DNA from: Flagellimonas profundi
Lineage (GTDB): Bacteria > Bacteroidota > Bacteroidia > Flavobacteriales > Flavobacteriaceae
Assembly (NCBI RefSeq): GCF_017313275.1
Contig: NZ_JAFLNM010000002.1
Coordinates: forward strand, 1-64,000
Length of the DNA stretch: 64,000 bases
Direction of reading: 5' to 3'
In this document: positions 1 through 64,000 of the stretch, in pieces
Numbering within the stretch: position 1 is the first letter of the stretch
Layout of the letters: each line of letters begins with the position of its first letter
Translations under genes and position numbers: made by a program
The notes under the pieces: generated by a model
Seen by the model: only the letters and a program-made list of their open reading frames with translations
The model's database searches: none
What the model was told of the DNA's origin: nothing

Positions 1-676
1 CATTGGCAGAGCAATGCATGGGCAAGGTGTTTTTGTAAACCGGTAAAATAAAATTGAGTGCGGAGAATATTCCCTTTTTAATCTCGCCCGTATATCCGGT
101 CCCACCGATAAGGGCAATCTTTTTGCTAAAGTTAAGAATGGCAAAGTTATGCTGTCGTGTACCATCCACATTGGGGTCTGCCATAAAACCAGGGGCATTC
201 ACCACGGTCCACTCTGGATCAAAGTCATCCAACTCCGCATCGGTAGGGCGAAGGAACATATTGTAGGCGAACATATTCGACCATGGATATTCGTTGATTA
301 CCCGAATATTCAGTTTGTAGTCCGGGTCGGCACAGGCATACGAGTCCCTCACATAAAGCTCCTTTTCGTTCAGATAGGCAATGACCTTAGTATACAATGC
401 ATCGAACTTGTCACTATCAAAAGGGATATTGATATCGCCCCACCAGACCTTATCCTTGGTAATATCGTCCTTTACGATAAACCGGTCTTTGGGGGACCTG
501 CCGGTGAACTCACCAGTATTGACGGCCAAAGCGCCCGAGGAGGCCTCTTTGCCCATACCTTTTTCAATGGTGATGTCCTGAAGTTCTTCCGGGGATAGTT
601 GATAATGGATGTTGTCGTGGTCAATTCCGTAAGCATTTAACGAAATCGTTTTCGTAACTGAAACAGAATCCTTCAT
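1..676 (-). CDS. pckA: Phosphoenolpyruvate carboxykinase (ATP), N-terminal part
   Basis: The first 225 codons of ATP-dependent PEP carboxykinase, which converts oxaloacetate and ATP to PEP, CO2 and ADP at the start of gluconeogenesis in the cytosol. The family signature GRSPKDRF lies near residue 54 and GGTGYTGEIKKG near residue 198; the P-loop and metal ligands lie beyond the window edge, so the gene is cut by the window and not broken. The ATG at 674-676 opens the frame. A -7-like element TAGTTTTG lies on this strand at 705-698, about 22 bases upstream, without a clear -33. The family is certain; completeness cannot be judged. Confidence 0.95.
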   Translation of the reverse strand, partial: MKDSVSVTKTISLNAYGIDHDNIHYQLSPEELQDITIEKGMGKEASSGALAVNTGEFTGRSPKDRFIVKDDITKDKVWWGDINIPFDSDKFDALYTKVIAYLNEKELYVRDSYACADPDYKLNIRVINEYPWSNMFAYNMFLRPTDAELDDFDPEWTVVNAPGFMADPNVDGTRQHNFAILNFSKKIALIGGTGYTGEIKKGIFSALNFILPVYKNTLPMHCSAN

Positions 677-739
677 AGTTTAGTTTTTATGTTGGTACAA
701 AACTAGAAAATATTCAGTTTTTGTCCTTTTAAAACCTGC

Positions 740-1132
740 TTAATCGGTCGCTTTTTGGGTTAAAATGTGATATCCCAAACAAATCCAAGCAGCGATCATC
801 AAAACACCTCCTATTGGTGTTAAAAATCCGATAATTTTAAAATCGAAATCAGTCAACGTATTCAAAGCCAATACGTAAATAGAGCATGAAAACAATATAA
901 CCCCTAAAAGCACCAAAATAAGAACGGTTCTCTTAGCCTTCGGGTTGACTCCATTCAATATTCCTAAAAAAATAAGAAACAACGCATGGTACATCTGGTA
1001 CCGAACACCCGTTTCAAAAGTAGCTACCGCTTCGGCATCTACCAATTTTTCAAGTCCATGGGCACCAAAAGCACCTAACATAATCGCCAGCATACCGATT
1101 ACTATTCCAACTAACAAAATTGTTCTGTTCAT
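740..1132 (-). CDS. DUF423 small membrane protein
   Basis: A 130-residue integral membrane protein of the DUF423 (YgdD/TMEM256-like) family. Four hydrophobic segments fill the chain; the typical first loop LGAFGAHGL is near residue 20 and a Tyr/His-rich motif RYQMYHALF near residue 44. The molecular function of the family is unknown. It lies alone between pckA (same strand, 63 bp downstream) and a divergent lysine catabolism gene. Confidence 0.85.
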   Translation of the reverse strand: MNRTILLVGIVIGMLAIMLGAFGAHGLEKLVDAEAVATFETGVRYQMYHALFLIFLGILNGVNPKAKRTVLILVLLGVILFSCSIYVLALNTLTDFDFKIIGFLTPIGGVLMIAAWICLGYHILTQKATD

Positions 1133-1211
1133 AACTTTAGCGAGCTATTTTTTTAAAAATATAACATTTTAATACCTTAGTGATCGTTCAATTCAAAAGT
1201 AAATAAAACAC

Positions 1212-2585
1212 ATGATTCGTACTATTTTAGTTGTAGGAGCAGGTAAATCAACCTCATACCTTTTAGATTATTTCCTGAAAAAATCAGACGAAGAAAACAT
1301 ACATATAAAAATCGGGGATCTTCATCCCGAGAACATCCCGGATGATTTTGCCAAACATCCCAATTGTACCGTGTTCGAATTGGACATCTTTAATGAAGAG
1401 GAAAGGAAAAAAGCTGTTTCGGAAGCATCCATAGTGGTATCCATGCTGCCTGCACGTTTGCATATTAATGTTGCCCGCGATTGTATCGAATTTGAAAAAC
1501 ACTTTATCACTGCTTCTTATGTGAGTGATGAATTAAGGGAACTCGATGCTACAGTTAAAGAAAAAGGCCTTGTTTTTATGAACGAGATAGGCCTAGACCC
1601 CGGTATTGATCATATGAGTGCCATGGAGGTCATCGATAGGATCAGGGATGAGGGTGGTAAAATACTGTTGTTCGAATCCTTTACAGGTGGATTGGTAGCT
1701 CCGGAAAGCGATACCAATCTTTGGCACTACAAATTCACATGGAACCCAAGAAACGTAGTCTTGGCAGGTCAAGGTGGAGCAGCAAAATTTATACAAGAAG
1801 GAACCTATAAGTATATTCCTTATCAAAAACTATTTAGAAGAACAGAATTTTTAGAAATAGAGGATTACGGCTCTTTTGAAGTATATGCCAACAGAGATTC
1901 GTTAAAATACCGCGAGGCATACGGTTTGCAAGATGCCCTGACCCTTTACAGAGGTACCATGCGAAGAGTTGGTTTTTCCAAAGCTTGGCAAATGTTCGTA
2001 ATTCTGGGTATGACGGACGACAGTTACACCATCGAAAATTCTGAAGGTATGTCTTACCGTGAATTCGTGAACCTGTTTCTTCCCTATTCCCCAACGGATT
2101 CGGTGGAATTAAAAATGAGACATTACCTAAAGATAGATCAGGACGATATTATGTGGGGAAAACTACTTGATCTGAACATTTTTGATGCTACCAAGAAAAT
2201 TCCACTGAAAAATGCATCCCCTGCCCAAATGCTGCAATATATTTTAGAGGATAGCTGGACATTGAAAGAAGATGAGAAAGATATGATCGTGATGTACCAC
2301 AAGTTTGGCTACGAACTGAACGGTGAGAAAAAACAAATTGATGCCAATATGGTGGTAATCGGAGAAAACAGAACCTACACGGCCATGTCCAAAACGGTAG
2401 GGTTACCTGTAGCCATGGCCACATTACAAATTCTCAACGGGAAGATTACCACTCCAGGGGTTCAAATTCCAATCAATAAGGAAGTTTACAAACCAATTCT
2501 GGATGAGTTAAAAAACAATGGCATTAAATTTAAGGAATATGAAAAGCCTTATTTAGGCTATAATCCCGACTCCGTTGCAGGTTAG
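1212..2585 (+). CDS. Saccharopine dehydrogenase family protein
   Basis: A 457-residue saccharopine dehydrogenase/reductase, cytosolic, that acts on saccharopine or a related amino acid adduct in lysine breakdown. The N-terminus has a Rossmann nucleotide-binding motif (VVGAGKSTS, residues 7-15), then the catalytic core with MNEIGLDPGIDHM near residue 125, and the C-terminal saccharopine dehydrogenase domain to the end. Length fits the stand-alone LYS9-like form. An Lrp/AsnC regulator starts 48 bp downstream on the same strand, which suggests control by an amino acid. The exact substrate is inferred from family only. Confidence 0.88.
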   Translation: MIRTILVVGAGKSTSYLLDYFLKKSDEENIHIKIGDLHPENIPDDFAKHPNCTVFELDIFNEEERKKAVSEASIVVSMLPARLHINVARDCIEFEKHFITASYVSDELRELDATVKEKGLVFMNEIGLDPGIDHMSAMEVIDRIRDEGGKILLFESFTGGLVAPESDTNLWHYKFTWNPRNVVLAGQGGAAKFIQEGTYKYIPYQKLFRRTEFLEIEDYGSFEVYANRDSLKYREAYGLQDALTLYRGTMRRVGFSKAWQMFVILGMTDDSYTIENSEGMSYREFVNLFLPYSPTDSVELKMRHYLKIDQDDIMWGKLLDLNIFDATKKIPLKNASPAQMLQYILEDSWTLKEDEKDMIVMYHKFGYELNGEKKQIDANMVVIGENRTYTAMSKTVGLPVAMATLQILNGKITTPGVQIPINKEVYKPILDELKNNGIKFKEYEKPYLGYNPDSVAG

Positions 2586-2633
2586 TTTCTCTTGTATTTT
2601 CAATATCTTTAGCTTCAAATCTAAATCCAAGTT

Positions 2634-3104
2634 GTGAAAAACGATAACAATTCAGTTAAGATTGATGGGATTGACAAGAAAATCCTAAGATATCTTATGG
2701 AAGATGCGCGTAAACCTATCCTTGAAATTGCAAGAAATATCGGGATTTCCGGGGCGGCCATCCATCAAAGGCTGCGTAAACTGGAAAGTTCCGGTCTTAT
2801 TGCCGGGTCCAAATTTGTTATCAATCCAAGGGTTTTGGGCTATTCCACCATGGCTTACATTGGTATTTATCTGGATAAGGCAATGGCCAACCCAAGGGCG
2901 GTAAAACAGCTTGAGCGTATTCCAGAGGTGTTGGAGTGCCATTACACCACAGGAAATTGGTCCATCCTCATAAAAGTACTTTGTAGGGACAACGAGCATT
3001 TGATGCAAGTATTGAACAAAAAAATACAGCAAATTGAAGGGGTTTCCCGTACCGAAACCTTTATTTCCCTGAACCAACAAATTGATCGTCAAATACAGAT
3101 TTGA
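2634..3104 (+). CDS. Lrp/AsnC family transcriptional regulator
   Basis: A 156-residue feast/famine regulator. Residues 8-65 form the AsnC-type winged helix-turn-helix (DGIDKKILRYLMEDARKP, then IGISGAAIHQRLRKLE); the C-terminal half is the RAM ligand-binding domain that assembles dimers into octamers. It starts with GTG at 2634; no ATG precedes it in frame, and the next candidate would cut the HTH. Placed directly after the saccharopine dehydrogenase gene, it probably senses lysine or another amino acid and controls that gene; the effector is an inference. Confidence 0.9.
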   Translation: MKNDNNSVKIDGIDKKILRYLMEDARKPILEIARNIGISGAAIHQRLRKLESSGLIAGSKFVINPRVLGYSTMAYIGIYLDKAMANPRAVKQLERIPEVLECHYTTGNWSILIKVLCRDNEHLMQVLNKKIQQIEGVSRTETFISLNQQIDRQIQI

Positions 3105-3106
3105 TA

Positions 3107-3138
3107 TTTGTATTAAATCTAAATAAATATTACATTTG
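3107..3138 (+). promoter_or_regulatory. Bacteroidota-type promoter with start codon at the transcription start
   Basis: TTTG at 3107-3110 and TACATTTG at 3131-3138 are spaced by 20 bp, an exact match to the -33/-7 pattern of Bacteroidota primary sigma factor promoters. The ATG of the next gene is at 3144, so the message would have almost no leader. Confidence 0.6.
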
Positions 3139-3143
3139 ACCCC

Positions 3144-3464
3144 ATGAATGTAATATTCCAATCCACATATTACACCCTTTACCAGGCCAATAACGAGCGT
3201 TGTTTTTATCTTGATTTTGGTCAGAAAACGGTACGTATGTCCTTGTGCCAATTACTTTCACTACGGCATAAAATAATGGACATCCATATTGAAGACCACT
3301 TTGATGGTGATTTGAACAGCCATGGATTCGAGGTTTTGATGCTCTGTAACAAAGAACATCTCTTTATACTGAACACACTAGAAATACTGGACCTTAAAAA
3401 CCTTATTGAAAATGGTTTTATGGCGATAGGTCTTTCCGCTAAATCCAAAGTGCTTATCCAGTAA
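3144..3464 (+). CDS. Hypothetical protein, 106 residues
   Basis: A small soluble protein, no signal peptide and no transmembrane segment. It has alternating beta-like stretches (residues 4-35), a central acidic part with HIEDHFDGD, and a C-terminal helix EILDLKNLIENG. I do not recognise the family with confidence; similar small proteins next to ferritin occur in Flavobacteriaceae. It has its own promoter six bases upstream of the ATG and is followed 110 bp later by ferritin, so iron storage is a possible context but nothing more. Confidence 0.7.
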   Translation: MNVIFQSTYYTLYQANNERCFYLDFGQKTVRMSLCQLLSLRHKIMDIHIEDHFDGDLNSHGFEVLMLCNKEHLFILNTLEILDLKNLIENGFMAIGLSAKSKVLIQ

Positions 3465-3574
3465 GCAACCTTACTTTAATCCAAACTTAGTTGGTTTCTA
3501 AATTATGGGACTCCATATGTAAAACAGATTAAATTCTGTAACTTTATAGTACAATCACACTAGATATACACACC

Positions 3575-4093
3575 ATGAAAGATATTGCAAGACAAAGTAT
3601 GAGCATTAAAGTGGAATCCATGGATTTGCTCAACGGACAAATAAAAATCGAAGCCCATGCCTCTGCCACCTATTTGGCGATGGCCTCTTGGTGCGAACAG
3701 AACGGATTTTTTACCAGTGCCAAATTTTTCTTTAAACAAGCAGAAGAGGAGCGCGAGCACATGATGAAGATTTTCAACTTTTTGGTGGATACCGGAGGCA
3801 ACCCAATTTCACCAGAAGTAACGGATATCAACCACGATTACTCCTCTATTACCGATATTTTTGAATCCACTTTGGAACACGAGGTAAAAGTGACAAAATC
3901 CATTCACAATATTGTGAAAAAAGCCAGGCAAGCGGGTGATATAGCAACCGAACGTTTCTTGGACTGGTTTGTTATGGAGCAGGTCGAGGAAGAAAACACC
4001 ATTAGGGATATTCTGGATATGATCGAAGTTACGGGCACCGAAGGTGTTGGCCTTCAAATGATAGATAACCAAGTTGCCAATTGGATAGAATAG
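3575..4093 (+). CDS. ftnA: Ferritin (non-haem)
   Basis: A 172-residue bacterial ferritin, which oxidises Fe(II) at a di-iron centre and stores the mineral in a 24-subunit cage. The four-helix bundle carries the expected ferroxidase ligands: Glu in the first helix (IKIEAHASATY), EEEREHMM in the second helix (E..E..H), and VMEQVEEENT in the third. Length is normal. An intrinsic terminator follows 33 bp downstream. A TAnnTTTG-like element (TAACTTTA) lies about 35 bp upstream of the ATG, one mismatch from consensus. Confidence 0.95.
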   Translation: MKDIARQSMSIKVESMDLLNGQIKIEAHASATYLAMASWCEQNGFFTSAKFFFKQAEEEREHMMKIFNFLVDTGGNPISPEVTDINHDYSSITDIFESTLEHEVKVTKSIHNIVKKARQAGDIATERFLDWFVMEQVEEENTIRDILDMIEVTGTEGVGLQMIDNQVANWIE

Positions 4094-4125
4094 TTTGTTA
4101 AGTTTGTTACATGACATAAAATAAG

Positions 4126-4151
4126 AAAAGGGGCCAAATGGCCCCTTTTTT
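4126..4151. terminator. Bidirectional intrinsic terminator
   Basis: GGGGCC-AAAT-GGCCCC with A-tract before and T-tract after, between convergent ferritin and the zinc metallopeptidase gene; it works in both directions. Confidence 0.85.
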
Positions 4152-4170
4152 ATATGGTGTCTAAAAAATC

Positions 4171-4872
4171 TTAGTCTCTACCTCCAAAAACTTGAACCGC
4201 CCAATACAATAGTGATGCCAATGCACCCAAGGCTGCCACCAAATAGGTTCTTGCGGCCCATTTCAGTGCGTCTTCCGCACCGGCATATTCTTGTTGGCTT
4301 ACCATGTTCTTTTGTTTTAGCCAAACCAACGCTCTTTTACTAGCATCGTATTCCACGGGCAGGGTAATAAAACTGAACAAGGTCGCGAAGCCCATCATGA
4401 TCAATCCAGCTACAGCGATGTAAAAACCAATACCACCTACGACTCCAGTGGCTGCCATAAGCATAATACCACCGAATACTATCCAGGTGGACATACCAGA
4501 GGTAACACTTACCACAGGGACCAATTTAGAACGCATGGTCAACCATTCATAAGCCTGCGCATGCTGTACCGCATGCCCGCATTCGTGGGCTGCCACTGCA
4601 GCTGCCGAGGCATTTCGTTGATTGTAAACCCCTTCACTAAGGTTTACCGTTTTGTTTTTAGGATTATAATGGTCCGTTAGCATCCCAGGGGTCGAAATTA
4701 CCTTAACATCCCTAATTCCATGGTCATCAAGCATTTTCTGGGCAATTTCTGCACCGCTCATACCATTTCTTAAATGGACCTTTGAATATTTTTTGAATTT
4801 ACTCTTCAATCGGTTGCTCACCATCCAACTGACCAGAGCAATTCCACCGATTAATATATAATATGTCATCAT
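4171..4872 (-). CDS. Membrane zinc metallopeptidase (YugP family)
   Basis: A 233-residue integral membrane protease of the YugP/neutral zinc metallopeptidase family (DUF2268-like fold not implied). One N-terminal transmembrane helix (residues 3-20), a cytoplasmic or periplasmic domain with the zinc motif HECGH in VAAHECGHAVQH near residue 96, then three hydrophobic helices (about 122-175 and 205-226) and the downstream acidic motif PVEYDASKRA that supplies the third ligand. The usual role is unknown; the family resembles M48 proteases. Both ends are flanked by terminators, so it is transcribed alone. Confidence 0.88.
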   Translation of the reverse strand: MMTYYILIGGIALVSWMVSNRLKSKFKKYSKVHLRNGMSGAEIAQKMLDDHGIRDVKVISTPGMLTDHYNPKNKTVNLSEGVYNQRNASAAAVAAHECGHAVQHAQAYEWLTMRSKLVPVVSVTSGMSTWIVFGGIMLMAATGVVGGIGFYIAVAGLIMMGFATLFSFITLPVEYDASKRALVWLKQKNMVSQQEYAGAEDALKWAARTYLVAALGALASLLYWAVQVFGGRD

Positions 4873-4910
4873 AGCATTATCTCTTTAATATAAATATACC
4901 ACATAAAAGC

Positions 4911-4936
4911 AAAAACCCCGCCAAATTATGGCAGGG
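4911..4936 (-). terminator. Intrinsic terminator of ald
   Basis: On the minus strand CCCTGCCA-TAATT-TGGCGGGG is followed by TTTTTG; one G-U pair in the stem. It sits just downstream of ald. Confidence 0.75.
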
Positions 4937-4964
4937 CTCCTTTACTGTCAAAATGTTAGTGTTT

Positions 4965-6065
4965 TTAGACCAGTACTGGCTCTAGCTTAAAGGTTTCAGC
5001 AATTTCTTTGTAAACTATTTCTCCTTCAACCACGTTCAATCCCTTTTCCAAGGATCCATCCAATTTGCAGGCGCTACGCCATCCCATGTTGGCCAATTTT
5101 AGCACATAGGGCAGTGTTACATTCGTCAAGGCAACAGTAGAAGTATAAGGCACTGCCCCTGGCATATTGGCTACACAGTAATGGACCACGTCATCAATAA
5201 TATAAATGGGGTCCTCATGGGTTGTTGGCTTGGTGGTTTCCACGCATCCTCCTTGATCCACCGCTACATCGACTATAACAGTTCCCGGATGCATATCCTT
5301 GAGCATGTCCCTTGTGATCAAGTTAGGGGCTTTTGCTCCTTTTAGTAGGACACCACCAATAATCAAATCGTTTGTTTTTATATGCTTTCTGATATTGAAC
5401 TCATTCGAAAAACCAGTCACCACATGGCTTGGCATAATATCGTTCACATATCTGAGACGTTTCATGTTTACATCCAAAATGGTTACTTGGGCACCCAATC
5501 CTGCTGCCATTTTAGCAGCCTGAATACCCACGGTGCCAGCTCCAAGCACCAAAACCCTGCCTGGTGACACTCCGGGAACTCCGCCCAAAAGCACTCCTTT
5601 TCCCTTCACAGGTTTCTCCAAGTATTTAGCGCCTTGTTGAATCGCCATTCTGCCAGCCACTTCGGACATTGGTGTTAACAGGGGAAGTGTGCCATCTTCG
5701 TCCTCTACGGTTTCATAAGCAATACAAATAGCTTTGCTTTTGATCATGGCATTCGTCAAAGCTTCACTGGATGCAAAATGAAAGTAGGTAAAGACAATTT
5801 GCCCTTCCTGTATCAAATTATATTCCTCTGCTATGGGTTCCTTCACCTTTACGATCATATCGCTCATGGCATATACCTGACCAATGGTATCCAAAATTGT
5901 GGCCCCGGCCTGTTGGTAATCCTGATTGAAAAATCCACTTCCCTCACCTGCGCCGGATTGCACATATACAGTGTGGTTGTTTTTTACCAATTCAAATACC
6001 CCGGCTGGCGTCATGCCAACCCGGCTCTCGTTGTTTTTGATTTCTTTAGGTATACCAACAGTCAT
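4965..6065 (-). CDS. ald: Alanine dehydrogenase
   Basis: A 366-residue NAD-dependent alanine dehydrogenase, which interconverts L-alanine and pyruvate plus ammonia. The N-terminus has the family motif VGIPKEIKNNESRV, the substrate lysine in IVKVKEP and catalytic histidine in YFHFAS; the NAD site is VLGAGTVGIQAAKMA near residue 178. I take the ATG at 6065: the frame remains open to a TTG at 6095, but homologues begin at M(I/T)VGIPKE and the 10 extra residues are not conserved. Length then matches the family. Upstream lies an AT-rich promoter region with two hairpin-like repeats. Confidence 0.93.
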   Translation of the reverse strand: MTVGIPKEIKNNESRVGMTPAGVFELVKNNHTVYVQSGAGEGSGFFNQDYQQAGATILDTIGQVYAMSDMIVKVKEPIAEEYNLIQEGQIVFTYFHFASSEALTNAMIKSKAICIAYETVEDEDGTLPLLTPMSEVAGRMAIQQGAKYLEKPVKGKGVLLGGVPGVSPGRVLVLGAGTVGIQAAKMAAGLGAQVTILDVNMKRLRYVNDIMPSHVVTGFSNEFNIRKHIKTNDLIIGGVLLKGAKAPNLITRDMLKDMHPGTVIVDVAVDQGGCVETTKPTTHEDPIYIIDDVVHYCVANMPGAVPYTSTVALTNVTLPYVLKLANMGWRSACKLDGSLEKGLNVVEGEIVYKEIAETFKLEPVLV

Positions 6066-6181
6066 AATGTTGTGTTTTTTGGTTTCTGGGGTCAAAGTTG
6101 AGCAAAAAAATTAGATTAAAACACAAAAACTCGATAAAAAATAGGGGTGTTGGGTTAAAATATTTATTTTTTAACATTTAT

Positions 6182-6252
6182 ACCCCTTTTTATGTAGGGG
6201 TTAAATCATTTTTTATTACTTTTTTAATAAGTACCCCTTATTTTTTAAGGGT
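6182..6252. repeat. Two spaced ACCCCT/AGGGGT palindromes upstream of ald
   Basis: ACCCCT at 6182-6187 pairs with AGGGGT at 6196-6201; 51 bp further on ACCCCTTA at 6233-6240 pairs with TTAAGGGT at 6245-6252. An additional half site TAGGGGT lies near 6142. The region is the promoter side of ald and the terminator side of leuS. It may be a pair of operators; no protein can be named. Confidence 0.45.
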
Positions 6253-6268
6253 AAACCTGTGTGAAAAT

Positions 6269-6298
6269 AAAAAAGCATGCCAATCGGCATGCTTTTTT
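6269..6298. terminator. Intrinsic terminator downstream of leuS
   Basis: AAAAAGCATGCC-AATC-GGCATGCTTTTTT, a strong stem with flanking A and T tracts, between leuS and ald. Confidence 0.85.
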
Positions 6299-6351
6299 GG
6301 GGTATTTCTATAATATTCTTAACTAATTCGCCTAAGAATCCTGTTTTGAGA

Positions 6352-9210
6352 CTATCCTACGATATTCACAATCTTTCCTGGCACCACAATAACTTTTTTA
6401 GGTGTTCTTCCTCCCAACTGGGCCTGTGTTTTTTCGTGGGCCAAAACAGCAGCCTCGATTTCATCTTTGCTCATATCCAATGGCAACTCCAATTTAAAAC
6501 GCATTTTACCATTAAAAGATATCGGATACTCCTTACTGCTCTCTACCAAGTACTTTTCTTCAAACGTTGGGAATGGTGCTTCGGCAATAGAATCTGAATA
6601 ACCCAAATGACTCCAAAGCTCTTCGGCAATGTGAGGTGCATAAGGCGATACCAAAATGGCCAATGGTTCCAAAACAGCTTTGCTGGTACATTTTTGTGAG
6701 GTCAATTCGTTGACACAGATCATAAAGGTGGAAACCGAAGTATTGAACGAGAAGTTCTCGATGTCCTCCTCTACCTTTTTAATGGTCTTGTGCAAAGTTT
6801 TCAAATTATCGGCGGTGGGTTCCGCTTCGGCTCCGCTCAGCGACCCATTTGTATACAACTTCCAAAGTTTCTTTAAAAAGGAATGTACACCCGTAATTCC
6901 CGCCGTGTTCCAAGGTTTGGATTGCTCCAAAGGACCCAAGAACATTTCGTACAAACGAAGCGAATCCGCCCCGTACTCCTCACAAATGGCATCTGGGTTG
7001 ACGACATTATATTTGGATTTGGACATTTTTTCAACTTCGCGGCCAACAATGTATTTCCCATCTTCAAGAATGAATTCTGCATCTTTGTATTCTGGTTGCC
7101 ATTCCTTAAATGCCTCAATATCCAGCTCATCCGATGCATTCACCAAAGAAACATCTGCGTGAATAGGAACAACATTCCTACCAGCAATCAAACCTTTCGA
7201 ATACAATTTATTGGAATCCAGTTCTCGATACACAAAAGCACTTGTTCCCGTAATCATTCCTTGGTTGATCAACTTCTGGGCAAATTCGTCCTTGGGCACA
7301 TAACCCATATCGAACATAAACTTCTGCCAAAAGCGGGAATACAACAAGTGGCCCGTAGCGTGCTCGCTACCTCCTATATATAAATCGACATCCTGCCAAT
7401 AGTTGATGGCTTCTGGAGAGAAGATGGCCTCGTCGTTGCGTGGATCCATATACCTATTAAAGTATTGGGAACTTCCCGCCCAACCCGGCATCGTGTTCAA
7501 CTCCAAAGGAAATACATTTTCATTATCGATGAGCTCATTGCTAACTACTTCCGCCTTGAGGCGGTCCCAAGCCCAAGTAGTGGCGTTGCCCAATGGTGGC
7601 TCGCCCGTTTCCGTGGGAAGGTATTTCTCCACTTCGGGTAGTTTTAAAGGCAAATGTTCCAAATCTATCATTTGCGGCATACCATCCACATAATACACTG
7701 GAAAGGGTTCGCCCCAATAACGCTGACGACTAAATACGGCATCGCGTAAACGGTAGTTCACTTTCCCTTCGCCGTGCCCGATTTTTTCCAACTCGTTAAT
7801 GATTTTCTTCATCGCATCTTTATAAGGTAGACCGTTCAGAAAATCGGAGTTGGCAATTACCGTGGTTTCCTTATCGGCAAAAGCCTCTTCGGAAATATCC
7901 ACCCCTTCAAAAATGTTGGGGATAGCTATATTGTAATGTTTTGCAAAATCGTAATCGCGTTGGTCTCCACAGGGCACCGCCATTACGGCTCCCGTTCCGT
8001 AACTGGCCAAAACATAGTCCCCAATCCAAATGGGAATCGGTTCCTTGGTGAACGGATGCTCTGCATAAGCTCCAGTAAATACACCCGAAATGGTTTTCAC
8101 ATCGGCCATACGGTCACGCTCGGAACGTTTTGCCGTGGCTTCCACGTAAGCTTCTACTTCTGCTTTTTGCTCTGGAGTTGTGATTTTTGCCACCAATTCG
8201 TGCTCCGGTGCCAAGGTCATAAAACTTACCCCGAAAATGGTATCGGGACGGGTGGTGAAGACTTCAATTTGATCTGGGTGATTGAGCGAAGTCGAAACCA
8301 CATCTTCATCGCTTCGACTACGCTCAGCGTCCAATACATTAAAAGTAACCGATGCACCAACGGAACGTCCAATCCAGTTGGTTTGGGAATCTTTTAGTGG
8401 CTGTGGCCAATCAATTTTGTCCAATCCGTCCAACAAACGCTGTGCATATGCGGTAATGCGCATACTCCATTGCGTCATTTTTTTACGGACCACGGGATGA
8501 CCTCCACGCTCGGAAACACCATTCACGATTTCATCATTGGCCAAAACAGTACCTAAAGCAGGACACCAATTTACTTCGGTATCCGCCAAATAGGTCAATC
8601 TATATTTTAAGAGGATTTCTTGCTTTTCTGTGTCGGAATAACCATTCCAAGTTGCAGCATCAAAGCTTGGGGTGTCATCATCACAAGAAGCTTCAACATT
8701 GGCATTTCCTTCTTTTTCAAAAATGGAAACCAAACTGGAAATATTTTCCGCTTTATCGGATTTCTTATTGTACCATGCATTGAACAATTGGATAAAGATC
8801 CATTGTGTCCATTTGTAATATTGTGGATTGGAGGTACGTACTTCGCGGCTCCAATCAAAAGAAAAACCAAGCTGGTCTAATTGCTCACGGTACCTGTTAA
8901 TGTTGTTTTCCGTGGTAATTGCCGGATGCTGACCCGTTTGAATCGCATATTGCTCCGCTGGCAATCCGAAGGAATCGTAGCCCATGGGATGCAATACATT
9001 GAACCCTTTATGTCTTTTGTAACGCGAATAGATGTCCGTGGCAATGTATCCCAGCGGGTGCCCTACGTGCAACCCTGCCCCTGACGGGTAAGGGAACATC
9101 GACAATGCATAAAATTTAGGTTTATCCGAATCGTTGGATGCCTTAAAAGTTTCATTTTCTGCCCAATACTTCTGCCATTTGGCCTCAATCTCGCGGAAAT
9201 CGTAATTCAT
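6352..9210 (-). CDS. leuS: Leucyl-tRNA synthetase
   Basis: A 952-residue class I aminoacyl-tRNA synthetase that charges tRNA-Leu. HIGH-type motif HVGHPLGY at residues 48-55, CP1 editing domain with TTRPDTIFG near 318-326, WAGSS near residue 573, and KMSKSKYN in the C-terminal third, then anticodon-binding domain. It is longer than the usual 860-930 residues. Two of the extra stretches, around residues 294-310 and 788-796, are encoded by REP-like palindromic DNA kept in frame (see findings). A third insertion near residues 148-183, rich in acidic and Ser residues, precedes the zinc/editing region. The gene is divergent from ftsX. Confidence 0.97.
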   Translation of the reverse strand: MNYDFREIEAKWQKYWAENETFKASNDSDKPKFYALSMFPYPSGAGLHVGHPLGYIATDIYSRYKRHKGFNVLHPMGYDSFGLPAEQYAIQTGQHPAITTENNINRYREQLDQLGFSFDWSREVRTSNPQYYKWTQWIFIQLFNAWYNKKSDKAENISSLVSIFEKEGNANVEASCDDDTPSFDAATWNGYSDTEKQEILLKYRLTYLADTEVNWCPALGTVLANDEIVNGVSERGGHPVVRKKMTQWSMRITAYAQRLLDGLDKIDWPQPLKDSQTNWIGRSVGASVTFNVLDAERSRSDEDVVSTSLNHPDQIEVFTTRPDTIFGVSFMTLAPEHELVAKITTPEQKAEVEAYVEATAKRSERDRMADVKTISGVFTGAYAEHPFTKEPIPIWIGDYVLASYGTGAVMAVPCGDQRDYDFAKHYNIAIPNIFEGVDISEEAFADKETTVIANSDFLNGLPYKDAMKKIINELEKIGHGEGKVNYRLRDAVFSRQRYWGEPFPVYYVDGMPQMIDLEHLPLKLPEVEKYLPTETGEPPLGNATTWAWDRLKAEVVSNELIDNENVFPLELNTMPGWAGSSQYFNRYMDPRNDEAIFSPEAINYWQDVDLYIGGSEHATGHLLYSRFWQKFMFDMGYVPKDEFAQKLINQGMITGTSAFVYRELDSNKLYSKGLIAGRNVVPIHADVSLVNASDELDIEAFKEWQPEYKDAEFILEDGKYIVGREVEKMSKSKYNVVNPDAICEEYGADSLRLYEMFLGPLEQSKPWNTAGITGVHSFLKKLWKLYTNGSLSGAEAEPTADNLKTLHKTIKKVEEDIENFSFNTSVSTFMICVNELTSQKCTSKAVLEPLAILVSPYAPHIAEELWSHLGYSDSIAEAPFPTFEEKYLVESSKEYPISFNGKMRFKLELPLDMSKDEIEAAVLAHEKTQAQLGGRTPKKVIVVPGKIVNIVG
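6823..6846. repeat. REP-like segment inside leuS (C-terminal)
   Basis: GCTTCGGCTCCGCTCAGCG on the plus strand resembles the common GCTTCGACTNCGCTCAGC repeat unit; it encodes the LSGAEAEP region of LeuS in frame. Confidence 0.4.
8282..8327. repeat. REP doublet (inverted repeat) inside leuS
   Basis: TTGAGCGAAGTCGAA (8282-8296) and TTCGACTACGCTCAG (8313-8327) are inverted copies with one internal mismatch and one at the edge, separated by 16 bp. This is the layout of a REP doublet. It is translated in frame in leuS as about 15 extra residues (RSRSDEDVVSTSLNH) just before the editing-site threonine motif. Confidence 0.7.
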
Positions 9211-9299
9211 TGTTAATCTTGTTCAATTTCGTGTGCAAAAATAGGTTTAATCCCCTAAATACAATTTACTTTTCTATTTTTACGTACTGATTCTACTAT

Positions 9300-10178
9300 A
9301 TGAGCCAATATATTGAACGATATCAGCGTCGAAAACTGATTTCCTCCTACTTTTCCGTGGCTTTGAGCATTGCCTTGGTACTGTTTCTTTTAGGTGTTTT
9401 GGGCCTTTTGGTGCTCAACACCAAAAAATTAGCAGATCACTTTAAGGAGCAGATCACCATTTCAGTGTTTTTAAAGGACAATGCAAAACCTGTGGAAATA
9501 GATCAATTGCAGAAAAGTTTGGCCCTTGCGGAATACACGAAGTCGGCCGAGTACATTTCCAAAGAAGATGCGGCAGAGCAATACAGTGAGGATATTGGTG
9601 AGAATTTTGAAGAGTTTTTGGGCTACAACCCTCTAAAAAATTCCATTGATGTGAATTTGAAGGCAGATTTTGTCTCTTCCCAACAAATTGATGAGATAGC
9701 AGAGGAATTGGCAGCCAAGGCCTACGTGGACGAGGTGAGCTACGATAAACCCCTGATTTCACTACTCAACAACAATGCTCGGAAAATCAGTTTGTGGATA
9801 TTGGTGGCCAGCGCCATTTTTACGGTAATCGCAGTTTTGCTGATCAACAGTTCCATACGACTGTCCATCTATTCCAAAAGGTTTATCATTAAAACCATGC
9901 AGATGGTGGGCGCCACCAAAACCTTTATCCGAAGACCTTTTATATGGACCAACATTAAACTGGGCATGGTCGGAGCTGTAGTGGCATTGATCGGACTTGG
10001 CGTTTTAGTATACTATATCGATAAAAACTTCCCCGAACTGAATCTTTTGCAAGATTATATTGTTCTCATCATTTTATTCGTTAGCGTATTTGGTTTGGGC
10101 GTTATTATTTCCTGGGCCAGCACCCATTTTGCGACACAACGCTTTTTAAACCTGAGAACGGACGATCTTTATTATTAA
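9300..10178 (+). CDS. ftsX: Cell division protein FtsX
   Basis: A 292-residue FtsX permease, partner of the ATPase FtsE, which activates periplasmic peptidoglycan hydrolases at the septum. Topology is standard: transmembrane helix 1 at about 20-42, an extracellular PLD/FtsX domain at 45-160, then three helices near 165-187, 218-240 and 255-277, with a cytoplasmic loop MQMVGATKTFIRRPF between the second and third that contacts FtsE. ftsE is not in the window. It heads a run of same-strand genes (DUF3098, uppP, truB) spaced by 0-30 bp. Confidence 0.93.
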   Translation: MSQYIERYQRRKLISSYFSVALSIALVLFLLGVLGLLVLNTKKLADHFKEQITISVFLKDNAKPVEIDQLQKSLALAEYTKSAEYISKEDAAEQYSEDIGENFEEFLGYNPLKNSIDVNLKADFVSSQQIDEIAEELAAKAYVDEVSYDKPLISLLNNNARKISLWILVASAIFTVIAVLLINSSIRLSIYSKRFIIKTMQMVGATKTFIRRPFIWTNIKLGMVGAVVALIGLGVLVYYIDKNFPELNLLQDYIVLIILFVSVFGLGVIISWASTHFATQRFLNLRTDDLYY

Positions 10179-10187
10179 CTTTGCAGC

Positions 10188-10454
10188 ATGAGCAAGAAAA
10201 ACAACAACGGTCAAAAACCGGCCAAAGAGTTTGTTTTCCAAAAGAAAAACTATCTCTTTCTATTTATAGGTATTGCCTTTATTGCCCTCGGGTTTATTTT
10301 GATGAGTGGTGGCGGAAGCGACGACCCAGAAGTATTCAACCCCGAGATATACAATTTTAGAAGAATTCGTCTTGCACCGACCTTGATTCTTATCGGTCTT
10401 GGCATTCAGGTTTACGCCATTTTGTTGAATCCCCACAAGAAAAAGAAGGAATAA
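10188..10454 (+). CDS. DUF3098 membrane protein
   Basis: An 88-residue protein of the DUF3098 family, found almost only in Bacteroidota. A basic N-terminus (residues 1-20) is followed by a transmembrane helix (about 22-42), a short loop with SGGGSDDPEVFNPEIYNFRR, and a second helix (about 60-80) with a basic tail KKKKE. Function unknown. It lies 9 bp after ftsX and its stop codon is directly adjacent to the uppP start, so a role in envelope growth or division is plausible from context only. A TAACTTTG element overlaps the end of ftsX at 10176-10183. Confidence 0.85.
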   Translation: MSKKNNNGQKPAKEFVFQKKNYLFLFIGIAFIALGFILMSGGGSDDPEVFNPEIYNFRRIRLAPTLILIGLGIQVYAILLNPHKKKKE

Positions 10455-11249
10455 TTGGAATTAATTGACGCCATAATCCTTGGAATTATTCAGGGATTGA
10501 CCGAATTTTTACCTGTTTCCTCCAGCGGTCACTTGGAATTGGGAAAAGCAATTTTGGGAGCGCAGGCCGTTCCCGAAGAGAGTTTATTGTTCACGGTAGT
10601 GCTCCATTTTGCAACCGCGTTAAGTACCTTGGTGGTATTCCGCAAAGATGTTTATGGCATTCTGAAAGGCTTATTTCAGTTTAAATGGAACGAGGAAACC
10701 CAATTTTCTTTAAAAATCATCATCTCCATGATTCCTGCTGCTTTGGTAGGTCTTTTTTTGAATGACTTTATAGAAGTGTTTTTTGATGAGGCCATTGTGA
10801 TTGTTGGAATTATGTTGGTGATCACAGCATTTTTGCTGTATTTGGCAGATTTGGCCAAGACCACCGATAAAAATGTATCGTTCCGCAGTGCTTTTGCCAT
10901 CGGAATGGCTCAGGCTGTTGCCATATTGCCCGGTATTTCCCGAAGTGGGGCAACCATTTCTGCCGCCGTCCTTTTGGGAGTTGACAAAACAAAATCGGCC
11001 CGTTTTTCCTTTTTGATGGTGGTTCCGCTTATCTTGGGCAAAGTGGCCAAAGATTTGATGGGCGGAGAGATTTCTTTTCAAGGGGACCAGGCCGTGGCCA
11101 TGGGTGCAGGATTTGCTGCTGCCTTTATCGCTGGACTTGCTGCATGTACCTGGATGATCAAACTGGTACGCCAAAGCAAGCTTACCTATTTTGCCATTTA
11201 CTGTTTGATTGTGGGCCTAATCGCCCTTGCTTGGAGCATTTGGGGATAG
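10455..11249 (+). CDS. uppP: Undecaprenyl-diphosphatase
   Basis: A 264-residue UppP/BacA integral membrane phosphatase that recycles undecaprenyl pyrophosphate to the lipid carrier for peptidoglycan and O-antigen. The two family motifs are present: a Glu-rich region with GLTEFLPVSSSGHLEL at residues 14-29 and LPGISRSGATIS near residue 158. About eight hydrophobic helices. The start is TTG immediately after the TAA of the preceding gene (10452-10454); the next in-frame Met would delete the first motif, so translational coupling with DUF3098 is likely. Confidence 0.95.
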   Translation: MELIDAIILGIIQGLTEFLPVSSSGHLELGKAILGAQAVPEESLLFTVVLHFATALSTLVVFRKDVYGILKGLFQFKWNEETQFSLKIIISMIPAALVGLFLNDFIEVFFDEAIVIVGIMLVITAFLLYLADLAKTTDKNVSFRSAFAIGMAQAVAILPGISRSGATISAAVLLGVDKTKSARFSFLMVVPLILGKVAKDLMGGEISFQGDQAVAMGAGFAAAFIAGLAACTWMIKLVRQSKLTYFAIYCLIVGLIALAWSIWG

Positions 11250-11262
11250 ATCAGTATATTTG
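11231..11262 (+). promoter_or_regulatory. Promoter of truB
   Basis: TTGG at 11231 and TATATTTG at 11255-11262 fit the Bacteroidota -33/-7 pattern with a 20-21 bp spacer. It overlaps the end of uppP and would give a leader of about 12 bases before the TTG start at 11280. Confidence 0.6.
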
Positions 11263-11279
11263 CCCCAAACCCCAAGTTT

Positions 11280-11984
11280 TTGAACACCAAAGAAGATTTT
11301 TTAAACGGTCAAATCCTGTTAATTGACAAACCGCTGGAATGGACTTCGTTCCAAGCGGTGAACGCACTTAAATGGGCCATTCGTAAAAAATTTGACCTCA
11401 AAAAGATAAAAATCGGCCATGCAGGAACATTGGACCCCTTGGCCACAGGTCTATTGATAATCTGCACCGGAAAATTCACTAAAAAAATTCCAGAGTTGCA
11501 AGGACAGGTAAAAGAATATACCGGAACGTTCACGTTGGGTGCCACTACACCTTCTTATGATTTGGAGACTGAAGTGAACGAGACCTTTCCGACCGAACAC
11601 ATTACGGATGCATCCATCAAAGAAGCCACAACGAAATTCTTGGGCGAAATTGATCAAGTACCTCCCATTTTTTCAGCCCTAAAAAAAGATGGCAAGCGAT
11701 TGTACGAACTTGCCCGTGAAGGCAAACAAGTCGAAATAAAATCAAGAAAAATAGAAATCCTGGAATTTGAGATTACCCGGACCGAACTCCCCAAAGTGGG
11801 CTTTCGGGTCGTGTGCAGTAAAGGGACCTACATCCGTTCCTTAGCGCACGATTTTGGGAAAGCTTTGGGCTCTGGAGCCTATTTATCCGAGCTCCGAAGA
11901 ACCAAAATAGGGGATTTCAACGTAAATAATGCCACAAGCCCCAATGTTTTCAAGGAAAAGCTTGAAGCAAGTACCTCGACATAG
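11280..11984 (+). CDS. truB: tRNA pseudouridine(55) synthase
   Basis: A 234-residue TruB that makes pseudouridine 55 in the T-loop of tRNAs. The catalytic aspartate is in [14 protein letters not shown] (residues 44-57); [19 protein letters not shown] and the C-terminal [18 protein letters not shown] block also match. It lacks the C-terminal PUA domain of the E. coli enzyme, normal for this phylum. The start codon is TTG at 11280, with LIDKP close behind as in homologues. Confidence 0.94.
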
Positions 11985-12000
11985 GAAAGTTGGGATAAAA

Positions 12001-12008
12001 TATTTTTG
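12001..12008 (+). promoter_or_regulatory. -7 element of the TonB-like gene
   Basis: TATTTTTG matches TAnnTTTG. It covers the TTG at 12006 that could be read as a start codon, which argues for the ATG at 12033 as the real start. No good -33 element is seen. Confidence 0.4.
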
Positions 12009-12032
12009 AAAAAAAGCGGTTATAGTAAAACC

Positions 12033-12752
12033 ATGAACTTAAATAAGAGCCAGTTATCACTTTTGATTACTTTCTTCTCTATGTCCATAGTGATTTTATT
12101 GTTGTTCAATATTCACTTAGGAGGCATACAAGAGGATGAATACGTCATTGAAATGAGCTTGGCCGATGAAGATATTGAAAAACTTCTAGAAGAGGAAGAG
12201 GAACGATTGGAAGAAATGGAGGCCGCCAACGACCCCATTAAGAGCCACATGGCCGTGAATCAAACAGCCAAACCGAGTGTTGGTAATCCCGAACCTTTAA
12301 AAACTTTGGAAGAGCTCTTGGAAGAAAGGGCCATGAGCAGCGAAACAGGCGAATATGCCGACAACTCTGCTTTTGAAGAACAATTGAAGCAATTACGGGC
12401 CCAACGGGATGAGAAAAAGGAAAAATTGGGCGAACGCGATGCCCAAAAAGAAGAGTTTACCGACTATTTAAAAGACAGGCGCACCAGTATTTCCTATTCC
12501 TTAGTGGATAGAAATGCATATTATTTACCACCTCCTATCTACACCTGTATAGAAGGCGGTAAGGTTGTTGTCAATATTTCGGTGGACGACAATGGTTATG
12601 TTACCGAAGCAAGCTTTAACGACAAAAGTTCCGGAACGGACAACGGTTGTTTGGTGGACAATGCAATAGCCTATGCTTTAAAGGCGCGTTTTAGTCCAGA
12701 TTCCAAGGTATCGCAAATTGGAACAATCACCTATTTATTCCAGAGCAAGTAA
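12033..12752 (+). CDS. TonB-like energy transducer/periplasmic protein
   Basis: A 239-residue protein with an N-terminal membrane anchor (about residues 10-28), a long acidic, Glu/Leu-rich coiled-coil spacer (about 40-140) and a C-terminal TonB-type domain (VVVNISVDDNGYVTEASF, then ALKARFSPD and GTITYLF). It differs from classical TonB in lacking a Pro-rich spacer. It could energise an outer membrane receptor, but no exbB/exbD is nearby. ATG at 12033 is preferred over the TTG at 12006. The last 18 bp overlap the convergent thioredoxin-like gene. Confidence 0.75.
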   Translation: MNLNKSQLSLLITFFSMSIVILLLFNIHLGGIQEDEYVIEMSLADEDIEKLLEEEEERLEEMEAANDPIKSHMAVNQTAKPSVGNPEPLKTLEELLEERAMSSETGEYADNSAFEEQLKQLRAQRDEKKEKLGERDAQKEEFTDYLKDRRTSISYSLVDRNAYYLPPPIYTCIEGGKVVVNISVDDNGYVTEASFNDKSSGTDNGCLVDNAIAYALKARFSPDSKVSQIGTITYLFQSK

Positions 12753-13355
12753 TTTTAGGATATCCTCCAGAATATTTTGCCCTTTGTTTTTATTGTACCA
12801 AACTTGAAGCTCTTGTTTGAACTCATCGGTCAATTTACCGTGTTCCCTTTTGCAATCTTCCACCATTTGAGTGGCAATACTTGGTCTTGGGCCCCACTCG
12901 CCGATAATTTCATCATCAGCTTTGTCCAAAACAATCATTTTAGGAATGGAACGGGCGCCTTTGGTAAGGAAGGTATCCATCAAATCCAGACTTTCATCCC
13001 GCAGAACAACTTTTAGGGTTATGTTCGGGCTTGCTTCTGCAATTTTGTTCATGATGGGCAAACTTGCCGCCGCATCTCCACACCAGCTTTCGGTGAGCAC
13101 CAAGAACACAAGCTCTCTGTCCAAGGAATCCAACTTTTGTTGTACCTCATCGTTGATTTTAAACGTTTTTTCCCACCGCACCATTCGGCGGTCACCAAGC
13201 TTGGTATAATTGACCATAGCTTCAGATTGGTTTGAACCCGTGGACTTACCCATTATCGCCAGTTGACGAACCAATTCAAGGTATTTCGGATAATCCATTG
13301 CCTTTGTTATGTACTCCTGTACCAATTCCAACCTGTTGCTCTCCAATACTTCCAT
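12735..13355 (-). CDS. Thioredoxin-like protein with a single active-site Cys
   Basis: A 206-residue thioredoxin-fold protein (Thioredoxin_9-like). The usual WCxxC is reduced to ESWCGDAAAS near residues 89-98, so the second Cys is lost; the cis-Pro loop ARSIPKMIVLD is present. It has no signal peptide and is likely cytosolic. With one Cys it may act like a monothiol redox protein or bind another ligand. The frame is open up to 13412, but the ATG at 13355 is the first Met in a sequence resembling homologues. It ends inside the convergent TonB-like gene. Confidence 0.8.
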   Translation of the reverse strand: MEVLESNRLELVQEYITKAMDYPKYLELVRQLAIMGKSTGSNQSEAMVNYTKLGDRRMVRWEKTFKINDEVQQKLDSLDRELVFLVLTESWCGDAAASLPIMNKIAEASPNITLKVVLRDESLDLMDTFLTKGARSIPKMIVLDKADDEIIGEWGPRPSIATQMVEDCKREHGKLTDEFKQELQVWYNKNKGQNILEDILKLLALE

Positions 13356-13435
13356 AAAATTGTTTTTGCAAAAGTACCCAGGGCAATCTGCCCAATAGGT
13401 GACTTTTATCATTGGTAGTTTTTACAAGATATTCC

Positions 13436-14857
13436 TTACAGTGCTTTTGGGTTTATGGCCAAGCTCTTGAACAACATGGCCTTGGTGTAGAAAAATTTAT
13501 TCTGCATTTCGTTTTGCTTCAGATAAGCATCGATGAGCTTGCTCTCCCTAGAATTGATCAAAAACAGGGAACTCTCCCCAAAACTGAACTTTCTTTCCTC
13601 AGCTTCCAACATCGTGGTATAATCCTTTACAATATTGGTTATCAACTGGTTTTGTTCGGTAAAGGAATCCAATTCATTATAAATGGCGATGACCTTATTC
13701 TGTATTTCTATCTGCGCGTTGTCCCTTTCGTATTCGGCATCCCTGAGTTTAAACTTGGCCAATTTTAAATCTCCTCGCTCTTTTCTGAGAAAAATGGGCA
13801 TCTGCAGACTTAACCCTGCTTTGTAGTTCTCGGTTACAAAAGAGTTGATGTATTCTGGTGTTTCTGTGATAAAATTATATTCGGCCTCCAATTTTGGAAG
13901 CAGTTTGTTGGCCTTAAGTCTCTTGTCAACGGTAAGTCCTTCAATTTTATAGTCCAAGGATATGAGTTTAGGATGTGTTTCCAAATTGAAACTATCCAAA
14001 GGCACTCCTTCTATCTCCAAGGTCGAGTTGATGTCCATTTCCGGCTCTAAATTAGGGCTTACACCAGGCTGAAGCTCAACGGGCACATCCTCGATCCACA
14101 AAAAATTACTGAGTTCCAATGATTTTTTCATCAATTTCACCTTTGCCTGCTGATAGCCCAAATCTCTGTTTCGAACGGCAATTTTTGCCTCTACGGTATC
14201 AATCATGGCAATATCCCCTGCCAAGGCGCTCTCCTTTATCCCCTGAAAACGAATTTCCGCATTTTCCAAAAAATCTTTATACACTTCAGCATCCCGATAA
14301 GCCTTCAACCAATCAAAATAGGCCAATGATGCATTGTAAAGCACTTGGTTTACCTGTAGGTCTTGATCGGCTTTGGTCTGCTCCCTGAACAATTTGGCTT
14401 TTCGTAAAGTGGCCATACGCTCGTTGATCCAAAATCCTTGTAAAACGGACATGGAAACCCCTGCGCTGTACAAACCATCTTGAGGCAAGGTTTCGTCCGG
14501 GTTAATGAAAGTTCCTTCATCTTGCTGAAAATTCCCCTTGAACTCTATACCGAACCAGGTCGGAACCTTGAAAGTGGCATTTAATCGGTCCCAATATTGG
14601 GTTCCCTTAAACTCCTTTCTATCAAAATCCACTTCAACCTTTGGGTCAAAACCTCCCCTGGCCCTCATAAGTTCCGCCTGCCCTATGGCAATGTTCAACT
14701 GGGCCTGTTTGGCAACGGGGTGGTACTTTTTTACATAACCCAGGTACTCCTTAAACCCAAGCACAGAGGAATCTTGCTGAGCGTAAAAAAGGCTTACAGT
14801 AAAGAAAAAGAGGGTACAAAATAAAAGTAATCTTCTATTTCTTTGCGCCATCTGCAC
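13436..14857 (-). CDS. TolC family outer membrane protein
   Basis: A 473-residue outer membrane efflux channel subunit with a signal peptide (residues 1-27, ending near FYAQQ) and two long helical repeats typical of TolC (about 30-240 and 260-465). It would form the trimeric exit duct for the HlyD and ABC proteins encoded just upstream. Its start overlaps the end of the HlyD gene by 23 bp, so the genes are translationally linked. Substrate unknown. Confidence 0.87.
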   Translation of the reverse strand: MQMAQRNRRLLLFCTLFFFTVSLFYAQQDSSVLGFKEYLGYVKKYHPVAKQAQLNIAIGQAELMRARGGFDPKVEVDFDRKEFKGTQYWDRLNATFKVPTWFGIEFKGNFQQDEGTFINPDETLPQDGLYSAGVSMSVLQGFWINERMATLRKAKLFREQTKADQDLQVNQVLYNASLAYFDWLKAYRDAEVYKDFLENAEIRFQGIKESALAGDIAMIDTVEAKIAVRNRDLGYQQAKVKLMKKSLELSNFLWIEDVPVELQPGVSPNLEPEMDINSTLEIEGVPLDSFNLETHPKLISLDYKIEGLTVDKRLKANKLLPKLEAEYNFITETPEYINSFVTENYKAGLSLQMPIFLRKERGDLKLAKFKLRDAEYERDNAQIEIQNKVIAIYNELDSFTEQNQLITNIVKDYTTMLEAEERKFSFGESSLFLINSRESKLIDAYLKQNEMQNKFFYTKAMLFKSLAINPKAL

Positions 14858-16190
14858 TATTGTTTTGAGGTTGATAATAATTCGGTGGAAAGCCGTTCAA
14901 CTGCCTCCACAACTCGTACCAAATGGGAACATCTTCCAAAAGAGCCATTGTACTTGCGCCCGAACCGACTCTAATATCCTTGGGCCATGGTGCTTCTTCC
15001 TCATCGGGGGCCAACAGTATTCGGTATTTACCATTTGGGCTGATAAAATTTTCAATTGCGACCACTTTACCGCCAAAAGTTCCATAGGAAACGTTTGGCC
15101 ATCCACTAAATATGATAGCAGGCCAGCCATCAAATTGAATACGCACCTTCTCATCTACATGAATCAATGGAAGATCAATGGGGTCCACATACGTTTCAAC
15201 CGCTATATCGTAGTCCGAAGGCATTATCCCCACTAATTGAGCTCCTTCTTTAAAAGTTTCCCCAATTCCGGATTGGATGGCCTTTGTGATATAGCCATTC
15301 TGAGGGGCTCGTATATAGAGCATATTATTTCTAATTTCGTAGTTGGTGTACTGATTTTCCAACTTGGTCACCTGAGCCTCAGAATCAAACTGATTGGATT
15401 GCGCCGTATATAAGTCACTTTGCGCCTTAGAAATCTTATCGGTGTACTCGGCCTGTACCCTATTGATTTCAACTTGTGCATTGATCACGTCATTTTTACT
15501 GGCCAATAATTTATTTTCCTGACTTATTAGTTTTGCCTGTGTTTCTTGAAGTTTTAGGCGTTTTGCTTCCAAATCGGTAACCGCCTTTAAACCTTCTTCC
15601 TGGAGTTTTTCGGTACGATCGTACTGCCGTTGTGCAATGGTAATATTGGTCTTGGCAGCTTCCAAATCTATACTGTCGCTCTTGACCTTCAGCTTCGACT
15701 GCATTAATTTGTTCTTGGCTTGCTCCAGTTTCAAGCCAAGTTCTTGGTTAAGGGCTTTGATTTGCTGGTTCAAGGCCTTTACCTTCTCTTGATACGAAGT
15801 TACGGACATACTCTTTGCCTTGATCTGTTGCCCGGTACGCTCAATAAGATTGGGGTCAAAATATTCACTTTTGACCTCGGATATAAATAAGATGGTATCT
15901 CCCTTTTCCACGTAATCCCCTTCTCTTACATACCACTTCTCAATTCTTCCCGGTATTGGGGACTGAACGGTCTGTGGTCGTTGATCTGGGGTTAGAGTTG
16001 TTAAGTAACCTCTACCAGAAATATTCTGGGTCCAGGGCAAAAACATCATGAAAAGCACAATGATGGAAAAGGCGGCCAAAAAGCGGTTAAATTGCTTATA
16101 GTGCCTTTTATGAAAGACCTTCTTACCTGCTTCATAACCGGTAAGGTCTACCTTAGCGTTCAATTTATTATTTGAAGAAATATTTAGCAT
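14835..16190 (-). CDS. HlyD family membrane fusion protein
   Basis: A 451-residue periplasmic adaptor. One transmembrane helix near residues 33-52, a biotinyl-lipoyl-like half domain (GRIEKWYVREGDYVEKGD, about 90-107), a very long coiled coil (about 125-285), the second lipoyl half (IRAPQNGYITKAIQSGIGE) and a C-terminal beta-barrel. The long hairpin is typical of type I secretion or large-substrate exporters that dock on TolC. It starts 5 bp after the ABC gene and overlaps the TolC gene. Confidence 0.9.
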   Translation of the reverse strand: MLNISSNNKLNAKVDLTGYEAGKKVFHKRHYKQFNRFLAAFSIIVLFMMFLPWTQNISGRGYLTTLTPDQRPQTVQSPIPGRIEKWYVREGDYVEKGDTILFISEVKSEYFDPNLIERTGQQIKAKSMSVTSYQEKVKALNQQIKALNQELGLKLEQAKNKLMQSKLKVKSDSIDLEAAKTNITIAQRQYDRTEKLQEEGLKAVTDLEAKRLKLQETQAKLISQENKLLASKNDVINAQVEINRVQAEYTDKISKAQSDLYTAQSNQFDSEAQVTKLENQYTNYEIRNNMLYIRAPQNGYITKAIQSGIGETFKEGAQLVGIMPSDYDIAVETYVDPIDLPLIHVDEKVRIQFDGWPAIIFSGWPNVSYGTFGGKVVAIENFISPNGKYRILLAPDEEEAPWPKDIRVGSGASTMALLEDVPIWYELWRQLNGFPPNYYQPQNNSADGAKK

Positions 16191-16195
16191 GAACT

Positions 16196-17863
16196 TTATT
16201 TTACATTGATCAATCTACCTTTTTCCATCCGGATTGTCTGGTTACAGCGACTTGCCCATTTCGGGTTCTCACTTACAACAACCAGAGCCCATCCATTTGC
16301 CGGGTCGGCCAAGAAATCCATCATTCTTTCTGTTCCCTCTTCATCGTATTGTTCCAAAGGATCTTTGAGGATCATAAGTTTAGGTCGTGTCACAACACTC
16401 CTGGCCAATACAATCTTTCGAGAAATAAAGTCCGGAATCTTTTTCCCTTCTGGATATAAAATGGTGTTTAGGCCATGGGGCTGCTCTTTTACAAACTCGG
16501 TTAAACTCACTTTTTCCAAGGCCCAGTAAACGTCTTCTATTGGAATATCTTTATTGCCGAAGGTAATGTTGTCCAACAAAGTCCCTTCAAAAGGGTACTC
16601 TTCGGTTAGCGAGTGCCCTAAATAAGATCGGTACTGACTTAATTTTATTCCCTGTAGTGCCACATTGTTGACATAGATTTTACCCGAATCGGGTTCTAAG
16701 ATTCCCGCGATCATCCGTAAAAGGGTAGATCTTCCGGAGCCACTTTTACCTTGAACCAACAATCTAGTGCCGGGGTGGATAGCCAATGATACATGATCTA
16801 TAATCTTTTTATCCAAACCAGGAACTTTATAGACGACATCTTCAAGTTCCACTGTTAAGCCCTCACTATCCTTAAATGGGGTTTCCCCAGTTTGTGGCTC
16901 AAGTTCTTTGTCCACAACTTGCCCCATTTTTTCCAGGGAGGTCAAGAGATCATAAAAAGTTTCAAGGCCTAAAATCATTTTCTCAACAGAGCTGATCACC
17001 AATAAAATAATGATTTCCGCAGCTACAAACTGACCTATGTTCATTTGTTGATCCAAAACCAGCAATCCACCAATCAACAATAATCCGGCAGTCACCAGAA
17101 CTTTAAAGCCTATCATCTGGATAAACTGAAGTACCAATATTCTAAAATGGCTTTCCCTGGCCTCCAAATATTCTTCTACCAGTGTATCGTTCTTTTCCAA
17201 AGCATGGGATGTTTTGCCCGAAAGTTTAAAACTAACAATGGAGCGGGCAATTTCTTGCACCCAATGGGCAACCCTATACTTGATCTTGGACTCTTCCAAA
17301 CTGGTATCCAGCCCCTTTTGAGCGGTGAACTTGAACACAATGTAAATAAGCAAGAGCAACAATAGGCCATAGATGATAAAAAATGGGTGATAAAAAGAAA
17401 GCAACAATAACCCAAAAACTATTTGCAGCAATGCAGCTGGGAAATCGATAAGTATTTTGGAAAGGGATTTTTGAACTGTAAGGGTATCAAAAAAACGGTT
17501 GGCCAACTCTGGCGGATAGTAATACCTAAGCTCACTCATTTTGATTTTTGGAAAACGATATGCAAACTCAAAAGATGACCTGGTAAAAATTTTCTGTTGA
17601 AGGTTTTCAATAATCCGTATTTGCATTAATTGAAGAACACCAACAAATGCAACTCCCAAAGTGACCAAGACCACAAGAACGATCCAAGATGTACTGACCC
17701 TTGCCCCCTGTATAAGGTTGATAATGGCCTGTATTCCCAATGGAAGGGAAAGGTTTACCACACCAGCAAAAATAGCGTAGTAAAATATTTGAAAGATGTC
17801 TTTTTTGTCCAAGGTCAACAGACCCATTAAACGTTGCCAAGCGGTTAGTATGTTTTTAGCCAT
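16196..17863 (-). CDS. ABC exporter half-transporter with degenerate ATPase motifs
   Basis: A 555-residue fusion of a six-helix ABC membrane domain (about 20-320) and a nucleotide-binding domain (about 335-555). The fold and spacing are those of type I exporters, but the key motifs are altered: Walker A is GKSGSGRST (Lys to Arg, residue 378), the Q-loop Gln is Thr (420), LSGGQ is IPDFI (476-480), Walker B is LMILKD in place of LLLLDE (500-501), and the H-loop His is Glu (VSENP, 532). The reading frame is intact, so the change looks selected and not a recent pseudogene. It sits between tetR (8 bp overlap) and hlyD (5 bp gap). Confidence 0.88.
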   Translation of the reverse strand: MAKNILTAWQRLMGLLTLDKKDIFQIFYYAIFAGVVNLSLPLGIQAIINLIQGARVSTSWIVLVVLVTLGVAFVGVLQLMQIRIIENLQQKIFTRSSFEFAYRFPKIKMSELRYYYPPELANRFFDTLTVQKSLSKILIDFPAALLQIVFGLLLLSFYHPFFIIYGLLLLLLIYIVFKFTAQKGLDTSLEESKIKYRVAHWVQEIARSIVSFKLSGKTSHALEKNDTLVEEYLEARESHFRILVLQFIQMIGFKVLVTAGLLLIGGLLVLDQQMNIGQFVAAEIIILLVISSVEKMILGLETFYDLLTSLEKMGQVVDKELEPQTGETPFKDSEGLTVELEDVVYKVPGLDKKIIDHVSLAIHPGTRLLVQGKSGSGRSTLLRMIAGILEPDSGKIYVNNVALQGIKLSQYRSYLGHSLTEEYPFEGTLLDNITFGNKDIPIEDVYWALEKVSLTEFVKEQPHGLNTILYPEGKKIPDFISRKIVLARSVVTRPKLMILKDPLEQYDEEGTERMMDFLADPANGWALVVVSENPKWASRCNQTIRMEKGRLINVK

Positions 17864-18542
17864 TAGGTTTAAGGTTTAACGTGCGGAATATTAAGTCCGT
17901 AAAAAATTGGGTTGGTGTGATTTTTTGATTACAATCGGTAAGTTTTGGAAAGTGCTCTGCCAGAAAATATTGATGCAGCGTACCTTCCAAAATAGTACTG
18001 GCCAAACTCAAAGGATAAGGATAACTGCCATCCACTTCCTGAATCATTTTACTGATACGACTCACAATTCTCTTACTGATTGTAAAGTAACCATCCTTGT
18101 TTTCTTGATCAACCTCCTTTACCAAGTAGGATTTAGAATACTCATTGATTATCAATCTATTTAGAACCACCTCGTTCACATGTGAAAACGAACTGTCTTC
18201 CTCCACATTTTGTGTCAGCACTTCTATTGCTTTTTTAAGTTTTTTCTCAGGATTGGAAATGCCATTGGTAGCAAAAACCATCCGATACTCCATCCAACCC
18301 CAATACCATGAGGCCAAATAGAGCAACAACTTATGCTTGTTCTCAAAATATCGATAAATAGAGCTCTCATTGGATTGAATGCGAACCCCAAGCTTTTTAA
18401 ACGTAAAGCATTCAAATCCGATTTCATCGATAAGCAGTATACTCTGCTCTACTATTTTCTTTCCCAAATCTGAAGATTCAGGGTCCTTTACATAGAGCTT
18501 TCCATTCATTTCCAATTTTACGGACTTCATCAAAATATCCAT
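17856..18542 (-). CDS. TetR family transcriptional regulator
   Basis: A 228-residue TetR-type repressor. The N-terminal HTH covers about residues 25-70 (IVEQSILLIDEIGFECFTFK, then QSNESSIYRYFENKHKLL); the C-terminal ligand domain is variable and Leu/Ile-rich. The frame begins with a TTG three codons earlier (18551), but ATG at 18542 is the more likely start. Its stop overlaps the ABC gene start, so it is the first gene of a TetR-ABC-HlyD-TolC operon and probably represses its own operon. The inducer is unknown. Confidence 0.87.
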   Translation of the reverse strand: MDILMKSVKLEMNGKLYVKDPESSDLGKKIVEQSILLIDEIGFECFTFKKLGVRIQSNESSIYRYFENKHKLLLYLASWYWGWMEYRMVFATNGISNPEKKLKKAIEVLTQNVEEDSSFSHVNEVVLNRLIINEYSKSYLVKEVDQENKDGYFTISKRIVSRISKMIQEVDGSYPYPLSLASTILEGTLHQYFLAEHFPKLTDCNQKITPTQFFTDLIFRTLNLKPNG

Positions 18543-18662
18543 TCCATCCAATTTTTAAAATAGATTCTCGCGAATATAATAGTATTACTATCAACATATA
18601 ACACTTTAACTTTCAATTAACGATTTCTTATTTTACTGTACTTTTGATAAAAACGGACAGAT

Positions 18663-19226
18663 ATGGATAAACACAGATGTGGTTGGTGTGTTGGCGACAG
18701 CCTTTATGAAGCCTATCATGACACCGAATGGGGCGTTCCCGTAAAGGACGACGAAACCTTGTTCGAATTCCTGATATTGGAGACCTTTCAGGCAGGTTTG
18801 AGTTGGATCACGGTATTAAGAAAACGTGAAAATTTTAGAAGAGCTTTTGACCATTTTAATTACGAAAAGATTGCAAACTACGACCAAAACAAGATTGACA
18901 ACCTCTTGCAAGACCCTGGAATCATAAGAAATAAATTGAAAGTGAACGCTACGGTGTCCAATGCAAGGGCATTTATGGAGGTTCAAAAAGAATTTGGTAG
19001 TTTCTGTAGCTATATTTGGGATTTTGTGGATGACAAACCGATAAAAAATGCGTGGAAAAACTACAAGAATGCCCCTGCGACCACCGAATTATCGGACACC
19101 ATTAGCAAAGATTTGAAAAAACGTGGATTCAAGTTTGTAGGAAGTACTGTGATTTATGCCCACATGCAGGCCACGGGCATGGTGAACGACCACGAAGTAA
19201 ACTGTTTTAGATACCATGAAGTTTAA
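18663..19226 (+). CDS. tag: DNA-3-methyladenine glycosylase I
   Basis: A 187-residue Tag that removes 3-methyladenine from alkylated DNA. The structural zinc ligands are all seen: RCGWC at residues 5-9, His in AYHDTEWGVP, and NDHEVNCFRY near the C-terminus. The catalytic acidic and aromatic residues lie in LFEFLILETFQAGLSW. It is divergent from the tetR operon and overlaps the next gene by 11 bp. Confidence 0.95.
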   Translation: MDKHRCGWCVGDSLYEAYHDTEWGVPVKDDETLFEFLILETFQAGLSWITVLRKRENFRRAFDHFNYEKIANYDQNKIDNLLQDPGIIRNKLKVNATVSNARAFMEVQKEFGSFCSYIWDFVDDKPIKNAWKNYKNAPATTELSDTISKDLKKRGFKFVGSTVIYAHMQATGMVNDHEVNCFRYHEV

Positions 19227-19797
19227 ATACATCTTCTTTTTAATACTTGGAATCGCACAAATTACGTTAGCACAAAACAAGTACGAACAGGAATCTAGAA
19301 TTGACAAAGACGATTTCCCACGTAATTCCTATCTCTTGATCGAAGATTATTTAGAAGATGCCAAACGTGTTCGCTTTTATCAAGAGTCGGACAGTACCAA
19401 GAAAAGCTACGAAGCCAAATTTAAAAAAAGGCGACTGCACTACAGTGTCGAGTTCGATCAAGAAGGGAAACTGGAAGATGTAGAATTCAAAATAAAGGAA
19501 AGGGACATCCCGAACGATTCTTGGGAAACCATACAGTTTTATCTGGAAAAAAACCATAAAAAGTACAGGGTAAAGAAAATTCAGCAGCAATACCCTACTC
19601 GCAAGGGACAGTCCCATGAAAAGACCTTGCACAACGCCTTCCAAAACTTGATATTGCCCGAAGTAAATTACGAACTGGTCTTTTCTGCCAAAGAAAGTGA
19701 TGGTTTTCAGGAATACGAGGCGCTATTTGATTCCGAAGGACAACTAAAACGAATCCGTAAATCTTTTCCGCAAAGCTATGACCATGTCCTCTACTAA
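19216..19797 (+). CDS. Exported hypothetical protein
   Basis: A 193-residue protein with a signal peptide (about residues 1-19, LGIAQITLAQ). The rest is highly charged, Lys/Glu/Asp-rich, with two PepSY-like halves (HYSVEFDQEGKLEDVEFKI near 75-93, and FQEYEALFDSEGQLKRIRK near 164-182), each a strand-turn-strand repeat. Likely periplasmic. It overlaps tag at the start and the DUF2490 gene at the end (20 bp), so the three are co-transcribed. Function unknown. Confidence 0.75.
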   Translation: MKFKYIFFLILGIAQITLAQNKYEQESRIDKDDFPRNSYLLIEDYLEDAKRVRFYQESDSTKKSYEAKFKKRRLHYSVEFDQEGKLEDVEFKIKERDIPNDSWETIQFYLEKNHKKYRVKKIQQQYPTRKGQSHEKTLHNAFQNLILPEVNYELVFSAKESDGFQEYEALFDSEGQLKRIRKSFPQSYDHVLY

Positions 19798-20467
19798 ATG
19801 GTTTTTACTTGTTTCGTTTTTATTGTTCATGTTCTCTGTACATAGCCAAGAAAACCTGACAGGATATTGGCAGCCACAATTTGCCGTGAACTATCAAGTT
19901 ACACGGGGTTATTCCCATAATTTTTCCATAGCCAACCGAAACTATATTTTTGATGATGAAGAATTCACCTTAAAAACGAGACAATTGGATATTGCCCATT
20001 TTTCCAAGTGGAATATCAGGGACAACCAAAGTATCGCTATGGGTATTCAATATAGATTCCGAAATAATTTTGAGGACAAAGGGAACGAACTTCGGCTTAC
20101 CCAGCAGTACAACATTACCAATAAACCGTTTGCTGTTAGATTTGGACATAGGCTCCGTACCGAACAGCGTATCACAAACGCATTGACCATCCACAGGTTC
20201 CGATACCGATTTGCGCTGGATTTTCCTTTGGTCGGTGAAAAATTGGACCCTGGAGAACCTTATTTTGTGGGAAGCTTCGAAAACCTTTTGAGTGTAGCCA
20301 AACATAACGCTCCGCAATATGATGCGCGTTTAGCGGGACAAGTAGGCTGGCAATTGAATGATAGTATTAAATTTCAGGTGGGTGTGGAGTACCGAATGGA
20401 AGACTTTAGCTCGAGTATGCCACAGAACATTTTCCTTTTACTGACGAACGCCCAATTGACCCTGTAG
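19778..20467 (+). CDS. DUF2490 outer membrane protein
   Basis: A 229-residue exported protein of the DUF2490 family. Signal peptide at about residues 1-24, then repeated amphipathic beta strands (GYWQPQFAVNYQVTRG, NQSIAMGIQYRFRNNF, IKFQVGVEYRMEDFS), which predicts a 10-12-stranded outer membrane barrel. The function is unknown. Either ATG at 19778 or 19784 can be the start. Its 3' end overlaps the convergent aat gene by 30 bp. Confidence 0.82.
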   Translation: MTMSSTKWFLLVSFLLFMFSVHSQENLTGYWQPQFAVNYQVTRGYSHNFSIANRNYIFDDEEFTLKTRQLDIAHFSKWNIRDNQSIAMGIQYRFRNNFEDKGNELRLTQQYNITNKPFAVRFGHRLRTEQRITNALTIHRFRYRFALDFPLVGEKLDPGEPYFVGSFENLLSVAKHNAPQYDARLAGQVGWQLNDSIKFQVGVEYRMEDFSSSMPQNIFLLLTNAQLTL

Positions 20468-21112
20468 AATTTTCACAAATTCCTTTCTGGGAATCAGCTC
20501 GGCGCCCAAGCTTTCCAAATGATCAGTGTGTACTTGACAATCTATAAGCTGATAACCTTTTTCCGCAAGTTCCTTAGCCATTTGTATAAATGCGAATTTT
20601 GAGGCATTGGCCCTCAAACTGAACATACTCTCCCCACAGAACACATGGCCAAGATCTACCCCGTACAAACCACCGACCAAATCCCCTTCTTCCCAAACCT
20701 CATAGGATTTGGCATACCCTTTTTTATAGAGGTTCATGTAAGCGGTTTTCATTTCGGGAGTGATCCAGGTACCATCTTGGCCTTTGCGCTCAATTTGGGC
20801 ACAATAGTCCATCACCTGCTCAAAACAGGTGTTATGGGTAAGGGTAAACGAACCATCACGTATTACCTTTCGCATACTTTTGGACACTTTTACCTTTTCT
20901 GGAAAAAGCACCATTCGGGGATCGGGGGTCCACCACAAAATCAAAGAATCGTCATTGAACCAAGGGAAAATCCCATTTTTATATGCCAACAATAATCGCT
21001 CTGGGGATAGATCGCCACCAACGGCAAGCAGTCCATCTTCACTAGCGGTTTCAACAGGAGGAAATTCCAACCTCTTGTTCAAGAAATGTAAGGGCGTATT
21101 TTCCAAGCGCAA
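20438..21112 (-). CDS. aat: Leucyl/phenylalanyl-tRNA-protein transferase
   Basis: An Aat of about 224 residues, which adds Leu or Phe to N-terminal Arg/Lys of proteins to mark them for ClpS-ClpAP (the N-degron pathway). Family motifs FPPVETASEDGLLAVGGDLS, NGIFPWFNDDSLILWWTPDPR and CGESMFSLRANASK are all present. No ATG precedes them. The frame is open up to a TTG at 21163, but that codon lies in the terminator stem of the preceding gene; TTG at 21112 (or 21106) is the likelier start. The C-terminus overlaps the convergent DUF2490 gene. Confidence 0.9.
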   Translation of the reverse strand: MRLENTPLHFLNKRLEFPPVETASEDGLLAVGGDLSPERLLLAYKNGIFPWFNDDSLILWWTPDPRMVLFPEKVKVSKSMRKVIRDGSFTLTHNTCFEQVMDYCAQIERKGQDGTWITPEMKTAYMNLYKKGYAKSYEVWEEGDLVGGLYGVDLGHVFCGESMFSLRANASKFAFIQMAKELAEKGYQLIDCQVHTDHLESLGAELIPRKEFVKILQGQLGVRQ

Positions 21113-21144
21113 TTTTTTTCTAAAAATACAAATCGGCCCAAAAA

Positions 21145-21177
21145 CAAGAAAATCTGAACCCAAGGTCCAGATTTTTC
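21145..21177 (-). terminator. Intrinsic terminator of the DUF3127 gene
   Basis: On the minus strand AAAATCTG pairs with CAGATTTT across an 11-base loop and is followed by a T-rich stretch. It lies between the DUF3127 stop (21206) and aat. Confidence 0.6.
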
Positions 21178-21205
21178 CAGTTGATTTTATAAAATGGCTT
21201 TTCGT

Positions 21206-21586
21206 TTAGAACGGTAAATCATCATGGTCTTCCTCGTTAAGGTCATCCGCCGGTTCAAAAGCTTCCATCGGTGGAACAGGAGGCATATTGTCCGAACCAG
21301 GCTGTTCAGCCTGAAGGTTTTCGATTCTCCATCCTTGGATTGAGTTAAAGTATTTCGTTTCTCCTTGTGGGTTCACCCACTCTCTTCCTCTCAGGTTGAT
21401 GCTGATCTTCACCATTTGCCCAACGCTGTAGTTGTTTAGCAAATCGCATTTATCCTGTACAAATTCGACCAATATATGTTGTGGATATTGCTCTTCAGTC
21501 GTCACGACCACCTCCCTTTTTCTGAAACCATTGTTGCCATACGTTTTGGTCTCATCTATCAATTTAATTCTTCCCTGAACTTCCAT
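21206..21586 (-). CDS. DUF3127 protein with SSB-like acidic tail
   Basis: A 126-residue protein of the DUF3127 family, restricted to Bacteroidota. The core (residues 1-85) looks like an OB fold: MEVQGRIKLIDETKTYG, RKREVVVTTEEQ, VGQMVKISINLRGREW. The C-terminus is acidic and ends in EEDHDDLPF, the same type of tip that SSB (also in this window) uses to recruit repair proteins. A role in single-stranded nucleic acid metabolism is an inference from the tail and fold. Confidence 0.83.
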   Translation of the reverse strand: MEVQGRIKLIDETKTYGNNGFRKREVVVTTEEQYPQHILVEFVQDKCDLLNNYSVGQMVKISINLRGREWVNPQGETKYFNSIQGWRIENLQAEQPGSDNMPPVPPMEAFEPADDLNEEDHDDLPF

Positions 21587-21709
21587 GCAATGTTAATTTT
21601 TGTTGAAAATTCAAAAGTACATAAAATGAATTCCATGGGCAGCCGTTATTTAAACTAACTATCAACATGTTTTCCAATTACCTATCTTTAAAACAGAATT
21701 CGACTACCA

Positions 21710-22855
21710 ATGAACTTTAGCACCAAACGGAAAACCTCCAATATCATCTTGCTGATATCCGCATTCATCATTGTGAGTCTTATTTTATGGAACACCAATA
21801 GTTTTTTTAAAAAATTCAAGGAGGAGGAGCGTTTAAAAATGGAAATTTGGGCCACCGCCCAATTGGAACTCATCCAATCCTCCGTAGATCAAGAACTGGG
21901 CAACCTGACCCTAAAAGTGCTTGGAAACAATACCTCTACCCCCATGATCTTGGTGAATGAAGAGGGGTCTTATAAAACGCACAACATCCCAGAAGACAAG
22001 ATTGCGGATAGTGCGTATATCCAAAAAAAGATAGCTCAGTTCAAAAGTGAGAACCAGCCCATAGAAATTATCCAGGAAGATGAATTACTGGAAACTCTTT
22101 ACTACGGCAACTCCGAGGTTTTGAATAAATTAAAGTATTACCCCTTGGCATTGCTGCTGATCATTTTTCTGTTTGGAGCGGTAATCTTCTTTTTCTTCCG
22201 GACCAACAAAGCATCGGAACAGAACAAGCTTTGGGCGGGCATGGCCAAGGAAACGGCACATCAAATAGGTACACCGCTTACCTCACTCTTGGGTTGGAAC
22301 GAATTGTTGAAGTCGGAGGACATCAATCCAGAGGTAACCCAAGAAATTGCAAAGGACATTGACCGATTGGAGACCATCACCGAACGTTTTTCCAAGATTG
22401 GTTCCGTGCCCGAATTACGGGAACATGATATTGTTTCCGAAACCAAAAAAGCCTATGATTACCTAAAGCAACGTAGCTCCAAATTGGTACATTTTTCTTT
22501 CAGCTCCAATGTGGATGAAGCCAAAGTGCTTATGAATCCGCCCTTGTACAACTGGAGCATCGAAAACTTGGTAAAAAATGGTATCGATGCCATGAAGGGC
22601 AAAGGGAACATTGCCATTCAAATTGAAAAGAAAGGTCAAAACATCCATATTTTGGTGTCGGACACCGGTCATGGCATACCGAAAAGTAACTTCCAGACCA
22701 TTTTTAATCCAGGGGTAACTTCCAAACAAAGAGGCTGGGGTTTAGGCCTTTCGTTGGTAAAAAGAATCGTTGAAGAATACCATAAAGGAAAAATTAAAGT
22801 ATTTTCGTCAAGTAAAGAAGGAACTATCATGCAGATTTCCCTACGCGCACAATAA
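21710..22855 (+). CDS. Sensor histidine kinase
   Basis: A 381-residue membrane histidine kinase. Transmembrane helices at about 12-30 and 143-163 enclose an extracytoplasmic sensor of some 110 residues. Then the phosphoacceptor motif ETAHQIGTPLTSLLGW (H near 188), the N box SIENLVKNGIDAM, the G1 box DTGHGIPKS and G2 box GWGLGLSLVKRI near the C-terminus. No HAMP or PAS domain is evident. No response regulator is adjacent; the next gene is a small zinc-ribbon membrane protein 9 bp downstream. Confidence 0.92.
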   Translation: MNFSTKRKTSNIILLISAFIIVSLILWNTNSFFKKFKEEERLKMEIWATAQLELIQSSVDQELGNLTLKVLGNNTSTPMILVNEEGSYKTHNIPEDKIADSAYIQKKIAQFKSENQPIEIIQEDELLETLYYGNSEVLNKLKYYPLALLLIIFLFGAVIFFFFRTNKASEQNKLWAGMAKETAHQIGTPLTSLLGWNELLKSEDINPEVTQEIAKDIDRLETITERFSKIGSVPELREHDIVSETKKAYDYLKQRSSKLVHFSFSSNVDEAKVLMNPPLYNWSIENLVKNGIDAMKGKGNIAIQIEKKGQNIHILVSDTGHGIPKSNFQTIFNPGVTSKQRGWGLGLSLVKRIVEEYHKGKIKVFSSSKEGTIMQISLRAQ

Positions 22856-22864
22856 AATTAAATT

Positions 22865-23209
22865 ATGGCCAAGGAAAAACAACTTGTAATCCAAGAAGCT
22901 GATATTACCAACAATTGCCCCAAATGTTTTAATCAGGAACTTAAGATTACGTTCTATCAAAAACACACTTTTAACGCACTTTACCACAGGACAACCGGTG
23001 TTGTTACCAACGAGATAAAATGTAAAAAATGTGACTCGGTCATTTATCCGGTGGACTGGACTCCCGATATTGAGCGCGTTTATGACTACTACAACAAATT
23101 GGTGAAACCGGACAGGCCAGCTGTTCGTTTCACCATGCTATTCTTTATTATTTTAATTTTGATGTTGTGCCTGGCAGCAGCGGGAGTATACTTTTATCTA
23201 GAAAGTTAA
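22865..23209 (+). CDS. Small zinc-ribbon membrane protein
   Basis: A 114-residue protein with two Cys pairs, NNCPKCF (residues 17-23) and KCKKCD (near 57-62), forming a zinc ribbon, and a single C-terminal transmembrane helix (about 89-112, FFIILILMLCLAAAGVYFYL). The ribbon would face the cytosol. It is probably co-transcribed with the histidine kinase (9 bp gap) and its TAA overlaps the end of the convergent HIT gene. Function unknown; an accessory to the kinase is possible. Confidence 0.75.
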   Translation: MAKEKQLVIQEADITNNCPKCFNQELKITFYQKHTFNALYHRTTGVVTNEIKCKKCDSVIYPVDWTPDIERVYDYYNKLVKPDRPAVRFTMLFFIILILMLCLAAAGVYFYLES

Positions 23210-23595
23210 AGCTTAGATTTTATGGCTTCGGCAACTTTTTCAAACTCTTCCGGCGTTAAGCTTTCCTTTTGTTGAAAAGTGGCGTTGGCCATACTGTTCA
23301 GCGGAATTAGATGTACATGCACATGTGGCACTTCGAGTCCGATCACCGACATTCCCACACGTTTGCAAGGAATAGCTTTTTCAATGGCAAGACCAACCTT
23401 TCTGGAAAAGGCCATCAATTTCATATAGGATTCCTCATCAAGGTCCATGATCTTGTCCACTTCTTTCTTGGGCACGCACAAGGTATGGCCTTTGGAGTTA
23501 GGGTTGATGTCCAAAAATGCATAGTTATCATCATCCTCCGCGATTTTATAGGAGGGTATTTCCCCGTTTATGATCTTTGTGAAGATACTGGCCAT
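23206..23595 (-). CDS. HIT family nucleotide hydrolase
   Basis: A 129-residue histidine triad protein, which hydrolyses nucleotide phosphoramidates or dinucleoside polyphosphates. The triad HVHVHLIPL is near residues 91-99, and the N-terminal MASIFTKIINGEIPSYKI and DINPNSKGHTL blocks are typical of the Hint/HinT branch. It lies downstream of greA on the same strand but a terminator separates the two. Confidence 0.93.
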   Translation of the reverse strand: MASIFTKIINGEIPSYKIAEDDDNYAFLDINPNSKGHTLCVPKKEVDKIMDLDEESYMKLMAFSRKVGLAIEKAIPCKRVGMSVIGLEVPHVHVHLIPLNSMANATFQQKESLTPEEFEKVAEAIKSKL

Positions 23596-23616
23596 TTTGA
23601 TTCGGTTTTAAAATAA

Positions 23617-23641
23617 AAAATCCCGTTGAACAACGGGATTA
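23617..23641 (-). terminator. Intrinsic terminator of greA
   Basis: AATCCCGTTG-AA-CAACGGGATT with T-tract on the minus strand, 23 bp after the greA stop. Confidence 0.8.
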
Positions 23642-23663
23642 AATATAACCAATTTAGCTGCTA

Positions 23664-24140
23664 TTACTCTCGAGTAATCTCTAAAATTTCAAATTTAAGG
23701 GTACCGTTCGGCACCTTGATCTCTGCCACGTCACCTACCTTTTTGCCCAACAATCCTTTTCCGATAGGAGATGTCACGGAAATCTTGCCTGTTTTCAGGT
23801 CTGCTTCGCTTTCTGCCACCAAGGTATACTTCATTTCCATTCCGTTGGCCTGGTTTTTAAGTTTTACGGTGGAAAGCACCAAGATTTTTGATGTATCCAG
23901 TTGCGATTCATCTATCAAACGGGCATTGGCCAAGGTTTCTTCCATTTTGGAAATCTTCATTTCCAAAAGGCCTTGGGCTTCTTTGGCAGCATCATATTCC
24001 GCGTTCTCGGAAAGATCGCCTTTATCCCTTGCTTCGGCAATGGCCTGAGATGCTTTGGGACGTTCCACATCTTTTAAGTGGTTCAACTCGTCCCTCAACT
24101 TCTTCAATCCTTCGGGTGTATAGTATGAAACTTTGCTCAT
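23664..24140 (-). CDS. greA: Transcription elongation factor GreA
   Basis: A 158-residue GreA, which rescues backtracked RNA polymerase by stimulating transcript cleavage. The N-terminal coiled coil (residues 1-75) carries the acidic tip in ARDKGDLSENAEYDAAKEAQG, and the C-terminal FKBP-like domain includes SPIGKGLLGKKVGDVAEIKVP. Full length and normal. Confidence 0.97.
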   Translation of the reverse strand: MSKVSYYTPEGLKKLRDELNHLKDVERPKASQAIAEARDKGDLSENAEYDAAKEAQGLLEMKISKMEETLANARLIDESQLDTSKILVLSTVKLKNQANGMEMKYTLVAESEADLKTGKISVTSPIGKGLLGKKVGDVAEIKVPNGTLKFEILEITRE

Positions 24141-24327
24141 ATCGTTAATTTTTAATGCAAAGAGGCACTGAAGAAAATCGAAAAAATTTCCCCAATGTAC
24201 TCTTCTCTACAAATACAAAAAATCCTCAACGATACCTATGACCTGCACGGTATTTTTGCGAGGATTTAACGCAAATATAGGCAAATTTTCATCAACTTTG
24301 TTCAAGAAACGTTTTCAAACATTGACC

Positions 24328-24762
24328 ATGAAGCACTTCTGGACCATTGTAATTCTGGCACTTATTTTATCCTGCAGCTCGGATACTTCGAACCGAAATC
24401 CGTATTTACAGGAAGTACGATTTCGATTTGAATTGAACCTTAACCTCCCATTGTACAATAACCTACAAAACATCGGTAATCCTGTTTATGTGGGCAACAA
24501 TGGGGTTGGTACTAGAGGTGCTTTTGTTATCAATACAGGGTCCAGTTTTATGGCATGGGAGGCCAGTTGCCCCAATCATGTTCCCAATGAATGTTCCACC
24601 ATGACAATTGATGGGCAGAATGCAGTTTGTAGTTGTGAGGGATATACCTATAATCTATTTACGGGACAACAATTGGACAGGCCCGATGATGGAAACCGAT
24701 ATTACGACCTTCTATTCTACAGGGCCACCCAGAGCGGTAATGTTGTAATTATATCCAATTAA
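24328..24762 (+). CDS. Rieske-like lipoprotein with altered cluster ligands
   Basis: A 144-residue lipoprotein; the lipobox LILSC puts the lipidated Cys at residue 16. The C-terminal half resembles a Rieske [2Fe-2S] domain, but the ligands differ: CPNH at 81-84, C89, then CSCEGYTYNLFTG at 101-113, where a true Rieske protein has CxxHG. With Glu at the usual second His and an additional Cys pair, it may bind a different cluster or zinc, or none. The frame is open from 24238, but the first 30 residues have no signal peptide, so ATG at 24328 is chosen. Confidence 0.75.
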   Translation: MKHFWTIVILALILSCSSDTSNRNPYLQEVRFRFELNLNLPLYNNLQNIGNPVYVGNNGVGTRGAFVINTGSSFMAWEASCPNHVPNECSTMTIDGQNAVCSCEGYTYNLFTGQQLDRPDDGNRYYDLLFYRATQSGNVVIISN

Positions 24763-24772
24763 TATTTTTTAA

Positions 24773-25759
24773 ATGAAGTATAGAAAACTCGGAAGAACGA
24801 GAATAGAAGTATCCGAAATCTCATTGGGCACTTGGCAAGTAGGAGGAAAATGGGGTTCCGGTTTTGACGATGGTCTAGCGGAACATATTATCAATGAGGC
24901 TATAGATGAGGGCGTAAACTTTATAGATACCGCCGATGTTTACGAAGCTGGAGCAAGTGAAGCAGCTGTAGGCCGAGTAGTAAAATCCAGGTCGGAAGAG
25001 GTTTTTGTGGCCACCAAATGTGGTAGACAGATCAATCCGCATGTGAATGAAGGGTATACGGTGGAGGTACTGCGAAAATATGTGGAGGACAGCTTAAAAA
25101 ATACTGGGCTGGATTGTTTGGATTTGATTCAACTGCACTGCCCACCTACCGATGTTTATTACAGACCCGAAATTTTTGAATTGTTCGATCGGTTAAAAGA
25201 TGAAGGCAAGATAAAGAACCTCGGGGTAAGCGTGGAAAAAGTGGAAGAAGGCTTAAAAGCAATCGAATATCCGAATGTGAACACGGTTCAAATTATATTC
25301 AACATGTTTAGGCAACGCCCTTCGGAACTGTTTTTTGAACAGGTACGGAAAAAAGATATTGGTGTAATTGTGCGAGTACCGCTGGCCAGCGGATTGCTTA
25401 CCGGAAAATTTACCCAAGACTCCACTTTTGAAAAAGATGACCATAGATTCTTTAACAGGGAAGGTGCAGCTTTTGATAAGGGCGAGACCTTTAGCGGCGT
25501 TCCTTTTGATATAGGTTTGCAAGCCGTGGATGAACTTAAAAAAGTATTCCCAAACAGAGAAAACCTTGCACCAATAGCGCTTCGTTGGATATTGGATTTC
25601 CCAGAGGTCAGTTGTATTATTCCGGGAGCATCCAAAGTAGCGCATCTAAAAAGTAATCTGGAAGCTGTGGAATTGCCATCACTCACCGAAGAAGAAAAAG
25701 CAGCTGTAAACCAAATTTATAAAAAGCACATAAAAAAGCACGTGCACCAACTTTGGTAA
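24773..25759 (+). CDS. Aldo/keto reductase
   Basis: A 328-residue NADPH-dependent aldo/keto reductase. The catalytic tetrad is visible: Asp in FIDTADVYEAG (residues 50-60), the Tyr in the same block, Lys in VATKCG near 83, and His in LIQLHCPP near 120. The C-terminal IPGASKVAHLKSNLEA binds the cofactor phosphate. Substrate unknown. Convergent with the next oxidoreductase, 4 bp apart; starts 10 bp after the lipoprotein. Confidence 0.92.
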   Translation: MKYRKLGRTRIEVSEISLGTWQVGGKWGSGFDDGLAEHIINEAIDEGVNFIDTADVYEAGASEAAVGRVVKSRSEEVFVATKCGRQINPHVNEGYTVEVLRKYVEDSLKNTGLDCLDLIQLHCPPTDVYYRPEIFELFDRLKDEGKIKNLGVSVEKVEEGLKAIEYPNVNTVQIIFNMFRQRPSELFFEQVRKKDIGVIVRVPLASGLLTGKFTQDSTFEKDDHRFFNREGAAFDKGETFSGVPFDIGLQAVDELKKVFPNRENLAPIALRWILDFPEVSCIIPGASKVAHLKSNLEAVELPSLTEEEKAAVNQIYKKHIKKHVHQLW

Positions 25760-25763
25760 AAGA

Positions 25764-26765
25764 TCATAGCGACCCCAAAATCTTATCCATTACCCAACTG
25801 GTATGTAGCCCCGTTTTTCCTGTAGATGGATGTTCCCCATTTCCCATTAAATGGTTTTTGACATTCTGCACATGAAACTCCTGAATATGCTCGGGATGTG
25901 GAATTTCAAGCACTTGATGTCCTGATGCGTTTTCAAGCTCAATGGGGGCCTCGTCCAAAACGGCAAATCGGATGCTGCCCTTGCAACCCAATATTTCAAC
26001 CTTGTCCGTTCGATGATAGGTGCCAAAATTCCAATTTCCAGTTCCTGTGACACCTCCGGTGTGCACCCAATTGGCCGAAACTGCATCAAAAGCAGAATAT
26101 AGCCCCAGTTGGTTGGCCGCAAAACCTTTCGCCTCAACTATATCGCCTAAAAGAAAGTTGAACAGGTCCAATCCATGACTGGCCAAATCATCAAAATAAC
26201 CCCCTTTGGCAATAGCTGCATCGGTGCGCCAACTGTATTGTTTGCTCAAATCGATTTCGTTTGGAGCCTTGGTCTTTTGCCAATGTATATGCCTAACCTC
26301 GCCTATCCGACCATCATCCAGCCATTGCTTTATTTGTAAAAAACGGGGCAAAGAACGACGGTAGTATGCGACAAACAATGGGATTCCCTTTGCTTCAAAT
26401 GCTTCATAAATGGCCAAACTGTCTACATAGTTGGGCGCCATTGGCTTTTCCACACAGCAAGGTTTTCCGGCTGCTGCTACCTTTAGTGCATAAAATTTAT
26501 GGGTATCTGGCGGTGTTGCTATGTAAACGGCATCAATATTGGGATTATTGATTACCTCATCCGCATTGGTAGTCCATTCCGGTATATGGTGCCTTTTGGC
26601 ATAATCCTCCGCCTTTTCGGAGCTGCGTCGCATTATCATATCCACATGGAATCCGAAATTGTTCTTGTATGCAGGCACACTCTTTTTTTCAGCTACGCTG
26701 CCACAACCGATTACACCCCACCGGAGGGGTTGCTCTTCAGAAAAATGAAAACGGGATTCTGCCAT
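25764..26765 (-). CDS. Gfo/Idh/MocA family oxidoreductase
   Basis: A 333-residue NAD(P)-dependent sugar or inositol-type dehydrogenase. N-terminal Rossmann motif WGVIGCGSVAEKK (residues 16-28), the family lysine in CVEKPMAPN near 97, and a C-terminal alpha/beta domain with DDLASHGLDLFNFLLG carrying catalytic Asp/His. Substrate unknown. It lies downstream of the thiamine-type receptor gene but 99 bp away; co-transcription is possible. Confidence 0.92.
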   Translation of the reverse strand: MAESRFHFSEEQPLRWGVIGCGSVAEKKSVPAYKNNFGFHVDMIMRRSSEKAEDYAKRHHIPEWTTNADEVINNPNIDAVYIATPPDTHKFYALKVAAAGKPCCVEKPMAPNYVDSLAIYEAFEAKGIPLFVAYYRRSLPRFLQIKQWLDDGRIGEVRHIHWQKTKAPNEIDLSKQYSWRTDAAIAKGGYFDDLASHGLDLFNFLLGDIVEAKGFAANQLGLYSAFDAVSANWVHTGGVTGTGNWNFGTYHRTDKVEILGCKGSIRFAVLDEAPIELENASGHQVLEIPHPEHIQEFHVQNVKNHLMGNGEHPSTGKTGLHTSWVMDKILGSL

Positions 26766-26864
26766 TGTGATAAATGTACAGAATCCCGTTAAAAGTTATT
26801 GGCCAAAAATACAGTTCCCTATGCAAAACCCTTCTAGGTTTTCCTCGAACTGATGCTTTTTCCT

Positions 26865-29114
26865 TTAAAAATTAACTGTTGCTCCCAACAAGAAGTTGAT
26901 TCCTGCTTGAGGATAATATCCGGTACCTTCAATAGTTGTGATGGTTCCCGGATTTGACCAATTGTCATCATAGGTATAAAAATATCCATTAGAAACAATG
27001 TCGGCGTTAAAAATGTTGTTCACCAAACCAGATAGTACTATACTTTTTACAAATGAATTGGTGTTGATGGTGTACTGCACATTGAAATCCGTTTGTGTGT
27101 AGCTGTCCAAAACAGAGGTCTCGGAATCGATGTTTCCCATATATTGCTTGCCAACAAATTTTGACAGCAATGAGACTTGAAAGTTCTCCTTGGGCATATA
27201 AGAAATAACATTGCCCGCAATCAGTTGCGGTGAATAGGCAATATGTGTATTCCCCAAATTTTGAAGTTCTCCATCACGCTCAAAAAAGAAATCAATATTT
27301 CTGTTATCGCTCAAGGCAATGTTAGGCCTCCATTGGAACGAATTGGATATGTTCACATTAGCCTCGATTTCCAGACCCAAGCGATAACTGTCGCCCACAT
27401 TGGACCTTAAAGGGGCACCCACATCGTTTAATTCCCCTGTCAGCACCAATTGATCTTTATAGCGCATGTAGTACACATTGGTGTTCAATTGAAAACTTGG
27501 TGAAACATATCTCCAACCCAACTCAAAATCGTTGAGTTTTTCCGGTTTTGGGCTTCCGCTCTCATAATCGTTGCGATTAGGCTCGCGATTGGCCCTTGCA
27601 TAAGAGAAATAAAAATTGTTGTTACGGTTCAAATCGAAGGTAATACCGGCCTTTGGATTAAAAAAGTTGAACGAATCATCTACCAGTCCCGTGTCATCGC
27701 CATTGGCCTGGTAAGTAACCCCACGATATTGCACATCCCCGAACAAAGACCACTGATCCGTTAACTTAAAGTTGGCCTTGGTATACATGTTGAAATCCGT
27801 TTTGGTGGAAGTATCATCGTAATACCTGTCCCTGATTTCGCTGTTGCCGGCATACTCGGCCCAAATGATTTCACCAAAGTGATCTCCCTTGTACTCGTTA
27901 TAACCACCTCCTAAAATCAGTTCCAGGTTGTCACTGTTGTAGGTTGCTGAAAAAATGGTTCCGTAAAAATCATTGTCCAACCATCGGCGACGTATCAAAT
28001 CCGTGGTTTCCACGAAATCACCGTTTACCGTAATGGGTTCCAAACCATAGGTGGCAAAATCATCATCTTCCCTATATTGCTCAAAAAAGCCCCGACCTCG
28101 GGTGTAGTGCACTGCCAAATGGGTATCCCAAGCAGGGTTCCAAGTTTCATACCAATGCAGTTGAAAATGGTCTTGCTTGTAGTTGTCGACTTCGTTGTTG
28201 TAAAATTGTGTATTACCGTTATCATCGGTATAGGCCCCTGCCGAATTATAGGTGCGGTCGTTTTCCAATTGATCTGCTGTAATACCGTTCCACGCTTGAT
28301 AGGTGATCTCGTGTCCTCCAAAAAGCAAAGCTTTAACCAAAGTGTTGTCATCATTATAAACACCTTGAAGAAAATAGCCGTCCAATTCTGAAGATGCCCT
28401 GTCCACATAACCATCGGAAGTTACCCGCGACAATCGCCCGGAAAACTCAAAATGGTCGTTCAACAAGCCAGTACTGAACTTTATATTGTTCCGTAACGTA
28501 TTAAAACTGCCCACCGAAGACGAAATTGTGGCATAAGCCTCTTCTGAAAAGGCATCCGTTAGCATGTTTAAACTTGCCCCGAAGGCTCCTGCCCCATTAG
28601 TGGAAGTACCCACCCCACGCTGTAACTGCAAACTTTGTGTAGAGGAGGCAAAATCGGGCATGTTCACCCAAAAGGTTCCCTGCGATTCGGCATCGTTGTA
28701 AGGCACACCATTAATGGTCACATTTACCCTTGTGGCGTCGCTACCACGAACCCGAATACTCGTGTAGCCCACTCCTGCACCGGCATCTGAAGTGGTTACT
28801 ACAGCTGGCATAAAATTCATTAGAATGGGTATATCTTGCCCTAGGTTACGTGGTGCCAGTTCCACCTTGTCCAAATCGGAAAAAGTAATCGGAAAATCCT
28901 TGGTCACCCTAACGGCCTGCACCAACACTTCATCAAGCACCACTTTTTCGCCTTCAAGGCTGTCAATGGGTTCTTCTTGTGCGCTGGTAGTCAATGCCAC
29001 GCCCAACAGCGCCATTGTTGTGCATAAGGTTTTAATGTAATTCCGATGGTTGTTTTGCGTCGGTCGCAATAAGCCAGAAAAGGCTCTTTTTTGAATAATT
29101 GAATAGAGTTTCAT
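26865..29114 (-). CDS. TonB-dependent outer membrane receptor under a TPP riboswitch
   Basis: A 749-residue TonB-dependent receptor. Signal peptide to about residue 45 (ALTTSAQEE), TonB box-like region VVLDEVLVQAVRV, plug domain with RVRGSDATRVNVTINGVP, and a 22-strand barrel ending in a terminal Phe (LLGATVNF). A TPP riboswitch lies 90 bp upstream on the same strand, so the likely substrate is thiamine or a phosphate ester. This matches the OMR1 thi-box-controlled receptors predicted in Bacteroidota by comparative genomics. No carboxypeptidase-like N-domain as in SusC proteins. Confidence 0.9.
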   Translation of the reverse strand: MKLYSIIQKRAFSGLLRPTQNNHRNYIKTLCTTMALLGVALTTSAQEEPIDSLEGEKVVLDEVLVQAVRVTKDFPITFSDLDKVELAPRNLGQDIPILMNFMPAVVTTSDAGAGVGYTSIRVRGSDATRVNVTINGVPYNDAESQGTFWVNMPDFASSTQSLQLQRGVGTSTNGAGAFGASLNMLTDAFSEEAYATISSSVGSFNTLRNNIKFSTGLLNDHFEFSGRLSRVTSDGYVDRASSELDGYFLQGVYNDDNTLVKALLFGGHEITYQAWNGITADQLENDRTYNSAGAYTDDNGNTQFYNNEVDNYKQDHFQLHWYETWNPAWDTHLAVHYTRGRGFFEQYREDDDFATYGLEPITVNGDFVETTDLIRRRWLDNDFYGTIFSATYNSDNLELILGGGYNEYKGDHFGEIIWAEYAGNSEIRDRYYDDTSTKTDFNMYTKANFKLTDQWSLFGDVQYRGVTYQANGDDTGLVDDSFNFFNPKAGITFDLNRNNNFYFSYARANREPNRNDYESGSPKPEKLNDFELGWRYVSPSFQLNTNVYYMRYKDQLVLTGELNDVGAPLRSNVGDSYRLGLEIEANVNISNSFQWRPNIALSDNRNIDFFFERDGELQNLGNTHIAYSPQLIAGNVISYMPKENFQVSLLSKFVGKQYMGNIDSETSVLDSYTQTDFNVQYTINTNSFVKSIVLSGLVNNIFNADIVSNGYFYTYDDNWSNPGTITTIEGTGYYPQAGINFLLGATVNF

Positions 29115-29204
29115 CCGTAAAAAGGTTACGAATAAAAGGGGTCATTATTCTTTGTTAGTAATTGATTGTTGTTTCTAAAAGAAACATAGAAATTCCAAGA
29201 TGCG

Positions 29205-29290
29205 GCTTGCGCATTCCCTTGGCAGCATTACCCGCCCAGGTTCATTGGGTATAATCTCAGCCTTTTTGGTAAAAAGCACCCCTTTGAGAT
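29205..29290 (-). ncRNA. TPP riboswitch (thi box)
   Basis: On the minus strand the conserved blocks appear in order: AAGGGGTGC (29284-29276), GGCTGAGA (about 29262-29255), TACCC with GAACCTG (about 29250-29237), GGGTAATGC (29233-29225) and AAGGGAATGCGC (29220-29209). This is the THI element that binds thiamine pyrophosphate. A -7 box TACATTTG at 29302-29295 puts the transcription start next to the aptamer. Downstream, ATGCG and CGCAT (29214-29200) could form the expression-platform hairpin. Confidence 0.93.
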
Positions 29291-29294
29291 ACGA

Positions 29295-29302
29295 CAAATG
29301 TA
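29295..29302 (-). promoter_or_regulatory. -7 element for the TPP riboswitch transcript
   Basis: TACATTTG on the minus strand matches TAnnTTTG; the predicted start, about 29290, coincides with the aptamer 5' end. The -33 element is weak. Confidence 0.5.
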
Positions 29303-29343
29303 AGGTGCGCTAATTGATTTTCATAAAAAAATACACTAAAAAA

Positions 29344-29366
29344 AGAAAGGCTGCCGAAGCAGCCCT
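29344..29366 (-). terminator. Intrinsic terminator after the small ORF
   Basis: On the minus strand GGCTGC-TTCG-GCAGCC with the very stable TTCG loop is followed by TTTCTTTTTTT. It ends a transcript that comes from about 29570 and insulates the riboswitch. Confidence 0.85.
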
Positions 29367-29445
29367 TCATTATTGCCAATAAATGGTCACAAGGAAAAAA
29401 GACCATGGTACAGATTGGCAGAAATGGATAATACGTGGTTAGTGT

Positions 29446-29571
29446 TTACATAGCATCATCCTGATTTTTTATATTCTTGTTCCTATTTCTGTTTCTCAAG
29501 TATGATATTAAAATATAAAGTGCCAATACCAACGATAACAGATTGAAAAACAGGACTATTTTATAAAACAT
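29446..29571 (-). CDS. Putative 41-residue membrane protein
   Basis: A short frame from ATG (29571) to TAA. Residues 4-24 (KIVLFFNLLSLVLALYILIS) form one transmembrane helix, followed by a basic Arg/Asn/Lys tail (YLRNRNRNKNIKN) and an acidic end QDDAM. It lies in a 465 bp gap between two terminators on the same strand and its transcript would end in the strong terminator at 29366-29344. Coding is supported by composition only. It could instead be part of a non-coding RNA. Confidence 0.45.
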   Translation of the reverse strand: MFYKIVLFFNLLSLVLALYILISYLRNRNRNKNIKNQDDAM

Positions 29572-29764
29572 ATATATGCTGTTGCCTATCGTTTTCGGAC
29601 CTTATGAAAAGAAAGCCGTACAAAATGCACGGCCTCTTACCAAATCAACCAACCTAGTTGAGACAACCCGCAAGGATCATCAAAATTTAATCATGTCATC
29701 GAAAACAATTCCGAATATACTTGTAAGACACACTTTTTATTAACAGGTCACATTTGGCAATAAA

Positions 29765-29788
29765 AAAACCCACTTAAGGAAGTGGGTT
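29765..29788 (-). terminator. Intrinsic terminator of the DUF4301 operon
   Basis: AACCCACTT-CCTT-AAGTGGGTT on the minus strand followed by a T-tract, 22 bp after the DUF4301 stop. Confidence 0.85.
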
Positions 29789-29809
29789 CAATTTATTGTT
29801 TCTTGGTTT

Positions 29810-31345
29810 TTACGCTTGATGCGTTGGTTTTAAAAGGTCGTTAACCGTTTTTACGGGGTTAAAGGTGACCAAGGGCACTTCCACAAAAATGGTATTCCAA
29901 AAAGCCATGGCACCGTTCCACAAACCTGGCAGCTCCAATGCTTTCAGTTCCTTTCCTTCTTTGGTTTTCCCAGTGATGAAACCTTGCTTAGGATCTACAT
30001 AATCCAAAAGATTGAACTTTTCCCCTTTGTGGTTTCGAACCCCACATACCAAGTCTACAGGATTGAAATGTGTCGCATTTTGCATAATTGCAGCTTGTTC
30101 TTTATTGTCCATATCAATCTGTGCGGACTCAATTATTTGAAGGGAAATGTTGCCATCTGCATCTTTGATCCAAAAAGGACCTCCTCCGGGCTCTCCTTCG
30201 TTCTTTACCATGCCACAAATGCGAATGGGCCTGTTAATGCTGTCCTTCAAAACCGATTTTTGCTCATCTACACTTAAATCATCGTAATTATTGGGCATGC
30301 GCACATTGAGGTCTTTTTCTAAAAATGCCTTTATCTCATCAGCCTTTTCTATAGACACATCGCTTTCTAAAAGCTTGGCATATGCAAAGGCTTTATCCTG
30401 GACTTTTTTAAGAACGCCCGCCAACATTTTTTTACTGTTGGACACGGTCTCCAAATTTTTATCGATTACCACATTGTCTATATTCTTGATGAAGATGATA
30501 TCAGCATCCTGATCGTTCAGGTTTTCAATCAGCGCCCCATGTCCTCCGGGACGGAACAAAATGGAACCATCGCTGTTTTTGAAGGGCTTGTTGTCCATAT
30601 CCACCGCAATGGTATCGGTGGAAGGTTTTTGATTGGAGTAAGATATGTCGAACTTGGTATCTGTTTTCTTCGATACTTTTGGACCTACCAATGCTTCTTC
30701 TTTGGCAAACATCTCATCGTGCTGTTCCGATACGGTAAAATGAAGATTGGCTTTACCCTTTGTTTTGGCATAGAGAGCTGCTTCTTTTAAATGTTCCTCG
30801 AACGGGGTTGCCGTACCTGTATCATATTTATGGAATGGCAAAAGGCCTTTGGGATAAAATCCGTAGTTAAGACCGCTCTCCATCAACATTTCCTTTACAA
30901 AAAGATAGGCTTCTTCATCCTTGCTGGAGGCTTTGCCCTCTATTCTGGACATGATCAAATCATAAAAGGGAAAATCGGAAAGATTTTCAGTAAACTTTTT
31001 CGCATCGGTATCACCCGTGCGTTCTAGGTATTCGGATAGTTTTTCTTTTGATGGGTCATAGCTGTCCAGGAAATTGAACATCGCCTTGAACATCCTGGAT
31101 GCCGCACCCGAAGCGGGCACAAACTTCAATAATTCAAGGTTTCCCCTATGGTCCTCAAAATATTGGAGAAGATCCAGCTGCTCCTTTTCGGAGAACCGAA
31201 GTATACCATTGCCTACCACCGCGGCCTGTGAAAGGGTTACAAAAGGGATACCTTCTTTGAATGTTTGTATTTGATTTTCTACTTTTTCTTTTGAAATTCC
31301 TTTGGAATCCAGTTGTTCCAAGTCTTTAGGACTTAATTCGATCAT
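29810..31345 (-). CDS. DUF4301 protein, candidate nucleotidyltransferase-like enzyme
   Basis: A 511-residue DUF4301 protein, cytosolic, of unknown function. Several blocks resemble UDP-sugar pyrophosphorylases in order and spacing: KFVPASGAASRMFKAMF (residues 74-90, like the LAGGxGTRLG loop), YPKGLLPFHKY (164-174), FTVSEQHDEMF (203-213), RPGGHGALIENL (265-276, like PDGNGGLYRAL) and FIKNIDNVV (285-293, like the YVFVYNVDNxL strand). This suggests a GT-A type nucleotidyltransferase fold, which is my inference. It overlaps the upstream NadR-like kinase gene by 20 bp and ends the cluster. Confidence 0.85.
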   Translation of the reverse strand: MIELSPKDLEQLDSKGISKEKVENQIQTFKEGIPFVTLSQAAVVGNGILRFSEKEQLDLLQYFEDHRGNLELLKFVPASGAASRMFKAMFNFLDSYDPSKEKLSEYLERTGDTDAKKFTENLSDFPFYDLIMSRIEGKASSKDEEAYLFVKEMLMESGLNYGFYPKGLLPFHKYDTGTATPFEEHLKEAALYAKTKGKANLHFTVSEQHDEMFAKEEALVGPKVSKKTDTKFDISYSNQKPSTDTIAVDMDNKPFKNSDGSILFRPGGHGALIENLNDQDADIIFIKNIDNVVIDKNLETVSNSKKMLAGVLKKVQDKAFAYAKLLESDVSIEKADEIKAFLEKDLNVRMPNNYDDLSVDEQKSVLKDSINRPIRICGMVKNEGEPGGGPFWIKDADGNISLQIIESAQIDMDNKEQAAIMQNATHFNPVDLVCGVRNHKGEKFNLLDYVDPKQGFITGKTKEGKELKALELPGLWNGAMAFWNTIFVEVPLVTFNPVKTVNDLLKPTHQA

Positions 31346-31907
31346 GTTTTTGGAGAAGTTTATCTATGTGTTCTATTGCTGTGGAAAGCCTTGACGCTTT
31401 ATCCCCCCTTAAATTAATGAATTTCCTGTTATTTTTCTCCAATGCATCCTTGAAATGCGCAAACATTCGTTCTCTTTCGTCTGGTTTGTCGCGTAAATCG
31501 TCCGCGACCCAAGGCGTATCAATATAAGTTAAGAAGTATAGATCGTAGGTGTTTTGCAGGGCATATTTTTCTATAAGTGGGTCACAGGTGCTGTCGTAAT
31601 ATGCTTCGGAGTACACCTTGGTCTCCAAAAGATCGGTGTCGCAGATAAGCACTTTATTGGCTTTTTTTGCCAATTGGTTCTCCAACCGCATTTGTCCATA
31701 AGCAATGGGCAACAAATCGTTCGGCTCACAGGTTTTTTGCTCCCTATCCCATTTATCCTGAAGGTATTCTCGGGCATATTCGGGTACCCATTCGGTCCGG
31801 TAATGTTCCGCCAATTGTTTGGACAATGTTGTCTTGCCAGTTGATTCTGGTCCAAAAAGGACAACTTTTATGAGGTTTGTGGGCTGTTGGCCAAGTTTTT
31901 CTTCCAT
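31326..31907 (-). CDS. NadR-like P-loop kinase/ATPase
   Basis: A 193-residue P-loop protein like the C-terminal kinase domain of NadR (nicotinamide riboside kinase). Walker A is FGPESTGKTTLSKQLA near residues 17-32; VPEYAREYL and VLICDTDLLETKVYSE carry the acidic residues expected for substrate binding; DLRDKPDERERMF is a lid-type segment. It has no adenylyltransferase or HTH part. The frame is open to 31970, but ATG at 31907 starts the conserved part. It overlaps the PnuC-like gene by 40 bp. In this context it may phosphorylate thiamine in place of nicotinamide riboside. Confidence 0.85.
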   Translation of the reverse strand: MEEKLGQQPTNLIKVVLFGPESTGKTTLSKQLAEHYRTEWVPEYAREYLQDKWDREQKTCEPNDLLPIAYGQMRLENQLAKKANKVLICDTDLLETKVYSEAYYDSTCDPLIEKYALQNTYDLYFLTYIDTPWVADDLRDKPDERERMFAHFKDALEKNNRKFINLRGDKASRLSTAIEHIDKLLQKHDRIKS

Positions 31908-32503
31908 GCTAGATATCCCTGTATAGCTAGAACAGTAAAAATGAGGTATTGTAAAGAGAACATTCCCCATCCTCTATAGGCATACAAAGGTACGGTTATT
32001 AAATCACCCAAAATCCAAAGGGTCCAGTTTTCCAATTTTTTATTGGCCATATACCACATCGCCGTAAAGAAAACGCCCGAAGTAAAAATATCCACATAAT
32101 TGGTAGGACCGATTTCTGCACCAAATGCTTTGTAAACCCCGTAGGTAACCAACATGGTAAGCAGGAAAAAGCCAAGACCCACCCATTTTTCCTTGGTACT
32201 GGTTCTTGAAACATGGACTATATGCTCCCTATTGTCTTTTCTTCTGGCCCAATTCCACCATCCGTAAATACTCATGATGGAATAGTAGAAGTTCATCATC
32301 ATATCGCCGTAAAGGCGGTCCACAAGAAATATATAGGTGGTTATCACCGTAGCGACCAAACCTGTGGGATATACTAAAATATCTTCCCTTTTGGCGTATA
32401 CTACACTGGCTATCCCGAAGAAGAAAGCCGTGGCCTCAAGAATGATCAGGGATAGTTCCCGGTCTTCGTAGGGACCGAGAAAAAAATCAAAAATGGGGTT
32501 CAT
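31868..32503 (-). CDS. PnuC family vitamin transporter (PnuT candidate)
   Basis: A 211-residue inner membrane protein of the PnuC family, seven predicted helices, with the family motif SIYGWWNWARR near residues 78-88 and LGDLITVPLYAYRG near 167-180. PnuC members carry nicotinamide riboside (PnuC), riboflavin (PnuX) or thiamine (PnuT) by facilitated diffusion with trapping by phosphorylation. The DUF77 thiamine-binding gene (17 bp overlap) and the nearby TPP-controlled receptor point to thiamine; the adjacent NadR-like kinase would also fit nicotinamide riboside. Confidence 0.88.
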   Translation of the reverse strand: MNPIFDFFLGPYEDRELSLIILEATAFFFGIASVVYAKREDILVYPTGLVATVITTYIFLVDRLYGDMMMNFYYSIMSIYGWWNWARRKDNREHIVHVSRTSTKEKWVGLGFFLLTMLVTYGVYKAFGAEIGPTNYVDIFTSGVFFTAMWYMANKKLENWTLWILGDLITVPLYAYRGWGMFSLQYLIFTVLAIQGYLAWKKNLANSPQTS

Positions 32504-32747
32504 ATTCGCTTCGGTCGGATTTTACCACTTTCATGGTGAGTACCACATGGTCCAAGTTCTCAAAACTTTCTTTGATCTCGGAATTGAGCACTTCCATCAC
32601 TTTATCGTAATCACCAAAAACCTGTGTGCTCAAGGGATTTTCCAAAATGGTAAGTCCTGAATCGCGCAACTTTTTGATAAAGTCAATAATTGGTGCTTCA
32701 AAATCGTCCTGAAGGGGAGACAAAGTAAGTTCAACGGATATTTTCAT
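32487..32747 (-). CDS. Thiamine-binding protein (DUF77/MTH1187 family)
   Basis: An 86-residue member of the MTH1187/YkoF-like family. MKISVELTLSPLQ at the start, IDFIKKLRDSGLTILENPLSTQVFGDYD in the middle and a beta strand HVVLTMKVVKSDR at the end match the ferredoxin-like fold of thiamine-binding relatives. These are small cytosolic homotetramers whose precise role is not settled. It begins the four-gene cluster and overlaps the transporter gene by 17 bp. Confidence 0.87.
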   Translation of the reverse strand: MKISVELTLSPLQDDFEAPIIDFIKKLRDSGLTILENPLSTQVFGDYDKVMEVLNSEIKESFENLDHVVLTMKVVKSDRSEYEPHF

Positions 32748-32788
32748 GGTCGGTTATAATTTCAGGGCAAAACTACGAAAAGGAATCA

Positions 32789-33430
32789 TCATCCTCCCAT
32801 CATTTTTAAGGCATACACACAAGTAAATCCTTCAAACTCCATGAATTGAACTTCGTAATGCGATTTTTTACCTTGATACATGATTTCCGCCACTGTTCTG
32901 GTATCCTCAAAAGAGAAGTCTATTACATTGATGTGCCTTAGAAAACTCAGTCCTCGTTGTGCATAAATCTTGTACAGGGACTCCTTGGCTCCCCAAACAA
33001 TGGTCAATTTTCGCATCAAGGCCTCGGTATTGGCCAGGGTTTTGTATTCTTGAATCGGCGTAAATTTGTGGGCGATCCTAAGAATTTTATCTCGCTGCAT
33101 TTCAATATCGATGCCTACCTCATCGGTTTCGCTTATAATTATGCCCGTAAAGTTGTGCGAATGTGTAATGGAAATATATTTCCCATCCTTAAGGTGCGGT
33201 TTTCCAAAGTCATCATAATACAAGTCGTGATCTACATAACCCGCCTCTGCCATAAGATGACGGATACTTAAAAAAGCCCTTCGGTGTGCTTCCGATTTCA
33301 TCCCGTCCATACGGTTTTGACAGTGCTCCGTAAGCTCCACATCCTTAGCAAGTTCAATCTCTGGCTCGGTCACCTTCCAGATATAAACGGAAGTGGTCGG
33401 GGAAACTGTTATTGTTTTGTAAACGGGCAT
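32789..33430 (-). CDS. 4'-phosphopantetheinyl transferase superfamily protein
   Basis: A 213-residue Sfp-type enzyme that moves the phosphopantetheine arm from CoA to carrier proteins. The metal-binding motif VGIDIEMQRD is near residue 103-112 and WGAKESLYKIYAQRG near 148-162, both diagnostic. No synthase or carrier protein is near it. ATG at 33430 is used; the open frame has two Leu TTG codons before it. It is divergent from ahcY. Confidence 0.9.
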   Translation of the reverse strand: MPVYKTITVSPTTSVYIWKVTEPEIELAKDVELTEHCQNRMDGMKSEAHRRAFLSIRHLMAEAGYVDHDLYYDDFGKPHLKDGKYISITHSHNFTGIIISETDEVGIDIEMQRDKILRIAHKFTPIQEYKTLANTEALMRKLTIVWGAKESLYKIYAQRGLSFLRHINVIDFSFEDTRTVAEIMYQGKKSHYEVQFMEFEGFTCVYALKMMGG

Positions 33431-33452
33431 CAACAAAAGTTAAGTGAATTCG

Positions 33453-33460
33453 TATCTTTG
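33453..33460 (+). promoter_or_regulatory. -7 element of ahcY
   Basis: TATCTTTG matches TAnnTTTG, 43 bp upstream of the ahcY ATG. A TTG at -33 is not obvious. Confidence 0.45.
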
Positions 33461-33502
33461 TGCACTGTTTAAGCGAAGCTACAAAAGTAAATTATAAAAA
33501 GT

Positions 33503-34819
33503 ATGAGCACAAAGACAATTCCGTATGTTCCTTACAAGGTTAAGGATATCTCACTTGCAGATTGGGGAAGGAAAGAAATTGAGCTTGCCGAGGCTGAAAT
33601 GCCAGGGCTTATGGCCTTACGTGAAGAATACGGTAGCCAACAACCTTTAAAAGGTGCCAGGATTGCCGGTTGTCTTCACATGACCATTCAAACTGCAGTC
33701 TTGATCGAGACTTTGGTAGCCCTTGGAGCCGAAGTAACTTGGAGCTCCTGTAATATCTTTTCCACTCAAGACCATGCCGCAGCAGCAATCGCAGCAGCTG
33801 GCATTCCAGTCTACGCATGGAAAGGGATGAACGAGGAGGAATTTGATTGGTGTATTGAGCAAACATTGTTCTTTGGAGAGGACAGAAAGCCATTGAACAT
33901 GATCTTGGACGATGGTGGTGACCTTACCAATATGGTTTTGGACCAATACCCAGAATTGGCAGCGGGCATTAAAGGACTTTCCGAGGAAACCACTACGGGG
34001 GTACACCGCTTGTACGAAAGAATGAAGAAAGGAACATTGCCCATGCCGGCCATTAACGTGAACGATTCCGTGACCAAATCCAAGTTTGACAACAAATATG
34101 GATGTCGTGAAAGTGCCGTGGATGCCATTCGAAGAGCAACCGATACTATGTTGGCAGGTAAGCGTGTGGTGGTTGCAGGTTATGGGGATGTTGGAAAAGG
34201 TACCGCAGCATCATTCCGTGGAGCAGGGGCCATTGTTACCGTTACGGAAATTGATCCTATTTGTGCCCTACAAGCCTGTATGGACGGGTTTGAAGTTAAA
34301 AAGTTGGAAACTGTGATCTCCAATGCTGATATTGTCATCACCTCAACAGGGAATAAGGACATTATCCGTGAAGAGCATTTCCGAGCCTTGAAGGATAAAG
34401 CCATTGTTTGTAATATCGGTCATTTTGATAATGAAATAGATATGGCTTGGTTGAACGGGAACTATGGCAACACCAAGGACGAAATTAAGCCACAAGTTGA
34501 TAAATATACCATTGACGGCAAGGACGTAGTGATCTTGGCAGAAGGTAGATTGGTAAATCTTGGTTGTGCTACAGGGCACCCAAGTTTTGTAATGAGCAAC
34601 TCCTTCACCAACCAGACCTTGGCCCAGATAGAGCTTTGGAACCACAACGAAAAATATGCCAATGAAGTTTATATGTTGCCCAAACATTTGGATGAAAAAG
34701 TGGCCAAATTGCACTTGTCGCGTTTAGGTGCCGAGTTGACCGAACTCAAGCAAGAACAAGCTGATTACATCGGAGTAAAAGTCGAAGGCCCTTTTAAGCC
34801 TGAGTACTACCGATACTAA
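33503..34819 (+). CDS. ahcY: Adenosylhomocysteinase
   Basis: A 438-residue S-adenosylhomocysteine hydrolase, NAD-dependent, of the activated methyl cycle. [17 protein letters not shown] carries the substrate site, [18 protein letters not shown] near residue 226-243 is the NAD-binding loop, and the C-terminal [13 protein letters not shown] tail completes the cofactor pocket. Full length. Confidence 0.98.
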
Positions 34820-34838
34820 GCACAAAGGTTTTAGAAAA

Positions 34839-34872
34839 CAAAAAACCCATGGCCAAAACCATGGGTTTTTTT
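34839..34872. terminator. Bidirectional intrinsic terminator
   Basis: AAAAACCCATGG-CCAAAA-CCATGGGTTTTTTT between convergent ahcY and the DUF3332 gene. Confidence 0.9.
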
Positions 34873-34889
34873 ATTGGATATTAGTTGTA

Positions 34890-35468
34890 TTAGTCGGCCA
34901 ATAAGGTCTCGCCGTAGTAGCAAGTTTTGCTTTCCTGCAACAAAGCCAACCCTTCTTCCCTTGTACTCATTGGGTCTATTTTCACTTCTTCACCGTTTGG
35001 CATGTAAACAATGTAGAACCCTTCTTCAAAAGAGGATAGTTTTATAATTTCTCCATTAGGACGAACTGCATTCCAGGATTTTTCATCTGGTTTATAGACC
35101 AAATCTATCTTCTTACCTTTTTTAGGTCCTTCTACTACAGTTACCTGCATTCTGTTCTTGGTAGCGATCATCTCAAAAGTATTGCCATCATGTTCCACCA
35201 TTTGCGTTTCAGACTCACCATCCTTCATGGCAATTGGATTAGATCCGGACCAGAACTCGATCACATTGAAGATAATCGTATCTCCCAAGAAAAATAATCC
35301 GTAAACAGGAACAATGTTAAGTCCCCAAAAAATAAGGTTGTCCAAAAATCTGCTATTCGTAAGCCCTTGGTTCCAATCCTTCAAACTATTGAAGGCGCTA
35401 AAAGACCCCAAACAACTTGAAAACAGGATAGAACAAGCCAACAACGAAGAAATAATGATTTTTTTCAT
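34890..35468 (-). CDS. DUF3332 lipoprotein
   Basis: A 192-residue exported protein of the DUF3332 family. Lipobox-like LFSSC gives a lipidated Cys near residue 19, then SFSAFNSLKDWNQGLTNSRF, a hydrophobic stretch with FWGLNIVPVYGLFFLGDTI (about 46-66) and a soluble, beta-rich tail. Function unknown. The frame remains open to 35606, but those 46 residues are not signal-like and overlap the divergent gene; ATG at 35468 is correct. Confidence 0.82.
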   Translation of the reverse strand: MKKIIISSLLACSILFSSCLGSFSAFNSLKDWNQGLTNSRFLDNLIFWGLNIVPVYGLFFLGDTIIFNVIEFWSGSNPIAMKDGESETQMVEHDGNTFEMIATKNRMQVTVVEGPKKGKKIDLVYKPDEKSWNAVRPNGEIIKLSSFEEGFYIVYMPNGEEVKIDPMSTREEGLALLQESKTCYYGETLLAD

Positions 35469-35582
35469 GATAAAAGATTTATAGTTAGTGTTTTTAAAGC
35501 TACGAAAAAATCCGGTTGCAACTATTTTCAGACTTTTTCCGCTTTGATCACTACCTTTATTCCCGCTTGAATCCCAATAGAC

Positions 35583-36692
35583 ATGAAAAACTGGTACGAA
35601 ATACAAAATATAGAAACGGTTGACTCCCCATCAATTGCTTTATATAAGGAACATGTGTCCTTTAACATCCAAAAGATGATTTCCTTGGTAGATGGCCAAA
35701 CCAAACGCCTGATGCCACACATCAAAACAAACAAAATGCCCAAGGTAATGGAGCTGTTATTGGCTTCGGGCATCTCAAATTTTAAGGCCTCCACCATTGC
35801 CGAAGCAGAAATTGCCGCAGAAGTTGGGGCCAAATCCGTTTTGATCGCCCACCAATTGGTCGGTCCAAAAGTAGAACGATTCCTCGCTCTTGTAAAGCAT
35901 TATCCCAAAACCCAATTTTCAACTATTTTGGACAATGTAGACAGTGCTGAACTTTTAAATCAAAAAGCATCGGAACTGGGACTTACCGCTGACGTTTATA
36001 TTGATATCAACAACGGGATGAACCGTTCGGGTATTGAAATAGGCCCTGCGCTCGACGAATTAGTGGTTTATTTAAAAATATGCAAGTCTTTACATTTTAA
36101 AGGGTTACATGCATATGATGGACATTTAAGAGATAAGGATTTTACAACTAGACGTGAAAAAATAGAAAGAGGGGTAAAAGATGTAGAAACCTATTTTGAG
36201 GCACTAAGAGCGGATTATCCTGCGGCGGAATTGATATGTGGAGGAACTCCTTCCTTTACTTCGCACGCTTTACAGGAAAAAAGGATTACAAGCCCGGGAA
36301 CCTGTGTACTTTGGGATTGGGGGTATGGTGAAAAGTTAACAGAGCAGGACTTTAAGCACGCCGCCCTTTTGGTTACCCGAATTATTTCCAAACCTACGGA
36401 AGGAATCATTACCATTGATTTAGGACATAAATCAGTTGCAGCGGAAAACCCCATTGACAAAAGGGTGAAATTCTTGAATCTTGATGGATATGAACTGCTT
36501 TCACAAAGTGAGGAACATGGAGTAATCCAAGTAAAGGAATGGGACAAATATAAAGTTGGCGATGTCCTATATGGCATTCCTTATCATATTTGCCCCACGA
36601 TTAACCTTCATGATGAAGTTTCGGTAATCGAGAACGGTAAGAAAGTAGATACTTGGGAGATTACCGCCCGAAAACGAAAGCTTACGTTCTAG
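35583..36692 (+). CDS. D-threonine aldolase-like PLP enzyme
   Basis: A 369-residue fold-type III PLP enzyme of the D-threonine aldolase/D-serine dehydratase family. The PLP lysine is in RLMPHIKTNKMPK near residue 48, phosphate-binding residues in CGGTPSF near 220, and the metal-binding pair in PYHICPTI near 340 (His and Cys, as in the DSD1 group). It would cleave D-threonine to glycine and acetaldehyde or act on a related D-beta-hydroxy amino acid. Confidence 0.9.
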   Translation: MKNWYEIQNIETVDSPSIALYKEHVSFNIQKMISLVDGQTKRLMPHIKTNKMPKVMELLLASGISNFKASTIAEAEIAAEVGAKSVLIAHQLVGPKVERFLALVKHYPKTQFSTILDNVDSAELLNQKASELGLTADVYIDINNGMNRSGIEIGPALDELVVYLKICKSLHFKGLHAYDGHLRDKDFTTRREKIERGVKDVETYFEALRADYPAAELICGGTPSFTSHALQEKRITSPGTCVLWDWGYGEKLTEQDFKHAALLVTRIISKPTEGIITIDLGHKSVAAENPIDKRVKFLNLDGYELLSQSEEHGVIQVKEWDKYKVGDVLYGIPYHICPTINLHDEVSVIENGKKVDTWEITARKRKLTF

Positions 36693-36766
36693 ACCAAGTC
36701 CTGGAAAATTATACTCCCTCACTCCAATACCAACATTTATTTATGAAACCATAAAAAAATTGTAAC

Positions 36767-36797
36767 AAAAAAGGCCTCGCAATGCGAGGCCTTTTTT
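36767..36797. terminator. Bidirectional intrinsic terminator
   Basis: AAAAAAGGCCTCGC-AAT-GCGAGGCCTTTTTT between the aldolase gene and convergent rpmA. Confidence 0.9.
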
Positions 36798-36815
36798 AAC
36801 TATTGTCGTTATTTA

Positions 36816-37076
36816 TTAAGCTTCATAAGGCTCAATGGAAACAAAAGATTTTCCACCTACTTTCTTTTCAAACTTAACAATACCATCTACCTTGGCGTGC
36901 AAAGTATGGTCCTTTCCTGCATATACATTGTCGCCGGCATTGTGCTTGGTACCACGTTGTCTTACAATAATGTTACCAGCAGTTGCTGCCTGACCACCAA
37001 AAATCTTAACACCTAAGCGTTTCGATTCTGATTCTCTACCGTTTTTTGAACTACCTACACCTTTCTTGTGAGCCAT
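36816..37076 (-). CDS. rpmA: 50S ribosomal protein L27
   Basis: An 86-residue bL27 with the usual N-terminus [18 protein letters not shown] that reaches toward the peptidyl transferase centre, and [18 protein letters not shown]. No N-terminal extension of the Firmicute type that needs cleavage. Encoded 24 bp after rplU. Confidence 0.98.
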
Positions 37077-37100
37077 GATATATAAATTTTAGTTCTTTTC

Positions 37101-37640
37101 TTATTTGCTTAACGCTTCGATCAACTCGGCTTTCTTCATTGAAGAGTAGCCGGTAATTTCCTTGGCTTTTGCCATTTCCTTCAACTCAGCAACCGTTTTG
37201 GAACTCAAATCCTCAGTTGCTTTTGGAGCTTCTTTTTTCGGAGCCGCCGCTTTTTTCTCTGCCTTTTTAGGTTCAGTAGCGGGTTTTGCTTCAGTTTTAG
37301 CTTTTGCAGGAGCCGCTTTCTTGGCGCCTTTGGCTACAATACCTTCAACAACAATCTCAGTCAAATATTGTCTGTGACCATTCTTCTTGCGGTAACCTTT
37401 ACGTCTTTTCTTTTTAAAGACGATTACTTTATCTCCTTTAAGGTGTTTTACAACTTTGGCTTCAACAGCCGCACCTTCTATGACCGGGGCGCCAATAATT
37501 ACGTTACCACCATCTTCCAAAAGAAGAACCTTATCGAAAGTAACTTTTTTACCTTCATCTTCTTGCAAACGGTGAACGTACACTTTTTGGTCTTTTGCAA
37601 CTTTAAATTGCTGCCCTGCCATCTCTACAATTGCGTACAT
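37101..37640 (-). CDS. rplU: 50S ribosomal protein L21 with C-terminal Rho_N/SAP-like extension
   Basis: A 179-residue protein. Residues 1-103 are normal bL21 (MYAIVEMAGQQFKVAKDQ, IVFKKKRRKGYRKKNGHRQ). Beyond comes a Lys/Ala/Pro linker (about 104-143) and a folded tail of about 35 residues, LSSKTVAELKEMAKAKE then ITGYSSMKKAELIEAL, that matches the Rho_N/SAP helix-extended-helix pattern. bL21 alone is about 103 residues, so the extension adds 75. Extended bL21 proteins occur in this class; a function for the tail is not known to me. Confidence 0.95.
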   Translation of the reverse strand: MYAIVEMAGQQFKVAKDQKVYVHRLQEDEGKKVTFDKVLLLEDGGNVIIGAPVIEGAAVEAKVVKHLKGDKVIVFKKKRRKGYRKKNGHRQYLTEIVVEGIVAKGAKKAAPAKAKTEAKPATEPKKAEKKAAAPKKEAPKATEDLSSKTVAELKEMAKAKEITGYSSMKKAELIEALSK

Positions 37641-37690
37641 AATGCGTTAATTAGATTAAAATTACTGCGCTTTATCAAAATTAGCGGGTG

Positions 37691-37720
37691 CAAATATACT
37701 GCTAAATCCTTAATCTACAA
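37691..37720 (-). promoter_or_regulatory. Promoter of rplU-rpmA
   Basis: On the minus strand TTG (37720-37718), 19 bp spacer, TATATTTG (37698-37691): a full Bacteroidota promoter, with a leader of about 45 bases. Confidence 0.7.
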
Positions 37721-37735
37721 GTATTCCTCCCTGAT

Positions 37736-38212
37736 TTAACCCATTATTTTTTTGGAGTTGTTGCTCGTTTTAAAAAGTTGCATAAAGGATAGGGTCAAAA
37801 CCAAGGTGGTCGCAAACCCCATAATGGCCACGGTAAAAAAGACAATGCCCTGGAAGTTTTTATAATCACTCGACCATGCGGTGGAAAGTTCATCTAAAAA
37901 AGTGGTATCCAATTCTGTCGCGTAAAAAGCAAAGAAAATGGTGAACAGCAATGTAGCGACAAAGCCAGTAGTGATGCCTGCCGTGAATCCCTTTCCATAA
38001 CTAAAGTTCTTTCCTTGTTTAATTTTGGTATACTTAATGGTCTCGTATATACCAAAGCCGGTAATTACCCCATTAAATAAGCTGTAGAACACATTGGTAT
38101 GTTTTCCCATCAAGGCCAAAATCAAAAAATACGCTATCAGTACAGCACTGGTGACTATACCGAAACGGATTGGAAGGGTTAAATTTTTCATATTCTCTTT
38201 TTTTGGTTTCAT
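37736..38212 (-). CDS. DUF4199 membrane protein
   Basis: A 158-residue integral membrane protein of the DUF4199 family. Four helices: about 12-32, 42-60, 76-98 and 128-150. The loop YTKIKQGKNFSYGKGFTAG between helices 2 and 3 is the conserved part. Function unknown. ATG at 38212 (MKPKKEN) or 38191 (MKNLTLP) may be the start; the 13 residues before 38212 are not conserved-looking. Confidence 0.82.
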   Translation of the reverse strand: MKPKKENMKNLTLPIRFGIVTSAVLIAYFLILALMGKHTNVFYSLFNGVITGFGIYETIKYTKIKQGKNFSYGKGFTAGITTGFVATLLFTIFFAFYATELDTTFLDELSTAWSSDYKNFQGIVFFTVAIMGFATTLVLTLSFMQLFKTSNNSKKIMG

Positions 38213-38375
38213 TGTATAATTTACTGAATGTTTGTGAATTATCCCATACATTAATTCTAAAGACTTTTTTAAAATTTATCTCTCGTAAGAAAATATTCTA
38301 TATTTAACGTAACATCAATCGTTAAATCGATACCAACCTCTTAGCAACATCAATTTTTAAATACTGACTATTAAC

Positions 38376-39698
38376 ATGAAAAAACATTTGTTTTCTGCAT
38401 TTGCAATGCTCTTTGGAGTAACGCTGCTTTCGGCACAGGAGGTAGTTTTTGAAGAGTATGATCTGGACAATGGGCTGCACGTGATCCTACACCAGGACAA
38501 CTCGGCCCCAGTAGTAACCACTTCGGTAATGTACCACGTGGGATCCAAGGACGAAGACCCTGAGAAAACGGGTTTTGCCCACTTTTTTGAACATTTACTC
38601 TTCGAGGGGACCAAAAACATTGAACGCGGTGAGTGGGACCAAATTGTAGCTTCCAACGGAGGAAGGCACAATGCCAATACCTTTTTGGACCGCACCTATT
38701 ATTATGAGGTCTTCCCATCCAATAGCTTGGAAGTTGGACTTTGGTTGGAATCCGAACGTTTGATGCACCCCATAATCGGACAAGTTGGGGTGGACACCCA
38801 AAAAGAGGTGGTACAAGAGGAAAAGAGACTTCGGGTAGATAACTCTCCCTACGGTGCCTTTTTTAATGAAATCCTGAAAAATCTATATACCAACCACCCA
38901 TATCGCTGGGGAGTTATCGGATCTTTTGATCATTTGGCCAGTGCCACTTTGGAAGATTTTAAAAAATTCAACCAAACGTTTTACATGCCCAACAACGCTG
39001 TTTTGGTGGTAGCGGGTGACTTTGAAACCGATGGGACCAAGAAAATGATCGAGGATTATTTTGGGCCAATCCCAAGAGGTGCCGAAATAAAAAGACCCGA
39101 TGTTAAAGAAGAGGCGATCACCAAAACCAAGTTTGCGAAATATTATGATCCCAACATCCAAATTCCTGCAATTCTGTTGGCATACAGAACACCAGGGCAA
39201 GGCCAGCGAGATGCTTATGTGATCAATATGATTTCCACCTATCTGAGCAGCGGAGAAAGCTCCAAACTTTACAAAAAATTGGTGGACGAGAAAAAAATGG
39301 CCCTGCAAATACTTTCTGTGCCCATCGATGCAGAAGATTACAGCTCTTATATTGTTGGGGGGCTTCCCGTTGGTGACAATTCCATCCAGGACATCAAAAA
39401 AGAGATCGACGAAGAAATTTTGAAGCTTCAAATGGAACTGATTTCCGAAAAAGATTACCAAAAGCTTCAAAACAAATTCGAAAACCAATTTGTGAACGCG
39501 AATAGCAGTGTAGAGGGTATCGCCAATTCTTTGGCGGAAAACTATATGCTGAAGGATGATACTGACCTCATAAATTCAGAAATAGACATTTACCGTTCTA
39601 TTACCCGTGAAGAAATCATGGAAGTGGCCAAAAAATATTTGAAGGTGAACCAACGTATCGAATTGGAGTATTTACCAGAACAAAAAGACGCTAATTAA
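38376..39698 (+). CDS. M16 family zinc peptidase, catalytic subunit
   Basis: A 440-residue exported M16B (pitrilysin/processing peptidase-like) protease. Signal peptide at about 1-20 (TLLSAQ), then the inverted zinc motif HFFEH in GFAHFFEHLLFEG near residue 67-79 with the distal Glu in VVQEEKRLR near 147-155. The second half is the paired M16 fold. It is one base away from the next gene, which encodes the companion without the zinc motif. Confidence 0.92.
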   Translation: MKKHLFSAFAMLFGVTLLSAQEVVFEEYDLDNGLHVILHQDNSAPVVTTSVMYHVGSKDEDPEKTGFAHFFEHLLFEGTKNIERGEWDQIVASNGGRHNANTFLDRTYYYEVFPSNSLEVGLWLESERLMHPIIGQVGVDTQKEVVQEEKRLRVDNSPYGAFFNEILKNLYTNHPYRWGVIGSFDHLASATLEDFKKFNQTFYMPNNAVLVVAGDFETDGTKKMIEDYFGPIPRGAEIKRPDVKEEAITKTKFAKYYDPNIQIPAILLAYRTPGQGQRDAYVINMISTYLSSGESSKLYKKLVDEKKMALQILSVPIDAEDYSSYIVGGLPVGDNSIQDIKKEIDEEILKLQMELISEKDYQKLQNKFENQFVNANSSVEGIANSLAENYMLKDDTDLINSEIDIYRSITREEIMEVAKKYLKVNQRIELEYLPEQKDAN

Positions 39699-39699
39699 G

Positions 39700-41772
39700 A
39701 TGAAAAAGTATTTAGTTTTAGCAGCGCTGTCTTTATTTATGACAGCCACATACGCACAAATAGACCGGAGTACACCGCCAGAACCAGGACCGGCTCCCAA
39801 AATCAACTTAAAGGAGCCCGCCCGTTTTGAACTAAAAAACGGTTTGAAGGTACTCGTGGTGGAAAACCACAAATTGCCAAGGGTTCGTATTCAGCTTTCC
39901 ATTGACAACCCACCTATTTTGGAGGGTGACAAAGCTGGGGTATCCGCCCTTACCGGAAGTATGTTGGGCAAAGGGTCCAAAAACATTCCAAAAGATGAGT
40001 TTTACGAGGAAGTGGATTTTCTTGGTGCCAACATCTACATTGGGGAACAAAGTGCTTTTGCCAGTTCTCTGTCCAAATATTTTCCTCGAATTTTAGAGTT
40101 AATGGCCGATGCCGCGCTTAACCCTGACTTTCTTCAAGAAGAATTTGAAAAGGAAAAAGAAAAGCTGATCACTGGAATCAAATCCGAAGAAAAAGACGTT
40201 TCCGCCATTGCCAATAGAGTTCAAGCAGCCTTGGCCTATGGTAAAAACCACCCTTACGGCGAATTTATGACCGAGGAAACCGTAAATAATGTTTCCCTGC
40301 TTGATGTAGAGCAGTTCTACCGCTCTTATTTCGTACCTGCCAATGCTTATTTGGTAGTAATAGGTGACGTTGATTTTGAAACTGTGAAAGAGTTGGTCAC
40401 CGAAGCCTTTACACCATGGTCCAAGGCAGTGCCTCCATCTATTTCCTACTCTGACCCAAAAGATGTACAGTATACTCAAATCAACTTTGTTGATGTGCCG
40501 AACGCTGTGCAATCGGAAGTTGCCGTGGAAAACATCACCAATTTAAAAATGAAGGATGAGGACTACCTGGATGCTCTTTTGGCCAACAGGATCTTAGGTG
40601 GTGGCGGACAGGCTCGCTTATTTCAAAATTTAAGAGAAGATAAAGGATATACCTATGGGTCTTACTCTGGAATCAGGGCCAACAAATACAGCCCAATGCG
40701 ATTTAACGCTTATGCACAGGTAAGAAATGCTGTTACCGATAGCTCTGTGGTGGAAATTTTGAAAGAAATAGACAAGATCACTTCCGAGCCGGTTTCCGAT
40801 GAAGAATTGGCAAACGCCAAGGCAAAATACGCAGGAAGCTTTGTAATGGCTCTGGAAAAACCCGAAACAGTGGCAAATTATGCCCTAAACATAGAAACGG
40901 AAGGCCTTCCAAAAGATTTTTATGAGACGTATTTGGAGCGATTGGATGCCATAACCAAGGAAGATGTACAAAAAGCCGCCCAAAAACACTTTTCCACTAC
41001 CAATGCCCGTGTGGTGGTAACAGGAAAAGGTAGTGACGTTTTGGAAAACTTGGAAAAGGTCAGTTTCAATGGAAAAGATGTTCCTGTACTTTACTATGAC
41101 AAGTATGCCAACAAAACGGAGAAACCTGATTATAATGCTGCCGTACCCGAAGGTGTGGACGCAACATCCGTATTGGAAAAATATATTGAGGCCATCGGCG
41201 GCAAATCGAAACTTGAAGGTGTGGATTCTTACTCCATGATGGCCGAAGCTGAAATGCAGGGCATGAAATTGGAACTTGAAATGAAGAAAACGTCTCAAGA
41301 TCAGTTTATGCAAGACGTAAAAGTAATGGGCAACTCCATGCAAAAACAAGTATTGGATGGCGACTCAGGTTATATGGTAGTTCAAGGCCAACGTAAGGAC
41401 CTTTCTCCTGAAGAGATTGCAAAAATAAAGGAAGAATCTGCCGCTTTCCCGGAACTCAACTACTTGGCAGCAGGAGATATTGCACTTGAAGGCATTGAGC
41501 CTGTGGGCGATAAAAAAGCCTATAAGTTGAAAATAAGTGATAGCAAAACTGCATTCTACGATGTGGAAACTGGACTCAAGGTACAGGAAATAAACACCCA
41601 AGAAGTTCAAGGCCAACAAATGACCAGCACGTTGGGGTATGGTGACTATCAAGAAGTATCCGGAATTAAATTTCCTTTCAAGTTAATGCAGACCATGGGA
41701 CCTCAGAACATGGAGTTTATTGTAAAAGAAATCAAGGTTAACGAAGGAGTTGAGGCCTCTGATTTTAAATAA
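39700..41772 (+). CDS. M16 family non-catalytic subunit with LolA-like C-terminal domain
   Basis: A 690-residue exported protein. Signal peptide at about 1-19. Residues 30-460 form the M16 fold, but the zinc motif region reads GVSALTGSMLGKG, so HxxEH is absent. The R/Y pair region LREDKGYTYG that helps substrate binding is retained. Residues about 490-690 are an added domain, with AIGGKSKLEGVDSY and YMVVQGQRKDL, like the lipoprotein-sorting or outer-membrane-type domains of Bacteroidota. Together with the upstream gene it should form a heterodimeric periplasmic protease. Confidence 0.88.
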   Translation: MKKYLVLAALSLFMTATYAQIDRSTPPEPGPAPKINLKEPARFELKNGLKVLVVENHKLPRVRIQLSIDNPPILEGDKAGVSALTGSMLGKGSKNIPKDEFYEEVDFLGANIYIGEQSAFASSLSKYFPRILELMADAALNPDFLQEEFEKEKEKLITGIKSEEKDVSAIANRVQAALAYGKNHPYGEFMTEETVNNVSLLDVEQFYRSYFVPANAYLVVIGDVDFETVKELVTEAFTPWSKAVPPSISYSDPKDVQYTQINFVDVPNAVQSEVAVENITNLKMKDEDYLDALLANRILGGGGQARLFQNLREDKGYTYGSYSGIRANKYSPMRFNAYAQVRNAVTDSSVVEILKEIDKITSEPVSDEELANAKAKYAGSFVMALEKPETVANYALNIETEGLPKDFYETYLERLDAITKEDVQKAAQKHFSTTNARVVVTGKGSDVLENLEKVSFNGKDVPVLYYDKYANKTEKPDYNAAVPEGVDATSVLEKYIEAIGGKSKLEGVDSYSMMAEAEMQGMKLELEMKKTSQDQFMQDVKVMGNSMQKQVLDGDSGYMVVQGQRKDLSPEEIAKIKEESAAFPELNYLAAGDIALEGIEPVGDKKAYKLKISDSKTAFYDVETGLKVQEINTQEVQGQQMTSTLGYGDYQEVSGIKFPFKLMQTMGPQNMEFIVKEIKVNEGVEASDFK

Positions 41773-41790
41773 TACTATTCTTTTTAAAGC

Positions 41791-41821
41791 AAAAAAGGCG
41801 CTCTAAACGAGCGCCTTTTTT
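41791..41821. terminator. Bidirectional intrinsic terminator
   Basis: AAAAAAGGCGCTC-TAAAC-GAGCGCCTTTTTT between the M16 pair and the convergent receptor gene. Confidence 0.9.
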
Positions 41822-41837
41822 ATTGTTCTTCAAATTA

Positions 41838-43949
41838 CTAAAAACTGTATTGTATAAATGCCGATAGATTTCTTCCTGGATCGTTAATGGGTACCCTGCC
41901 ATAATCCGCTTGGTTCACAAAAGAAAAATTCAAGTGGTTGTTGTAGGTCACATCAAAAATATTGGATGCAGCAACCCCAAGCGTTAAGTGTTCAAAGGGC
42001 TTTGCTCCAAAACGCAAATCCATTACCCCATAGCCATCCGTTGTTTGTTCCCCAAAAGAAAGGGCAATATCCGATTGTTCAGAGGTAATGGTGTAGGTGG
42101 CCCTGGCCCATATTCTCTCTTTTTCAAAACTGAGGTTAAAACGTGTTACCAAAGGAGGGGTCAATGGAAGGGATTCATCCAAATCCTGATTTTTTGCATA
42201 CACATAGGACAGTTCTGTTTTAAAGGCAAAATCTTCCAGGAAATCCAGTTCCCCGAATACTTCAAAACCCGTTTTATAGGCTTCATTTAGGTTTGTGAAC
42301 CTTTTTACATCGGTAGGTTCGGCCATGGGCATGTACTTTTTATCCAATGATGGATCTATCACGGGAACAATGTAATTGTCGTAAATGGAATAATAAATCG
42401 ACGCTCCATAATCCAGTCCATTGATTGCATAACCATCAAAATCCAAATTTGCCTTTGCCCCCAACTCAAATTGATTGTTCACTTCGGCATCCAAGTAAGG
42501 GTTGCCCACATATTCGTAGGGGTCTTGACCCACCGTAAAATGGTTGATGAATCTTTCTATCATGTTGGCAGACCGCACCCCTCTACCATAAGCCAATTCA
42601 AACAAAAGATTTGAGGTAGCCATGTATTTTACTGATGCTGTTGTACTAAAATTATGCTCTGTACGAGTATCCAAATCGGGATATTCGGCCACAAAATCAT
42701 CGGCTGGCGCATCAATTTTTGAATGTACCCTATCGTACCTTGCCCCCACATTCAACAAAAACTTTTGCGATAAGGGGTATTTACCCTCCACAAATGCTCC
42801 ATAATCATCAATTTGGGAATCTTGCCATACCTCATCCACAAATTCCATTGGGGCAGGCAATTGATCACCGTTCATGTTTCTTTTTACCAGACGTGTTCTA
42901 TTTCCTGTTCTTCCTACGGAAAAAGCATCCAATCCGGTATACAATTTAAAATTGTCGATAGGTCTCCACTCCAGTTCCACCCTACCTCCAAGGGTTGTTG
43001 CATCCACTACGGAAACCGCCTCGGTCATCATAAAAGACGGCCTTAGCTCGTTCGTCATAACATGATCTACTTTGGAGCGATAGACTTTCGCGCTCAAGGT
43101 TTTTAATCCATCCGAAATATTGTCCCACTTATAATCTACAGAGAGTACGTTACTGTTATCTTCCTCTGTATCCATGGGCAGACCAGCATGCAGTACATCA
43201 CGACCAAAAGATTGTCTAAACCCTATCTGGATTCTTTGGTTATCTGTTAGATCATATCCTAACCGAACCCCATAATCGGTGCTTTTAAACGATGACGGTA
43301 TTTCGTTTCCATCACCATCTTCGTAGTTGCCAAAATCCCGGAATCCGAAATTGAGATTGGCATCAAAATCTTCACCAACATATGTAAGGTTGGCAAAACT
43401 AGTGATGGCATTACCGTTGTTCTCACCGCCAAAGTTGACTTTGCCATGATACCCCTTTTCTTGTTTTTCCACTTCTTGGGTCACCAAATTCACAATGCCG
43501 CCAAAGGTGGGCCCGTATCTAAAGGTATATGGCCCTTTAACTACTTCCACCCGCTCTATCTCCTCTGGGGTCACATGGGTGGTTATGGGGTCCATACGGT
43601 TGGGGCAGGCATGCATTACTTTGGTTCCTCCATTGAACTGAACATTTAACTGTTCGTATTGCGAAGCGCGGAACGAAGGGTCAATAGCATAGTTACCACG
43701 TTTGATCAGATTAAAGCCATTAATGTCCTTAAAAAGGTCGGCTACATTTTTGGATTGAACGATTTTCTTCTCCGGTTCACTTTTAAAAGTGGAAAAAACC
43801 GGGTCTGATTTACTTTTTCCTTCCACCAGTACCTCATCCAATTGTACCGGTTTTTTTGATAGGGAATCTTGCGCATTCGAAACCTGCGCGAAGGACACAG
43901 TGGTCCCAAAAAGCAAAACACAAAGTTTTGCCATTGCACTTTTATTCAT
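41838..43949 (-). CDS. TonB-dependent receptor of the copper (OprC/NosA) type
   Basis: A 703-residue outer membrane receptor: signal peptide to about residue 22, plug with VEVVKGPYTFRYGPTFGGIV, then barrel ending in a terminal Phe. The plug carries CPNRM (C115, M119), the CxxxM pair, and the barrel carries DHVMT (H296, M298), the HxM pair. In Pseudomonas OprC such a CxxxM-HxM set binds copper, with the same separation of about 180 residues. The upstream gene encodes a Cys/Met-rich membrane protein. Copper import is therefore likely, possibly to supply a cuproenzyme. Confidence 0.87.
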   Translation of the reverse strand: MNKSAMAKLCVLLFGTTVSFAQVSNAQDSLSKKPVQLDEVLVEGKSKSDPVFSTFKSEPEKKIVQSKNVADLFKDINGFNLIKRGNYAIDPSFRASQYEQLNVQFNGGTKVMHACPNRMDPITTHVTPEEIERVEVVKGPYTFRYGPTFGGIVNLVTQEVEKQEKGYHGKVNFGGENNGNAITSFANLTYVGEDFDANLNFGFRDFGNYEDGDGNEIPSSFKSTDYGVRLGYDLTDNQRIQIGFRQSFGRDVLHAGLPMDTEEDNSNVLSVDYKWDNISDGLKTLSAKVYRSKVDHVMTNELRPSFMMTEAVSVVDATTLGGRVELEWRPIDNFKLYTGLDAFSVGRTGNRTRLVKRNMNGDQLPAPMEFVDEVWQDSQIDDYGAFVEGKYPLSQKFLLNVGARYDRVHSKIDAPADDFVAEYPDLDTRTEHNFSTTASVKYMATSNLLFELAYGRGVRSANMIERFINHFTVGQDPYEYVGNPYLDAEVNNQFELGAKANLDFDGYAINGLDYGASIYYSIYDNYIVPVIDPSLDKKYMPMAEPTDVKRFTNLNEAYKTGFEVFGELDFLEDFAFKTELSYVYAKNQDLDESLPLTPPLVTRFNLSFEKERIWARATYTITSEQSDIALSFGEQTTDGYGVMDLRFGAKPFEHLTLGVAASNIFDVTYNNHLNFSFVNQADYGRVPINDPGRNLSAFIQYSF

Positions 43950-44011
43950 TTTTGATGTTATGTTTAAGATTATACTTTAGGCCATGGGTATTGGCCGTTT
44001 TCGTGTGAATC

Positions 44012-44401
44012 TTAAATCATCGGAGGCTTGATAAGGGTACTGCTAAAGCTATAGGAATAAGAGTCTTTATAGTAGAAAGTATTGGTAGTTGCCCCAGTAT
44101 CGTTGGGCAGGTTATAATCGGGCAAATCCATGAAAAACACCAACACCTCTTCCCAGCCTATCACGGGCATTGGCTCATCGTCCTCCGCTTGTGCACGGAG
44201 CATTTGCATTAACATACACTTACCATTACAATTTAGTTCAGGTTTGTCCTTGTTTTCGCAAAGTTGTTCTATAAACCCCTCCCTATCCAAACTGTAATAC
44301 ACGTACATGGACGAAAAACGGAGGTTGCCCACAAGTATCAAAACAATGAACAACAAAGAAAATCCAATTTGTCTACGTAAAGTATTTGAAGGGTTTTTCA
44401 A
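44012..44401 (-). CDS. Cys/Met-rich single-pass membrane protein
   Basis: A 129-residue protein with an N-terminal transmembrane helix (about 11-28) and a soluble part with LCENKDKPELNCNGKCMLMQ at residues 47-66, which holds three Cys and two Met in a short stretch. The rest is Tyr/Ser/Pro-rich. It is known to me only as a recurring small protein beside metal-related TonB receptors in Bacteroidota. Here it is 62 bp before the copper-type receptor, in the same transcript, and may handle copper in the periplasm. Confidence 0.75.
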   Translation of the reverse strand: MKNPSNTLRRQIGFSLLFIVLILVGNLRFSSMYVYYSLDREGFIEQLCENKDKPELNCNGKCMLMQMLRAQAEDDEPMPVIGWEEVLVFFMDLPDYNLPNDTGATTNTFYYKDSYSYSFSSTLIKPPMI

Positions 44402-44432
44402 TGTAATACTACTTCTAAATTAAATCAACCAT

Positions 44433-44506
44433 CAAATTTAAGGCAGCCAAAATTATTGCTTTGTGACCAAAGTCACTTAAAAACCATCTCTATCGCAATA
44501 TATTTG
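44433..44506. promoter_or_regulatory. Bidirectional promoter with a central CRP/FNR-type site
   Basis: TGTGACCAAAGTCACT at 44462-44477 fits TGTGA-N6-TCACA with one mismatch. A -7 box TATATTTG lies on the plus strand at 44499-44506 and TAAATTTG on the minus strand at 44440-44433. Each begins 29.5 bp from the palindrome centre, placing it near -41.5 for both starts, the position of class II activation. It serves the copper receptor operon and the lipoprotein gene. Confidence 0.65.
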
Positions 44507-44581
44507 ACTTTCCATTAATACTTATTAAAGTTCCATTATTGTTCAACTAAACTTTTCCTGTTTATTTTTGTTTTCAAATTA

Positions 44582-45034
44582 ATGATCATGCGAAAAATAT
44601 TTTCCATACTGCTTTGTACGATTTTGTTCCTAAGTTTTTCTTGTAAACAGAAACAAGATGACAAAGAAACCACTACAGAATCCACTGCCCAGATGGATAA
44701 AGTCATGGCAATTCATGACGAGGTGATGCCCAAAATGGGTACTATCGGTAAATTGGTGGGAGAACTGAAGCCTAAGGTGGATTCCACAGAAATGGGACGG
44801 CAATATGAAGTGGCGATGAAAGACCTACAAGACGCCAACACAGCGATGATGGATTGGATGAAAGACTTTGGAGACCGATTTAATCACGAAGAAATATTGG
44901 AGGGCAAAGCGCTTACCGAGGAAAAACAGCAGTGGCTGGACGAAGAGGAAGAAAAAGTAAAAGTGGTGAAGGAAAAAATCAATGGTAGTATTGCACGTGC
45001 CGAAGCACTTCTTGCCAAGGATACTGTACAATAA
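44582..45034 (+). CDS. Helical lipoprotein
   Basis: A 150-residue lipoprotein with lipobox LSFSC (Cys near residue 21). The mature part is nearly all charged alpha helix (DKVMAIHDEVMPKMG, then long Glu/Lys-rich helices to the end) and has Met/His-containing turns. Family not recognised. The promoter faces that of the copper-type operon, so it may belong to the same response. ATG at 44582 or 44588 are both possible. A second possible promoter (TTG-N21-TATTTTTG) ends at 44570. Confidence 0.75.
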   Translation: MIMRKIFSILLCTILFLSFSCKQKQDDKETTTESTAQMDKVMAIHDEVMPKMGTIGKLVGELKPKVDSTEMGRQYEVAMKDLQDANTAMMDWMKDFGDRFNHEEILEGKALTEEKQQWLDEEEEKVKVVKEKINGSIARAEALLAKDTVQ

Positions 45035-45592
45035 TTACTTTTTCCATCGTAAACTTTCCATAATTCTTCTAATATCGTTCTGCAAGTACATGGCCGCAGG
45101 AAGAATGGAATCGTAATTGGGTTTAGCATAGAAATATAAAGAACCCGTCACAAAGTGATCGATGCTATCGGTGACATAAAACTGTGATTGTGATGCTGCA
45201 TTGCCGCTTACTTCGTAGAACATTCCATAAACACCGTCTTCCTCATTAATAAAGGGCTGCTCCAAAATGTTATCGGCCTTCACCACATGTTCGTAGGATA
45301 GTTTTTGGGCATCCACAAGCAGTGTGTCCAAATTACCTTGAACAGGTTTGTAGGTAAGGTAAATGGAACCGTTCATCATCGGGTAATCCAATACCATGGA
45401 ACAATCGTTGTTTTCTTTGATATTGGATAGTGTGTTCTTGTCAAAAGTATACATGCAGTCTGTCCCGGATTGCACGTACTCCGCTGTTGGATAATCCAAT
45501 CGCAACATGGCCTTGGGCTTGGGCAAAACTTCATCTTTACAGCTTACTAAAAGTACCGCTACAGCTACGAAAAATACAATCCTATGCTTCAT
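45035..45592 (-). CDS. gldD: Gliding motility lipoprotein GldD
   Basis: A 185-residue lipoprotein (lipobox VLLVSC, Cys near 18) needed for gliding in Flavobacterium. Recognisable blocks: LPKPKAMLRLDYPTAEY (25-41), MVLDYPMMNGSIYLTYKP, and LYFYAKPNYDSILPAAMYLQNDIRRIMES at the end. It overlaps gldE by 11 bp, the conserved arrangement. Confidence 0.93.
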   Translation of the reverse strand: MKHRIVFFVAVAVLLVSCKDEVLPKPKAMLRLDYPTAEYVQSGTDCMYTFDKNTLSNIKENNDCSMVLDYPMMNGSIYLTYKPVQGNLDTLLVDAQKLSYEHVVKADNILEQPFINEEDGVYGMFYEVSGNAASQSQFYVTDSIDHFVTGSLYFYAKPNYDSILPAAMYLQNDIRRIMESLRWKK

Positions 45593-46892
45593 GGGGCAAT
45601 GTTACTTTTATGCGTTTCAATCTTTTCTTGTCCATGCTTTCCACAATAAATTGATAGTCCTTGAACAATACCTTCTCTCCTATTTTTGGAAAACTCCCGG
45701 AGATTTCCAGTACGAACCCTGCAATGGTCTCAGATTCTCCTTTTTGGCCCTCAAACTCGTCCTCTTGTTCAATCTTCACCACACGATAGAAATCCTTTAA
45801 CGCGGTTTTACCGTCAAATACATAATTATGGTCGTCCAATTTGGAGAAGACCAGGTCTTCGTCATCAAACTCATCGCTAATATCGCCGACAATTTCTTCA
45901 ATAATGTCCTCCAAAGTGACTATTCCCGATGTACCTCCGTACTCATCCACCACAACGGCCAGGTGATTCTTCTTGTCCTGAAACTCCAACAGCAAATCAT
46001 CCAACTTCTTGTTTTCTGGCACAAAGTAAGGCTCACGGATGAGCGACATCCAATTAAAACTCTTTCTATCTATATAAGGTAAAAGGTCTTTCACGTAAAG
46101 AACGCCCAAAACGTTGTCCATATTTTCCGAAAAAACAGGAATTCGGGAGTATCCATTCTTTTTTATGTCCTGCAACACTTCTGGGAATTTCATTTTTTCG
46201 TTTACGGCGAAAATATCTATCCGCGGACGCATCACCTGTTTGGTATCCGTGTTTCCAAAGGTTACGATGCCTTCTAGAATTTTTTGTTCTTCCTTGGTGG
46301 TATCCCCTTCCGAGGCCAGTTCAAGAGCTTGTGAAAGGTGATTTATACTCAAGTTGGATTTTTTCTTCCCCAATTTATCCTCCATAAAAAGCGTTACGGC
46401 ACGCATTGGCGAACTTAAAGGGGAAAACAAATAGTTCAATACTTTTAGCGGAACTGCCATAAAATGCGAAAACTGTACTCGGTTGCGATTGGCGTATATC
46501 TTGGGCAAGATTTCCCCGAACATCAAAATCAAAAAGGTGGCTACCACTACTTCCAATAAAAAGCGGAAAGTTCCATCAATCCCTTCAAAAATGGTATTGC
46601 CGATTGAACTGAACAAAAGCACAATTCCAATATTGATGGCGTTGTTGGTAATTAGAATGGTTGCCAGCAATTTCTGAGGCTTATCCAGCAATTCCACGAT
46701 CAACTTGCTGCGCGAAGAATTGTTCTCGTTCATTTCGTTCACGTCGGTCTGTGAAAGGCCAAAAAGAGCCACTTCCGCAGCTGAAATCAGTGCAGAGCAA
46801 GCCAGAAGAAGCACTAGCACAACAATTTTTAAAGTGAAGATTCCACTAAAAGTGGTAAGATAAAATGCCAAACAATGGGGCTCGGGATCCAA
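45582..46892 (-). CDS. gldE: Gliding motility-associated protein GldE (CNNM/CBS)
   Basis: A 436-residue membrane protein with a DUF21/CNNM transmembrane domain (about 20-165, starting LKIVVLVLLLACSALISAAE), two CBS domains (about 200-320; VMRPRIDIFAV, VVDEYGGTSGIVTLEDIIEEIVGDI) and a CorC_HlyC transporter-associated domain at the C-terminus. Homologues carry magnesium or cobalt; in flavobacteria, gldE works with gldD in motility. Confidence 0.93.
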   Translation of the reverse strand: MDPEPHCLAFYLTTFSGIFTLKIVVLVLLLACSALISAAEVALFGLSQTDVNEMNENNSSRSKLIVELLDKPQKLLATILITNNAINIGIVLLFSSIGNTIFEGIDGTFRFLLEVVVATFLILMFGEILPKIYANRNRVQFSHFMAVPLKVLNYLFSPLSSPMRAVTLFMEDKLGKKKSNLSINHLSQALELASEGDTTKEEQKILEGIVTFGNTDTKQVMRPRIDIFAVNEKMKFPEVLQDIKKNGYSRIPVFSENMDNVLGVLYVKDLLPYIDRKSFNWMSLIREPYFVPENKKLDDLLLEFQDKKNHLAVVVDEYGGTSGIVTLEDIIEEIVGDISDEFDDEDLVFSKLDDHNYVFDGKTALKDFYRVVKIEQEDEFEGQKGESETIAGFVLEISGSFPKIGEKVLFKDYQFIVESMDKKRLKRIKVTLPHEA

Positions 46893-46920
46893 TTTAATAT
46901 TGCTTTTTAGTCTTTTTTAT

Positions 46921-47385
46921 TTAGAATGGTAGGTCGTCATCCTCTTCCTCCGAATTATCGGTAGGAGCTGCGGGGCTCTCAGCCTTTGGCGGTTCTTGGT
47001 AATTGGCGGACGATGACCCCGACGATTGCGCATTGGCCATACTTTCCTTCTTGGTCGTCAAAAAGGTAAAATCCTGTACGTGCACTTCGGTAGTATATCG
47101 CATATTGCCATCCTCACCTTGCCATTGCCTGTTTTTTAAACGGCCCTCCACATAGACCTTATCTCCTTTACTGAGGTATTTTTCACAAATTTCAGCAGCT
47201 TTGTTGCGCACTACAATATTGTGCCAATCCGTATTGGTCACCCTTTCGCCCGTTTGCCTGTTGGTATAGGTCTCGTTGGTGGCCAAAGGGAATCTACCGA
47301 TACAATTACCGCCCTCAAAATAGTGCATTTTCACTTCGTCTCCCAAATGCCCGATCAGCATTACTTTGTTCAATGTTCCGCTCAT
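46921..47385 (-). CDS. ssb: Single-stranded DNA-binding protein
   Basis: A 154-residue SSB. OB fold at residues 1-108 (GTLNKVMLIGHLGDEVKMHY, WHNIVVRNKAAEICEKYLSKGDKVYVEG), a Gly/Ser/Pro linker, and the acidic tip DDDLPF that binds partner proteins. It is placed between mutY and gldE, the usual order in Flavobacteriaceae. Confidence 0.96.
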   Translation of the reverse strand: MSGTLNKVMLIGHLGDEVKMHYFEGGNCIGRFPLATNETYTNRQTGERVTNTDWHNIVVRNKAAEICEKYLSKGDKVYVEGRLKNRQWQGEDGNMRYTTEVHVQDFTFLTTKKESMANAQSSGSSSANYQEPPKAESPAAPTDNSEEEDDDLPF

Positions 47386-47409
47386 ATCTCTCTTAATTAA
47401 TCAAAAGTA

Positions 47410-48447
47410 CTAAATTTTCAATGTCCTGATAAAATCTGCTATCAAAACTGGTACGGGAAAACCACCGATTTCTTTCCAGGGTGTTCCTTTCTCTAATATA
47501 TCAGAAGTTTTTAGGATCCAAAATTGTGTGTGCAAATGTTGGTGCGACAGTTTGTGCACAATGGGTTCATTATTATATAATGATAAGGACGCTGTTTCGG
47601 GAACAACATCCTTTTTCTTGATCAAAGGTCTTAATTCTTCGGCCTGAAGCTGCTTTTCCGATTCAATAAGTGGAAACTGATATAAATTCCGCCAAATACC
47701 CTTGCCCGTTCGCTGTTCCAAAACGGTGTTGCGATCATCGTCAAGCAATACGATATAATTAAAGTATCGGTTCCGTACCTTGGTCTTGTTCAATTTTACA
47801 GGAAGTCGGTCTACCTTGTTTTCTTGGAGGGCCACACAACTTTCCTGGAGCGGGCATAATAAACAATATGGTTTTTTAGGCGCACATTGCACAGCCCCGA
47901 ACTCCATTACCCCTTGATTATAGTCTCTAATGTTCGCAGGGTCCATTACTTCGCGGGCAAGTTCTTTAAAATATTTGATGCCCTGAGTGCTATTGATAGG
48001 TGTGTCGACCCCAAAATAACGCGACAAAACACGATATACATTCCCGTCCACAACGGGTTCTGGAATATCAAAACAGAAAGATGCGATGGCACTTGCGGTA
48101 TAATCGCCCACCCCTTTCAACGATTTTAACTCTTTATAGGTATTGGGGAACTCCCCGTTAAAATCTTCCACTACCATTTTGGCCGTGGTGTGCAAATTGC
48201 GTGCCCGGGAATAATAGCCTAGTCCCTGCCACAACTTGAGCACCTGTTCTTCGGGCGCATCCGCCAAATCATAAACTGTGGGAAAAGCTTCCACAAACCT
48301 TAAATAATATGGCATTCCCTGGGCAACACGGGTCTGTTGCAGAATAATTTCCGACAGCCAAACTTTGTAGGGATCACGTGTTTCCCTCCAGGGAAGATTA
48401 CGCTGATGTTCACGGTACCAATTCAGGATTTTAGGGGCAAAATTCAT
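47410..48447 (-). CDS. mutY: A/G-specific adenine glycosylase
   Basis: A 345-residue MutY that removes adenine opposite 8-oxoguanine. EIILQQTRVAQGMPYY near 33-48 and the HhH motif LKGVGDYTASAIASF with catalytic Asp near 122-136 are clear; the [4Fe-4S] cluster Cys spacing C-x6-C-x2-C-x5-C is in CAPKKPYCLLCPLQESC near 191-207; a C-terminal NUDIX-like domain follows (about 230-345). Confidence 0.95.
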   Translation of the reverse strand: MNFAPKILNWYREHQRNLPWRETRDPYKVWLSEIILQQTRVAQGMPYYLRFVEAFPTVYDLADAPEEQVLKLWQGLGYYSRARNLHTTAKMVVEDFNGEFPNTYKELKSLKGVGDYTASAIASFCFDIPEPVVDGNVYRVLSRYFGVDTPINSTQGIKYFKELAREVMDPANIRDYNQGVMEFGAVQCAPKKPYCLLCPLQESCVALQENKVDRLPVKLNKTKVRNRYFNYIVLLDDDRNTVLEQRTGKGIWRNLYQFPLIESEKQLQAEELRPLIKKKDVVPETASLSLYNNEPIVHKLSHQHLHTQFWILKTSDILEKGTPWKEIGGFPVPVLIADFIRTLKI

Positions 48448-48528
48448 TAAAGAAAGTAATAAAGGTCAAATGTATCAGTTTATATACTTAAAATTAAAGG
48501 GTTAAAGGGAAAGATTAATTATAATGTT

Positions 48529-48536
48529 TATATTTG
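48529..48536 (+). promoter_or_regulatory. -7 element of the HU gene
   Basis: TATATTTG matches TAnnTTTG 35 bp before the ATG of the HU gene; -33 is weak. Confidence 0.5.
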
Positions 48537-48571
48537 CAAGCCGAAAAAAATTAGAAAATTAATAAGACGAA

Positions 48572-48862
48572 ATGACGAAAGCAGATATTGTAACTAGGAT
48601 CTCAGAAAAACTAGGTATCGAAAAAGGAGACGTGCAAGCGACAGTAGAATCCTTTATGGAAGAGGTGAAATCATCCTTGGAGAATGGTGATAATGTTTAT
48701 TTAAGAGGTTTTGGTAGTTTTATCATCAAGACCAGAGCGGAAAAAACAGGTAGAAACATCTCTAAGAACACTACCATCAAAATTCCTGCGCACAATATTC
48801 CTGCATTTAAGCCAGCCAAAGTTTTTGTGGAAGGCGTAAAAACTAATGTACAAGTAAAATAA
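48572..48862 (+). CDS. HU family DNA-binding protein
   Basis: A 96-residue HU/IHF-type nucleoid protein. MTKADIVTRISEKLGIEKGDV forms the helical body, VYLRGFGSFIIKTRAEKTGRN the beta arm base, and IPAHNIPAFKPAKVF has the conserved Pro that intercalates in DNA. Normal length. bL38 follows 29 bp downstream, presumably in the same transcript. Confidence 0.95.
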   Translation: MTKADIVTRISEKLGIEKGDVQATVESFMEEVKSSLENGDNVYLRGFGSFIIKTRAEKTGRNISKNTTIKIPAHNIPAFKPAKVFVEGVKTNVQVK

Positions 48863-48891
48863 TATAATTAACAACACTAAAGCAAGAGCAT

Positions 48892-48981
48892 ATGCCGAGT
48901 GGAAAGAAAAGAAAAAGACATAAGGTAGCTACGCACAAGCGTAAGAAGCGCAGAAGAGCAAACCGACACAAGAAAAAGTAG
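48892..48981 (+). CDS. Ribosomal protein bL38 (AURKAIP1/COX24-like), 29 residues
   Basis: A tiny basic protein: MPSGKKRKRHKVATHKRKKR then RRANRHKKK, with 19 Lys/Arg out of 29 residues. It is related to the AURKAIP1/COX24 (mS38) family and corresponds to the small protein bL38 seen in the Flavobacterium johnsoniae ribosome structure. Too short for most gene finders. Its stop codon lies in the stem of the following terminator. The HU-bL38-rng order is common in the family. Confidence 0.85.
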   Translation: MPSGKKRKRHKVATHKRKKRRRANRHKKK

Positions 48982-48999
48982 TTGTTTCAACTACTTTTT
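48973..48999 (+). terminator. Intrinsic terminator of HU-bL38
   Basis: AAAAAGTAGTTG-TTT-CAACTACTTTTT, a 12 bp perfect stem that includes the bL38 stop codon. Confidence 0.85.
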
Positions 49000-49015
49000 C
49001 GTTTTACCCTATCAC

Positions 49016-49118
49016 GTTCTTTGACATAGAGATTCAAGAAACGAATTTCAATCGGTTCGAAAAATAACCGATTCCATATATTGTTTAATCATTTATCCCA
49101 AAATTCATGTGGGATAAA
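49016..49118 (+). promoter_or_regulatory. Leader of the RNase G gene: boxA-like site and two hairpins
   Basis: GTTCTTTGACAT at 49016-49027 matches the boxA antitermination motif found in Bacteroidota rRNA leaders. AATCGGTT (49050-49057) pairs perfectly with AACCGATT (49066-49073); TTTATCCCA (49092-49100) pairs perfectly with TGGGATAAA (49110-49118). Two consecutive hairpins directly before an RNase E/G gene recall the autoregulatory rne leader of E. coli. Confidence 0.6.
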
Positions 49119-49133
49119 TAAAAATCGATTCAG

Positions 49134-50684
49134 GTGAATAGAGAATTAATCGTAAGATCTACTCCTGATGCAGTCGATTTTGCCTTATTAAAGGATGGAA
49201 AATTAGTAGAATTACACAAGGAAGAGGACAACAACAACTTTTCCGTAGGGGATATCTTCCTAGCCAAGATAAGAAAACCCGTTACAGGCCTAAATGCAGC
49301 ATTTGTCAATGTAGGTTATGAAAAAGATGCATTCCTGCACTATCATGACCTGGGCCCGCAACTGTCCTCCATGTTGAAATTCATTAAACAAGCTAGAACA
49401 GGGAAACTAAAAGATTATTCCCTGAGAAATTTTCCGTTTGAAAAAGACATTGACAAGAATGGCAGTATCAACGATGTGTTGAAAGCCAATCAGTCACTAC
49501 TGGTACAAATAGTAAAAGAACCCATTTCAACAAAGGGACCAAGAATCAGCTCTGAGCTTTCCATAGCCGGGCGCTTTCTGGTCATGGTACCTTTTTCCGA
49601 TAGAGTCTCGGTATCACAAAAAATAGCGAGCAAGGAAGAAAAGGACAGACTTATTAGACTTGTAAAAAGTATTAAGCCCAAGGGATTTGGAGTAATTATA
49701 CGTACCGTAGCAGAAGGCAAAAAAGTTGCAGAACTGGATAAAGATCTTCAGAACTTGTTTTCCAAATGGACAAACATGTGCAAGAAATTGCAGAGGGCGT
49801 CGCATCCATCCAAAGTTTTGGTGGAACTGAACAGGGCGTCATCCATCCTTAGGGATGTCTTCAACGATTCCTTTACCGGAATACATGTTGATGAAGAAAC
49901 ACTCTACAACCAAATCAAGGATTATTTGCATGAAATTGCACCACAAAAAGAATCCATTGTAAAGTTGTACACCGGTCCGGCACCAATTTTTGAAAAATTT
50001 GGGATAGAGCGTCAAATCAAGACCTCTTTTGGCCGAACAGCATCCATGAGCCGCGGGGCCTACCTTGTTATAGAGCATACCGAAGCTTTGCACGTAATAG
50101 ATGTAAACAGCGGGAACCGCTCCAACAAGGCAAAAAACCAAGAAGATACCGCTTTAGAAGTCAACCTTTTAGCTGCCACCGAAATTGCACGACAATTACG
50201 GTTACGCGACATGGGAGGAATCATCGTGGTAGATTTTATTGATATGACCAAAGGCGACCATAGACGTAAATTGTTTGACCACCTTAGGGATGAAATGAAG
50301 GACGACCGGGCAAAACACAAAATTTTGCCCCCCAGTAAATTTGGCCTTGTTCAAATTACCAGACAACGTGTTCGTCCCGAAATGAATATCAAAACAAGTG
50401 AGGAAAACCCGAATGTATCAGGTGCCGAAGTAGAAGCTCCCATTGTCTTGATCGACAAGATTCAGGTAGATTTGGAGCGAATCCTTAAGCCAGGGCGCAA
50501 AAACAACGGTATTGTATTGAATATACACCCGTTTATTGCGGCTTATCTTACCAAGGGATTCCCTTCCATTCGTTCCAAGTGGTTCAAGACCTATAAAAAA
50601 TGGGTCAAAATACAACCTAGGGATGCCTACAAATACCTTGAATATCACTTTAAGGACAAAGATGGCAAAACAATACGACCATAA
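49134..50684 (+). CDS. rng: Ribonuclease G/E
   Basis: A 516-residue endoribonuclease of the RNase E/G family. S1 domain near 35-120 (GDIFLAKIRKPVTGLNAAFV), RNase H-like and 5'-sensor parts, and the catalytic Asp residues in HVIDVNSGNRSN and IIVVDFIDMTK near 322 and 364. The zinc-link CPxC that joins two protomers in the E. coli enzymes is absent: after TRQRVRPEMNIKT comes SEENPNVSGAEVEAP with no Cys. It begins with GTG at 49134, preceded by a structured leader. Confidence 0.94.
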   Translation: MNRELIVRSTPDAVDFALLKDGKLVELHKEEDNNNFSVGDIFLAKIRKPVTGLNAAFVNVGYEKDAFLHYHDLGPQLSSMLKFIKQARTGKLKDYSLRNFPFEKDIDKNGSINDVLKANQSLLVQIVKEPISTKGPRISSELSIAGRFLVMVPFSDRVSVSQKIASKEEKDRLIRLVKSIKPKGFGVIIRTVAEGKKVAELDKDLQNLFSKWTNMCKKLQRASHPSKVLVELNRASSILRDVFNDSFTGIHVDEETLYNQIKDYLHEIAPQKESIVKLYTGPAPIFEKFGIERQIKTSFGRTASMSRGAYLVIEHTEALHVIDVNSGNRSNKAKNQEDTALEVNLLAATEIARQLRLRDMGGIIVVDFIDMTKGDHRRKLFDHLRDEMKDDRAKHKILPPSKFGLVQITRQRVRPEMNIKTSEENPNVSGAEVEAPIVLIDKIQVDLERILKPGRKNNGIVLNIHPFIAAYLTKGFPSIRSKWFKTYKKWVKIQPRDAYKYLEYHFKDKDGKTIRP

Positions 50685-50685
50685 T

Positions 50686-50719
50686 AAAAAGCGACCCCGT
50701 TTCCGGGGTCGCTTTTTTT
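50686..50719 (+). terminator. Intrinsic terminator of rng
   Basis: AAAAAGCGACCCC-GTTTCC-GGGGTCGCTTTTTTT directly after the rng stop. Confidence 0.92.
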
Positions 50720-50774
50720 GTTTTTACCAGTTGGGTGCAAAGCAGTATTTTTGATCATCAAGCATCCTAAAGTA

Positions 50775-53144
50775 ATGAAAACGACCAGGCTCTTCCTATT
50801 TACTATTTTAATCCTCGGGTGTTCCTCGCATGTGGAGAAACCTTTATCAAACCTATTGGAAAAATCTCCAAATATCAGTGGAAAGGAAACCTACTTGAAC
50901 TCTCCCTATGTCACTGCTGGAAACAGAGTATATATGGTTGGTCACCAGGATGGGACCTTTCCAGAACTGGGGTGGCATATTAAGGGAGAAATGGGAGGGG
51001 TTTGGAACCATCCCATAAAACTTATGGATGGTTTTGAAGCAAAAGTAGTGGTCAATGGACAGGTTTTACCATTGAACAAGGCCTCCAAGTTTGTGAACTA
51101 CCCATATGCAAATAAGCATATATTCGAATTTGAAAAAGAAGGTCTTACCATTGAGCGGATTCAATTTGTTCCTGATAATGCCCAAGGTGTTTTTGTACAG
51201 TTCCTTATCAAAAACAACACCCAAGAAAACATTGAGAGCAGTGTGGATTTTGTCGGTCATGCAAACTTGCGCCCAACTTGGTTGGGGGAGCGTTCAAACA
51301 TGATAGACTCCAAAGATTCAGCCATATTCGAAGAAAAGTATTGGATAGCCAAGGATAGTTTAAATTCTTGGTATACAGTTTTTGGATCTGGCCAAACCCC
51401 TATTTCCTTCGAAGCGATAAAAGGGTCGGACAATAAAAACGGTACATCCCATGCACTTAAATATCTTGTTGAAATTCCCGCCAATTCCGAGAAAACACTA
51501 AATTTTGCTCTAGCCGGCTCATATATTTCCCGTGAAAATGCGCTTACTGCATACCATAACATTTTAGAGGACCCTGCAAAGTTGGCCAAAGCAAAAAAAG
51601 ACCGTTACGAACAACTCGCCAACCGGTCCAAACTAACTATTCCCGACAAGCACTTACAAGAAACATTTGAATGGTTAAAATATAATTGTGATTGGCTTGT
51701 ACGCACCGTACCCGAGATAGGAACAGGCATTGGCGCCGGTATACCGGATTACCCCTGGTGGTTCGGCGTGGACAGTGAATATGCCCTTAAAGGATACATG
51801 GCGGTTGGTCAGGAGAATATTGTCAGGAATACCATAAAACTTTTGGACAGTGTTTCTATGGCTGTCAATGGTAATGGTAGGATTCTTCATGAAATGTCCA
51901 CCAATGGTGTTGTTTTTAATAAAGGAAATATTAATGAAACACCTCAATTTGCATCGTTGATATGGGAAGTTTATAAATGGAACGGGAATAAAGAATTTCT
52001 TGAAACATATTTTCCAACGGTCAAAAAAGGCTTAAACTGGCTTTTGGAAAAAAATGATGACAACCAAAACTTATTCCCAGATGGTTTTGGCATGATGGAG
52101 ATACACGGCCTTGATAGTGAAATGATAGATGTTGCCTCCTATACGCAACGAGCATTTGCCGATGCCGCTCTTATGGCAGCAGAGCTGAACGAATTTGAAT
52201 TGGCGCAGCGGTATCGAGAATTGGCAGATGAGCTTAGGCAAAAAATAAACACTGAATTTTGGTCCGATACTTTTGAATCCTATGCGGACTTTATTGGTTC
52301 TGATGAACAAGCACTGCATTTAATAGAAGACGCCTTGGTAAGGGCAGATACTTTGAACAAACCTTGGGCTATTGAGGAGCTTACAGCCACAAAGCAACAA
52401 ATTTTACGCAATCCGTCCGATGAACCTAAGCCTTTTGTACTCTATCATAACTGGGTGGTGAATACCCCGATGGAAATGGGCATAGCGGATTCAACGAAAG
52501 CAATTTTGGCATTGGATAACGCAAAGAACTTTACAAATCCTTTTGGCGTGTTCGTAACGGGAATTGACCGGGACGAGACCGCCGGTAAAGACGAGGGAAC
52601 TTTTAAAGGAAGTAAAGTGTTTTCGTATACAGGTGCCGTAATGACATTGCCCACTGGAGTACAGGCAGTCGCAGAAAATAATTATGGACGCCCCGACCAA
52701 GCACTTGATTATTTAAAAAGAATGTCACGTTCTTTTAGTTACGCACTGCCCGGAAGTATGTACGAGGTTTCCCCGGACTATGGGATGATGACGCAGGCTT
52801 GGAATATTTATGCCTTTGCAGTTCCCATTGTAAACCAGTTTTTCGGTATCCAACCATTGGCTCACAAAAAAACAGTGATTATTGAACCTCAGATGCCCAC
52901 TGAGTGGAACAATGCCTCGTTGGAAAACGTAAGGATAAGAGATAACGAGATTTCGATATGGCATACAAAATCCGAGGAATCCCATCAAATTAAAGTACAA
53001 CAACGAAAAAGTGACTGGAAAATTAAACTTATTTTACCTGAAGGCGAATATGAAATAACAGAAGGCACTGCGGAAACTGCAACGGAAAACGGTAAAACCA
53101 CGCTCACTTTTTCGGATAATCTGATTACGGTAACAAAAAAGTAA
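50775..53144 (+). CDS. Six-hairpin glycosidase-like lipoprotein
   Basis: A 789-residue lipoprotein (lipobox LILGC, Cys near 15). The N-terminal half (about 30-290) is beta-rich, the C-terminal half (about 300-720) an alpha/alpha barrel like glycogen debranching (amylo-alpha-1,6-glucosidase) and related six-hairpin hydrolases: DYPWWFGVDSEY, MEIHGLDSEMIDVASYTQ and LPGSMYEVSPDYG hold candidate acidic catalysts. A small beta domain closes the chain. It is probably attached to the outer membrane and acts on a glycan; substrate not predicted. The frame extends upstream to 50718, but ATG at 50775 gives the lipoprotein signal. Confidence 0.85.
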   Translation: MKTTRLFLFTILILGCSSHVEKPLSNLLEKSPNISGKETYLNSPYVTAGNRVYMVGHQDGTFPELGWHIKGEMGGVWNHPIKLMDGFEAKVVVNGQVLPLNKASKFVNYPYANKHIFEFEKEGLTIERIQFVPDNAQGVFVQFLIKNNTQENIESSVDFVGHANLRPTWLGERSNMIDSKDSAIFEEKYWIAKDSLNSWYTVFGSGQTPISFEAIKGSDNKNGTSHALKYLVEIPANSEKTLNFALAGSYISRENALTAYHNILEDPAKLAKAKKDRYEQLANRSKLTIPDKHLQETFEWLKYNCDWLVRTVPEIGTGIGAGIPDYPWWFGVDSEYALKGYMAVGQENIVRNTIKLLDSVSMAVNGNGRILHEMSTNGVVFNKGNINETPQFASLIWEVYKWNGNKEFLETYFPTVKKGLNWLLEKNDDNQNLFPDGFGMMEIHGLDSEMIDVASYTQRAFADAALMAAELNEFELAQRYRELADELRQKINTEFWSDTFESYADFIGSDEQALHLIEDALVRADTLNKPWAIEELTATKQQILRNPSDEPKPFVLYHNWVVNTPMEMGIADSTKAILALDNAKNFTNPFGVFVTGIDRDETAGKDEGTFKGSKVFSYTGAVMTLPTGVQAVAENNYGRPDQALDYLKRMSRSFSYALPGSMYEVSPDYGMMTQAWNIYAFAVPIVNQFFGIQPLAHKKTVIIEPQMPTEWNNASLENVRIRDNEISIWHTKSEESHQIKVQQRKSDWKIKLILPEGEYEITEGTAETATENGKTTLTFSDNLITVTKK

Positions 53145-53150
53145 ACATAG

Positions 53151-53636
53151 ATGGAATCCCGGTTTTCTTCCCAAAAATTTTACTCTGTCCAAGAGGCTAC
53201 CAAAAAGATGGAACACTACTGTGCCTACCAGGAACGCTGCCACAAGGAAGTCACGGAAAAGTTAAGGGCCATGAACATGATTCCAGAGGCCATAGATCAA
53301 ATCGTGGGACATCTGATCCAAGAGAATTTCCTTAACGAAGAACGTTTTGCAAAGGCCTTTGCAAGGGGTAAATTCAATATTAAAAAGTGGGGGAGCAATA
53401 GAATTACCAGGGAATTAAAGTTTCGTGGCATCTCTACTTACAACATTAAAAGTGCATTGGCGGAAATACAGAATGATGATTACCTAAATACTTTTGACGA
53501 ACTCGCCAAAAAGAGATTAAGTCAAATAAAAGAGACGAATCCCTTCAAGAAAAAAAAGAAACTGTCCGATTACCTGCTATACCGAGGTTGGGAAAGTCAT
53601 TTGGTATACGAAAAAACAAATGAACTTATCAAATAA
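53151..53636 (+). CDS. recX: Regulatory protein RecX
   Basis: A 161-residue RecX, which caps RecA filaments. Three tandem three-helix repeats: AYQERCHKEVTEKLRAMNM, ENFLNEERFAKAFARGKFN, and KKKLSDYLLYRGWESHLVYE; the WGSNRITRELKFRGI block is typical. recA is not in the window. It starts 6 bp after the glycosidase gene. Confidence 0.92.
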   Translation: MESRFSSQKFYSVQEATKKMEHYCAYQERCHKEVTEKLRAMNMIPEAIDQIVGHLIQENFLNEERFAKAFARGKFNIKKWGSNRITRELKFRGISTYNIKSALAEIQNDDYLNTFDELAKKRLSQIKETNPFKKKKKLSDYLLYRGWESHLVYEKTNELIK

Positions 53637-53637
53637 C

Positions 53638-54507
53638 TCAATCGTGCACTAATAGTTTCTGCGTTCGTTCCACAGCCTCTTCGTTTTTCCAATCGATCCA
53701 TTCTTGTCCTTTGAGTTTGCGCATCAGGTTATCAAAATGGCGCATCACAAAAATATTGTAAACTGCCTTGCCCAGGTTTTTGGGTTTTCTCGCAATGGCC
53801 CGTAAACTCATCGAAAAACCAGCTGTTATATACTTCATGTGGTGCCAATACCCTTCGGGTATATAAAGTACATTCCCGTGTTCCAAATGCGTAATGTACC
53901 CTTTTGCCCGTTGCAGGGCGGGCCATTTTTGCAAATCGGGATCGGTAAAATCTATGTCTTCCCTAGTAATCAAGGAATGGGGTATCTTATATAAAAACTT
54001 GGTCTCGTCCTGTGAAAAAAGAATACATTGTTTTGTTCCTTCAAAATGAAAATGGAAAATATTGGCCAAATCAATATCGTAGTGCATAAACGTATGCGAA
54101 TCTTTTCCTCCAAAAAACAGCATGGGCAACCCTTTCATAAGCCGTAATCCAAAATCTGGATAAGTATAGTCTTTTTGAAGTTCTGGAATTTCCTTTAAAA
54201 TGTTCCAAAGAAAAATGCGGTATTTGGTAGGACCACTTTTTAAAAGCTCCACATAGTCCGCCATCTTCATTTTGGCATGCGGTTCGTTGAAGCCTTCATC
54301 ATGCTTTACGGGGCGGTCATCATATAGGGGTACTTCCTTGTCCCCGGCAATTTCTTTCATGTAATCCAAGTTCCATTTGGAATAGGCTGGCCAATCCTCA
54401 ATAAAGCGCTCGATTACAACAGGCTTCTGGGGCTTGAAATATTTTTGGATAAACTCCTGCTTCGTCAGGGTTTTCTCCCGAGGTATCTGTTCAAGATTCA
54501 GCTTCAA
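53638..54507 (-). CDS. Cupin-like (JmjC) dioxygenase family protein
   Basis: A 289-residue cupin_8/JmjC-type protein. The likely Fe(II) ligands are HYDID (HxD, near residue 142) and a distal His in PEGYWHHMKY near 227; the 2-oxoglutarate Lys/Thr side is in GTKQCILFSQDE. Relatives hydroxylate proteins or tRNA. Substrate unknown. The N-terminal FIQKYFKPQKPVVIERFIEDWP is the usual opening of this family. Convergent with recX, one base apart. Confidence 0.87.
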   Translation of the reverse strand: MKLNLEQIPREKTLTKQEFIQKYFKPQKPVVIERFIEDWPAYSKWNLDYMKEIAGDKEVPLYDDRPVKHDEGFNEPHAKMKMADYVELLKSGPTKYRIFLWNILKEIPELQKDYTYPDFGLRLMKGLPMLFFGGKDSHTFMHYDIDLANIFHFHFEGTKQCILFSQDETKFLYKIPHSLITREDIDFTDPDLQKWPALQRAKGYITHLEHGNVLYIPEGYWHHMKYITAGFSMSLRAIARKPKNLGKAVYNIFVMRHFDNLMRKLKGQEWIDWKNEEAVERTQKLLVHD

Positions 54508-54760
54508 AATTTCAAGGACTTTGAAACCCTAAATTAATAAAAGGTTTTTATATAGTTCCGAAAACTACTCTTTGGCAACCATTTATCTTTCTCCTTGGCG
54601 GCCTCGCTTCGCTCTATTTTATGCTCTGGTCTGGAGCATTTTGGTTCTTCCCACAAAAAATTGCACCTGCGTTTGTGGCAACACTATTCAGGATGTGGCC
54701 ACCATGTGTATCATCTCCAATATTATCCACGGGTTTTTAATATTCCATAGGTTGTTGTGC

Positions 54761-56590
54761 CTATTTAAAACTATATCGCAAGCCAAATAACACATTACTT
54801 GGCGGCATAGGTACAAAACCAGACTCGATGTAATCTGCATCGAAAATATTACTTGCAGTAATGGTAAACTCTGCCTGCTTTACTTTAATAGCCAATGATG
54901 CATCCCAAACATTATACGTTTGCCCCGTAGTACGTTCTGCATACTTATAAATTATATTCTGACGCACATTTTTGAACAATTGTGTGCTTAAGCGCGTGGT
55001 ATATTGGTGTTTTAGGGTATTTAAAGAGTAACGGGATAATTCTTCGTTTTGATCCAAAATATTATCATCTAAAAAAGCATAGCCTACACTTAAGGTTTGC
55101 GTAAAGTCTTTGAACTTAAAATTATAAGCAGCATCCAATTCCAGGCCCTTGGTGTTTACCTCGGTGATGTTCGTTGCAACAAACACATCTTCAGAAACAT
55201 CGTTTCGTACATAATCTATTAGATTATCCGCATCTCTATTAAAAATGGCAATGCTAGCATTAACTTTAGGCGTGGTATACTTTAAACCTAATTCTTGCGC
55301 AAAAGCCTCTTCTGGCTCCAAATCTGTGTTACCACTGGTAACTGGGTCGTTATAGAACAAATCCGTATAAGTCGGTATGCGGTAGGTATAACCAATATTA
55401 CCATATACTTTAAAAGCATTGGTAAGGTTATAACCTATGTCCAATCCAGGAAATGCTTTGAACTTAAAATCGGAAAAATAGGTTAGCGCCACACCTGGAG
55501 TAATATCCAACTTATTGTCTGCAATGCTAAAACGATGTTCTAAAAACACATTGGACATAAAACGGTCTCGGTTACCTAAGTTGTTGCTCCTAAGGTATAT
55601 TTTAGAAAGCTCCACCCCAAAACCAGTAATTCCTAATTTAGAAGCATAAGAGGCATTGGTTTCTACGCCTATTTTGTTAGAGATATGCATATTCCTGTAA
55701 AAACCAGGCTCATTTCGCCTCAAGAGAAACAAGTCTTGATTACGTTTCCAATAGATTCTTGGCTGTATTTTTAGCTTGTTTTTCCTAAAGGTGGTAGAAA
55801 ACGCCAAAAGGCTATTTTGGGTTTCTTCGTACTCATGGAACGTAGGATTGGTAGTGTAAAAATTCTCAGCTCCAAAATTACGCTCCAAGAAAGAAGCTGT
55901 CATTTCAATTGGCTGCGCATTTTTATTAAAAATACTTTTTAAAAAGTAATTACCATTATCGTAATCCGAGTTATTTCTATACCCTTCAGATGTCATCCTT
56001 CCCACATGTATTATATGAGAGGAGTTTTCCTTATCGACACCTGCAGTTACGCTACCATTTAATTGACCAAAAGAACCCGCTTCTACGTTTAAAGAAATGG
56101 AATTATCCAGATTCTTCTTGGTAATGATATTGATGGCCCCAGCAAAAGCATTTTGTCCAAAAACCCGTGCTGCAGGACCTTTTATAATTTCTATCCTTTC
56201 TATAACCTCCAATGGCAAAGCTGCATTCATGGTATGGTGACCCGTTTGCGCATCATCCATTTTAACACCATCTATTAATAATAAGGTTTGGTCAAAACCA
56301 CCTCCTCTTATATACAAATCCGCTTGGCTACCACCGGTACCACGTCTTCTTATATCAATACCCGCAACTTGTTGCAATAAATCCGCTACATTAATCGCTG
56401 CACTATTTTTAATATCATTGGAAGTGATGATATTAATGGTTCTCGAATTTTCCTTGAAAGGAAGGTTAATCCGGTTTGCGGTTACTACGACTTCACTTAA
56501 CGAATCTACCTTAATGGGGTCGTCTTGTTGGGCTTGTAACTGAAAAGCACCAACTAGTAAAATCGCAGAAAATAAAATTGAGTTTTTCAT
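54761..56590 (-). CDS. TonB-dependent receptor, BtuB-like
   Basis: A 609-residue outer membrane receptor; signal peptide at about 1-20 (GAFQLQAQ), TonB box SEVVVTANRI, plug with DLYIRGGGFDQTLLLIDGVK and VERIEIIKGPAARVFGQNAF, and a barrel ending in SFK. It is shorter than SusC-type receptors and near the vitamin B12/siderophore group in layout. Its promoter is shared with a divergent MocR-type regulator in only 95 bp. Substrate unknown. By eye this gene and its neighbour are more A+T-rich than those around them. Confidence 0.87.
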   Translation of the reverse strand: MKNSILFSAILLVGAFQLQAQQDDPIKVDSLSEVVVTANRINLPFKENSRTINIITSNDIKNSAAINVADLLQQVAGIDIRRRGTGGSQADLYIRGGGFDQTLLLIDGVKMDDAQTGHHTMNAALPLEVIERIEIIKGPAARVFGQNAFAGAINIITKKNLDNSISLNVEAGSFGQLNGSVTAGVDKENSSHIIHVGRMTSEGYRNNSDYDNGNYFLKSIFNKNAQPIEMTASFLERNFGAENFYTTNPTFHEYEETQNSLLAFSTTFRKNKLKIQPRIYWKRNQDLFLLRRNEPGFYRNMHISNKIGVETNASYASKLGITGFGVELSKIYLRSNNLGNRDRFMSNVFLEHRFSIADNKLDITPGVALTYFSDFKFKAFPGLDIGYNLTNAFKVYGNIGYTYRIPTYTDLFYNDPVTSGNTDLEPEEAFAQELGLKYTTPKVNASIAIFNRDADNLIDYVRNDVSEDVFVATNITEVNTKGLELDAAYNFKFKDFTQTLSVGYAFLDDNILDQNEELSRYSLNTLKHQYTTRLSTQLFKNVRQNIIYKYAERTTGQTYNVWDASLAIKVKQAEFTITASNIFDADYIESGFVPMPPSNVLFGLRYSFK

Positions 56591-56640
56591 TATATGAACT
56601 TGTAAGGTAAGTTTTTAAGTCAATTCATTATATGCTGCAA

Positions 56641-56718
56641 AAGTCCTAACTTTCCGGACGATTAAACTAGTCCACTTTTAAAACAATGAATAGTCCGGTT
56701 TTTGATTTGTTAGTCCAG
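56641..56718. promoter_or_regulatory. Cluster of TAGTCC direct repeats between receptor and MocR gene
   Basis: AAGTCC at 56641-56646, an inverted copy CCGGAC at 56654-56659, TAGTCC at 56668-56673, TAGTCCGG at 56691-56698 and TAGTCCAG at 56711-56718. The last two lie in the first codons of the regulator gene. Spacing is 20-27 bp, close to two or more helical turns, as in MocR operators. Confidence 0.55.
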
Positions 56719-58182
56719 CTAGTATCCATAGACAAGTCTATTGTGCAGCCTGTTTATGTGCAAGTGGCACAGCAAATCATGAACGCCATACAACGAGGCT
56801 ATTTGGAAAAAGGCAGCAAACTGCCCGGGACACGGGTTTTAAGTGAGTTATTGAACGTTCACCGTAATACTGCCGTGGCCATCTATGATGAATTGGCCTC
56901 GCAAGGATGGGTAAACATTATTCCCAACAAAGGAACTTTTGTGGTGGTTCCGGAAGATTCCGATATAAAAATCAAGGCAAGTACACAGCACATCAATCAG
57001 GCATACGAGTATCCAAAAAGTCCAGGGTTCCCCTTTCAGCAATCTTTTAATTTGGCATCTACCAAGGAGGAAACCTCTTCTAAACATGCTATAAGTGATG
57101 GTAAGCCCGATTTGCGTTTACATCCTGTGCATCAATTTTCCAGGTGGTATAGTGCTGCAATGAAAAGAAAGTCACTGATTAACAAATGGAACAGAACAAG
57201 TGCTTCCATCCCTTCCGTTTTTAGCACGCAACTTTGCAATTACTTAAATGCCACACGAGGATTTCATATAAACCCAACCAATTTATTGAATACACGTAGT
57301 ACGGAAATGAGCCTATATATCGTTTCACAGGTGCTAATTGATCCGGGCGATTTGGTGCTGGTTGGGCAACTGAGCAATTATGTGGCCAATATGATATTTC
57401 AGCAAGCGGGGGCTAAAATAAAAACCGTGCCCTTAGATGAGGAAGGTTTGGATATTGGGTACATAAATGAGCATTTTATACATAAGAACATTCGATGTAT
57501 ATATGTTTGCTCTAACCGGGACTATCCAACAACAATAACTTTAAGCACCAAAAGAAGGTTGCAGTTACTGCAATTGGCCAAAACCCATGGTTTTGCCATA
57601 ATCGAAGACGATTATGACCACGACTTTCAGTTTGAAGGATCTTCCATGTTACCCATGGCCAGTGCAGATGCCGATGGAAACGTTATTTATTTGGGCAAAC
57701 TAGGTCAGTCTTTATTCCCGAGTTTTCATACGGGTTTTGTAGTGGCTACAGAACAGGTAATTACTGAAGCCAAAAATTATTTACAATTATTGGATACCCA
57801 GGGAGATTTAATACAGGAACAAATGCTTTCTGAATTGATATCCGAAGGCGAAATATACCGCCTCAAGAAAAAAAATATAGTTACCTACAAACAACGTAGA
57901 GATGCTTTAAGCACTTTATTAAAACAGCACTTTGCCAATATTCTTGATTGGCAAATACCTTCTGGAGGGCTCGCCATGTGGCTGCAATTTAAAAATCCCG
58001 TATCACTGGTAAAACTAGCCGAAAAGGCAGAGCAATTAGATTTATTCCTACCTAAAACAATTCTTTATCAAGATAAAAAGACCTGCGCCATTCGTTTTGG
58101 ATATGGACATTTAAACAAAGAGGAACTCCAAATAGTAATGGAAAAATTAAAACAAGCTTATCTACAGGTAATAGCTGTATAA
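56686..58182 (+). CDS. MocR-type GntR/aminotransferase-fold regulator lacking the PLP lysine
   Basis: A 498-residue regulator. Residues 15-88 are a GntR winged HTH (PVYVQVAQQIMNAIQRGYLE, LPGTRVLSELLNVHRNTAVA, NKGTFVV); residues about 130-495 are a fold-type I aminotransferase domain. The PLP-binding motif YLGTFSKTLFPxxRxG of this family reads YLGKLGQSLFPSFHTG at 335-350, so the Schiff-base Lys is Gln341 and the Arg is His348. The Asp that binds the pyridine N is retained (IIEDDYDHD). It should not form an internal aldimine; it may bind a different ligand. Divergent from a TonB receptor. Confidence 0.88.
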   Translation: MNSPVFDLLVQLVSIDKSIVQPVYVQVAQQIMNAIQRGYLEKGSKLPGTRVLSELLNVHRNTAVAIYDELASQGWVNIIPNKGTFVVVPEDSDIKIKASTQHINQAYEYPKSPGFPFQQSFNLASTKEETSSKHAISDGKPDLRLHPVHQFSRWYSAAMKRKSLINKWNRTSASIPSVFSTQLCNYLNATRGFHINPTNLLNTRSTEMSLYIVSQVLIDPGDLVLVGQLSNYVANMIFQQAGAKIKTVPLDEEGLDIGYINEHFIHKNIRCIYVCSNRDYPTTITLSTKRRLQLLQLAKTHGFAIIEDDYDHDFQFEGSSMLPMASADADGNVIYLGKLGQSLFPSFHTGFVVATEQVITEAKNYLQLLDTQGDLIQEQMLSELISEGEIYRLKKKNIVTYKQRRDALSTLLKQHFANILDWQIPSGGLAMWLQFKNPVSLVKLAEKAEQLDLFLPKTILYQDKKTCAIRFGYGHLNKEELQIVMEKLKQAYLQVIAV

Positions 58183-58185
58183 AAC

Positions 58186-58216
58186 AAAAAGAGACCATTT
58201 AATGATGGTCTCTTTA
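58186..58216. terminator. Bidirectional intrinsic terminator
   Basis: AAAGAGACCAT-TTAATG-ATGGTCTCTTT directly after the MocR-type gene. It also follows a possible gene remnant on the minus strand (58235-58300). Confidence 0.85.
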
Positions 58217-58234
58217 AAGGGTGTCTTATATAAA

Positions 58235-58360
58235 CTATTCTTCTTCTGAAGTCTCTTGGTCCATTATTTTCCTGCTGTTCCTTGCTAGTCGCCCTTAGTT
58301 TTTCTCCTAGCGAAACTGGTCTTATGCTGCATCAAGGTATCTCAAAGGTATCTTTTATCC
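58235..58360 (-). pseudogene. Possible 3' remnant of a lost gene
   Basis: On the minus strand a frame ends RNSRKIMDQETSEEE then stop at 58235, and just upstream in another frame TSFARRKTKGD appears. Both end in front of the terminator at 58216-58186. This looks like the decayed C-terminus of a gene, but I cannot name it. The remaining 58361-58436 holds nothing recognisable except the start region of the next gene. Confidence 0.25.
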
Positions 58361-58422
58361 CTTTCCGATAATTTTCCAGCGGTTACAGAATCTCTCAAAA
58401 CATTCAAATTTATCTATATTGC

Positions 58423-58430
58423 AAGGAGGA
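58423..58430 (+). promoter_or_regulatory. Shine-Dalgarno sequence AAGGAGG
   Basis: AAGGAGG lies seven bases upstream of the ATG at 58437. Strong Shine-Dalgarno sites are unusual in Flavobacteriaceae, whose ribosomes mostly do not use them. Confidence 0.6.
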
Positions 58431-58436
58431 TAATTA

Positions 58437-59936
58437 ATGACCAAAAAGCTGAATACCGCCGTGCTTAAAAAATTACGTCCCCTTAGGTATCATGATCTGG
58501 ACTGGAAAACGGTCCTCTTTATTTTGGTCGTGCTCTCGGTCTTTATTCGTTTCCCATTCTTTTTTAGGGATTATGTGGATCGCGATGAGAGTACTTTCAT
58601 CCTTATGGGACAGTCTTGGGTAAACGGGCATTTACCCTACACCCAACTTTGGGACCTTAAACCACCTATTACCTTTCTTTATTTTGCCATCATTATCAAA
58701 GTTTTTGGAAAAAGCTTTTTTGCCATTCGATTTTTCGGGGCTCTGACGGTAGCATTGACAAGTTTGTTCACTTATGGCATTGCCACAAAGATCACTTCCA
58801 AAAAAATTGCTTTTTGGGTTGGCATTTTCTGTGTCTTTTTTCAAAGCCTGTTCGGGAGCCTACAAGGAGTAATGTCCGAACATATTTGCACCTTCTTTTT
58901 TGTTGCTGGACTGTATATTCTGTTTTTGAAGAATGACCGAAAGTGGTTCTTTACTTCTGGTCTCCTTTTGGGACTATCGGTTATGACGAAACTGAACATG
59001 GCCTATCCTGTTTTATTTATAGGATGCTACTTTTTATGGCAGGGATTTTATGAAAACCACGCTTGGAAGAACATTAAAAACTTGGTTTTTATGGGCTCAG
59101 GTTTTGTCTTGACCATTGCCTTCATCGCATTGCCGTATTACCTCCAAGGAGACCTACAAATTTGGTGGGAATCTATTTTTGAAGCGCCCTTGGCCTATTC
59201 TGAGGGAAAGTTCCACTCGCCTCTAAAGACCTTGCCCTTCGCAATCATCATTTTAGGCCTACTGATTACCGGGTTTACACTGAAAATAATTGATTGGAAA
59301 GACAAAAAGCTTCAAATTTTAACCGTAGCGGTTTTTGGTATCTTATTATCCTTTATGCAGGCTGGTAAAGTAAACGGGCACTACCTGATTCAACTCTATC
59401 CGTTTATATTGATTCCCTTGGGTATGGCAGTGGCCAAGCTTCCACAAATCCACAAAAAATATAGACCTATCATCATTATCCTGCTGATCTTGATTCCCAT
59501 GGAATCTTATCTGGAATATGGCAATATCATATCCAACAAAACAAAAAAAGGTTCTTTTTATAATGGGGAGGGCGTTGATGTGCCAAGATATATTGAGGAA
59601 CATGGGCTGGAAACCAAGAATATCTTTTTTACAGAGTATCATATTGGATATTGGGTCCTTGGTGAAACACCTCCTACAAAAGCTGCAACACATCCCAGTA
59701 ATATTACCCGTGAGGAATTATTCCCATACATGGATAACCCAAGAGAAACAGGTATGGAAGAACTCCAATACATTATGGAAGTTATACAACCCAAAACCTT
59801 GGTAGCCAGAAAAGGAAAGGAAATCTTTGATAAAAAACTGGTGGATTACAACACCTACATTGATGAGCACCTAGAAAAGCACTACATTTTGGAAGCTAGC
59901 GTGGGGAGAGGACTTATCTACCAACGGTTAGAATGA
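58437..59936 (+). CDS. Glycosyltransferase family 39/ArnT-like membrane protein
   Basis: A 499-residue membrane glycosyltransferase using a lipid-linked sugar donor. About ten transmembrane helices; the first extracytoplasmic loop carries the catalytic acidic pair in FRDYVDRDESTFILMGQ near residue 45-61, and DLKPPITFLYF follows. The C-terminal domain (about 370-499) is soluble. It likely modifies lipid A, protein or polysaccharide at the periplasmic face. Its 3' end borders the decayed bioD remnant. Confidence 0.85.
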   Translation: MTKKLNTAVLKKLRPLRYHDLDWKTVLFILVVLSVFIRFPFFFRDYVDRDESTFILMGQSWVNGHLPYTQLWDLKPPITFLYFAIIIKVFGKSFFAIRFFGALTVALTSLFTYGIATKITSKKIAFWVGIFCVFFQSLFGSLQGVMSEHICTFFFVAGLYILFLKNDRKWFFTSGLLLGLSVMTKLNMAYPVLFIGCYFLWQGFYENHAWKNIKNLVFMGSGFVLTIAFIALPYYLQGDLQIWWESIFEAPLAYSEGKFHSPLKTLPFAIIILGLLITGFTLKIIDWKDKKLQILTVAVFGILLSFMQAGKVNGHYLIQLYPFILIPLGMAVAKLPQIHKKYRPIIIILLILIPMESYLEYGNIISNKTKKGSFYNGEGVDVPRYIEEHGLETKNIFFTEYHIGYWVLGETPPTKAATHPSNITREELFPYMDNPRETGMEELQYIMEVIQPKTLVARKGKEIFDKKLVDYNTYIDEHLEKHYILEASVGRGLIYQRLE

Positions 59937-60093
59937 TTTCTTTAGTGGTGCGGTATGCATCACCACTAAAATAATATCGATTCCAACATTCTTTTGCTTA
60001 AGTTTTTCCATCGTCAATAAAGTGTGATTGATGCTCCCCAAACAGTGTCGGTATCGCTCAGGGGAACCAATGATCCGGCTGTTACAAATAGTT
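59935..60093 (-). pseudogene. bioD: Remnant of bioD (dethiobiotin synthetase)
   Basis: Three pieces of BioD are readable on the minus strand in different frames: AGSLVPLSDTDTV just after the DUF2007 stop, HCLGSINHTLLTMEKLKQKN in a second frame, and IIFSGDAYRTTKEIIL in a third. They match the BioD order (GAGGxxVPL, LGSINHTLLT, GIIFSG) with about 40 residues missing between the first two and frameshifts. The N-terminal P-loop half and the C-terminus are gone. Confidence 0.8.
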
Positions 60094-60480
60094 TTATCTA
60101 GAGGGTCTTGTAATAAAATTGCATTGCATGCATTGGTACTTTCTGGGCTCAAAAAAAGGAAACAGTTTATAGAAGACACTGCTTCTGGAATAATAAATTT
60201 CCGATTTGGTGGCCTTACAATTTGGGCAGACTACTGGATTACCAAAATCGTCGGTAGCGTAGTTACGAACTTCATCAAAAATTTCCTTGGCTTTTTCCTT
60301 ATCGGTCGAATACACTTGTAGCTTAACTCCTCCCAATGCTGCACTGATCAGTGGGTCGGAATTGATGGTGGCCTCATCCCTTAAAAAAACAGGGATGCCC
60401 TCTGCTTCCAGTTTTCCTTTGATAACCACGGCATCTGCTGGAAACTCAAATGTTCCCAAGGTGTAAAATTCGGTTTTCAT
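60094..60480 (-). CDS. DUF2007 domain protein with zinc ribbon
   Basis: A 128-residue cytosolic protein. Residues 1-78 are a DUF2007 (putative signal-transducing) domain: FYTLGTFEFPADAVVIKGKL, GIPVFLRDEATINSDPL, LQVYSTDKEKAKEIF. The C-terminus has two Cys pairs, CPNC and CMQC, that would bind zinc. Intact. Its ATG overlaps the stop of the bioF remnant by 4 bp, so it was probably part of the biotin operon or replaced a partner in it. Confidence 0.82.
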   Translation of the reverse strand: MKTEFYTLGTFEFPADAVVIKGKLEAEGIPVFLRDEATINSDPLISAALGGVKLQVYSTDKEKAKEIFDEVRNYATDDFGNPVVCPNCKATKSEIYYSRSSVFYKLFPFFEPRKYQCMQCNFITRPSR

Positions 60481-60800
60481 GCGTCCAAATATTTATTGAG
60501 CAACAGCAACACTTGTTTTATTCCTTCTTTCGTGTTAAAGGCATGCAAACAAAATCGCAATCGTTACTCACCTTCTTTTACGGTGGGTGAAAGAATAGGT
60601 TTTACATTAAAACCTTCTTGCTGCAATTGGTTTGCTATTCCTTTTTACTTCATCATTTCCTGAAACTAGCACACATTGGATGTCGGACTTACTCGCAATG
60701 AATTTATCAGCTATCTGCAATCGCTCAATTTTTTGTTTAAAATAGTCGATATTTTCAAATAGTTCATGAAAATTTTCTCCATAACACAAATGTAGCACTT
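60477..60800 (-). pseudogene. bioF: Remnant of bioF (8-amino-7-oxononanoate synthase), C-terminal part
   Basis: The minus strand encodes ENIDYFKQKIERLQIADKF, then VLVSGNDEVK; one extra A in the AAAAA run breaks the frame, and the next frame gives IANQLQQEGFNVKPILSPTV, KEGE, an in-frame TAA, then RLRFCLHAFNTKEG. This is the C-terminal third of BioF (QxxGFDVRPILSPTVPxGxERLRICLHxFN). The first two-thirds, with the PLP lysine, are absent. One frameshift and one stop make it non-functional. Confidence 0.85.
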
Positions 60801-60846
60801 ACGGTGATTAAACAGTATCTTAGTCGTTCTTAAACCTTTTCCGAAA

Positions 60847-62643
60847 ATGAAATTTACCATTTCCATTTTAGCACTTTTCTCAGGGCTCTTGATCACGGCC
60901 CAAACCAATACGTATCAAATTTCTTTTGACAATGCCATCCATCACGAGGCAGTTATTGAAGGGAGTTTTCCCGATTTAACTTCGGATACTGTGGAGTTCA
61001 GAATGAGCAGGACTTCTCCCGGACGGTATGCCCTTCACGAATTTGCCAAGAACGTTTATGGTTTTGAAGCTACGGACAGTAAAGGAAACGTTTTAACCGT
61101 TACCCGCCCCAATCCTTATGCCTGGAAAGTTAGCGGACACGATGGCACCATCAACATCAAATATATTTTGTTTGCCAACCGGGGCGGGGGAACTTATTCC
61201 CAAGTGGATGAAACACATGCCCATTTGAACATTCCCGCAACTTTTATGTTTGCCCCTGAATTGAGCGAGCGTAAAATAAAAGTGACTTTTAACGTTCGCG
61301 AAGATTTGGATTGGAAAGTGGCAACGCAACTTCCTTTGGTATCGGGCACCACCTATTCGGCGCCGGACCTTTATTATTTTATGGACAGCCCAACGGAAAT
61401 CAGCAATTTTATGCTTCGTTCTTTTGAGATAGATGGAAAGACCATCAACCTTGCACTCCATCACAATGGCACAGAAGCGGAAGCCGATGAATATTTTGAA
61501 AAAGTAAAAAAAGTGGTGCTGGCCGAAAAAGCGGTCTATGGTGAACTGCCTGATTTTGATTATGGGAACTACACTTTCTTGGCCTGCTACATTCCCAATG
61601 CCTCTGGCGATGGTATGGAGCACCGTAATTCTACCATTTTGATGAGTACCCGCAGTTTGGCCAATGGAGGAATGGAACGCAATATCGGTACGGTATCACA
61701 CGAATTTTTTCATGCGTGGAACGTAGAGCGTATTCGCCCCAAAACGTTGGAGCCATTTGATTTTGAAGCAGCCAATATGAGCGGGGCTCTTTGGTTTGCC
61801 GAAGGCTTTACAAGTTACTATACCGGTTTGATTTTATGCCGAGCCGGACTTTCCTCACCAAAAGATTACGTTGAAGGATTGGCCGGAACATTTAACTATG
61901 TTTGGAACTCCCCTGCCCGACAATTTTTTAACCCCATAGAAATGAGCTTTCAAGCTCCTTTTGTGGATGCGGCAACCTCCGTGGACCCCGTTAACCGAGA
62001 GAATATGTTTATTTCATATTACTCTTATGGAAGTGTTCTGGGCCTGGCCTTAGATCTTTCCCTACGTGAGAATGGATTGACATTGGATGATTTTATGAAG
62101 CTCGTTTGGAAAAAATATGGAGCTACAGAAATTCCATATACCCTTCAAAATCTTCATGATGCGTTAAAAGAATACGCAGGTGATACGTTTGGAGATAATT
62201 TTTTCAATAATTACATCTATAAAAGCAGTATGCCCGATTACCGAGCATTGGCTAAATCGGTCGGTGTTGTTTTGGAACAGCCTAAAACTTCACCCTATTT
62301 CGGGGCCTACGTTTCCATGAGTGCCGATAAATCCGGTTATATGATTCTCAGAAATACGAAAATGGACAGCCCTGCTTACAAGGCCGGTCTGGATAATGGA
62401 GATGTGATTCTGAGCATCAATGATAAGCCCTTTTCAGAGGACCAATCTTTTGATGATTACTTGGGGCAATTCAACCTAGGAGAAGCTTTACAGGTAAAAT
62501 TCAAGAGGTATGGAGCGGAAAAGACCACAGAAATGGTTTTAACACCAAGTCCGGATTATACTTTTAGTTTGATGGAAGATAAGGATCAAAAACCATCAGA
62601 AGAGATGCTCCAACAGCGAAAAGAATGGCTTAAGGTGGAATAA
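60847..62643 (+). CDS. M61 family metallopeptidase with PDZ domain
   Basis: A 598-residue exported protease of the glycyl aminopeptidase family. Signal peptide at about 1-18 (SGLLITAQT). N-terminal beta domain, then the zinc motif HEFFH in TVSHEFFHAWNVERIRP near residue 285 with the distal Glu in LWFAEGFTSYYTG near 314, and a C-terminal PDZ domain (about 490-580: SPAYKAGLDNGDVILSIND). It cleaves small N-terminal residues from peptides. Its promoter region abuts the bioF remnant. Confidence 0.92.
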   Translation: MKFTISILALFSGLLITAQTNTYQISFDNAIHHEAVIEGSFPDLTSDTVEFRMSRTSPGRYALHEFAKNVYGFEATDSKGNVLTVTRPNPYAWKVSGHDGTINIKYILFANRGGGTYSQVDETHAHLNIPATFMFAPELSERKIKVTFNVREDLDWKVATQLPLVSGTTYSAPDLYYFMDSPTEISNFMLRSFEIDGKTINLALHHNGTEAEADEYFEKVKKVVLAEKAVYGELPDFDYGNYTFLACYIPNASGDGMEHRNSTILMSTRSLANGGMERNIGTVSHEFFHAWNVERIRPKTLEPFDFEAANMSGALWFAEGFTSYYTGLILCRAGLSSPKDYVEGLAGTFNYVWNSPARQFFNPIEMSFQAPFVDAATSVDPVNRENMFISYYSYGSVLGLALDLSLRENGLTLDDFMKLVWKKYGATEIPYTLQNLHDALKEYAGDTFGDNFFNNYIYKSSMPDYRALAKSVGVVLEQPKTSPYFGAYVSMSADKSGYMILRNTKMDSPAYKAGLDNGDVILSINDKPFSEDQSFDDYLGQFNLGEALQVKFKRYGAEKTTEMVLTPSPDYTFSLMEDKDQKPSEEMLQQRKEWLKVE

Positions 62644-63174
62644 ATGGTTCTTTACAAACAAGCGGAAAACCTAGAAGAGCTGGAACAAATACTGGATCTT
62701 CAGCAACGTAATTTACCTAAAAACATAACTGAAGAAGAAAGCACAAAAGAGGGTTTTGTAACCGTGGAACACACGTTGGATGTACTCAAAGCCATGAACG
62801 AGGCGTGTGGACATATTATCGCTGTCGATAAAAATCAAGTTGTGGGTTACGCCCTTTGCATGCATCCCAAATTTGCGGAGTATATTGAAGTGCTGCGTCC
62901 TATGTTCCGTGAAATTGATAAAATTTTTGAAGGCAAGTTAAACTATATGGCCATGGGGCAAATTTGTGTGGCCAAAAGTCATCGGGGACAGGGTATTTTC
63001 CGAAAGCTATATCAAACAATGCAAGAAAAATTACCCAAAGGTTTTGATGTGATTGTCACGGAAGTGGACGGTAAGAACAAAAGGTCTTTGGCAGCGCATG
63101 CTACCATTGGTTTTGAAACATTGACCATATACCATTCAGGTGAAAAGGAATGGCATGTTATTGCTTTGAAATAA
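62644..63174 (+). CDS. GNAT family N-acetyltransferase
   Basis: A 176-residue acetyltransferase using acetyl-CoA. The CoA-binding motif A is QICVAKSHRGQGIFRKLY near residue 104-121; EVDGKNKRSLAAHATIGF near 141-158 is motif B. Substrate unknown. Its ATG directly follows the stop of the M61 gene (0 bp), so the two are translated together. Confidence 0.9.
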   Translation: MVLYKQAENLEELEQILDLQQRNLPKNITEEESTKEGFVTVEHTLDVLKAMNEACGHIIAVDKNQVVGYALCMHPKFAEYIEVLRPMFREIDKIFEGKLNYMAMGQICVAKSHRGQGIFRKLYQTMQEKLPKGFDVIVTEVDGKNKRSLAAHATIGFETLTIYHSGEKEWHVIALK

Positions 63175-63208
63175 AAAAGGGCCGCTCCAATGGAAGCGGC
63201 CCTTTTTT
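63173..63208. terminator. Bidirectional intrinsic terminator
   Basis: AAAAAAGGGCCGCT-CCAATGGA-AGCGGCCCTTTTTT between the acetyltransferase and convergent atpC. Confidence 0.92.
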
Positions 63209-63227
63209 GTGAATGAATTCATTTATT

Positions 63228-63506
63228 TTAATCGGCTAGGACGATTATTTTATTGTCTTTCATCTCCACTGTACCACTTGTAATTGCCAAAACAGTCTCT
63301 CCATTGTTTCCTTTGGAAAACTTATCGGCAAAATCCTCGTCAATGGTGATGTTACCTTTCACTTTAACGTTTCCAGCTTGCAATAGGGACACGATAGGTG
63401 CGTGGTTCTCCAACATCTGGAACTCACCATTTACTCCTGGCACGGTAACCGAGGTTACATCGCCTGAGAATAAAGTAGCTTCGGGTGATACTATTTCTAA
63501 ATACAT
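63228..63506 (-). CDS. atpC: F1Fo ATP synthase subunit epsilon
   Basis: A 92-residue epsilon subunit, the N-terminal beta sandwich only: MYLEIVSPEATLFSGDVTSV, GVNGEFQMLENHAPIVSLLQ. It lacks the C-terminal helical domain, as usual in Bacteroidota, so it cannot make the inhibitory extended form. The frame begins five codons earlier at 63521, but MTREN is encoded by a REP-like repeat; homologues begin at MYLEI, hence 63506. Confidence 0.93.
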   Translation of the reverse strand: MYLEIVSPEATLFSGDVTSVTVPGVNGEFQMLENHAPIVSLLQAGNVKVKGNITIDEDFADKFSKGNNGETVLAITSGTVEMKDNKIIVLAD

Positions 63507-63515
63507 ATTTTCTCT

Positions 63516-63591
63516 TGTCATTCCCGTGTAAACGGAAATATTTTAATTTTGACTTAATTAATAATGGACCCCTGCTTTCGCAGGAATGACA
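63516..63591. repeat. REP doublet between atpD and atpC
   Basis: TGTCATTCC at 63516-63524 and its inverse GGAATGACA at 63583-63591 bound a 76 bp element. Each end continues in a small hairpin of the GTCATTCCxGCGAAAGCxGG type: CCGTGTAAACGG and CCTGCGAAAGCAGG (minus strand). The right end touches the atpD stop and the left end enters the 5' side of atpC. Confidence 0.7.

Positions 63592-64000
<409 letters not shown>

Follow-up and report, generated by a model that had tools for sequence, protein, structure and literature searches.

Type I secretion systems and tripartite ABC efflux pumps are taken to draw their energy from ATP that is hydrolysed at the inner membrane. A locus of Flagellimonas profundi raises the question of what becomes of such a machine when its ABC protein carries none of the motifs of an active ATPase. 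The window analyzed here, the whole 64,000-nucleotide stretch of DNA, encodes an ABC-exporter-like protein together with a HlyD adaptor and a TolC-like gene, which is the gene set of type I secretion (Table 1). The frame of the ABC gene is intact, and both PF00664 and PF00005 score above the Pfam cut-off in its product. All five motifs that mark an active ABC ATPase are altered: the Walker A Lys is replaced by Arg-378, the Q-loop Gln by Thr-420, LSGGQ by IPDFI at residues 476-480, the Walker B Asp-Glu pair by Lys-500 and Asp-501, and the H-loop His by Glu-532. The first-pass annotation, made from the letters of the window, had described exactly this combination of complete motif degeneracy and an intact frame.

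Table 1 Features of the operon and its surroundings in the window.
Feature	Position	Strand	Remarks
TetR-like regulator	17856..18551	-	Leads the operon; TetR_N at 23.9 bits, Pfam cut-off of 24 narrowly missed
ABC-exporter-like protein, 555 aa	16196..17863	-	Membrane domain ~1-325 and NBD 338-555
Membrane domain, residues 1-325	16889..17863	-	More conserved part of the 555-aa protein
Pseudo-NBD, residues 338-555	16199..16852	-	R378, T420, IPDFI 476-480, K500-D501, E532
HlyD-family periplasmic adaptor, 451 aa	14835..16190	-	
TolC-like outer membrane efflux protein (OEP; PF02321), 473 aa	13436..14857	-	
Thioredoxin_9 protein	12735..13412	-	Downstream of the operon

The TetR gene overlaps the start of the ABC gene by eight bases, five bases separate the ABC stop from the HlyD start, and the HlyD gene overlaps the OEP gene by 23 bases, in agreement with the tight operon with HlyD and TolC that had been proposed. 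The Thioredoxin_9 gene accompanies the operon mainly in near relatives (L038-L041) and probably lies outside the export system; a weak homologue was also seen upstream in L186. Long helices are predicted in the membrane domain at residues 20-52, 58-106, 117-158, 161-207, 220-270 and 276-317, and the NBD retains an intact fold in the predicted model, with all five catalytic motifs altered.

Homologues with E ≤ 1e-60 were found in 33 of the 35 other genomes of the genus, one of them (G029) as a contig-edge piece. Motif states were compared in the best 120 orthologues, the window protein counted in, which share 78-100% identity and, where they have names, belong mostly to Flagellimonas, Muricauda or Allomuricauda. 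All 120 have Lys where the Walker B Asp belongs, and the adjacent Glu position is Asp in 118 and Glu in two, so that no Asp-Glu pair is left. The signature begins with [ILF]P (IP-type) in every member and is LSGGQ in none, and the H-loop position is occupied by Glu (102), Ala (7), Gln (6), Asp (3) or Lys (2) and never by His. The remaining two motifs are less uniform. The Walker A position is Lys in 72 and Arg in 48, and a change there is therefore not diagnostic on its own; the Q-loop position, as aligned, holds Gln in none of the 120, and since Gln sits three residues earlier in 73 of them, where the window protein has His, a shifted Q-loop is possible in those proteins. Both points limit the annotated wording. 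Judged by this alignment, the loss of the catalytic motifs is a conserved trait of the family and not a matter of chance.

Among nine close sequences, the window protein included, dN/dS was 0.018 for the membrane domain (22 of 36 pairs) and 0.034 for the NBD (14 of 36 pairs), with pairs of undefined dS or dS ≥2 dropped and dS near saturation at about 1.4; by the same rule the NBD-less membrane domain of Pedobacter gave 0.024 (14 of 45 pairs). Purifying selection acts strongly on the membrane domain, and the NBD is selected too, but more weakly. A dN/dS of ~0.03 in close orthologues indicates that their NBD does something. In six orthologues of 78-84% identity, the NBD is 64-76% identical, compared with 86-92% for the membrane domain. 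Across 12 family comparisons NBD identity minus membrane-domain identity ranged from -2 to -31 points, against -5 to +20 in 15 comparisons of the four canonical half-transporters of the genus, an imperfect control, since most of its pairs are less diverged than those of the family.

The family extends far beyond the genus. A profile built from 29 diverse members (A1) was searched against 395 genomes of the phylum, with three candidates scored per genome, and returned 98 loci in 97 genomes. These all lie at E ≤ 6e-135 and the best match after them at 1.2e-55; this bimodal result sets the family cleanly apart from non-family matches. At the level of the class, a search with a single protein matched 139 of 295 genomes at E ≤ 1e-60. 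The family occurs throughout the class, and HlyD and TolC-like genes lie downstream of it. The complete set of ABC, HlyD and OEP genes was present at 28 of 29 loci in one set (the other being cut by a contig end), at 16 of 20 in a second and at 76 of 80 in a third. In the 20-locus set HlyD occurs at 17 loci and OEP at 16: there is no HlyD next door in L123 and L140, L126 is cut where its contig ends, and in L127 HlyD stands without OEP. At L208, 1.8 kb past HlyD are free of an OEP match. No description of the family was found in the open-licence literature searched.

Motifs were examined in part of the members found by the class- and phylum-level searches, omitting a fragment (L140), two proteins at contig ends (L074 and L217) and proteins identical over the last 300 residues. 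Of the NBD-bearing members of class type, 120 distinct proteins were compared: 80 have an intact Walker A, one has the Walker B Asp-Glu pair, two have the H-loop His, and an LSGGQ-type signature occurs in none; signature and His are lost in the class-type members, and Walker A is also lost in some. In a deep clade outside the class (n = 17; L121-L137), Walker A is retained in 17, Asp-Glu in 16 and His in 13, with no LSGGQ-type signature and LSTGQ/E in four. Q-loop counts in this comparison are unsure because the alignment is loose. Some genomes outside the class, such as those of L119 and L139, hold class-type members, and the class-type group takes these phylum-level genomes in. Database relatives of one deep-clade protein bore labels that include Kapabacteria/Chlorobi, Armatimonas, Gemmatimonadota, Luteitalea and Planctomycetota. 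The 55 of 120 that were listed score 444-804 bits with A1, compared with at most 189 for non-family matches in the phylum. Among them are proteins that combine an LSRGQ or LSSGQ signature with Asp-Glu and His, as well as a distant relative (P0349) with LSGGQ and Asp-Glu and no His. Four others (P0286, P0293, P0325 and P0355, one of them labelled Gemmatimonadota) have Arg, Ser or Gln for the Walker A Lys, Asp-Asp at Walker B and an intact H-loop His, and by these residues are relatives with a loss pattern of their own. Members of 700-840 aa carry an N-terminal extension that appears by eye to be putatively C39-like; no Pfam match to a C39 domain was obtained for L090 or L205, and the PF00664 score of L205 (27.1) falls narrowly below the cut-off of 28. 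The root and the order of motif loss are drawn from a quick tree in which the outgroup branches and the stem are long. What had been described as an unusual tripartite system is not an isolated oddity of one genome: the window protein belongs to a graded series, extending across the phylum, in which the NBD decays and is finally lost.

The series ends in members that have no NBD. In 64 of 80 loci the family gene encodes a membrane domain of ~334 aa, with hlyD directly after it; a length rule gives 63 of these, and L201 was added as the 64th, its 487-aa frame sharing the end point of the other NBD-less frames and having its extra length upstream only. HlyD follows in all 64 and OEP in 62, the other two loci being cut by contig ends. 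The start of the HlyD frame ranges from 101 bases ahead of the membrane-domain frame's end to 96 bases past it, and this adjoining frame, present in all 64 loci, rules out contig-end artefacts; one apparent case that stops at a contig end (L074, genome G303) was dropped. Together with six further loci, four of them from genomes already counted, the 64 loci yield 66 distinct NBD-less proteins, from Pedobacter, Mucilaginibacter, Hymenobacter, Spirosoma and others. In a tree built without the outgroup and the long rows L083, L084 and L136 they form one clade with support of 100/100, and in the quick tree, with its long outgroup branches, this clade is nested among NBD-bearing members. Some of the NBD-less proteins of 330-334 aa carry the public name 'ABC transporter ATP-binding protein'. 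A small ORF of ~130 aa lies upstream of the NBD-less gene at 15 loci, mainly in Pedobacter and Mucilaginibacter (14 of the 15 being L071, L073, L141-L148 and L150-L153).

A displaced NBD was sought with that of L205, one of the nearest NBD-bearing relatives, as the query. In two NBD-bearing control genomes, family NBDs were recovered at 6e-74 and at 4e-52 and 4e-49, with ordinary ABC NBDs at the 2.9e-26 level. Six NBD-less genomes yielded no displaced NBD of the family type: their best match (1.1e-26) is comparable to those ordinary NBDs, in a search that fast-evolving NBDs could escape. Three NBD-less proteins gave no SbmA_BacA match at E ≤ 10, PF00664 being their only confident match.

With and without an NBD, the predicted fold is that of a type IV ABC exporter, and HlyB/D (8dck) is among the top structural matches of the predicted models; solved structures searched by sequence returned mostly generic NBD matches. 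A clear drop in conservation among the NBD-less members is confined to one region, the NBD-docking coupling helix 2 (entropy of 2.45 versus 2.01 and 1.79); coupling helix 1 shows none. Charged positions E86, D140, E283, E294, K132, K195, R236 and K312 are conserved and fall in TM2 to TM6 of the predicted secondary structure; E86, K132, K195, R236, E283 and K312 were noted as charged residues in the membrane domain of the window protein. We would guess that these charges are candidates for coupling or for binding of an anionic substrate.

The observed motif loss, its graded series, the absence of the NBD from one clade, the purifying selection and the conserved gene order point to a reading that we hold to be reasonably probable: this large family would descend from an ABC transporter of type I secretion or peptide export, whose NBD stopped working as an ATPase and decayed stepwise, with the membrane domain, HlyD and TolC-like channel being retained. 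A membrane-domain dimer without any NBD performs no ATP hydrolysis by itself, and in the NBD-less members membrane domain, adaptor and channel have been kept together over long times. Because crippled motifs are kept in some members and the NBD is gone beside kept partners in others, the three-part complex likely works without ATP hydrolysis of its own; the conserved motif loss and the NBD-less relatives likewise support the earlier expectation that the window protein should not hydrolyse ATP. In NBD-bearing members, the window protein among them, the NBD is likely no more than a nucleotide-binding, structural or regulatory domain. Since Walker A is intact in 80 of the 120 class-type members, ATP binding may persist in many of them, where it might be regulatory, and weak hydrolysis would be possible. 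With less certainty, and by analogy with the use of protons by the NBD-less importer SbmA and the truncated LmrA-MD and MsbA-MD, the membrane-domain dimer may be an ion-gradient-driven or facilitative exporter that passes its substrate on to HlyD-TolC; most simply, the shift from ATP to gradient-driven or facilitated export would have taken place before or during NBD loss. The presence of the TetR gene faintly suggests that the substrate is small and amphipathic.

We consider it unlikely that the degenerate or NBD-less protein is one half of a heteromer in which an active half-transporter encoded elsewhere supplies the ATP hydrolysis, as the first-pass annotation had suggested as one option. 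Precedents exist, for TmrAB, TM287/288 and BmrCD are heterodimeric exporters with one degenerate site (PMC8277102, excerpt). The window's genome encodes five PF00664 proteins, the window protein and four half-transporters, and all four of the latter have counterparts in both same-genus genomes without the family, three at 77-95% identity over their length in both and the fourth at 94% in one and as a 382-aa contig-edge fragment at 93.7% in the other. None of the four can therefore be regarded as confined or dedicated to the family. In such heterodimers the degenerate half lends its signature motif to the partner's site, and this is the motif that the family has lost, with none of LSGGQ type among the 120 class-type and 17 deep-clade members. 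A canonical half-transporter does adjoin the family gene at one of 29 loci, L090, where an MsbA-like protein (8320-10254) with LSGGQ, Asp-Glu and His is encoded directly upstream of the degenerate member. Several other PF00664 proteins likewise occur in the two NBD-less genomes examined, which have 10 and 7 matches with the family member counted in; a cryptic partner may be hidden among these, and an unlinked one that is shared with other genomes is conceivable for the window protein too. However, neighbour clustering of 131 loci gave no recurrent adjacent partner, and in each of the six NBD-less genomes the NBD-less protein is the sole family member detected with A1. Two of the four half-transporters of the window's genome depart from the canonical motifs: L246 (G000:C2:1850033) has Asp for the Walker B Glu (LFDDCLSA) with LSGGQ intact and is possibly a heterodimer subunit, and L227 (G000:C7:97488) has LSSGQ for LSGGQ with Walker A, Asp-Glu and His intact. 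A pairing of the two is imaginable from these motifs, neither being specific to the family.

Rather unlikely, to our mind, is that the membrane-domain dimer moves no substrate and serves as a scaffold, gate or sensor, holding or gating the HlyD-TolC conduit or sensing a ligand. With the other option first offered, a channel or sensor that ATP does not drive, the data agree. The conduit genes do stay where the motor is lost, and 40 of the 131 loci have a TetR-type regulator nearby, a minority that makes it no defining part of the system; the other widely shared neighbours are ABC, HlyD and OEP genes, RND-type genes occur at 11 loci, and no recurrent substrate gene was found among the conserved neighbours. 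Against a mere plug, the whole exporter fold is retained in the models and charges are conserved from TM2 to TM6, seemingly more than such a role needs.

More doubtful is an ATP-driven slow or nucleotide-gated cycle that uses non-canonical residues in the NBD-bearing members, NBD loss being a separate change of function. The intact Walker A of most class-type members, the Asp-Glu and His of most deep-clade members, the intact modelled fold of the NBD and the purifying selection on it would fit, but signature, Walker B Asp/Glu and His are altered together in the window protein and its orthologues, and sequence change is more rapid in the NBD than in the membrane domain. That the window copy is a recent pseudogene-like allele has nothing beyond the motif loss itself in its favour and can be dismissed, as can a pseudogene or sequencing artefact, given homologues in 33 of 35 same-genus genomes, dN/dS well below 1, and the Walker B Lys and the loss of signature and His in 120 of 120 orthologues.

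If export by a complex without ATP hydrolysis of its own, the reading that we prefer, is correct, the ABC fold can use another energy source for export in nature, and a class of 'ATP-free type I secretion' would perhaps extend through the Bacteroidota, with relatives in neighbouring phyla. The family also gives an ordered series in which the change from primary to secondary transport may be tested. 'Peptidase domain-containing ABC transporter' and 'ABC transporter ATP-binding protein' are misnomers in the cases seen here.

Compared with known systems, the family resembles type I secretion (HlyB/HlyD/TolC) in gene set, in fold and in the putative C39-like extension of its 700-840-aa members, and differs in that its ATPase is degenerate or missing, by motifs and by NBD absence. 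EmrAB-TolC likewise joins a HlyD-family adaptor and TolC to an inner-membrane transporter that is not driven by ATP, but its inner-membrane protein is an MFS transporter, whereas the family has the ABC fold. As in TmrAB, TM287/288 and BmrCD, degenerate catalytic residues are maintained by selection; unlike those exporters, the family has also lost the signature, and no active partner dedicated to it turned up. SecA_DEAD-HlyD loci encode proteins like those of type I secretion but no ABC transporter that is recognised as such (PMC4452313, excerpt); a SecA-like ATPase is present and the excerpt identifies no ABC homologue there, whereas the family keeps the ABC fold. The NBD-less members, being an exporter membrane domain alone, are comparable to LmrA-MD and MsbA-MD, truncated proteins reported in excerpts to run on ion gradients (PMC2704374 and PMC4979069, respectively), which are engineered laboratory truncations and not tripartite.

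Among the closest known systems are the SbmA/BacA (SLiPT) peptide transporters (PMC9408558, excerpt). SbmA is described as a relative of ABC membrane domains that lacks an NBD by nature, is driven by protons and works as an importer (PMC13316013, excerpt). SLiPT proteins are marked by loss of the NBD and of the coupling helices and by a glutamate ladder with proton coupling. In the family, one clade is without an NBD, and coupling helix 2, and not helix 1, is less conserved there; acidic positions E86, D140, E283 and E294 are conserved in sequence. The family differs from SLiPT proteins in belonging to another Pfam family, PF00664, and in its partners: SbmA imports peptides, and the excerpted text mentions neither an adaptor nor an outer-membrane channel, whereas the NBD-less loci here have hlyD in 64 of 64 and OEP in 62 of 64. 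It also differs in having living intermediates of motor loss. Tentatively, and short of calling it probable, we suggest that the family is a second, independent natural case in which an ABC exporter has become a transporter without ATP hydrolysis, this time inside a HlyD-TolC machine; its living intermediates would then run, with the same reserve, from members with only a damaged signature, through those without signature and His and those without Walker A, to those with no NBD.
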